Below, one piece after another: positions 1 through 25,227 of a stretch of 25,227 bases of DNA (position 1 is the stretch's first letter; each line of letters opens with the position of its first letter). The notes below the pieces were generated by a model. It was not told where the DNA came from and did not search any database. It saw nothing but the letters and a program-made list of their open reading frames with translations. Source of the stretch: a virus; the IMG/VR virus record IMGVR_UViG_3300025671_000478, positions 1 through 25,227 of that record. The stretch is one strand, 5' to 3'. Both the position numbers and the translations under genes were made by a program.

Positions 1-16
1 CGGTCTGCTGTGGCAT
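1..16 (-). CDS. Start of the next late gene (cut by window edge)
   Basis: Reading leftward, an ATG lies at 16-14 inside a TAATG stop/start overlap with the adaptor gene. The first residues are MPQQT before the window ends. The same TAATG coupling recurs in this operon (5723, 6843, 7112), which supports a real start. Nothing can be said about function; by position it is likely another head-completion or tail gene. Confidence 0.4.
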
Positions 17-717
17 TAGTAGTAGTACGGAATGGTTTGCATGTTGCCCGTCTGTTGGCGACTAGCCCACTTGCGACCATCTCGCACAAACTCAGCAAAG
101 CGGTTGTTCATGTAGCCTGCGGCAGGGTAGTCAGATGACAACTCTGATAGCACACGCATAGCATGGTAGGCAAATGCCATGTGAAACTGCTCCGGAATGC
201 CGGGCACATTACTAGACCCTTCCGTAAATCCTATGCTAGCAGACTCCGTACCATCACCATTAAATACCTTGGCATCGGGCTCGTCATAGTGAGCAAGACC
301 CGCACTAAGGTTATCGGGTATAGTGCGGCAATTAACGACAATCTTCTTTGTAGACTGAAAGGGCACAAACAATCCGTTAGACAAAGTGCCTGCTAGCAAA
401 TACTTGCCATCAATCTTGTATACAGGATCAGTGGTAGTAGTCTCGGCAGATAGAGGTTCTCCAATAAGCTTTCTCACAACATCCCCTGTTCCAACCTCTT
501 GGCTCACGTCGCGCAAATAAACGGAGTCAATAGACAGCACATCAGAGTCTATCGGAAACCTCGTGGAAACTCCGACGACATAATCGAACGAGCCCCTGTA
601 TACCAACGTCTGTTGGCAAAAGAGGCGCATTCCTTCTTCCAAAAACTTGGTAACCATTGTCTCGCCAATGCTTGGAAACTTGGCATAAACAACATCCTGT
701 AATTGCTTTATGGTCAT
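16..717 (-). CDS. Head-tail adaptor (connector) protein
   Basis: A 233-aa protein. The N-terminal part has a short helix (TIKQLQDVVYAKFP) and a helix-rich end (EQFHMAFAYHAMRVLSEL, then a stretch ending FVRDGRKWASRQ). A central beta-rich segment lies between. This helix, beta insert, helix pattern is that of phage head-to-tail adaptor proteins, which bind under the portal ring and prepare the vertex for tail attachment. The gene lies downstream of portal, scaffold and capsid genes, the usual place for adaptors. It overlaps the previous gene by 4 nt (ATGA) and the next by TAATG, so translation is probably coupled. The family call rests on overall pattern and context, not a catalytic motif; another small virion protein is possible. 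Confidence 0.6.
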   Translation of the reverse strand: MTIKQLQDVVYAKFPSIGETMVTKFLEEGMRLFCQQTLVYRGSFDYVVGVSTRFPIDSDVLSIDSVYLRDVSQEVGTGDVVRKLIGEPLSAETTTTDPVYKIDGKYLLAGTLSNGLFVPFQSTKKIVVNCRTIPDNLSAGLAHYDEPDAKVFNGDGTESASIGFTEGSSNVPGIPEQFHMAFAYHAMRVLSELSSDYPAAGYMNNRFAEFVRDGRKWASRQQTGNMQTIPYYY

Positions 718-989
718 TCAGCCGCTAGCAGTTTCTCGTAAGCCTCTTCTGCATTAGACTTGCCTTTCACCTTATTAACGACCTCGCCTTTATAGACGAC
801 CTCGAAGTAAGGGCCACCCGCTGAGTGGATGCCATCTTCTAGTACAGCAGACTCTTCGGCAGTGTCGCTCAGTTTGTTGATAGCATCTACCAACTCATCA
901 ATCTTGGTTGACAATGCTGTCATCGTTTCGACGTAGCCACGAGGCCCGCGTCGGCAAAGTTTAAGGATGTCCTTGGGTAACTTTTCCAT
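714..989 (-). CDS. Small late protein, function unknown
   Basis: A 91-aa protein; I start it at the ATG at 989 rather than the TTG two codons upstream. Residues about 20-50 look like an amphipathic helix or coiled coil (STKIDELVDAINKLSDTAEE). The C-terminal half has a short beta segment (YFEVVYKGEVVNKVKG) followed by a helix (NAEEAYEKLLAAE). It lies between the capsid terminator and the adaptor gene and overlaps the adaptor start by 4 nt. Small proteins at this place in phage head operons can be capsid accessory or head-completion proteins, but I do not recognise a family. Being just beyond a terminator, its level may depend on read-through or on a promoter I cannot see. Confidence 0.7.
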   Translation of the reverse strand: MEKLPKDILKLCRRGPRGYVETMTALSTKIDELVDAINKLSDTAEESAVLEDGIHSAGGPYFEVVYKGEVVNKVKGKSNAEEAYEKLLAAE

Positions 990-992
990 ATG

Positions 993-1034
993 CAAAAAAA
1001 CTTAGGGGACTCGGCCAATTCGACCGAGCCCCCC
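993..1034 (-). terminator. Rho-independent terminator after the capsid gene
   Basis: On the minus strand the RNA would form a GC-rich stem (GGGG, CTCGG pairing with CCGAG, CCCC, one unpaired base) with a loop of about 9 nt, followed by a run of seven U. It starts a few bases after the capsid stop codon. This is a classical intrinsic terminator separating the capsid gene from the downstream head genes, so it probably lowers their expression relative to capsid. Confidence 0.85.
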
Positions 1035-1040
1035 GTTGGA

Positions 1041-2426
1041 TTAAGGAGCGGTCGCTCCAATAGTCATGAGAGCATGCGAGTCAGCAAGCGTGAGGCCAAC
1101 TCCTGCGTCGGAGAAGTACTCATCCTTGATGCCATCGTAGCCATCATCCGTCTTGATGTTGGTGTTGTAAGCAACGGAGCTGTATGATCCGCCACCATTC
1201 TCACCTGCATCGCCAAGGTTAGGACGGTAAGAAACGAGCTTCACGTTATCAGGGTTTACGATAACCATGCGTCCCTTGTCACCACCGTAGTTAAGGGCGG
1301 CGGCACGAACGAGGTTAATCACGATTCCCGAAGGCGTGAAGAGCTTCTTGATGTGAAGTCCGGACTCGGTGGTCATAGGCTCAACATTGTACTGACCCGT
1401 TCCAAAGAACGTGCTATCAGCCATAAGCTTAGACCATGCTGAGTATGCGAAGCTACCGCAGTAAGCGACAAACTCGCCACCGCCGGGAGCATACTGAGCA
1501 ATCTTGTCCATCTGATCGGCGAAGTCATCAAACGTATACGTATTCAAGTAGTTGGTAAATACGTTCTGCTGATCTCCTGACGTACGTCCGTAACGAAGAA
1601 GGGCAGGAATAACACCCATCGTGGTACGGATTGTCTTACCGTTTGCGTCGGTTTGGTGCGAAATGAACGAAGAGTCCGTTCCGCCACCTGCGCCGTTAGC
1701 AGTTCCACCGATACCACCCGTACGGTAGCCGAAGAACAAAGCACGTTCGAGCTTCATCATGTGCTCGCGTCCCTTGTTGACACGGTAACGCTCGCGCTCT
1801 TTCTGACCACGAAGGTTAGCGGCGGCAAGCGTACCCGTTAGTTCAAGCGGCGTACGGATGATCTGCGTTGAGTTCCAAACAACTTCGAGTTCGTCCGTCG
1901 ATGCGTCAGGAGAGGTAACACCTTCTCCGGCGGCAGTCGTTCGTACACGAAACACGTCGTCATTTGCTACTCCCGAAATTGCCTGTGCGGCTACCGTTGG
2001 ATTACCAAGTACCTTAAAGGTAACATTCGATCCCGAAACTGCCGTTACGACCATGGTTCCTCGGAACGTTGTTTCCGCGGAGTTCCAAAGATCGACAACT
2101 GCACCAATCAAAGAAGAGTCGCTAGAAACTCCGGAAAAAGTATCACAGGTAAGGGTGATCGTTTCCCCGGGAGCACCAGTCGTGCTTCCTCCTGAAAAGT
2201 TTCCGATGCTAGTATCGTTTACCAAGAAGCTAGGGTTTGCCCATCCTGCACGGTACTCGAACATCTTGTAATCAGGATCATCAACTTGTTCTGATCCCAC
2301 GCCCATCAATCCTGAAAGGAAAGGGGTCTCGCTCATGTAGAGCTCTGATACCTCGTTTTCGTTGAGGTAAAATCGTCGTCGGTCTGTATAGAGTACACCC
2401 GACGCTGAAAGATCGCCAATGGCCAT
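1041..2426 (-). CDS. Major capsid protein
   Basis: About 461 aa. I choose the ATG at 2426, which has AGGTG six bases upstream, over the GTG at 2435. The N-terminus (GVLYTDRRRFYLNENEVSEL) leads into a segment rich in loops, a beta-rich insertion at about residues 80-160 with many G, S, T and V residues, and a helix with many charged residues (LRGQKERERYRVNKGREHMM). The end is beta-rich with a conserved-looking NPDNVKLVSYRP segment. Length, composition and position between scaffold and adaptor fit an HK97-fold capsid protein. The beta-rich insertion may be an inserted (I-like) domain. The protein builds the icosahedral shell. A strong terminator directly after the gene suits a highly expressed product. 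Confidence 0.85.
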   Translation of the reverse strand: MAIGDLSASGVLYTDRRRFYLNENEVSELYMSETPFLSGLMGVGSEQVDDPDYKMFEYRAGWANPSFLVNDTSIGNFSGGSTTGAPGETITLTCDTFSGVSSDSSLIGAVVDLWNSAETTFRGTMVVTAVSGSNVTFKVLGNPTVAAQAISGVANDDVFRVRTTAAGEGVTSPDASTDELEVVWNSTQIIRTPLELTGTLAAANLRGQKERERYRVNKGREHMMKLERALFFGYRTGGIGGTANGAGGGTDSSFISHQTDANGKTIRTTMGVIPALLRYGRTSGDQQNVFTNYLNTYTFDDFADQMDKIAQYAPGGGEFVAYCGSFAYSAWSKLMADSTFFGTGQYNVEPMTTESGLHIKKLFTPSGIVINLVRAAALNYGGDKGRMVIVNPDNVKLVSYRPNLGDAGENGGGSYSSVAYNTNIKTDDGYDGIKDEYFSDAGVGLTLADSHALMTIGATAP

Positions 2427-2445
2427 ATTAGTCACCTAATGGTTG

Positions 2446-3372
2446 TCAAATGAGTGAACGTCGGCGGCCTTTGTTAACTATGAAAGATTCGGGTTGGGCT
2501 TGCGTCTTTCCTCCTGCGTTCGATGCGCCTGTCACAGTTGACGGCGTATTGAGCCTGCGGGATTCTGCACGCATTTGTTGTACCCTCGCCTCTGCTTTAC
2601 TTAGCTGATTTGGGCCACCATTTTTTGTCATTTTCCAAGCATTAAAAAGCAAGCGTCGGTTGTCCGGTTTACTGTCATCGAAGGTGGATGCCCATTGTAT
2701 AAAGGCATCTGCTTCCGAGCTAGATGCTCCGAATTCGTTTACTGCTTCCTGCCGGAAGTTAGCGATTTGAGCGCGACGCAATCTTTCTTGTTCGGCTCTA
2801 CGTTCTGCTTCTGCTCTCTCCTGAGTAAACGCATTTAACTGCGCGTCCTGAAATGATAGCATGTCGTCATAGTACTTGCGCATTGCCTTTTCGTACTTGG
2901 CCGACTCGCTCTTCGGGTTGGAGATAGCATCCTCAGGATCGTAGTCCTCAGGCAACTGCGGCTTGGCTGGACGTTCAGGCAGTTGCACCTTGCTAGATGT
3001 CTGCGCATTGTCTAGTTGCCGCTGTTCGCCACGAGTAAGAGGCTCGCCCTTAATTCGCTTTTCAATGATGTCAAGGATCTCAGGATCTCGATAAACAAGA
3101 TCCGCGATAGGTTTGACATTCTCCAATCCCGAATACTGTGTTTTCAGTTGCTCGTATTCGTGACGGAGCTTGTCCCTCTCGCTCTGCAATTTCCGATATG
3201 CTTCCACTTGCCTGTCATCCGCAGGATTGTCCGCATAATCATTATCTACATATTCTTCTTGTGCTACTGTTTGTTCCCCTCCTTTGCGAATAAAGAATCC
3301 GTCGCCGCCTTCTGAGTAGCCTGCGGAGTCAACATTGGACGTTTCCTGAACATCTTGCTCGACTGCTTCCAT
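2446..3372 (-). CDS. Capsid scaffolding protein
   Basis: A 308-aa, very charged protein. Residues about 1-60 are acidic and of low complexity. Then come a coiled coil (KLQSERDKLRHEYEQLKTQY), a proline and charge-rich stretch (PAKPQLPEDYDPED), another long helix rich in E, R, A and Q (FTQERAEAERRAEQERLRRA), and a basic C-terminus ending KGRRRSLI. This helical, charged architecture with a basic tail that could bind capsid subunits is typical of phage scaffolds, which guide procapsid assembly and then leave. It sits between portal and capsid genes, the standard place for a scaffold. There is no evidence of a fused protease. No Shine-Dalgarno is visible before the ATG. Confidence 0.8.
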   Translation of the reverse strand: MEAVEQDVQETSNVDSAGYSEGGDGFFIRKGGEQTVAQEEYVDNDYADNPADDRQVEAYRKLQSERDKLRHEYEQLKTQYSGLENVKPIADLVYRDPEILDIIEKRIKGEPLTRGEQRQLDNAQTSSKVQLPERPAKPQLPEDYDPEDAISNPKSESAKYEKAMRKYYDDMLSFQDAQLNAFTQERAEAERRAEQERLRRAQIANFRQEAVNEFGASSSEADAFIQWASTFDDSKPDNRRLLFNAWKMTKNGGPNQLSKAEARVQQMRAESRRLNTPSTVTGASNAGGKTQAQPESFIVNKGRRRSLI

Positions 3373-3374
3373 AG

Positions 3375-5723
3375 TTATTGTCTGATTGGTTTGTTTGGTT
3401 CGGGTGGCGTTTGTGATAGCACCTCGTTCTCTGCATCAGAAATCTGCTTTCGGAAGTTTCTTACTGCATCGTTCGAGCGTTGCTTGTATACATCACGCGC
3501 CGCGCGGATTTGCGCTTTTGGTTCGGCAAGGCTTGCCTTGAACTTCTCGACCTCCGTACGCTTGCGAGCCTGTACAGCCTCACGGTCAGCGGTTTGAAGA
3601 TCGCCTTTAAGTTTCTTGATCTCTTCCTGCATTGCGGCAAGCTGTCCTTCAAGACCCTTAATATATCCTGTACGTCCCAAGATTCCCTCGATGTCAAACA
3701 CTTCGCTCTTTTTAAGAACCTCGACTTGGTCAATCAGTCCTGCTTGATAGAACTGCAAGTAGTAGTCAAGTAGGGCAAAGCGGTTTGTTGGTAGGGTAGA
3801 CCCACTAATAACGCGGATGTCCACATTCATGGCCTGCAAGTCATTGAACTTGCCGATCACATTACCATAGTCATCGTACTTCAAGACGTTGACCTGAGCA
3901 GACTGTATCTCCTTGGTCGAAGGATTGACAATACGCAAGACTCTTTCATCCGTTACGTATGCCTGATACATGCTGATAACAACACGGGCAAGCTCATTGA
4001 GCGATCCCTCGATGTCATCTAGCTTAGACTTCATTCGCCGCTGTGCGAACTCGTCCATTGCAAGCGTACCACGGAAGGTCTGAGGAGCCTGAGCTACCTC
4101 TCCTTGTTGCATGGCATAGAGACCGAGGATCATCTCGATCATCTGTATGTCACGCTGACTCTTATTGTAGAACTCGCTAGGAAGAGGAGTAGGTGCCACT
4201 ACGGTAGGCGAACCCATTTCCGCCTCATACTCCTCAACCCAACGACCCGGCCGGTTTACCTTTGCTTCAAAGGCTTCCCGATCAAGAACAGAGCCGCGAG
4301 GAAGAAGCAACCCAACAGAAGCCGCGCTAGCGGCATGCGCGATGATCTTCGACTCGGTATAGTTGATCTGCTTTTGCAGGTCTCGTACGTGGAATACATC
4401 TGATGTAGGGAATGGATTACGATTGAAACCATTCATGATAGGCACAACGGGCGGCCTGTCAATAGGAAGAATGGCATCGTTAATCAGAAGTCCACCAACA
4501 GACGAGATAACCTGATAGCGTACCTGCTTGTAGCTGAACGACTCGTAAGCAATGTTCTCTAACAGGTCACGCCGGATAGGCTGAATGAAGGATGTCGAGC
4601 CTGCTATCACGCCTTCGCCATCATGCTCTGCGCCAAACATTGGTATTGGCTGAGTAGGAGTACCATCTTCCATAGGCTCTCCCTGCATGAGGTGGAAGAT
4701 GATTGGGTCTCCGGACTCCTCCTTGCCGGTTAGCTCCTTCGGCGGATTGGCCTCGCCTGACATCGCCGCCTGCGTAAGGAGCGTGAAGTACAACTCCTGC
4801 GCCTCAATGAGGTCATCGCCCATCGCCACGGCAACGCTTTGGTCGCCACCCTCGATAACAATTCCATAGCCATTCTTGAACTCCTTGTATTCCTCCTCAC
4901 TGTAATACTCCATATTACCCGTGCCCTTATCAACAAGGCGGTAATACTTCTTGTGTACCTTAGTGAAGCGTTCAATTACTTCGTACCGAGGAGCGAAGCT
5001 ATGAATTGCAGGGTCTCCCGATAGTGCCACCTCATTCTCCTGCGTATAGGAGCGGCTTGGCATCATCTCATCGGATGACTGCGCGGCATTTTTCAGGTTG
5101 ATATCAGGGGCAATCTCCCTTACCTGAGACTCCGTCATCAAGTGACGCACAATAACGTGCTGTGCATCACGCCAATAACGATCCTTTGCATTAGGATCGC
5201 AGTACACACGCAGGGTTTCAACGTCCTTAATCAGGACATCTCCGTTGCCACCACCTGCATTAGGGTCGTAGTAAGCATACAGGACTCCACGACCCTTGAC
5301 GTAGTAGTCGTCAATGGCCTGCTTCAAAGCATCCTTGCCACGGCTCTGCGTCCACGTATGCTCCAATAGCATGGTAGCAAGCCTAGCCAAATCAACATCA
5401 GAATCCTCTGCGGCAGTAGCCATAAAGCGAGGATCATTCGTCGTAAGGATTGACTTGGCCTGCTCTACCTTTGGGTGGATAACATTGTGAACCATCGCGG
5501 CCTGACCACGACGTTCTAGCTCACGCTTCTGCTCTCCCGTCCACTGCTGACCATTGCGGAACTCATCGTCCGACATGGCCTGCTCCGACCAATTAGAGAA
5601 TCCATTCTCGGATTCATACTCGCGAAGCAAGGTCTCAGAGATAACGACCTCCTTGTTCTTCTTCTTCCCGTTAGGGAGACTGCCGGACTCTCCTTGTCGG
5701 CTTTGATAAACGGATAGAGCCAT
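3375..5723 (-). CDS. Portal protein, P22-like
   Basis: A 782-aa protein. I start it at the ATG at 5723, inside TAATG with the previous gene, instead of the upstream GTG. Early motifs fit large podovirus-type portals: DDEFRNGQQWTGEQKREL, then MVHNVIHPKVEQAKSILTTN, then KGRGVLYAYYDPNA. The segment around FNRNPFPTSDVFHVRDLQKQ fits the stem or clip part. The last 150 residues are helical and charged (QLAAMQEEIKKLKGDL onward), like a C-terminal barrel or coiled coil. The portal forms the dodecameric ring through which DNA is packaged and ejected. Length is close to that of P22 gp1 (725 aa). It lies directly before the scaffold gene. Confidence 0.9.
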   Translation of the reverse strand: MALSVYQSRQGESGSLPNGKKKNKEVVISETLLREYESENGFSNWSEQAMSDDEFRNGQQWTGEQKRELERRGQAAMVHNVIHPKVEQAKSILTTNDPRFMATAAEDSDVDLARLATMLLEHTWTQSRGKDALKQAIDDYYVKGRGVLYAYYDPNAGGGNGDVLIKDVETLRVYCDPNAKDRYWRDAQHVIVRHLMTESQVREIAPDINLKNAAQSSDEMMPSRSYTQENEVALSGDPAIHSFAPRYEVIERFTKVHKKYYRLVDKGTGNMEYYSEEEYKEFKNGYGIVIEGGDQSVAVAMGDDLIEAQELYFTLLTQAAMSGEANPPKELTGKEESGDPIIFHLMQGEPMEDGTPTQPIPMFGAEHDGEGVIAGSTSFIQPIRRDLLENIAYESFSYKQVRYQVISSVGGLLINDAILPIDRPPVVPIMNGFNRNPFPTSDVFHVRDLQKQINYTESKIIAHAASAASVGLLLPRGSVLDREAFEAKVNRPGRWVEEYEAEMGSPTVVAPTPLPSEFYNKSQRDIQMIEMILGLYAMQQGEVAQAPQTFRGTLAMDEFAQRRMKSKLDDIEGSLNELARVVISMYQAYVTDERVLRIVNPSTKEIQSAQVNVLKYDDYGNVIGKFNDLQAMNVDIRVISGSTLPTNRFALLDYYLQFYQAGLIDQVEVLKKSEVFDIEGILGRTGYIKGLEGQLAAMQEEIKKLKGDLQTADREAVQARKRTEVEKFKASLAEPKAQIRAARDVYKQRSNDAVRNFRKQISDAENEVLSQTPPEPNKPIRQ

Positions 5724-6001
5724 TACCACTTAACCTTATCTGCCCAATAGGCGGCGGACATTTTGCCTTTCTTGATGTTCTTTGCGTGGCGAGCCTTAAA
5801 GCTAGCACGCTTCTTCTTCATTGCCTCGCTTTCTCCTGACTTAGGCTTGCCTGCTGTCTTAGCACCCTGCTCACCAAAACGAATAAGCTTAACCTTATCA
5901 CCCTCCTTGGCAAGAACGGCATGGCTCTTCTTGGAGTGACCCGGTGTACGCTTCGGCTTGTTGTAGCCTGAAAACTTTTCTCCCCTGTAATCTATCGCCA
6001 T
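5723..6001 (-). CDS. Small basic phage protein (DUF6321-like)
   Basis: A 92-aa, strongly basic protein (many K and R). Characteristic segments are HAVLAKEGDKVKLIRFGEQG in the middle and ASFKARHAKNIKKGKMSAA followed by YWADKVKW at the end. I recall this pattern (SFKARHAKNIxKGKMSAAYWAxKVxW) from many phage morphogenesis regions, where it is annotated as a domain of unknown function, DUF6321; the number is from memory. It is translationally coupled to portal by TAATG and overlaps the transglycosylase gene by 10 nt. A nucleic-acid-binding or internal virion role is possible because of the charge, but no function is shown. Confidence 0.8.
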   Translation of the reverse strand: MAIDYRGEKFSGYNKPKRTPGHSKKSHAVLAKEGDKVKLIRFGEQGAKTAGKPKSGESEAMKKKRASFKARHAKNIKKGKMSAAYWADKVKW

Positions 6002-6843
6002 GATGCTAGTGCTTGTGGTGACTGACCGCTGTAAATGTCCACTTCCATATCGGCAATGTCCCCCATCTTATTTCGTATCTTTTGCTTGTAGTCTGCTACT
6101 GTGCGAACCCGTGCGCCCCATCGACGTATCCCACGCGGATTGAAAGTAGCCTCATTTGCGGCAAGCACACTTGCGGGAAGAACGTCCTCTATTGGATCAT
6201 CGTCATTTGCCCGAAATAGCGTACCGGAATCTCCGAGTCCAAGCATATGTACAATATAAAGGTTGGCCGCCGTAGGGGTAATCCCGCGATTTGCCGTACG
6301 TCTTGCGTCGTCATGAATCAGTGCCCTGCCATATACTACCTGCGCATCAGGGTCTTTTTGCATCTGCTCGAACGTAATGTTCTTGTATGGAGAATCATCG
6401 GGAATCAGCCCTTCCTGAACAAGACCAAATGTTGGCTCTGTCATGCCATATAAGCCGGAGGCCGTTTGGCCCTTTTGCCTTTGTCTAGCAAGAAAGTTTC
6501 CTGACGACTCGGTTTGAATAACCTGATTTTCGTAGTCATCAAATGATACTAGGCGAGGCCTCTCTGCTTCTACCTGAGCCGTGGCGAGTGTCGCGGGTGG
6601 GACGACGTAATTAGTTAATGGCACCCCCATGTAAAAACGGCCCTCAGTAATAGGAGATTGAAGGTCGGGGTCATCAGCAAACCGATCTTTGTACAGAGTC
6701 CGAACATCATCGCTTAGTGTATCGTCTTTTATTCCGGTACGGAACTCCGCATCAGCCCTCATAAAATTTACAAGGCCACGGAGTCTTTGCCGGAAATCTT
6801 CATCATGACGGGGATCGTCCCCCTTGCTTGTAAAGGAAGCCAT
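5992..6843 (-). CDS. Lytic transglycosylase-like virion protein
   Basis: A 283-aa protein. The middle contains a lysozyme/transglycosylase-like core: NQVIQTESSGNFLARQ gives the catalytic Glu followed by SGN. Then comes TASGLYGMTEPTFG, corresponding to the family's S/A-x-G-L-x-Q-x motif, and later AANLYIVHMLGLGDSGTLFR, matching the Y-x-x-H-x-L-G motif of phage transglycosylases. The N-terminal 110 residues look like a separate domain. Such proteins cut the glycan strands of peptidoglycan, usually as internal virion or tail proteins that help DNA entry. Location among head genes rather than in the lysis block supports a virion role. The canonical Gln of the second motif is replaced by Thr here, so activity needs testing. 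Confidence 0.7.
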   Translation of the reverse strand: MASFTSKGDDPRHDEDFRQRLRGLVNFMRADAEFRTGIKDDTLSDDVRTLYKDRFADDPDLQSPITEGRFYMGVPLTNYVVPPATLATAQVEAERPRLVSFDDYENQVIQTESSGNFLARQRQKGQTASGLYGMTEPTFGLVQEGLIPDDSPYKNITFEQMQKDPDAQVVYGRALIHDDARRTANRGITPTAANLYIVHMLGLGDSGTLFRANDDDPIEDVLPASVLAANEATFNPRGIRRWGARVRTVADYKQKIRNKMGDIADMEVDIYSGQSPQALASWR

Positions 6844-7112
6844 TATTTACGATTCCTTTTCTTGCCTGTCGGCGTTGTTGACCATGTAATACTTGTCGGC
6901 TTTCCTGCCCTTGGCTTTCCCGATGATCGCTTCTTTGAAGTCATACGCTTCTTTTCGGAAGCACTCATAGTCGATGCCACAGCCTTCGGGCGACATGCAG
7001 GATAACCCCTTCCAGACCCCTTGGTCGCACTGCTCCTTCCGCACGGTTTTCCCGTAGACACGTCGCGCCAATCCTCCTTGTGCCATTTCCTGAGTCCGCC
7101 CTGATAAGCCAT
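6843..7112 (-). CDS. Small basic Cys-containing protein (DUF5872-like)
   Basis: An 89-aa protein; I start it at the ATG at 7112, which lies in TAATG with the previous small gene. Visible segments are GGLRKWHKEDWRDVSTGKPC, then GRGYPACRPKAVASTMSASE, and a tail rich in K, R and S. The combination of GGLxxWxxExWxD, KPCGR, YPxCRPxA and MSxxEK matches a small family seen in phages and large viruses, which I recall as DUF5872 (number from memory). Two cysteines might bind metal or form a disulfide. Another reading frame over the same bases (6847-7173) is a shadow. The gene overlaps the transglycosylase start by TAATG. Function unknown. Confidence 0.75.
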   Translation of the reverse strand: MAYQGGLRKWHKEDWRDVSTGKPCGRSSATKGSGRGYPACRPKAVASTMSASEKKRMTSKKRSSGKPRAGKPTSITWSTTPTGKKRNRK

Positions 7113-7273
7113 TACTTCCACTTACCTCCCATCTCCTTGTATCGCTTGGCGGCATAGCTATTCGAGTAAGCACTAGGGTGAACCTTGTACTTACTCTTCG
7201 CTTCTGCTAGCGACTTCTTCCAAAGAGAAGGATTGGTTGGTACCGGCTTCTTACTTTTTCTTTTTTCGGCCAT
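7112..7273 (-). CDS. 53-aa basic protein
   Basis: A short gene of 53 codons, ATG at 7273 to TAA at 7114-7112. The protein starts MAEKRKSKKPVPTNPSLWKK and ends with SAYSNSYAAKRYKEMGGKWK. The segment PTNPSLWxxxxxxAKSKYKV followed by HPSAYSNSYAAKxYKxxGGxW is one I have seen as a small conserved protein in many phages, usually next to DUF5872-like genes. The gene overlaps its upstream neighbour by 23 nt and is joined to its downstream neighbour by TAATG. These links and the family-like sequence make it real despite its size. Function unknown; the high charge suggests nucleic acid contact. Confidence 0.75.
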   Translation of the reverse strand: MAEKRKSKKPVPTNPSLWKKSLAEAKSKYKVHPSAYSNSYAAKRYKEMGGKWK

Positions 7274-7367
7274 AGCTAACTTTGGTGCCCTTCTTCTTGG
7301 CGGCGGCTTTTGCCATTGCCATTCCCTTTGCGGTATACGGGTATTCCTTTTTTCCTACCTTTGGCAT
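7251..7367 (-). CDS. 38-aa basic protein
   Basis: A 38-codon gene with ATG at 7367 and TAA at 7253-7251. AGAGGA lies a few bases upstream of the ATG, a good Shine-Dalgarno. The protein is MPKVGKKEYPYTAKGMAMAK followed by a lysine-rich tail ending VSYGRKKKK. The KKxYPYTAKGMAxAKAxAKKxG pattern is one I know from small conserved phage proteins of unknown role. It follows the large terminase by 36 nt and overlaps the next small gene by 23 nt. Together with the 53-aa, 89-aa and 92-aa proteins it forms a run of tiny basic proteins between terminase and portal; a DNA-condensing or capsid-internal function is a guess. Confidence 0.7.
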   Translation of the reverse strand: MPKVGKKEYPYTAKGMAMAKAAAKKKGTKVSYGRKKKK

Positions 7368-7403
7368 GGTTCCTCTAATTTTGCGTGATAAGGCCCTTAT
7401 AGT

Positions 7404-8936
7404 CTAAACTGTCATCCATGATCCCGAAGATCGTAGCATGCTATCACGTTGTGTCTTTCTTGCCGTGCTATCATGCATCGGAGGGTACGTGCGAAGGGTG
7501 GCATAGTACATCGCATCAAGCGTGTCATCATGCTGACCCTTGGGATATGCGGTAAGCTCCTGCTCTAACAATGTCATATCCGGCATCAGGTATACTTCGT
7601 CCTGCTCAAAATATGGTTGCATACCTTCCAATCGCATACTCTTGCTTGCACGGGGCTTTTCCCCGACAATGCCTCTGATCTGATACGACAACTGTTCCCT
7701 GAGCATCTCTTGATACCCGGTGGATTCAACACGCGTCCTGAGTGGCTTGTACCTTTCGTACGTCTGTATGGCTTTTTGGGTAACGACAGAAGGAGGCAGG
7801 CGATCAGCAACGTAAGGAAGAACAAAACGCTTGCAGTTTCCATTTTCTAGTACGCCGGTTCTTGCTACACACATAATCACGGTGCGGTCGCTTCGTGATG
7901 ATGTCGTGCTAGCAGGGTCAAGTCCCATGAAAATGTTGACCGGAAGCACTAATGGCTTGTCTAGTTCCTTAAATGTTGCGTGCCTGTCGTCATGAGTGGA
8001 CGCAATCGCGCTCATCTTGGTGATTTTGATAAACGCATCCGACCCATTCCACGATATATCCCCGTCATAGTGGCCCCATTGGCTGAATACGCGGTCGGTA
8101 TCCGCCACCACCTCGCACATATACTCACGATAGAACACGGATATGCGGCCTGTTGCCTCATAACTCTCGCGCTCTCGCTCTAACTCCTCTATACTCCACT
8201 GCTCAGGCCACAAACTTGTGCCATCTTCCTTGATAGCAGAGTAGTGCATCGTACTCCACACGGGCATTCGGCTCAGTTCGTTGACCATTCCGCGCTCGTG
8301 CATGGGAGTACCAATTACCACGACCTTGCTCGGCCTATCGCGAGCCAAAGCGGGGACGAGTCCTTGCAGTAACCACCGCAAGTTGTCCTCCATGGCCTCG
8401 GGAGTCTTGGTATTGTTCTCATCCTCCGGGTCATCGAGCACAATAAGGCTTGGGCGCACCCCATATTTGTTAAGACCACGCACCTGTTGGCCTGTACCAC
8501 GCGCAAGAATCGTCGTGCCATCACGTAATACAATCTCATCCCGCGTCCAAACCTTAGGATTTTTGGCCCAATCCCCAAATAGGCTACGAAAGTAAGGCGA
8601 ATCCTCCAATACCTCCTTAATAGATGAGATGATGTTAACAGCATGGTACCTGCTCTTGGATGCTATCACCACAAACGACGGTCGTCTTGGCTGATCTCTA
8701 TGTAAGTGTTCTACAAATATGTGCCACAAAGGGAAAAAGACACCCACCACAGACGTTTTTGCAAAGCCACGAGGGGCTACGATGTTTAGTCGATCTATTG
8801 TGGGGTCTTTAAGTCTGTCATCAATCTCGTAGTGAAAGCTCGGAGAGGGCTTCTTCGCCCACTTCGGCATAACAATGCGCCCAAAGTCCGTGACAGACCC
8901 GGCGCACATTTGCATTATCTCGTCTTTACTCGCCAT
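7404..8936 (-). CDS. terL: Terminase large subunit
   Basis: A 510-aa protein. The ATPase half has a Walker A variant APRGFAKT at residues 54-61 and Walker B LIVLDDPED at 164-172, then a coupling-type segment VVVIGTPMHERGM near 206-217. The nuclease half has FMGLDPAS with the first acidic residue at Asp340 and the final HDDTLDA motif near residue 470, giving the RNase H-like metal site. It is the motor that pumps DNA into the procapsid and cuts the concatemer. Length matches the family. It overlaps the upstream probable small subunit by 11 nt. All motifs expected for activity are visible, so the gene looks intact. Confidence 0.95.
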   Translation of the reverse strand: MASKDEIMQMCAGSVTDFGRIVMPKWAKKPSPSFHYEIDDRLKDPTIDRLNIVAPRGFAKTSVVGVFFPLWHIFVEHLHRDQPRRPSFVVIASKSRYHAVNIISSIKEVLEDSPYFRSLFGDWAKNPKVWTRDEIVLRDGTTILARGTGQQVRGLNKYGVRPSLIVLDDPEDENNTKTPEAMEDNLRWLLQGLVPALARDRPSKVVVIGTPMHERGMVNELSRMPVWSTMHYSAIKEDGTSLWPEQWSIEELERERESYEATGRISVFYREYMCEVVADTDRVFSQWGHYDGDISWNGSDAFIKITKMSAIASTHDDRHATFKELDKPLVLPVNIFMGLDPASTTSSRSDRTVIMCVARTGVLENGNCKRFVLPYVADRLPPSVVTQKAIQTYERYKPLRTRVESTGYQEMLREQLSYQIRGIVGEKPRASKSMRLEGMQPYFEQDEVYLMPDMTLLEQELTAYPKGQHDDTLDAMYYATLRTYPPMHDSTARKTQRDSMLRSSGSWMTV

Positions 8937-9678
8937 CAGTAGACTCAGTTAGTTGAGCCTGCTTCTTTTCCTCTATCACATGAGACCACTGAACCTCCTC
9001 AACGGGTGCCATCTCTTGTCGTGACCGCTCTTTGACACCTAGATACTCCTCGGCCTCTCGTGAGATAGCAAGCAAGGCTCGCGCATCGTTCTGTTCAATG
9101 GCAATCTTGCGTGCATCTACAAGGCAATCAACAACAAATCCCTCGTTGAGGCCCTTCTTCCTGAGGATGTCTGATATTTCGTCCATAACCATGTTTCTAA
9201 AATGCGAGTTGTGGTGGGTATTGAAGTGGCCAATCGCCTCAGCCTTCCTGCCCTTGGATCTTGGTGATATCAGCTTGCCAACAATCTTGTCATCAGGTGC
9301 TATGCCCTGCATAAAGTAGTGTGCTGTCAAGCGTGCGGCAAAGCGAAGCCTCTCTTCCTGAGCCCTATGGTTAATCTTGTAGGTCAATATATTGCGTTCG
9401 TACTCCTCGTATTCGACGGGATCTCTCCTCGACAGCGAGAAGCCGCCAATCGGCGTACGTATCAAGTATCCCGGTAGGGAGTTCACCACATTTAAGGCGA
9501 AGCCGTCATCAAGTCGCGCCAACTGACCTCGGTCTGTGGCCTCTCTCCAATACACAGTCTCGACCTGCTCCGCCGCTTTCGGTGGATAGACATAGAAGTC
9601 ACGCCCGTATAGCCGTCGTGGCACGGGAGTGTCCAAGTTTTTTACTACGTCAAGCGGTGTTTTGTGAGTAACTTTCAT
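8926..9678 (-). CDS. Probable terminase small subunit
   Basis: A 250-aa protein and the first gene of the leftward late operon. The N-terminal half (GRDFYVYPPKAAEQVETVYW and following) has no motif I recognise. The central segment RLTAHYFMQGIAPDDKIVGK and the following basic GRKAEAIGHFNTHHNSHFRN look helical and could bind DNA. The region MDEISDILRKKGLNEGFVVD resembles oligomerisation helices, and the last 30 residues are charged. Small terminase subunits recognise phage DNA for packaging and usually directly precede terL; here the genes overlap by 11 nt. The call is mainly from position. No clear late promoter of the TTGACA type is visible in front of it. Confidence 0.55.
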   Translation of the reverse strand: MKVTHKTPLDVVKNLDTPVPRRLYGRDFYVYPPKAAEQVETVYWREATDRGQLARLDDGFALNVVNSLPGYLIRTPIGGFSLSRRDPVEYEEYERNILTYKINHRAQEERLRFAARLTAHYFMQGIAPDDKIVGKLISPRSKGRKAEAIGHFNTHHNSHFRNMVMDEISDILRKKGLNEGFVVDCLVDARKIAIEQNDARALLAISREAEEYLGVKERSRQEMAPVEEVQWSHVIEEKKQAQLTESTDGE

Positions 9679-9685
9679 CTAGCTA

Positions 9686-9714
9686 TTGAAACTTGTTGTT
9701 CGGTATACTATATT
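9686..9714 (+). promoter_or_regulatory. Rightward promoter TTGAAA-N17-TATATT
   Basis: TTGAAA at 9686-9691 and TATATT at 9709-9714 are separated by exactly 17 bases. The same -10 hexamer and spacing occur at two other clear promoters in the window (15915 and 24018). It begins immediately upstream of the late operon's first start codon on the other strand and would transcribe rightward through a 300-nt leader into the first early genes. Confidence 0.6.
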
Positions 9715-10023
9715 ACAGACCAAGGGTTCAGCGAACGGACAACCGCCCTGCCAAACTTCGGCCTGAGATACGCCGTTGGATCAGATAAAATAAAATCCCG
9801 GTGGTAATGCCACATATTAACCTGACAACTACGATCAGGTTGCCGACTCAGAAATGAGTGCGCTTGGTACGATGGTGATCCATGCCACCCGGTGGAGGTA
9901 CCCGTGACAGAAACTTCATTAGGCTCCGACGTTATCAATAGTCAACGTTCAAATTTTTTTGTATGTTGACTATCGGAGGTACCCGAAACTGTATCTTATT
10001 ATCACCAACGTTATTAAAGGCAT
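9715..10023 (+). promoter_or_regulatory. Control region and early leader, no gene
   Basis: About 310 bases with no credible ORF on either strand. If transcribed from the promoter at 9686 it would be a leader with several short stems: GTGG with CCAC near 9801-9814, CCTGA with TCAGG near 9820-9840, and CCACC with GGTGG near 9885-9894. The 11-base word GGAGGTACCCG occurs twice, at 9894-9904 and 9975-9985. A second rightward promoter candidate starts with TTGACT at 9966. The layout suggests the switch region between leftward late and rightward early transcription. Confidence 0.45.
9938..9973. promoter_or_regulatory. Inverted repeat, possible operator at the divergent region
   Basis: ATAGTCAAC at 9938-9946 is a perfect reverse complement of GTTGACTAT at 9965-9973, separated by 18 bases that include a run of seven T. 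CTCCG at 9924 and CGGAG at 9974 extend the symmetry loosely. Each arm contains TTGACT reading outward, so each could be a -35 box of a divergent promoter. A repressor-binding site or an attenuator hairpin are both possible. Confidence 0.45.
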
Positions 10024-10281
10024 ATGAAAACGATTGTCATCAAAGGTCTACTAGATCCGGATGCTATCACGCTACCCGACTTCGTAGACGATGCACTGAT
10101 AGGAGTATCACCTGTAACAGGCAACGCAGTCTACGAGTATGGCAAAATCATGGAATGCCTAGAAGAGCATAAACAGTACTCCATGAGCGATGCTATCGCT
10201 TGGATAGAACAGATAGCACTACCGCTCTGCGAAGAGAAAGGAGGGCCGTTCATAGTTGCTATCATGAGACAAATCGACTAA
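10024..10281 (+). CDS. Early protein of unknown function, 85 aa
   Basis: The first gene to the right of the control region. The 85-aa protein begins MKTIVIKGLLDPDAITLPDF and is mildly acidic with no membrane segment. A short helix (GKIMECLEEHKQYSMSDAIA) is followed by WIEQIALPLCEEKGGPF. It has AAAGG four bases before the ATG, a weak Shine-Dalgarno. It shares a TAATG overlap with the following 41-aa gene, so the two are probably translated together. I do not recognise a family. Its place directly after the early promoter suits a host take-over or regulatory protein, but that is only an inference from position. Confidence 0.65.
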   Translation: MKTIVIKGLLDPDAITLPDFVDDALIGVSPVTGNAVYEYGKIMECLEEHKQYSMSDAIAWIEQIALPLCEEKGGPFIVAIMRQID

Positions 10282-10406
10282 TGGAATTCGTACTAATTAT
10301 AGAATGGTACTCGTCATACTATTTCCACCAATTAGTACTACCCCCGTATATGATCGACGTTGAGATAGTTTCAATCGAAATGTCGGGAGACTGTAAACGG
10401 GAGTGA
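10281..10406 (+). CDS. 41-aa early peptide
   Basis: ATG at 10281 overlaps the previous stop codon (TAATG); the frame ends with TGA at 10404-10406. The peptide begins MEFVLIIEWYSSYYFHQLVL and is rich in aromatic and aliphatic residues, ending with a charged tail (SGDCKRE). The tight coupling to the previous gene is the main evidence that it is real. The hydrophobic first 24 residues could associate with a membrane, but this is not a clear transmembrane helix. No family recognised. Confidence 0.5.
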   Translation: MEFVLIIEWYSSYYFHQLVLPPYMIDVEIVSIEMSGDCKRE

Positions 10407-10870
10407 TGTAATATAGCCGCACCCCTTCGCGTTCGCGCGTGATAGCATTCGATCGCGTTCGATACTTTTCACTCGGATTACTTTCGTTTCGATCTTCACG
10501 AAACGTTCACTTGACAACGGTCACATACGGACGTATTCGCGTACACGCGTCGCGTTACGCGCGCGCGGTTCCTTGTTATTTTGGCTCCGCTCAGGTGCGC
10601 ACGCGTCTACGAAATACAGCACGAATTGTCAACACCTACTCACGTTCAATCCGCTTTCTTCATACTATCCTAACAAATAACCCTATCGTTTACATGTTCA
10701 AAGTATGTAAACATGCACACAAACTCGTTTAATGATAACGAAACACCCGGATAACCAAGAAAAGCGTGATATCACACCACTTTTTTTGACCCCAAAAAAC
10801 GGCCTTTTTGATACCGTAGGGGCCGATTTGTTGGCATTCCCAAGAAAAACTTTCATCCGGATACAGAAAA
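10407..10870. other. Non-coding stretch with CG-rich section and inverted repeats
   Basis: No convincing gene in about 460 bases. 10425-10600 is full of CG dinucleotides and short palindromes, with alternating CG at 10557-10567. CGTTTCG at 10485-10491 is mirrored by CGAAACG at 10499-10505, five bases before a promoter-like TTGACA. GTTTACAT at 10688-10695 is mirrored by ATGTAAAC at 10705-10712. GTGATATCAC at 10766-10775 is a perfect palindrome. Words like the origin iteron (CCGGATA) occur at about 10747 and 10857. The stretch looks regulatory. Confidence 0.5.
10511..10539 (+). promoter_or_regulatory. Promoter candidate TTGACA-N17-TATTCG
   Basis: A perfect -35 box TTGACA at 10511-10516, 17 bases, then TATTCG at 10534-10539. 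The -10 box is imperfect. A 7-bp inverted repeat ends five bases upstream, as would fit an activator or repressor site. No gene follows closely. Confidence 0.35.
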
Positions 10871-10874
10871 ACAC

Positions 10875-10903
10875 TTGACGTAGGTCGTAGGGTGCCGTAA
10901 AAT
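10875..10903 (+). promoter_or_regulatory. Promoter TTGACG-N17-TAAAAT
   Basis: TTGACG at 10875-10880 and TAAAAT at 10898-10903 with 17-base spacing, close to the sigma-70 consensus. Transcription would start near 10910 and first make about 590 bases of non-coding, hairpin-rich RNA before the gene at 11501. Confidence 0.6.
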
Positions 10904-10909
10904 GGGTAC

Positions 10910-11470
10910 AGATCGAATGATTGTTACTACTTAGTAACTGATTCGTGAATGTTCTTTCTTACATATCGTAGTCTAGCAAGCCTGAAAAGGCGGATATATC
11001 TACACGAGGTGCGGGCAAATCACGTCCAACCTATGTTCTTTCTAAGTCTGAAAACCGGTAGCGCCCAGAAAGCGCGAAAACGCTAGTGTCCGGTAGCCCA
11101 CTTGTGGGCATATATCTAACCTACTACTACTCAATACAAAAGTAACTAGGGGGAAACTTACAAACCTTGGGATAGGTGTATCGAATGATACCGCCCGCGC
11201 GACTTATCAACGCGGGACGTGAAACCTGAAAATTCGGGGGTGAGGGGTGTTCTCCAATTATTGGAAAGGGCTGATAATCCGAGAAAATAGTTACGTAAAA
11301 TACGTGAGCGAAATTGTTGCGGGGGTATAGGCCGGATTATGTTCAACTACAAGTGTGGCGGGGGGAGAAATACCCCTTCTTTAAGGTAGCGCGAGGTGCG
11401 GGTGTAGTGGGTGAAAACTACACTTACGGGTTCGACTCCCGTGCTACTTTCAACGGACAAACGTCCGTCT
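10910..11470 (+). ncRNA. Candidate large structured RNA
   Basis: About 560 bases follow a good promoter with no credible ORF. Many perfect short stems are visible: GTTACTA/TAGTAAC at 10923-10938 inside CGAAT/ATTCG; GCCCAC/GTGGGC at 11096-11109; GTATC/GATAC near 11177-11191; CCCGCG/CGCGGG near 11194-11216; ACGTA/TACGT near 11293-11305; a tRNA-like 3' part at 11384-11450; and ACGGAC/GTCCGT at 11453-11468. ATGTTCTTTCT (10949 and 11033), CCGGTAGC (11055 and 11090) and CGAGGTGCGGG (11005 and 11392) each occur twice. Size, isolation and a tRNA-like end recall the large phage RNAs GOLLD and ROOL, but I cannot confirm the family. It could also be just a structured leader. Confidence 0.5.
11384..11450 (+). 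tRNA. tRNA-like element with abnormal middle
   Basis: The acceptor stem AGGTAGC (11384-11390) pairs with GCTACTT (11443-11449, one G-U pair). The T arm ACGGGTTCGACTCCCGT (11426-11442) has a perfect 5-bp stem and a TTCGACT loop, matching the tRNA consensus. Between them lies one perfect 7-bp hairpin (GTGTAGT/ACTACAC, 11402-11423) with an 8-nt loop GGGTGAAA, and too few bases for both a normal D arm and anticodon arm. If the loop is refolded, GAA (Phe) could be the anticodon, but position 32 and the D arm would be abnormal. The hairpin also resembles a D arm, as if the anticodon arm were missing. No CCA is encoded. It may be a tRNA mimic rather than a working tRNA. Confidence 0.5.
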
Positions 11471-11500
11471 TATCTCTCATCATAAAACCGTAAAAATACC

Positions 11501-11707
11501 ATGCGAAACCTACAAAATTGGGTCAATATCGAAACTGTAACGTCCTACGATGGGGTACGTGTATTCGTTCAAGATCAGGATGAATTCTATCTAGGCGCTG
11601 ACGTGTGGCGCAAGCTACGCCGGATCGGCAAGGTTGTAAGCCGTGGGGGTGATCTGTTCATGCAACAGAGTGAATTTTCCAAGCTACAAGCCGCAGACGT
11701 ACGATAA
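11501..11707 (+). CDS. Small early protein, 68 aa
   Basis: Begins MRNLQNWVNIETVTSYDGVR and ends QQSEFSKLQAADVR. A short beta-rich protein with alternating hydrophobic residues (VRVFVQDQDEFYLGADVW). It opens a series of four small genes separated by nearly identical 20-nt leaders. There is no Shine-Dalgarno; the A-rich leader TAAAACCGTAAAAATACC directly precedes ATG. I recognise no family. Such small-gene strings at the start of the early region often encode host-interaction proteins, but nothing in this sequence shows that. Confidence 0.7.
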   Translation: MRNLQNWVNIETVTSYDGVRVFVQDQDEFYLGADVWRKLRRIGKVVSRGGDLFMQQSEFSKLQAADVR

Positions 11708-11729
11708 TCTTAAACCGGAAAATACCATG
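11701..11729 (+). repeat. 29-nt intergenic leader repeat, copy 1
   Basis: The 29 bases from 11701 to 11729 run from the last codons of one gene through its stop to the ATG of the next. They are identical to 11924-11952. The key part is TTAAACCGGAAAATACC before ATG. A third partial copy precedes the gene at 12407 and a degenerate one precedes 11501. Confidence 0.9.
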
Positions 11730-11930
11730 CAAGCTACACAAGGGGCCGCAACGGCAGAGGACTTCGCAAGATGGCGATACCTAGCCAAATATTGCACCAC
11801 AGAACAGCTACTTTCTATCGTGAAAAGTTGCCGCAAAGCCGCGCTCTATCAGCGGAACATCAACCCTATCCGCGAGGGCTACTGGGACGATCAGGCCTGT
11901 ACCTACGCAGACGAACTCCGCAAACGATAA
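11727..11930 (+). CDS. Small early protein, 67 aa
   Basis: I start it at the ATG at 11727, at the end of the leader repeat, instead of an upstream in-frame ATG within the previous gene. The protein begins MQATQGAATAEDFARWRYLA and ends YADELRKR. It looks all-helical: EDFARWRYLAKYCTTEQLLS, then IVKSCRKAALYQRNINPIRE. It has two cysteines but no metal-binding spacing. No family recognised. Placement in the leader-repeat series indicates co-expression with its neighbours at 11501, 11950 and 12407. Confidence 0.75.
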   Translation: MQATQGAATAEDFARWRYLAKYCTTEQLLSIVKSCRKAALYQRNINPIREGYWDDQACTYADELRKR

Positions 11931-11952
11931 TCTTAAACCGGAAAATACCATG
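11924..11952 (+). repeat. 29-nt intergenic leader repeat, copy 2
   Basis: Identical over 29 bases to 11701-11729, again spanning the preceding stop codon (CGATAA) and the following ATG. Identity across a stop codon and start codon suggests recent duplication of the gene-to-gene junction or selection on the leader as a translation signal. Confidence 0.9.
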
Positions 11953-12393
11953 AAACTCACATTCAAAGTAATGATACACGCCGAAGCCCCCCACAAATGG
12001 ATGAACTCTTGGGAATCAAACCCACGGGATCTAGCCAACACACTCAAAGCAATAGTAGGCGATACCCTATGGGAAGACGAAACGACCGTGAACGAAGCGC
12101 CGATATGGCATGATTTCAGAACTCTACACGGGGAAGATACCGTGTACCAAATGGCCTACTACGGAGAAATAGACCGTGACGGGATTGAAAAGCTAGCCCT
12201 AAACGGCTACATGTATAGGCGGTGCGACACATTCCGCAAGCTATCCTTGGATGGCGGGTTGTATCGGGCCGTATCATACGAGGTAGAAATGCCAAAATCC
12301 TACGCTTCGTTTTATCTTTGCCCCCTAGTTGACGGCGAGGTGCCAAACGAGGTAAACTTTAATCGCATAATCAGAGCAATCGAAAACCTATAA
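11950..12393 (+). CDS. Early protein of unknown function, 147 aa
   Basis: Begins MKLTFKVMIHAEAPHKWMNS. The protein is mixed alpha/beta and slightly acidic. Visible segments include ESNPRDLANTLKAIVGDTLW (a likely helix), YQMAYYGEIDRDGIEKLALN, and a beta-rich end (YRAVSYEVEMPKSYASFYLC). There is no signal peptide or membrane segment. It follows the exact leader repeat and is followed by a shortened leader before the gene at 12407. I do not recognise a family and see no catalytic motif. Spacing of about 20 nt to both neighbours shows it belongs to the same transcript. Confidence 0.75.
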   Translation: MKLTFKVMIHAEAPHKWMNSWESNPRDLANTLKAIVGDTLWEDETTVNEAPIWHDFRTLHGEDTVYQMAYYGEIDRDGIEKLALNGYMYRRCDTFRKLSLDGGLYRAVSYEVEMPKSYASFYLCPLVDGEVPNEVNFNRIIRAIENL

Positions 12394-12406
12394 ACCGGAA
12401 AATAAA

Positions 12407-12670
12407 ATGGAAATGAACGTTATTTTAGGCAAGAAACGCGCAGACGGAACCATGACCTTCGCCCTAAATATAGAGGGCAATTGTGTACAATTCGACGGCG
12501 AGGTAGGCGGGTCATCCATAGACGTATCATGGTGGATGCGAGGGCTCCCTCCGTTCACTACTATCGAATGCAAAAATCTAGTTGACATGATGGCGATGGC
12601 TGATTATGTTGCGGATTGGATCGACAAAAATGCGGACGAAATCCCTACATATCGGGAAGATTGCCAATAG
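12407..12670 (+). CDS. Early protein of unknown function, 87 aa
   Basis: Begins MEMNVILGKKRADGTMTFAL and ends DKNADEIPTYREDCQ. The first half is beta-rich (DGTMTFALNIEGNCVQFDGE), the second half helical (LVDMMAMADYVADWIDKNAD). It is acidic and has no membrane segment. The shortened leader TAAACCGGAAAATAAA precedes the ATG. The stop codon TAG at 12668-12670 touches the first base of the hammerhead ribozyme that follows, so its mRNA 3' end would be set by ribozyme cleavage 20 bases after the stop, leaving a UUCG hairpin. Function unknown. Confidence 0.75.
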   Translation: MEMNVILGKKRADGTMTFALNIEGNCVQFDGEVGGSSIDVSWWMRGLPPFTTIECKNLVDMMAMADYVADWIDKNADEIPTYREDCQ

Positions 12671-12724
12671 GCGAAACCCCTTCGGGGGTCTATGGATGGG
12701 TGGCTCCCTCCATACTGACGAGCC
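12670..12724 (+). ncRNA. Hammerhead ribozyme, type II (HHR1)
   Basis: All three conserved core strands are in the order of a type II (stem II open) hammerhead: GAA at 12673-12675; stem III ACCCC/GGGGT closed by a TTCG loop (12676-12689); cleavage base C at 12690 after GT; stem I TATGGA/TCCATA with a bulged T, an inner GGG/CCC and a 5-nt loop (12691-12714); CTGACGA at 12715-12721; and stem II formed by GGC (12670-12672) with GCC (12722-12724). Every core base matches the consensus CUGANGA...GAA...NUH. Predicted cleavage is between 12690 and 12691. Stem II has only 3 pairs. It lies between the 87-aa gene and the AAA+ ATPase gene, in the sense direction. Confidence 0.92.
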
Positions 12725-12764
12725 AAGCCAAACTAACTCTCACTTAAACCTTCGAGGTAACACT

Positions 12765-13877
12765 ATGCAATACGGCAAGATGAGCGTACCTGAGTTACGC
12801 AACCACATCCGCAACAACATGAACACCCGTGAAACATGGGTAGCAAGTGCTAGCAAATCAGATTGCTTGCGCTACATTCATCAGGGCAAACGGCCCATGC
12901 CGACGGCCGAGCCTCCCGTGATAGCACCGGCTCCGGCGGGCGATGCTAGCTCTCAGCTAGGGGCTCTGATCCAACAGATTGCGGGATCATCGGTCAACGA
13001 GGAGCGGGTTCGGGCTCTGATTCACGAGGAGACCAAGAACATCAAGCCTCACGTCACACGCTTTGTGATTCCAAACAAGCCGGATTACGATCTCAAAGGC
13101 GAGGTTGTACACTCAAAGACTCCCGCTCTGTTGGCTCTGTTGCAACTAGGGCCCGTGTGGATGCATGGCCCTTCGGGCTCCGGCAAGACAACGGGTGCCA
13201 AGAAAGCCGCAGACATACTAGGCCTCCCGTTCTATGCCATGAGTGCTAGCACGGACACCACCAAAGGTGACCTATTCGGGTACACCAAACCAAGTGATGG
13301 ATCGTACAAAGATACTCCGCTGTTCAACGCCTACACCAAAGGTGGAGTTATGCTACTCGACGAGGCGGACAACCTACGGCCTAGCCTATTCAAGATGTTG
13401 AAGATGGTCATGGGCAGTAGCAAAGCTAACTTCGACGGACAGATCGTAGATCGGCACGAAGATTTCAAGCTGATCGTGGCGGCCAACACGACGGGCGGCG
13501 GACGTGATGCCAAGTATGTATCGGCAATCGTGCAAGACTCCGCTACGGTAGACGAGTTTGGCATGCTCAATTGGGACTACTGCTACGACCTAGAACGTAA
13601 CGTTCTATCGAAGATCGGACTCGACGATGCTATCAGTGACGGACTGCACAAACTGTGGCTCACGTCCCGCATGAACATCGACGAGCAAGACAAGAAAATA
13701 CTTGCTACTCCTCGCTCGCTATTCATGACGGCAACAGCAATCAAGGCGGGGCTCAACGTATCCGATGCTATCAAGACCTACCTCACCTCCAAGTGGGGTG
13801 GCAAGGACGCGATCATGCAAGCTATCGGGTCTATTGACGACTCGCTCAAAGTAAACGTAGCAAGCCTTATTCCCTAA
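12765..13877 (+). CDS. MoxR-type AAA+ ATPase
   Basis: A 370-aa protein. I start it at the ATG at 12765, after HHR1, since the in-frame upstream extension runs through the previous gene and the ribozyme. Residues 1-45 may be a small DNA- or protein-binding domain (MSVPELRNHIRNNMNTRETW). A low-complexity P/A linker follows. The ATPase core has Walker A GPSGSGKTT at 135-143, Walker B VMLLDEAD at 195-202 and a sensor-1-like IVAANT near 237-242. It fits the dynein-related/MoxR branch (AAA_5), whose members act with VWA proteins to remodel or insert metal into targets. The next gene encodes a VWA-like protein, supporting this. The substrate is unknown. Confidence 0.88.
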   Translation: MQYGKMSVPELRNHIRNNMNTRETWVASASKSDCLRYIHQGKRPMPTAEPPVIAPAPAGDASSQLGALIQQIAGSSVNEERVRALIHEETKNIKPHVTRFVIPNKPDYDLKGEVVHSKTPALLALLQLGPVWMHGPSGSGKTTGAKKAADILGLPFYAMSASTDTTKGDLFGYTKPSDGSYKDTPLFNAYTKGGVMLLDEADNLRPSLFKMLKMVMGSSKANFDGQIVDRHEDFKLIVAANTTGGGRDAKYVSAIVQDSATVDEFGMLNWDYCYDLERNVLSKIGLDDAISDGLHKLWLTSRMNIDEQDKKILATPRSLFMTATAIKAGLNVSDAIKTYLTSKWGGKDAIMQAIGSIDDSLKVNVASLIP

Positions 13878-13905
13878 GGGTACGGGGGCTTCGGCCCCCT
13901 ACCTT
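13876..13905 (+). terminator. GC-rich UUCG hairpin after the ATPase gene
   Basis: GGGGGC-TTCG-GCCCCC with an outer extension (AAGG, TA pairing with TA, CCTT) begins at the stop codon. It has no U-run after it, so it may slow or stop polymerase only partly, or protect the 3' end of the RNA. It lacks the CTGANGA core and is not a hammerhead. Confidence 0.5.
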
Positions 13906-13934
13906 CTATCTCTCACACTCAAACGGTAACTGCA

Positions 13935-14819
13935 ATGCAAATCCTACAATCTACCAAGACATCACGAGTTTACTACTTCGACAGCCTATACGATGCCGTC
14001 AACCGCAAGACACCACAGGAATTCTACGATGCGGGCGGCGACCCCGAAGGCACCGAACAGACCTACTTCCATGGAGTGGCGCTCGATACATACAAGAGTG
14101 TGATCTTTGCCAACGAGCAATGCGAGGATCTCAGAAAGCGCAAGGCCGAATTTGACCACGAAATGATTACGCTTGACGCTCCCTCCCTCACGGACGGCGT
14201 GACGCTAGGCACCCAAGAGTACGGCGATGAGGTGTGGGACATGGTATCATTCATACAAGGCGAGGACGAGTGCATGCTCGACATGCGCTTCGACGTAGCG
14301 GCAACACCACACGTTCGCCTACTGTTCGACATCAGCGCAACTGCGAGCGTAGAAGAGTCGGCCATGATAGCACGAGCCAAGGCGTTCCTTGCCCTAGTGG
14401 ATGCGCTACATAAATCAGGCACCGCAGTAACCCTTGACGTGGCATTCGCCTCGTGCTACATTACGAGCAAGCGGTACAACGCAGTGCACATCGTCAACGT
14501 ACTCAAAAGCACAGAGCAAGTGGACATGCGCAAGATGTTCTACATACTTGGGTGCCGCGAGGGACTGCGGAGGATGATGTTCAAGATACAGGAAACATGC
14601 TATCACGAGACGAACAAGATGCTCAAAGATGCAAAGATCAAGGACACGGATTCGTATTGGCAAGGTCGCGGCCAAGGTAACAAAGAGTGGATGAGCGACG
14701 TGAACCTATCTGATCGGTACGACATGAGCGTATGCACCACGATGACACGCAACAATCACGGGCACGAGATGGCCGCCAACCTGATTAACAGAGCGCGTGA
14801 ACTGCGACTGATAGCGTAA
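13935..14819 (+). CDS. VWA-like partner of the AAA+ ATPase
   Basis: A 294-aa protein. Residues 127-136 (VRLLFDISAT) carry a MIDAS-like D-x-S-x-T motif at Asp132, Ser134 and Thr136 at the end of a hydrophobic strand. A long helix (SAMIARAKAFLALVDALHKS) and a second strand (TAVTLDVAFA) follow, the order expected for a von Willebrand factor A fold. A late VNVLKSTEQVDMRKMFYILG segment could supply further MIDAS loops. I recall related phage proteins as DUF7192 (from memory). MoxR ATPases and VWA proteins work as pairs, and these two genes are alone between the two ribozymes. The N-terminal 110 residues are unassigned. The start has CAAAC ten bases upstream of the ATG, like the TAAAC genes. Confidence 0.7.
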   Translation: MQILQSTKTSRVYYFDSLYDAVNRKTPQEFYDAGGDPEGTEQTYFHGVALDTYKSVIFANEQCEDLRKRKAEFDHEMITLDAPSLTDGVTLGTQEYGDEVWDMVSFIQGEDECMLDMRFDVAATPHVRLLFDISATASVEESAMIARAKAFLALVDALHKSGTAVTLDVAFASCYITSKRYNAVHIVNVLKSTEQVDMRKMFYILGCREGLRRMMFKIQETCYHETNKMLKDAKIKDTDSYWQGRGQGNKEWMSDVNLSDRYDMSVCTTMTRNNHGHEMAANLINRARELRLIA

Positions 14820-14839
14820 GGATTTCGGAGGGTGAGAGA

Positions 14840-14904
14840 GCCGAAAGGCGGGGGCTTCGGCCCCTGCCTCTGCGTAAGGATGGCAACCTGCGCACTGATG
14901 AGGC
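14840..14904 (+). ncRNA. Hammerhead ribozyme, type II (HHR2)
   Basis: Second complete type II hammerhead, same strand as HHR1: stem II GCC (14840-14842) with GGC (14902-14904); GAA at 14843-14845; stem III of 10 pairs AGGCGGGGGC/GCCCCTGCCT with a TTCG loop (14846-14869); cleavage base C at 14870 (CTC triplet); stem I TGCG/CGCA with an inner AGG/CCT and a 7-nt loop (14871-14894); CTGATGA at 14895-14901. The core matches the consensus fully. Stem sequences differ from HHR1 while stem design is kept, i.e. covariation between the two copies. Predicted cleavage is between 14870 and 14871. It lies between the VWA gene and the 106-aa gene. Confidence 0.93.
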
Positions 14905-14934
14905 AAGCCAATCAACCTAACCAATATCAATACC

Positions 14935-15255
14935 ATGATAGCACAGGAAGTAACACGCAACGAGTGGATCGACGCATTTGCAAGGGGCGAAGACGCATAC
15001 TTTTCGTACGAGGCGGCGGACGCACTGTACGACTACTATTGGGATCTATCCGACGGGACGGGCGAGACGATCTACCTCGACCGCGTAGCCGTGGGGTGCG
15101 AGTGGTCGGAGTACACGGAGGATGAGGCGCGCGAGCAGTACAAGGTAGACTACGACGAGGACGTAGAGATTGCGCTCGTCGACCGTGGCCTTGTCAGCTA
15201 CGCAATCAAGGTGCCCATGCACGGCAAGCCACACCACTACCTAGTCATGGACTAG
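14935..15255 (+). CDS. Acidic early protein, 106 aa
   Basis: Begins MIAQEVTRNEWIDAFARGED and is strongly acidic, with clusters of D, E and Y (YDYYWDLSDGTGETIYLDRV; YTEDEAREQYKVDYDEDVEI). The final part is less charged (YAIKVPMHGKPHHYLVMD). Strong acidity could indicate a DNA-mimic or protein-binding role, as in some anti-host proteins, but there is no direct evidence. It begins 30 nt downstream of HHR2, so after cleavage its mRNA would carry a 5'-hydroxyl and the ribozyme stem I. The octamer TGATAGCA overlaps the start codon. Confidence 0.7.
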   Translation: MIAQEVTRNEWIDAFARGEDAYFSYEAADALYDYYWDLSDGTGETIYLDRVAVGCEWSEYTEDEAREQYKVDYDEDVEIALVDRGLVSYAIKVPMHGKPHHYLVMD

Positions 15256-15265
15256 TAGGTAAACC

Positions 15266-15287
15266 GGTCGCCCCTTCGGGGGCGGCC
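15266..15287 (+). terminator. UUCG hairpin between early genes
   Basis: A 9-bp stem GGTCGCCCC/GGGGCGGCC (one T-G pair) closed by TTCG lies 10 bases after a stop codon. Only CTTCACTTT follows, so as a terminator it is weak; RNA 3'-end protection is an alternative. No hammerhead core is present. Confidence 0.45.
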
Positions 15288-15309
15288 TTCACTTTCGCCA
15301 AGAAAAACG

Positions 15310-15732
15310 ATGATAGCAATGACACAGTACATACAAGCAACCAAGCACCTTCACGACAAGCACGTAGAGTTTCACAAGATACAGGAGTTGGTAGGGAACA
15401 GGGTTCCACAGGCCGAATGGCTTGACATCAACTTTGACCTAGCTACAATAGGCGGCTTTGACCCACTGCATAATTGGTTGGTATCAAGGCTTGGCCACGA
15501 GTTGGTGACGGATACTTGCTATGATATCACGAACCTTATCGGGCCGTTGAGAAAGGACTTGGATTACGTCTTGGACAATCGGGGCAAGAAGGCGGGTAGG
15601 CTTAACGACGACGACATGGCGTGGGATGCCATGTACTATCGAGAGATAGAAGGATTGAAGTCCATTACCAAGGAGTGCACGGGCCTGATCCTAGATGGTT
15701 ACAAGATCAAATACGAGGCGTGGTTCAGATGA
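15310..15732 (+). CDS. Early protein of unknown function, 140 aa
   Basis: The start is ambiguous: ATG at 15310 (MIAMTQY) or ATG at 15319 (MTQYIQATKHL). The octamer TGATAGCA lies between them, as at the gene at 23035 where the downstream ATG fits better. The protein looks alpha-helical: MTQYIQATKHLHDKHVEFHK, then WLVSRLGHELVTDTCYDITN, and a C-terminal segment with DDDMAWDAMYYREIEGLKSI. No catalytic motif recognised. It overlaps the following membrane-protein gene by 4 nt (ATGA), suggesting translational coupling. Confidence 0.7.
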   Translation: MIAMTQYIQATKHLHDKHVEFHKIQELVGNRVPQAEWLDINFDLATIGGFDPLHNWLVSRLGHELVTDTCYDITNLIGPLRKDLDYVLDNRGKKAGRLNDDDMAWDAMYYREIEGLKSITKECTGLILDGYKIKYEAWFR

Positions 15733-15911
15733 AAGAGTTTGCGGAGAGCCGGCTTCTCGTCGTGCTATCACTGATGCTTGCGTCAGTGGTAGCCTTCGGG
15801 TCGGCGTGGCTAGAACTTAACCCGCTTGGCTTTGCGCTACTGTTCATGCCAAGCATGCTACTATTCGTGCTAGCAATCTACTTCGAGATAAACATCGAAG
15901 ATGAGGACTAG
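15729..15911 (+). CDS. Small membrane protein, 60 aa
   Basis: I start it at the ATG at 15729, which overlaps the previous stop (ATGA). Two hydrophobic segments are visible: LLVVLSLMLASVVAFGSAWL (about residues 9-28) and LGFALLFMPSMLLFVLAIYF (about 33-52). The C-terminus is acidic (EINIEDED). The two-helix hairpin with short ends would place both termini on the same side of the inner membrane. Possible roles are superinfection exclusion or a holin-like function, but it is in an early operon, away from the lysis cassette, so exclusion or host modulation is more likely. No family recognised. Confidence 0.7.
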   Translation: MKEFAESRLLVVLSLMLASVVAFGSAWLELNPLGFALLFMPSMLLFVLAIYFEINIEDED

Positions 15912-15914
15912 CTA

Positions 15915-15943
15915 TTGACACCACTATACACACACGGTATATT
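15915..15943 (+). promoter_or_regulatory. Strong promoter TTGACA-N17-TATATT
   Basis: TTGACA (15915-15920), 17 bases, TATATT (15938-15943), in the 66-base gap before the gene at 15978. The -10 and spacing are identical to the promoter at 24018. It would start a short leader containing the TAAAC element and transcribe the genes from 15978 to 17850. Confidence 0.8.
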
Positions 15944-15977
15944 GATACCTAACACTAGCAACTAAACATAGACGGTA

Positions 15978-16262
15978 ATGAAAGCAATGGTAACAAAAGA
16001 ATACGAAGTCACGATGACGGTACGGGCAATGGCCAAAGAGGGCGAGGGAGTAGAACTTGTCACGCTTTGGCTTGACTTCAAGGACACTCCCGTAGAGGAG
16101 AACAAGGTGGATAACTTCCGCTACAAGCTAGCAGAATTTGAGGTCGTCCTTATGGAGGCCGCAAGGGAAACCTTCGAGAGGCAGGTTACAGAAGAACTCG
16201 ACGAGCAGTACAGGCTCAGAGATGAGGTGATGGAGGACGCAAGGATTCACGAGGGCAGGTAG
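15978..16262 (+). CDS. Early protein of unknown function, 94 aa
   Basis: First gene after the promoter at 15915. The start ATG at 15978 has TAAAC ten bases upstream. An in-frame ATG four codons later is possible. The protein has a beta-rich first half (EYEVTMTVRAMAKEGEGVEL) and a long charged helix in the second half (FERQVTEELDEQYRLRDEVM). It ends one base before the next gene begins. I do not recognise it. The helix could form a coiled coil, so self-association is plausible. Confidence 0.7.
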   Translation: MKAMVTKEYEVTMTVRAMAKEGEGVELVTLWLDFKDTPVEENKVDNFRYKLAEFEVVLMEAARETFERQVTEELDEQYRLRDEVMEDARIHEGR

Positions 16263-16263
16263 C

Positions 16264-16641
16264 ATGAAGTGGGTTAAGAACCTCAGAGAAAACAACAAGG
16301 GAGACAAGAAGCTTATTGGCATAGCGGTAAGGAAGAGGCACAGAAACAGCGAAGAGGTAGCCTATACGATCTATCCGAATTGGTTTACCGACGAGGCTGA
16401 GTGCCACCAATTCATCAAGAAGCTAGCAGAGCCAAAGAAGTACAGCAAGGTGCGTTGGTCTGAGGGCACGATGCATTCAGGCAAGGCAACCATTCGCATT
16501 CACGACGGAACCATACTCGAACTCGTACCCGTGGCGGGGCTTTCTCGATTGCCCACGTCAATGGAGGTTGAGGAGATGTGGCAAGAAATAGACAAATACA
16601 TTTATGGCACGACGAAACCTTTACTTATCACCAAGGACTGA
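16264..16641 (+). CDS. Basic early protein, 125 aa
   Basis: Begins MKWVKNLRENNKGDKKLIGI and is basic in its first half (AVRKRHRNSEEVAYTIYPNW). A helix (ECHQFIKKLAEPKKYSKVRW) is followed by a beta-rich stretch (KATIRIHDGTILELVPVAGL). Its 3' end overlaps the following gene by 38 nt in another frame, a larger overlap than usual here. Positive charge may mean nucleic acid binding, but no motif supports that. Function unknown. Confidence 0.65.
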   Translation: MKWVKNLRENNKGDKKLIGIAVRKRHRNSEEVAYTIYPNWFTDEAECHQFIKKLAEPKKYSKVRWSEGTMHSGKATIRIHDGTILELVPVAGLSRLPTSMEVEEMWQEIDKYIYGTTKPLLITKD

Positions 16642-16993
16642 GACCTTGTTGGAGTCAGTAACAAACAATAGCGCACTCATCAACGAGCTTGTAGATTCGT
16701 GGTGGACACGCTACGTTCGGGCGGGAGGCCTACTCATTTCGAGTGGCTTCATCATGGAGTGGGACGATGCTATCTACTTAGCAGTCAGACCATTCGAGCC
16801 GCACGAGACAATAAACCCCGACCTGTTTGTTAGCGAGATGCTATCGGACGAGGTCGTGGACTTAGTACCGAACATGATAGCATGGACGGATTGGGTTAAC
16901 AGTATCAAGGGCAACAGCGAGTACATCACTGCGTGTGTTGCCTATGGTAACGCCCTTAGACACCTTAAAAACAAAGAGGACAACGATGAATAA
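16604..16993 (+). CDS. Early protein with possible ribbon-helix-helix start
   Basis: A 129-aa protein beginning MARRNLYLSPRTETLLESVT followed by NNSALINELVDSWWTRY. A short basic strand, then two helices of this size, fits the ribbon-helix-helix (CopG/Arc-like) DNA-binding fold, which binds operators as a dimer. The remaining 90 residues are acidic and helical (LFVSEMLSDEVVDLVPNMIA) and unassigned. If the fold is right, this could be an early-region transcription regulator. It overlaps the genes on both sides (38 nt and 8 nt). The ribbon-helix-helix call is by pattern only and needs a structure prediction. Confidence 0.55.
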   Translation: MARRNLYLSPRTETLLESVTNNSALINELVDSWWTRYVRAGGLLISSGFIMEWDDAIYLAVRPFEPHETINPDLFVSEMLSDEVVDLVPNMIAWTDWVNSIKGNSEYITACVAYGNALRHLKNKEDNDE

Positions 16994-17246
16994 GATCATC
17001 AAAGCAAAGGTAGGAAGCTACAACTTAGACGGAAAAGAGAAGGGCATATACCGCACGGTAGGCTCCCTGCGTGACGGGTATATCCTGCTAGATGCGCACT
17101 TCAATCCGGCCGCAATCGAGCGCGAGCCGGGCCGTGACAGAATCATCCTATCAGTGTTCGACGAAGAAGAGAGAGGATCACAAGATGCTAATACCCAAAC
17201 GTCCCGACCCCAACCGGCACGACAGCAAGACGATCTCCCGTTCTAA
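16986..17246 (+). CDS. SSB-like protein with DDLPF tail
   Basis: An 86-aa protein; I start it at the ATG at 16986 (MNKIIKAKVGSYNLDGKEKG) because the upstream in-frame extension lies within the previous gene. Residues 1-60 form a compact beta-rich part, including IYRTVGSLRDGYILLDAHFN and PGRDRIILSVFDEE, a pattern I know from small phage proteins. A Q/S/P-rich linker follows, and the last residues are QQDDLPF. An acidic tip ending in PF is the hallmark of bacterial and phage single-stranded DNA-binding proteins, used to recruit replication partners. The core is shorter than a classic OB fold, so it may be a reduced SSB or another protein that mimics the SSB tail. Confidence 0.6.
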   Translation: MNKIIKAKVGSYNLDGKEKGIYRTVGSLRDGYILLDAHFNPAAIEREPGRDRIILSVFDEEERGSQDANTQTSRPQPARQQDDLPF

Positions 17247-17850
17247 GTTCTACAATCCGGATGCGGAGCAGACATCCATACAGCCTGTATATGATCCGGA
17301 CAGACTAGAAGAAGTGCTATCAAAAAAGTACAGCGAACTAAGCAGGAAGGATAAGAACTATCGCAACCTGTTTCGTGCCAAACTTTTTAGGTACAACTGG
17401 TCTGATCTGAGGCCCATAGAAAAGGCACTCCTCGTGGACTACACCTTGGAAGAGGTTAGTCCCGAGGACGCGGATTCTCTTCGCCATACGGTGGACATAG
17501 AGTCAGCACTGATCGCCACCAAAGACGCAGATCTTTGTAAGTTTCGTGCTGTCATGTTCGTCGGAAGAGGGCGGACTGAGGAGCGAATGAAGCAGATTAT
17601 CCGCTACTTCGCAGAGCGTTGGGGCAAGAACCTAGCATTAGAGTTCTTCCACGCCTACGGTTACAGCAACGAAATGGTCAATGACATACTCAACCAAGTC
17701 GATTTCGTAAAGCTTGCTAGTGAGCCTGTTCGCAGGAACACATACATGGATGCGCTTGCCTATGCCGAAAGGCTGTCTCCGGTACATCAACTGTATTGGA
17801 TGACAGTCCTAGACGAGATAGACAAGAACCCTAGCTTCACTCCGTTCTAG
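17185..17850 (+). CDS. Early protein of unknown function, 221 aa
   Basis: I start it at the ATG at 17185 (MLIPKRPDPNRHDSKTISRS), with AGAGG about ten bases upstream; the longer in-frame version would overlap the SSB-like gene almost completely. Even so it overlaps that gene by 62 nt. The protein is helical and basic: LSKKYSELSRKDKNYRNLFR, then IATKDADLCKFRAVMFVGRG, then FFHAYGYSNEMVNDILNQVD. I do not recognise the family. Location next to an SSB-like gene suggests a DNA-metabolism role. Its 3' end overlaps the convergent holin gene by 14 nt. Confidence 0.7.
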   Translation: MLIPKRPDPNRHDSKTISRSKFYNPDAEQTSIQPVYDPDRLEEVLSKKYSELSRKDKNYRNLFRAKLFRYNWSDLRPIEKALLVDYTLEEVSPEDADSLRHTVDIESALIATKDADLCKFRAVMFVGRGRTEERMKQIIRYFAERWGKNLALEFFHAYGYSNEMVNDILNQVDFVKLASEPVRRNTYMDALAYAERLSPVHQLYWMTVLDEIDKNPSFTPF

Positions 17851-18268
17851 TGCTTGGGGATGCGGCTCTCGCTACGGCGGGGGCCGCCTTCTCTATGCCT
17901 CTGCTAATCACATACCCACCTATCATAACCTGTAACAAGTCCCACATCTGATCTGTGATAGCAATATCAAGCAGACCAAGGTGATGCAGTACAATCAAGC
18001 ACAAGAAGGTGAGCGCAGTGATCGGTCTCCATGACCGCTGTAACCATGACTCGCCCTTGGCCTCAGACTCGATGATGCTAGCACGTCTAGACATCATGTC
18101 CATCTCGGCTTTGAGTATCTGCTCCGCTAACTCAGTGCGCAGTCTCTCGGCTTCTAAGCGCAACTCGATACGCTCTGCCTCGGTGGTGACGTTCAGATCA
18201 ATGGCATTGCCGATGCTATCAAACAGCCTTGACAACCCTTCGATTCCGATCTTGGAAATCAAACTCAT
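17837..18268 (-). CDS. Holin, GTA-type 3TM family
   Basis: A 143-aa protein, the last gene of the leftward lysis island. The N-terminal half is a charged amphipathic helix (ERIELRLEAERLRTELAEQI). SWLQRSWRPITA at 74-85 introduces hydrophobic segments around residues 83-100 and 107-122, ending in GGYVISRGIEKAA. The combination SWxQRSWRPxxA and GGYxxxRGxEK is characteristic of the family described as holins of three transmembrane segments for gene transfer agent release (GTA_holin_3TM). Holins open the inner membrane so the endolysin can reach the wall. It follows the metallophosphoesterase with a 4-nt overlap. The call is supported by the endolysin two genes upstream. Confidence 0.85.
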   Translation of the reverse strand: MSLISKIGIEGLSRLFDSIGNAIDLNVTTEAERIELRLEAERLRTELAEQILKAEMDMMSRRASIIESEAKGESWLQRSWRPITALTFLCLIVLHHLGLLDIAITDQMWDLLQVMIGGYVISRGIEKAAPAVARAASPSTRTE

Positions 18269-19128
18269 GTAGCACGCTCTGTTACTAGATCAAGGGTGTC
18301 ACGAGTGTGATCCCTGCCAAACTTAAAGTTTAGAAAGCAACCGCCTAGCGGCTTGGGTGGCATGCCCTTTTGCTGTGCCCAACCATACATATCCAAGCCC
18401 TCCTCCTTGTAGGTAGGCAACTGAATGTGGTGTTGCGTATCAAAGTACACGGCACCGGCACGGCCCAACCGCTCACGACGAACCTCCATTTGCCATGACT
18501 CATGGATGTGGCCGGTAAGAACCACGTCTGCGTCGGGAAGATACACTGCCCTTCTCTGTGTGCCTATAACGCCCTTCGTTACAGCACCACCCATGCTACC
18601 ATGGTCGTAGTGTATCCTCTTCTCTATCGTATAGGCCCTTCTTCTGTCGCTGTTTCTGTTGTCCCTGAACCTTACCCGTATCCAACCGCGATACCCACCA
18701 TGTTCACAGCCAATGCGGCTTGCAAATCGTGATGTCAAGTTCGTGTTGTGATGCTTAATCATCGCAGTCTCATGGTTACCCGCAGTAACGAGAGCGATGT
18801 TGTCCTTGTACGGCTCGAAGAACTCTACCGCATAGTCAACTAGCGCGTCAAGGTAGTCGGCCTTGTCTAGTTCAGGCCGGATCTTTCTTGGCTGTCGCTT
18901 ATCGTTGGCTGATGACATGCTATCAAACAGATCGCCGACGATGATGACCGGGGCATTGCGCTCTACCGCAAGGTCTAGGTGCCTGCGTAGCATGCTCTGT
19001 TGGCACAGCGTGGAATCAATGTGGACATCAGCGCATGCAAACATCCAATGGCTTGACCCATTCGTTCTGCTCAAATCAATATCCAACAGGTGAACCCTAT
19101 TGGATATCTGACTAACCTTCCATTTCAA
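18265..19128 (-). CDS. Metallophosphoesterase, calcineurin-like
   Basis: A 287-aa protein. All blocks of the family are present: CADVHID (Asp34, His36), VGDLFD (Asp66), AGNHE (Asn118, His119), HYDHG (His173, His176) and TGHIHE (His207, His209). These bind two metals and cleave phosphomono- or diesters. The start is uncertain: TTG at 19128 gives a 17-nt overlap with the amidase; an in-frame ATG at 19044 begins only a few residues before the first motif. It sits between endolysin and holin, where such an enzyme is not expected. It may act on nucleotides, DNA or a signalling molecule. No membrane segment is visible. Confidence 0.88.
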   Translation of the reverse strand: MKWKVSQISNRVHLLDIDLSRTNGSSHWMFACADVHIDSTLCQQSMLRRHLDLAVERNAPVIIVGDLFDSMSSANDKRQPRKIRPELDKADYLDALVDYAVEFFEPYKDNIALVTAGNHETAMIKHHNTNLTSRFASRIGCEHGGYRGWIRVRFRDNRNSDRRRAYTIEKRIHYDHGSMGGAVTKGVIGTQRRAVYLPDADVVLTGHIHESWQMEVRRERLGRAGAVYFDTQHHIQLPTYKEEGLDMYGWAQQKGMPPKPLGGCFLNFKFGRDHTRDTLDLVTERAT

Positions 19129-19672
19129 GGTACTTGACGATTGTGTTGGCTAAGACCTTCGCAAGTATCCCCTTCTTCTCTTCGTAGTTCTTGAACTCAT
19201 CGAGGTTGTCAATGAAGAAAGGCTCTGCTATCACGGCAGGTGGATACACTCCTGCGAGTATCACTCCTCCTCTATCGTCTTTGGTGATCGCCTTGATCCC
19301 CCGATGGTGATTGCGAAGAACGGAGAGGCAACCAAATTGCAGTAGCTCTGCAAGGTACTCGCCCCACTTACTACCCTTGTAGTGTAGCATTTCACAGCCA
19401 TCAACGTGTCCGTTGAACGCATTGGCATGGAATGCAATGTAACAAGAGAGATTCTCGATAGAGTTTACGGCCTCTATCTCACCACTGATATCATTTGGCT
19501 CCGGCCTTTCAATGATGAAGGCCTCTGTCATTGGGGTCTGACGATACAGTTCGTCATAAATCATCATGCACAACTCGCGTGAGTAGGCATTTTCATATAT
19601 CTTTTTATCAGGCGTGGACGCTCCCGGCTTTGATTCCGTGTGAGCAATGCCTAGTGCTACTCGCTTTGACAT
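19112..19672 (-). CDS. Endolysin, N-acetylmuramoyl-L-alanine amidase
   Basis: A 186-aa protein. Zinc ligands of the Amidase_3 family are visible: His11 in ALGIAHTESKPGA, Glu27 in KIYENAYSREL, His82 in CYIAFHANAFNG. The catalytic Glu is Glu150 in PAVIAEPFFIDN. It cuts between muramic acid and the stem peptide. There is no signal peptide and no cell-wall-binding domain, so it needs the holin to leave the cytoplasm. It is the first gene of the leftward lysis cluster, followed by a metallophosphoesterase and a holin. Length is usual for a single-domain amidase. Confidence 0.9.
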   Translation of the reverse strand: MSKRVALGIAHTESKPGASTPDKKIYENAYSRELCMMIYDELYRQTPMTEAFIIERPEPNDISGEIEAVNSIENLSCYIAFHANAFNGHVDGCEMLHYKGSKWGEYLAELLQFGCLSVLRNHHRGIKAITKDDRGGVILAGVYPPAVIAEPFFIDNLDEFKNYEEKKGILAKVLANTIVKYLEMEG

Positions 19673-19696
19673 GTAGTTATCTGCTTATCGCAACCC

Positions 19697-19727
19697 AATA
19701 TAAGGAAGTTAATGGGAAGTTCCTCAA
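19697..19727 (-). promoter_or_regulatory. Weak candidate promoter for the lysis cluster
   Basis: On the minus strand TATATT (19702-19697) lies 25 bases before the amidase ATG, with TTGAGG (19727-19722) 19 bases further upstream. The -10 is the same as at the strong promoters here, but the spacing is long and the -35 poor, and it lies partly inside the divergent resolvase gene. Confidence 0.3.
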
Positions 19728-20113
19728 AACGCAAAGGTTATCAGTACGAAAGAGAAATCGTAAAAGCATTTGAGTCTGCCGGAATGAACGCCACAAGAGC
19801 ATGGGGATCAAACGGCAAGGCACTTGGATTGCACGAGTGTGTGGATGTTCGCGTTGACATTGGCGATGAACATCTTTACATTCAAGCAAAGCGTAGGAAG
19901 TCCATTTCTTCCTACATAAAACCCGATGACACTGTTCATATGCAGGTTATCAGGGAAGATCGTGGCGACAGCTACGCTGTTGTCAAACTAGAAACACTCA
20001 TAGACCTAATCAAAAATGGGGCAACCAAACTTAACAGTACAGCAAAGGCTTCATCTCGTAATGCAGGAAGTCAAGTACATACAGAAGGAGAGCAAGCGTG
20101 GGATGAGATATAG
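19712..20113 (+). CDS. Hjc-like Holliday junction resolvase
   Basis: A 133-aa protein with AGGAAG before its ATG. GYQYEREIVKAFESAGMNAT followed by RAWGSN gives the conserved early Glu and basic residues. Then CVDVRVDIGDEHLYIQAKRR gives the D-x(n)-Q-x-K form of the PD-(D/E)xK nuclease core. This fits archaeal-type Hjc resolvases, which occur in phages and cut four-way DNA junctions. It would debranch replicating or packaged DNA. The C-terminal 35 residues (NSTAKASSRNAGSQVHTEGE) are low-complexity and overlap the Erf gene by 98 nt in another frame. The gene opens the recombination and replication block. Confidence 0.8.
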   Translation: MGSSSKRKGYQYEREIVKAFESAGMNATRAWGSNGKALGLHECVDVRVDIGDEHLYIQAKRRKSISSYIKPDDTVHMQVIREDRGDSYAVVKLETLIDLIKNGATKLNSTAKASSRNAGSQVHTEGEQAWDEI

Positions 20114-20624
20114 CATCGTGTCACACGACGCGGTCACTGCCAAGGTGAGACCGTCAATGGTATCACATGGTATCATATACTACCCCGTAAACATGGCCAC
20201 TAGCCAAGACGGCAACCGAACCGTGTGCGAGATGACCGTTCGCTTTCAGTCTGTTGACAATCCGGAGTCATTCATCGACGTGCCATCATTCGGATATGGC
20301 ATTGACGATCAAGACAAGGGGCCGGGTAAGGCAATTAGTTATGCGGTAAAGTATGCGCTATTGAAAACGCTTGGCTTGGAGACGGGTGATGATCCCGACT
20401 ACGACCAAGAAGTACAGCACAAAGCAGAGGCCGCGCCACTACCCGTGCTCAAAGTCCTAGACGAGAACGGTGACCCTACCGAAATGGGCAAGAAGGTCAT
20501 CGAAGCTATCGAGTTTGGCAAGCGCACCGTAGCACAGATTGTGGAGCGCAATTCTATCAACGAGGCAGAGAGACTGTTTCTTTCTCAGTACGAGAATGAC
20601 ACAGACATGCCATCATTCCTGTAA
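20016..20624 (+). CDS. erf: Erf-family single-strand annealing protein
   Basis: A 202-aa protein. LHLVMQEVKYIQKESKR at the start and YGIDDQDKGPGKAISYAVKY followed by ALLKTLGLETGDDPD are the signature of the ERF superfamily (like P22 Erf): the G-x-D-x-x-D-K-G, A-x-x-Y-A-x-K-Y and TGDDPD segments. These proteins anneal complementary single strands in phage recombination and genome circularisation. The ERF N-terminal helix begins close to the ATG at 20016, so I keep this start although it causes a 98-nt overlap with the resolvase gene. The end DTDMPSFL resembles acidic protein-contact tails. Confidence 0.9.
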   Translation: MGQPNLTVQQRLHLVMQEVKYIQKESKRGMRYSIVSHDAVTAKVRPSMVSHGIIYYPVNMATSQDGNRTVCEMTVRFQSVDNPESFIDVPSFGYGIDDQDKGPGKAISYAVKYALLKTLGLETGDDPDYDQEVQHKAEAAPLPVLKVLDENGDPTEMGKKVIEAIEFGKRTVAQIVERNSINEAERLFLSQYENDTDMPSFL

Positions 20625-20628
20625 AACA

Positions 20629-20934
20629 ATGGAGTCATTTGATTACCTGATCTCCCAAGTACAAGATTGGGCAGTAGACAAAGGCATTGCCGTAACAGAC
20701 GACCTATCCAAGCAGATGCTCAAAGTCATCGAGGAGGTGGGAGAAACGGCGGGTGCCATCGCCAAGAAGAACCACGAAGATATCGTCGACGGTATCGGCG
20801 ATTCATTTGTGACGCTTATCATCCTGTGTCAGCAGGCGGGCATTGACCCTAGGGTTGCACTCGGATCAGCGTATGATGTCATTGCCAAACGCAAGGGCAA
20901 GACGGTAAACGGAGTGTTCATCAAGGACGAATAG
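20629..20934 (+). CDS. MazG-like nucleotide pyrophosphohydrolase
   Basis: A 101-aa protein starting at the ATG at 20629 (MESFDYLISQVQDWAVDKGI), four bases after the Erf stop. QMLKVIEEVGETAGAIAKKN and EDIVDGIGDSFVTLIILCQQ give the E-E-x-x-E and E-D-x-x-D-x-x-x-D metal-binding pattern of all-alpha NTP pyrophosphohydrolases. The end RKGKTVNGVFIKDE is also typical. The enzyme would cleave (d)NTPs to monophosphate and pyrophosphate, cleaning the nucleotide pool or lowering (p)ppGpp-type signals, as proposed for phage MazG. Single-domain length is normal. It sits between the annealase and the replication initiator. Confidence 0.9.
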   Translation: MESFDYLISQVQDWAVDKGIAVTDDLSKQMLKVIEEVGETAGAIAKKNHEDIVDGIGDSFVTLIILCQQAGIDPRVALGSAYDVIAKRKGKTVNGVFIKDE

Positions 20935-20936
20935 TT

Positions 20937-21848
20937 ATGATTCTACGCAACGCTGATAGGCGTTCGTGGCTAACTATGGATCGCTTCATCTTTGATGACT
21001 CCCGTGTCGGAGGCGAGGAGATAGCCGTGCTATCATGGCTACTCTCCCGTCCCGACAGTTGGTCTCTGAACGTCAAGACATTGGGCTCCCGTCTAGGGTG
21101 GGGTCGAGACAAGACTTACAAGATCGTCAAGCGACTAGTAAGCCTAGGCTACATCACGCAAGAGACAAGGCGCGATGCGCAAGGACGGATCGTAGGGACG
21201 GACTATATCGTGCACGAAACCCCTCAAAACAGTACCAAAAATCCACATCCTGAATTACCGGATACGGCTGAACCGGATACGGATAAACCGGATACGGCTG
21301 AACCGGATACGGCAAATCAGGAAGCATATATAGATAATAATAATAGCAAGACAATGAGTGTAGTAAGTAATACTTATCACTCTCGTACCTTCGATCTGTG
21401 GTGGGACATGTACGACAAGAAGGTTGATCGCAAGGGTACGTTTGCTAAGTGGAGGAAGTTGAAGTCAGACGACATCGGACTGATTCTAAACCACACTCCC
21501 GAATACGTTATCGCTACACCGGAGGTGCAGTACAGGGCACATCCAAAAACCTACCTTAACCGTGAGTACTTCAAAACGTCTATCGAGCACCTTGTCGGAG
21601 GTAGATCTGTTCAAGGGCCTGCCAAAGCATATACGGGAGGCGTGCGTCAAGGAATACCAAATGGGAAAACAGGACTCGGCCCAAGGGAATTTCTCGCCGC
21701 TAGTGGATTCTCAGACGACGAGGCAGACAGGCTACTTGGAGCAAACCCAAGTGCTACATCCTTCCGACCCCAAGCTTTTGCTAGCAGAAGAGACGGACAT
21801 CTTCAAGGCGATAATGAAGATCGGCTTCTTGCTAGAAAAGCCGATTGA
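20937..21848 (+). CDS. Winged-helix replication initiator (O-like)
   Basis: A 303-aa protein. Residues about 12-95 form a winged helix: EEIAVLSWLLSRPDSWSLNV, then LGSRLGWGRDKTYKIVKRLV, then SLGYITQETRRDAQGRIVGT. A spacer with PDTAEPDTDKPDTAEPDTA is encoded by the iterons. A second domain follows (FDLWWDMYDKKVDRKGTFAK through HPKTYLNREYFKTS), similar to the C-terminal parts of phage replication proteins. As in lambda O, the protein probably binds the repeats inside its own gene and recruits the host helicase. The last 60 residues overlap the next gene by 188 nt in another frame. Confidence 0.75.
   Translation: MILRNADRRSWLTMDRFIFDDSRVGGEEIAVLSWLLSRPDSWSLNVKTLGSRLGWGRDKTYKIVKRLVSLGYITQETRRDAQGRIVGTDYIVHETPQNSTKNPHPELPDTAEPDTDKPDTAEPDTANQEAYIDNNNSKTMSVVSNTYHSRTFDLWWDMYDKKVDRKGTFAKWRKLKSDDIGLILNHTPEYVIATPEVQYRAHPKTYLNREYFKTSIEHLVGGRSVQGPAKAYTGGVRQGIPNGKTGLGPREFLAASGFSDDEADRLLGANPSATSFRPQAFASRRDGHLQGDNEDRLLARKAD
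21258..21375 (+). other. Probable replication origin with four iterons
   Basis: CCGGATACGG starts at 21258, 21273, 21288 and 21303, an exact 15-bp period. The five bases between copies are CTGAA, ATAAA, CTGAA. From 21323 the sequence turns AT-rich (ATATATAGATAATAATAAT), a likely unwinding element, up to about 21375. Iterons plus an AT-rich stretch inside the initiator gene is the arrangement of lambda-type origins. The repeat is helically phased only loosely (about 1.4 turns). Confidence 0.75.
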
Positions 21849-22158
21849 CAAGACGCGTGCTCAGTTCATGGCAAACGTGCTCCGTGATACCGGCCTCACG
21901 CTTGCTGAACTCGATCAGTGCGTCAAGGAGATAGCAACGAGTAGCGAGCTCAACAAGGAGATCATCTACTCCAAGGCTATCAATGCTAGCATATTCGATG
22001 CGGCAAGAAAGTCCAAGCGAGTCATGAAGGTTCGCTTGTTTTCCCGCATGGAAGCAATTAGTTTATGGGAGGATCGCACTGATCCAAGCATCACACTATC
22101 GGATATGTTTGAGATTATCCGAGATACAGACAACCACATATACTACCAAGTACGATGA
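21661..22158 (+). CDS. Possible helicase-loader-type protein
   Basis: The start is uncertain. I choose the ATG at 21661 (MGKQDSAQGNFSPLVDSQTT), which has AAGGA upstream; the frame is open from 21562. The shared part is helical: FKAIMKIGFLLEKPIDKTRA, QFMANVLRDTGLTLAELDQC, then FDAARKSKRVMKVRLFSRME. In lambda-like phages the gene after the initiator encodes a helicase loader, so position suggests this role, but I see no AAA+ motif; it would be of the non-ATPase kind. It overlaps the initiator by 188 nt and the following gene by 4 nt (ATGA). Sure as a gene, unsure in function. Confidence 0.6.
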   Translation: MGKQDSAQGNFSPLVDSQTTRQTGYLEQTQVLHPSDPKLLLAEETDIFKAIMKIGFLLEKPIDKTRAQFMANVLRDTGLTLAELDQCVKEIATSSELNKEIIYSKAINASIFDAARKSKRVMKVRLFSRMEAISLWEDRTDPSITLSDMFEIIRDTDNHIYYQVR

Positions 22159-22616
22159 CAGAGAAACAAGAAGCATACAGCAAATACATTAGCGCCATGG
22201 CAGAGCTTCTTCTCCATGAAAAGTATTCTGTTGATGAGATCACAGAGATACTTAAAGATGACTGGGAAGCCGCATACGAAAACGCAGGGTTGCAGGATCA
22301 TGCGCTTGATGTTGGAAAGGCGTTTACCGATATGTCGATAGATCAAACGGCAGGAGATAGGGCCGCCGATATTGTCGAGGCGGCGCTTGGTGCAATCAAG
22401 TCTTTGTCGGGTGGCGATCTTAAAAAGCTTGATCCTGTCACCGCACCCTCAGAAGCATTCATGCTTATGGCTTGCATAATTGAGCTGTACGGAGTGCGGC
22501 CCGTAGCACATGAGATGGCATGGGGACTAGCCTACTCGATGGACAGGGGGCTAGGACAGTCGCTTATGGAGGTGTTCAAGAAGATAGCAAACTATGACGA
22601 TAAGTCTAACAACTAA
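22155..22616 (+). CDS. Early protein of unknown function, 153 aa
   Basis: Starts in an ATGA overlap with the previous gene (MTEKQEAYSKYISAMAELLL). The protein is all-helical and acidic: YSVDEITEILKDDWEAAYEN, then DRAADIVEAALGAIKSLSGG, then FMLMACIIELYGVRPVAHEM. No membrane helix is clear, though residues around 108-120 are hydrophobic. I do not recognise a family. Coupling to the preceding replication gene hints at a DNA-metabolism role, not more. Confidence 0.7.
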   Translation: MTEKQEAYSKYISAMAELLLHEKYSVDEITEILKDDWEAAYENAGLQDHALDVGKAFTDMSIDQTAGDRAADIVEAALGAIKSLSGGDLKKLDPVTAPSEAFMLMACIIELYGVRPVAHEMAWGLAYSMDRGLGQSLMEVFKKIANYDDKSNN

Positions 22617-22629
22617 ACCGAACACGACA

Positions 22630-23022
22630 ATGAAGATCGAAGAACTAGAAAACCCACCACAGTGGCTATTGGATGCCAATACCCACAATGCTGACGTAGA
22701 TATTATTGATGGCGTTGTACATTGGTATGATGGTGTATGGAGGGACGAGACTTGGGAAGGTGGCGTATGGCACAGCGGCCTTTTTGAAGGAGGTATTTGG
22801 GAAAATGGCATTTGGGAAAATGGCACTTGGGAATTTGGCACTTGGAAAAACGGTGTTTGGCTTAATGGGGAGTGGAACTTTGGCGCGTGGCTTAATGGCT
22901 ATTGGCTTAATGGCGTATGGAAATATGGTCACTGGTTCAATGGCTCTTGGTATGGAGGCAAGTGGGAAAAGGGATACAAGAACAAACTTGTGAAGTCTGA
23001 CACACCACCAACTAACAACTAA
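22630..23022 (+). CDS. Trp/Gly pentapeptide-type repeat protein
   Basis: A 130-aa protein; I start it at the ATG at 22630 (MKIEELENPPQWLLDANTHN), which has TAAAC 11 bases upstream. Residues about 35-115 are a five-residue repeat of the form G-x-W-x-N/G, e.g. GIWENGIWENGTWEFGTW and LNGYWLNGVWKYGHWFNG, roughly 16 units. The DNA is a matching 15-bp quasi-repeat. Regular five-residue periodicity resembles pentapeptide-repeat beta-helices but with Trp as the inward residue; a MORN-like sheet is another option. Trp and Gly at this level suggest binding of carbohydrate or a rigid rod. Early location argues against a structural role. Function unknown. Confidence 0.75.
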   Translation: MKIEELENPPQWLLDANTHNADVDIIDGVVHWYDGVWRDETWEGGVWHSGLFEGGIWENGIWENGTWEFGTWKNGVWLNGEWNFGAWLNGYWLNGVWKYGHWFNGSWYGGKWEKGYKNKLVKSDTPPTNN

Positions 23023-23034
23023 ACAGTGATAGCA

Positions 23035-23439
23035 ATGAAAGATATTCTGAATGCACACTTGACCGAATTGGTCAACAGCGTTAACGACGGAGATGTTAGT
23101 CCACTTGAAGCATGGTTCGAGATGAAGCGGATGGCAGAGAAGGTGAAGTGGTCAATGAGCCTGATCGAGGACGCGGCAATCAACGAGCGCGAATCAATCG
23201 GAACGGATGACTATAAGGTAGACGGCTTCCGTATCGAGGTAGTACAGGGCCGCAAGATGTACTCCTACAAGCACATTGGCAAGTGGAAGGAACTCGACGT
23301 GCACCGCAAGCAAGTCGAGCAGGCGGCTAAGGCGGCGGCCGATACGGGCAACATGGTCGTCGATCCATATGGCGAAGAGATAGAGCCCGCTGAGATTACC
23401 TTCGGCAAGTCATACCTTAAAGCAAGCGTTATACGATAG
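23035..23439 (+). CDS. Conserved phage protein of unknown function, 134 aa
   Basis: I start it at the ATG at 23035 (MKDILNAHLTELVNSVNDGD), with TAAAC ten bases upstream, not at the GTG at 23026. The protein has a helix (SPLEAWFEMKRMAEKVKWSM), a beta hairpin (YKVDGFRIEVVQGRKMYSYK), a HIGKWKELDVHRKQVEQAAK helix and an end with VVDPYGEEIEPAEITFGKSY. I recall this architecture (Y-K-H-I-x-x-W-K-E-L, then E-I-E-P-A) from uncharacterised proteins in many phages, often near recombination genes. The coiled-coil character suggests oligomers. No catalytic residues recognised. Confidence 0.75.
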   Translation: MKDILNAHLTELVNSVNDGDVSPLEAWFEMKRMAEKVKWSMSLIEDAAINERESIGTDDYKVDGFRIEVVQGRKMYSYKHIGKWKELDVHRKQVEQAAKAAADTGNMVVDPYGEEIEPAEITFGKSYLKASVIR

Positions 23440-23458
23440 CAACTAAACCTATAAAACA

Positions 23459-23842
23459 ATGATACCAAACCCACTACTACATACCAAGATCGGCAAGGAT
23501 CAGTACGTAATTGAATACAAGGACTGCACAATAGGAGACCTTATGGTATTCATTGCGTCGCTAGAAACAGAGATAGCATCCATACGCTCTCAGCTAGCCA
23601 ACATTAACTACGAATATGATGGCGCAGAGGAATGGGAGAAGCGGACGAAGGTTGCCATGCAAGCCAAGAAGACGCACGTTGGCGTGCTGAAAAGTTGGAT
23701 CACGGCCAAGGAAGCACAAGAGGCTGACGAGCATGCCATTGGCAAGGCATTCATGCAGGCGGCCTACGAAAACCTCGACCCGGACGACTACGATGATATC
23801 ATGTTTTCAGCACAAGAGATACTGAAAGATGACAAAGAGTAA
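23459..23842 (+). CDS. Coiled-coil early protein, 127 aa
   Basis: Begins MIPNPLLHTKIGKDQYVIEY, with TAAAC ten bases upstream of the ATG. A short beta start is followed by a long coiled-coil helix (LMVFIASLETEIASIRSQLA) and a second helix (KRTKVAMQAKKTHVGVLKSW). The C-terminus is acidic (NLDPDDYDDIMFSAQEILKD). It overlaps the next gene by 14 nt. No family recognised. The helical pair could act as an adaptor or inhibitor, but nothing shows this. Confidence 0.7.
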   Translation: MIPNPLLHTKIGKDQYVIEYKDCTIGDLMVFIASLETEIASIRSQLANINYEYDGAEEWEKRTKVAMQAKKTHVGVLKSWITAKEAQEADEHAIGKAFMQAAYENLDPDDYDDIMFSAQEILKDDKE

Positions 23843-24038
23843 TCAGAGGTTGATAAAGTGGAATCACGTCCTTGACAAGAAGCCCGCTCCCGATCAAGAG
23901 GGTGTAGAGCTTTTGCTAGAATGTTACAACGGTGACACACTCGTTGGAATGTACAAGGATGGAGATTTCTACCAAGAGAATGGGGATGAAATAGATAATT
24001 GGGTTGTCATGTGGGCCTTGACAGACGGGGCCTATTGA
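23829..24038 (+). CDS. Small DUF551-like protein, 69 aa
   Basis: Begins MTKSNQRLIKWNHVLDKKPA. The order W-x-x-V-x-D-x-x-P, then V-E-L-L-L-E-C, then a G-x-Y-x-D-G segment and a final NWVVMWALTDG resembles the DUF551 family of tiny phage and bacterial proteins (W..v.d..P....v.......W....g....v..W..lp). Family function is unknown. It is the last early gene; its stop is inside the spacer of the strong promoter at 24018. Confidence 0.65.
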   Translation: MTKSNQRLIKWNHVLDKKPAPDQEGVELLLECYNGDTLVGMYKDGDFYQENGDEIDNWVVMWALTDGAY

Positions 24039-24046
24039 CCTATATT
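24018..24046 (+). promoter_or_regulatory. Strong promoter TTGACA-N17-TATATT
   Basis: TTGACA (24018-24023), 17 bases, TATATT (24041-24046). It is the same -10 and spacing as at 15915. The -35 box lies in the end of the 69-aa gene. No ORF follows on this strand; the transcript would end at the terminator 75 bases later, so it appears to serve a small RNA. Confidence 0.8.
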
Positions 24047-24052
24047 ATCTGA

Positions 24053-24130
24053 ACCACGCAATAGTGTGGCTTGCCCCACAAGGAGAGGGAGTCAGGTTTG
24101 TTCAGGGGCCTTGACTCCCTTTCTTTTTCT
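24053..24130 (+). ncRNA. Candidate small RNA of about 75 nt
   Basis: Between the strong promoter at 24018 and the terminator at 24086-24130 there is no start codon with an open frame. The expected RNA contains TGTGG pairing with CCACA (about 24065-24080), an exposed AAGGAGAGG (24080-24088) resembling a Shine-Dalgarno, and the terminator hairpin. Its 3' part overlaps the end of the convergent membrane-protein gene in antisense by about 38 nt, so it could pair with that mRNA. Confidence 0.55.
24086..24130 (+). terminator. Intrinsic terminator ending the early region
   Basis: Perfect 9-bp stem AGGGAGTCA (24086-24094) / TGACTCCCT (24112-24120) followed by TTCTTTTTCT. It stops rightward transcription just where the leftward block ends. 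There is no U-run in the leftward direction. Confidence 0.85.
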
Positions 24131-24430
24131 AGTAATCCGTGGCCGCTCGATCTTGAAGTAGCGATTGTAGAATACAAGAAGCCAAGAGAAGAAGAATGCT
24201 AGGCCAACGTTTAGCACCACCTCGCTCCATGGTGGCACCGATCCGATAAGCACATTAAACAATGCGCCCGCCGAAGTGAGGGCAAGTGCGGCCCTTATGT
24301 GTAGTGTCTTAAACAGAGGGTAGCGATAGATAGGCGATGTCTCAGATGCGTAGATGTCTAGCATGAGAATCGCTACCGATCCCGATATAATTAGGGAAGC
24401 AACGCTATTGATTATCTGTTCTAGTATCAT
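24092..24430 (-). CDS. Membrane protein, possibly holin-like, 112 aa
   Basis: Begins MILEQIINSVASLIISGSVA. Three hydrophobic segments are visible: residues about 8-26, 44-66 (HIRAALALTSAGALFNVLIG) and 70-90 (VVLNVGLAFFFSWLLVFYNR). A basic tail follows (RPRITRKRKGVKAPEQT). Size, three helices and a positively charged C-terminus resemble class I holins, but a GTA-type holin is already present in the lysis island, so this may be a second holin, an antiholin or an exclusion protein. It overlaps the upstream gene by 26 nt. Its 3' end lies within the convergent terminator. Confidence 0.7.
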   Translation of the reverse strand: MILEQIINSVASLIISGSVAILMLDIYASETSPIYRYPLFKTLHIRAALALTSAGALFNVLIGSVPPWSEVVLNVGLAFFFSWLLVFYNRYFKIERPRITRKRKGVKAPEQT

Positions 24431-24707
24431 CCTCTTCGTCAGGGAATAACCTAGCAGTTAGTAACTCCACGCCACGCAGTCCCAAGAATCCAAGTATAAA
24501 CGCCGCCGCGTATTGGCTATTCTCTGCGTTAGGGAGAAATTGTAGCACAACAGGGGTCAAGTAGTTAGCACTACCCATTCCTGATAGCACGGCTATGAGC
24601 GCAGTGCGCCAAGATTTGTGCTTGCCTACCGTAAGTAGGGATCCAAAGAATCCCGATACAGCTAGACCAACGTTAATTCCAATGTGCTCCAAGTACTCCC
24701 CAAGCAT
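24405..24707 (-). CDS. Membrane protein, LydA-like holin candidate, 100 aa
   Basis: I start it at the ATG at 24707 (MLGEYLEHIGINVGLAVSGF), one base after the preceding stop. Hydrophobic segments are INVGLAVSGFFGSLLTVG, WRTALIAVLSGMGSANYLTP and YAAAFILGFLGLRGVELL. The short helices with glycine, the K-H-K-S-W-R-T loop and the tail of acidic residues fit small phage holins of the LydA type. Paired with the next membrane gene it may form a holin/antiholin unit expressed at the end of the tail operon. The call is by pattern and is moderate. Confidence 0.65.
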   Translation of the reverse strand: MLGEYLEHIGINVGLAVSGFFGSLLTVGKHKSWRTALIAVLSGMGSANYLTPVVLQFLPNAENSQYAAAFILGFLGLRGVELLTARLFPDEEDDTRTDNQ

Positions 24708-24708
24708 C

Positions 24709-25014
24709 TTAAAAGAAGAACTGATATTCAACAGTGGCGGAGGCGGCCTCCTCGATAACCTTGATCGTTGTCATGCCACCACAGGGGAAGTACTGAGCAG
24801 TACCTGCCGCTACCTGAAATCCCTTTGATGCGGTTGGGTTGGTAGATCCGTTGTCTATCGTAACACGTACGTTCTTGGCGATTGCTTGGATTAGCACAAG
24901 CGTAGCACTTTCGGGGACAGAGATAGACGTAACGCCACTGACGGTGGTGTCCTGTCCGTGTGTGCTAGTAGGGCGCAGAGCAGTATATGCGTGTCTGCCG
25001 AATGCTGTTGCCAT
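24709..25014 (-). CDS. Small beta-rich virion protein candidate, 101 aa
   Basis: Begins MATAFGRHAYTALRPTSTHG. The rest is rich in V, T, S, A and G with alternating hydrophobic residues (GVTSISVPESATLVLIQAIA; NVRVTIDNGSTNPTASKGFQ), ending in VEYQFFF. This is typical of small structural proteins, e.g. fibre, decoration or tail-tip components. An aromatic C-terminus is common in beta-structured virion proteins. It lies just before the two membrane proteins and after an upstream gene cut by the window edge. Exact role unknown. Confidence 0.65.
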   Translation of the reverse strand: MATAFGRHAYTALRPTSTHGQDTTVSGVTSISVPESATLVLIQAIAKNVRVTIDNGSTNPTASKGFQVAAGTAQYFPCGGMTTIKVIEEAASATVEYQFFF

Positions 25015-25128
25015 GTTGCGAGCCGATATTGGCTAGGTTAAATTGTTCTGCAAGTACAAATAATGTGATAGCACGTTCCCGGAATTATGTAGAATCCATA
25101 AACCATATTCGTGGTGTCACGCAAATGG

Positions 25129-25227
25129 TTAGAGCAACTGGTTAGATGGTGACGACACCGTCGCGGGGTCAATCAACTCTATGCCTTCATATAGCACAGA
25201 CTCTTCTTCCTTCATAGGATCAGAGGG
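25129..25227 (-). CDS. C-terminal end of an upstream leftward gene (cut)
   Basis: Reading leftward from the edge, a frame encodes PSDPMKEEESVLYEGIELID followed by PATVSSPSNQLL and a TAA at 25131-25129. It is open through the window edge. It probably belongs to a tail or structural gene that continues outside the window. The 114 bases between its stop and the next start hold no gene. Thirty-two codons are too few to identify it. Confidence 0.45.
   Translation of the reverse strand, partial: PSDPMKEEESVLYEGIELIDPATVSSPSNQLL

Follow-up and report, generated by a model that had tools for sequence, protein, structure and literature searches.

Two type II hammerhead ribozymes around an ATPase gene and its neighbour

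The question raised by this locus is whether two hammerhead ribozymes (HHRs), which are predicted to cut a phage transcript on both sides of exactly two genes, serve these two genes in particular or process the mRNA at gene boundaries in general. The analysed window, i.e. the whole stretch of 25,227 nt deposited in IMG/VR as IMGVR_UViG_3300025671_000478, possesses no end repeats and is therefore probably a fragment. The features of the region are listed below; stems, cores and loops were read from the sequence.

12407..12670, + strand: small upstream gene (87 aa) that matched no family; the stop codon TAG (12668-12670) reaches stem II of HHR1
12670-12733, + strand: HHR1, type II hammerhead ribozyme (RF02276, 36.1 bits; phage-trained model, 47.5 bits, E 1.2e-11; structure scanner)
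GGC 12670-12672 / GCC 12722-12724, + strand: stem II of HHR1
GAAA 12673-12676 and CUGACGA 12715-12721, + strand: core of HHR1
CCCC-UUCG-GGGG and UAUGGA/UCCAUA, + strand: stem III and stem I of HHR1
12690^12691, + strand: predicted cut of HHR1, with UC at 12689-12690
12701-12705, + strand: loop I of HHR1 (UGGCU), pairing with AGCCA at 12726-12730 in a type II pseudoknot (5 complementary bases)
12691-14870, + strand: RNA of 2,180 nt that would be freed by the predicted double cleavage, as deduced from the two cut sites
12765..13877, + strand: AAA+ ATPase, AAA_5 / MoxR-like (Pfam AAA_5, E 1.3e-14; phrog_249, 'porphyrin biosynthesis', CobS-like)
13882..13905, + strand: strong UUCG hairpin in the gap between the AAA and VWA-like genes (fold z -2.9), without ribozyme core
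13935..14819, + strand: DUF7192 / phrog_1909 protein, predicted fold nearest to VWA domains
14840-14912, + strand: HHR2, type II hammerhead ribozyme (RF02276, 25.2 bits; phage-trained model, 35.1 bits, E 3.8e-8; structure scanner)
GCC 14840-14842 / GGC 14902-14904, + strand: stem II of HHR2
GAAA and CUGAUGA, + strand: core of HHR2
GGCGGGGGC-UUCG-GCCCCUGCC and UGCGU/GCGCA, + strand: stem III and stem I of HHR2
14870^14871, + strand: predicted cut of HHR2, with UC at 14869-14870
14881-14884, + strand: loop I of HHR2 (UGGC), pairing with GCCA at 14907-14910 (4 complementary bases)
14935..15255, + strand: next gene (106 aa; phrog_9974, unknown function), starting 30 nt 3' of stem II of HHR2

At both sites the core GAAA ... 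UH^ ... CUGANGA is present according to the sequence and the structure scanner. Stems I and III are closed by loops and stem II is open, with 3, 5 and 6 pairs in stems II, III and I of HHR1 and 3, 10 and 6 pairs in those of HHR2 (scanner). Furthermore, a pseudoknot between loop I and the 3' tail is possible in both ribozymes, as it is in most natural type II HHRs, where the tail behind stem II takes part (Perreault et al. 2011, PMC3088659). A first-pass annotation of the sequence had proposed two canonical ribozymes at these positions, and the agreement of core, stems, topology, pseudoknot and covariance-model scores confirmed this. The dicistronic product of 2,180 nt with a hairpin at each end, which had been proposed as well, also agrees with the coordinates 12691-14870.

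The two sites are not equal in every respect. HHR1 overlaps the upstream stop codon by a single base, and HHR2 begins 20 nt behind the stop codon of the DUF7192 gene. The cleavage triplet of HHR2 is CUC, which is unusual, since GUC was present in 217 of 229 viral HHRs among the matches listed. Because of this triplet and the lower score, HHR2 may cleave slowly.

Only the genes of the AAA+ ATPase and of the DUF7192 protein stand between the two predicted cuts. The AlphaFold2 model of the latter is modest (pLDDT 64.7); its best fold match was the VWA domain of NorD (Z 7.4, rmsd 3.6 over 157 residues), and a Foldseek search with the model gave no match at E <0.001. 'AAA+/VWA pair' is hence used here as a fair label, of which the VWA half is moderately supported.

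Statistical support of the ribozymes

Both ribozymes share with family RF02276 the core, the three stems with an open stem II, the pseudoknot and the UC site. They differ from it in their scores of 36.1 bits (E 4.8e-4 over all families) and 25.2 bits, which lie below the curated value of 37 bits, a threshold set by the curators and not a structural feature; in addition, stem III of HHR2 is long and the cleavage triplet of this ribozyme is CUC instead of GUC. Since both scores are below 37 bits, an Rfam scan of the window at the gathering threshold gave no match, and a lax search was needed. A covariance model that had been trained on 14 other phage HHRs, the window being excluded, recognized both sites with the E-values listed above. 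When this model was applied to the whole window, no third HHR was detected, the next-best match having 9.5 bits. The structure scanner, which demands the core, the topology and minimum stems, gave 2 matches in the 25 kb of the window, whereas two control sets (3.3 Mb each), namely reversed sequences and sequences complemented without reversal, gave none. Judged by sequence, HHR1 and HHR2 are genuine type II hammerheads and not chance matches, and their cleavage is predicted. An earlier model derived from a sequence-only alignment comprised only 9 pairs and was set aside.

Occurrence of the ribozymes in related phages

Many phages possess the pair of AAA and DUF7192 genes, most of them without HHRs. 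No HHR was found near the pair in Tunturi_4, phiM5, Sephiroth, X2_24 and P106B and in the viral loci L456-459 and L461-465. Among the phages without HHRs near the pair are two Rhizobium phages, whose partner gene is more distant. The Manatee Spring podovirus (MW202803) carries one HHR a gene ahead of the AAA gene and no HHR behind the pair, and in locus L309 two HHRs flank another gene, which lies upstream. Three loci carry a HHR between the AAA and the DUF7192 gene (L454, same contig as L314, 6139-6188; L455, 2121-2170; L460, 6194-6243).

Base pairing in the stems of these three HHRs is preserved by compensatory substitutions, from C-G to A-U in stem III and from G-C to U-A in stem I, and the fold is thus under selection there. 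L455 and L460 were found through the similarity of their proteins, which avoids the pairing bias of the scanner. The strong covariation in alignment A4 was not counted, because its members had been picked by a scanner that demands pairing. Four relatives of the L314 lineage (63-67% AAA identity) lack the HHR and their AAA and DUF7192 genes abut, so that the ribozyme is dispensable in this lineage. These sequences hint that the complete HHR element was gained or lost precisely between the two genes. The genes abut in L456-L459, where the HHR is absent, in contrast to L454, L455 and L460, where it is present.

An AAA gene was found in only a few of 206 HHR loci among the matches listed. As far as the compared sequences indicate, HHRs are gained and lost at gene gaps, and in one lineage a HHR separates the very pair that is enclosed here. 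Protein searches of viral contigs with the AAA or the VWA-like protein of the window found no relatives, and none of the terminase relatives, which included two at 100% and two at 72-73% identity, covers the AAA region. No convincing HHR was detected in 80 loci of terminase relatives, where a weak match in L391 with stems of 3-4 pairs was discarded. A close relative of the window phage spanning the HHR region was thus not found by the protein and terminase searches.

These comparisons bear on the proposal that the ribozymes and the AAA+/VWA pair form a dedicated module, in which excision fixes the stoichiometry and stability of the two genes and selection maintains the bracket. The bracket around the pair is exact in the window, and AAA+ proteins of the MoxR type and VWA partners work as a complex, for example NorQ/NorD, the latter being the best fold match. 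However, a HHR separates the two genes in three loci, stands a gene upstream of the pair in the podovirus, flanks another gene in L309 and is missing in the many phages named above, and AAA genes are scarce in HHR loci. A module of this kind is therefore very unlikely. The first-pass annotation had tied the bracket to the pair and had itself named ribozymes at unrelated positions in related phages as the finding that would speak against it. This was seen in the comparison, in which the ribozymes did not accompany both genes; other phages place a HHR between the pair, upstream of another gene, or have none.

Survey of type II hammerheads in viral loci

At least 332 distinct type II HHRs were detected by the scanner in viral loci, which had been gathered by the type II pattern, so that the counts describe a habit and not a frequency or census. 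Among the matches listed, 229 viral HHRs were well formed and flanked, and 182 of these (79%) had a stop codon ≤20 nt from stem II, whereas this applied to 15% of random positions in the same loci. The median gap between stop codon and stem II was 2.5 nt, and a start with a ribosome-binding-site-like sequence followed the HHR in 201 of the 229, at a median of 27 nt further (both among the matches listed). A pseudoknot of at least four bases was found in 115 of these 229 listed HHRs. Within any one locus all HHRs among the matches listed lay on one strand, and neighbouring HHRs were spaced by a median of 592 nt (107 listed pairs). The spacing of 2,115 nt in the window is wide, yet inside the range of the survey. 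Both sites of the window obey the order of stop codon, HHR and ribosome-binding site, and the cluster layout with flanked genes is present as well, with two HHRs of the coding strand in gene gaps and a short block between them. The survey shows that the arrangement at gene boundaries is common in phages; it is widespread and keeps a tight order, in which the ribozyme follows the stop codon within a few bases and is itself followed by a ribosome-binding site. The ribozymes, their position, their topology and their commonness in phages can be read from these sequences.

The Streptomyces phages Paedore, Hank144 and Pablito (L452, L451 and L453) contain 13, 9 and 9 HHRs, respectively, in dense arrays with nearly one HHR per gene gap, which are unannotated in their records. 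Paedore and Pablito are recorded on S. lividans. No paper describing these arrays was found in the open-licence literature. In a search with a 4.8-kb query around HHR1, HHR1 was 79-83% identical to some HHRs of Streptomyces phages, and no DNA similarity was found for the rest of the query, flanks included. The arrays resemble the window in the ribozyme type, the location in gene gaps and the use of one strand. They differ in copy number, 9-13 with nearly every gap occupied as against two here, and no AAA/VWA pair is annotated there in the stretches examined. With their 9-13 HHRs, these cultured phages make the role of hammerheads directly testable. A further 8.5-kb locus, from IMGVR_UViG_3300038412_000035 (L262), contains nine HHRs according to the scanner. 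The ribozyme coordinates in IMGVR_UViG_2974780444_000001 (L168) are those in Hank144, which identifies both as the same phage.

Probable processing of the mRNA at gene boundaries and alternative explanations

It is probable (about 70%) that HHR1 and HHR2 act as self-cleaving mRNA-processing elements at gene boundaries of a rightward operon. The long transcript would fold each hammerhead during its synthesis, and each would cut itself once. The upstream RNA would receive a 3' end soon after its stop codon, with the UUCG-capped hairpin of stem III and a 2',3'-cyclic phosphate. The RNA behind the cut would begin with a 5'-OH and the stem I hairpin right ahead of the ribosome-binding region. Because the type II layout would place a hairpin on both new ends, these are presumably shielded against exonucleases, and the cut would split neighbouring genes into units that decay independently with guarded ends. 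The unit formed here would just happen to contain the AAA+ and VWA-like genes, and similar sites in related phages separate other genes. Cleavage in vivo, the protection of the ends and the purpose of the cut are what we infer from the arrangement. Uncoupling of the pair from the rest of the transcript, which the first-pass annotation had regarded as the minimum effect, is supported as a likely minimum consequence of the predicted cleavage.

Not every boundary of the operon would be cut, because other gaps carry plain hairpins without ribozyme (13882-13905 and 15266-15287). These strong UUCG hairpins, which follow two more genes of the operon, resemble stem III of the ribozymes and have no cores. 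A terminator role was weighed for the UUCG hairpins; the stems III of the HHRs have no T run behind them. An unmasking of the ribosome-binding site by cleavage was rejected, since the predicted access to the site of the AAA gene is unchanged (0.25 before and 0.23 after the cut).

This unchanged access also argues against the HHRs being regulated switches, in which a ribosome terminating on the upstream gene would hide the 5' half of the ribozyme, so that translation would govern cleavage. Stem II lies at the stop codon or a few nt from it in HHR1 and in most viral HHRs among the matches listed, which is within the footprint of a terminating ribosome, and regulated cleavage was also raised by Perreault et al. 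However, the short gap is equally expected if the hairpin merely guards the 3' end, and HHR2 sits 20 nt past its stop codon. Cleavage timed by translation is possible with this layout; the HHRs as regulated switches are nevertheless rather unlikely. It is just as unlikely that the type II arrays of phages are in general a translation-coupled punctuation of mRNA, with terminating ribosomes timing the cut and the layout selected as the only one that leaves hairpins on both ends. Another explanation might be that the HHRs are neutral or selfish inserts, which collect between genes, the least harmful location, and are of no use to the phage. The same gap contains a HHR in some relatives and none in others, the similarity between HHR1 and the HHRs of Streptomyces phages ends at the ribozyme, as would fit a mobile or readily re-evolved element, and the hammerhead ranks among the ribozymes that evolve most easily. 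Against this, the fold is preserved through compensatory changes in the L314 lineage, and 9-13 copies per genome in uniform orientation fit use better than decay. Such an origin without function seems improbable.

Instead of being released as a linear unit, the excised RNA of 2,180 nt might have its two ends ligated, either by RtcB or in a reversal of the hammerhead reaction, and thereby become a circular mRNA, as the first-pass annotation had considered conceivable. The substrates of RtcB are 2',3'-cyclic phosphate and 5'-OH ends, and the ends expected here would suit this enzyme; translation of circular mRNAs is possible, too. In viroid and retrozyme circles, however, both ends stem from copies of one ribozyme. 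Hammerhead cuts flank the released RNA in those systems as well, but there the ribozyme copies belong to noncoding repeats and the RNA becomes a circle, whereas two distinct ribozymes surround coding genes in the window. After both cuts, the 5' end of the released RNA would consist of the 3' half of HHR1, and its 3' end of the 5' half of HHR2. Each half contributes a stem II strand GCC; these two strands do not pair with each other, and the joined halves are predicted to form a structure other than a hammerhead. Because the excised ends would not rebuild a hammerhead, a circular mRNA is disfavoured. This argument is specific to the pair in the window, since stem II pairing is possible in 79 of 107 neighbouring HHR pairs of other arrays among the matches listed; stem II orthogonality as a general rule of arrays was consequently rejected. 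Joining of the linear RNA by RtcB is chemically possible, but no sign of it was seen here. Perreault et al. (PMC3088659) searched for circular or spliced RNAs from HHR clusters and detected none, and a circular dicistronic mRNA must be regarded as extremely unlikely.

Relation to known systems

Processing at gene boundaries has precedents. In prophages, HHRs flank single genes or short gene blocks with several ribozymes per cluster (Perreault et al. 2011, PMC3088659), and in three such clusters all ribozymes cleave in vitro, those of one cluster also in E. coli (PMC3088659). The statement of the first-pass annotation that no phage module of this design had been described can therefore not be maintained. 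Prophage clusters and the window have in common that several HHRs of one strand flank genes or short blocks, and cutting into mRNAs of gene or operon length has been proposed for them. They differ in the enclosed genes, for example ardA there and the AAA+/VWA-like pair here, and in the ribozymes, which are of types I-III there and both of type II here.

A mapped transcript end is available for the haloviruses HF1/HF2, where a 5' end lies ≤3 nt from the hammerhead cut (PMC3088659). As in the window, that HHR is located just 5' of an ATPase-type gene on an early polycistronic transcript. In contrast to the window, it has a variant core structurally like a high-Mg2+ one, it is a single site, and it occurs in an archaeal virus ahead of a helicase gene.

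According to a review of 2017 (PMC6155905), small ORFs are often flanked by HHRs, whose association with phages is persistent and whose role in bacteria is open. Judged by its sequence, the locus is a further example of a layout known since 2011, to which it adds an unusual cargo.

Further observations in the window

Upstream of the ribozymes, about 0.7 kb (10740-11460) contain no convincing gene and precede the first small genes of the + strand. A tRNA-like stretch is located there at 11384-11455, with acceptor-like AGGTAGC/GCTACTT and T-arm-like ACGGG-TTCGACT-CCCGT; ARAGORN and Rfam made no tRNA call at this position. A near-identical leader (AAACCGGAAAATA..ATG) occurs at 11701, 11924 and 12381 ahead of three consecutive small genes upstream of HHR1 and is perhaps a shared ribosome-binding leader. 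Four tandem copies of the 15-nt repeat ACCGGATACGGCTGA are present at 21257-21331, inside a replication-initiation-like gene (20937-21848).
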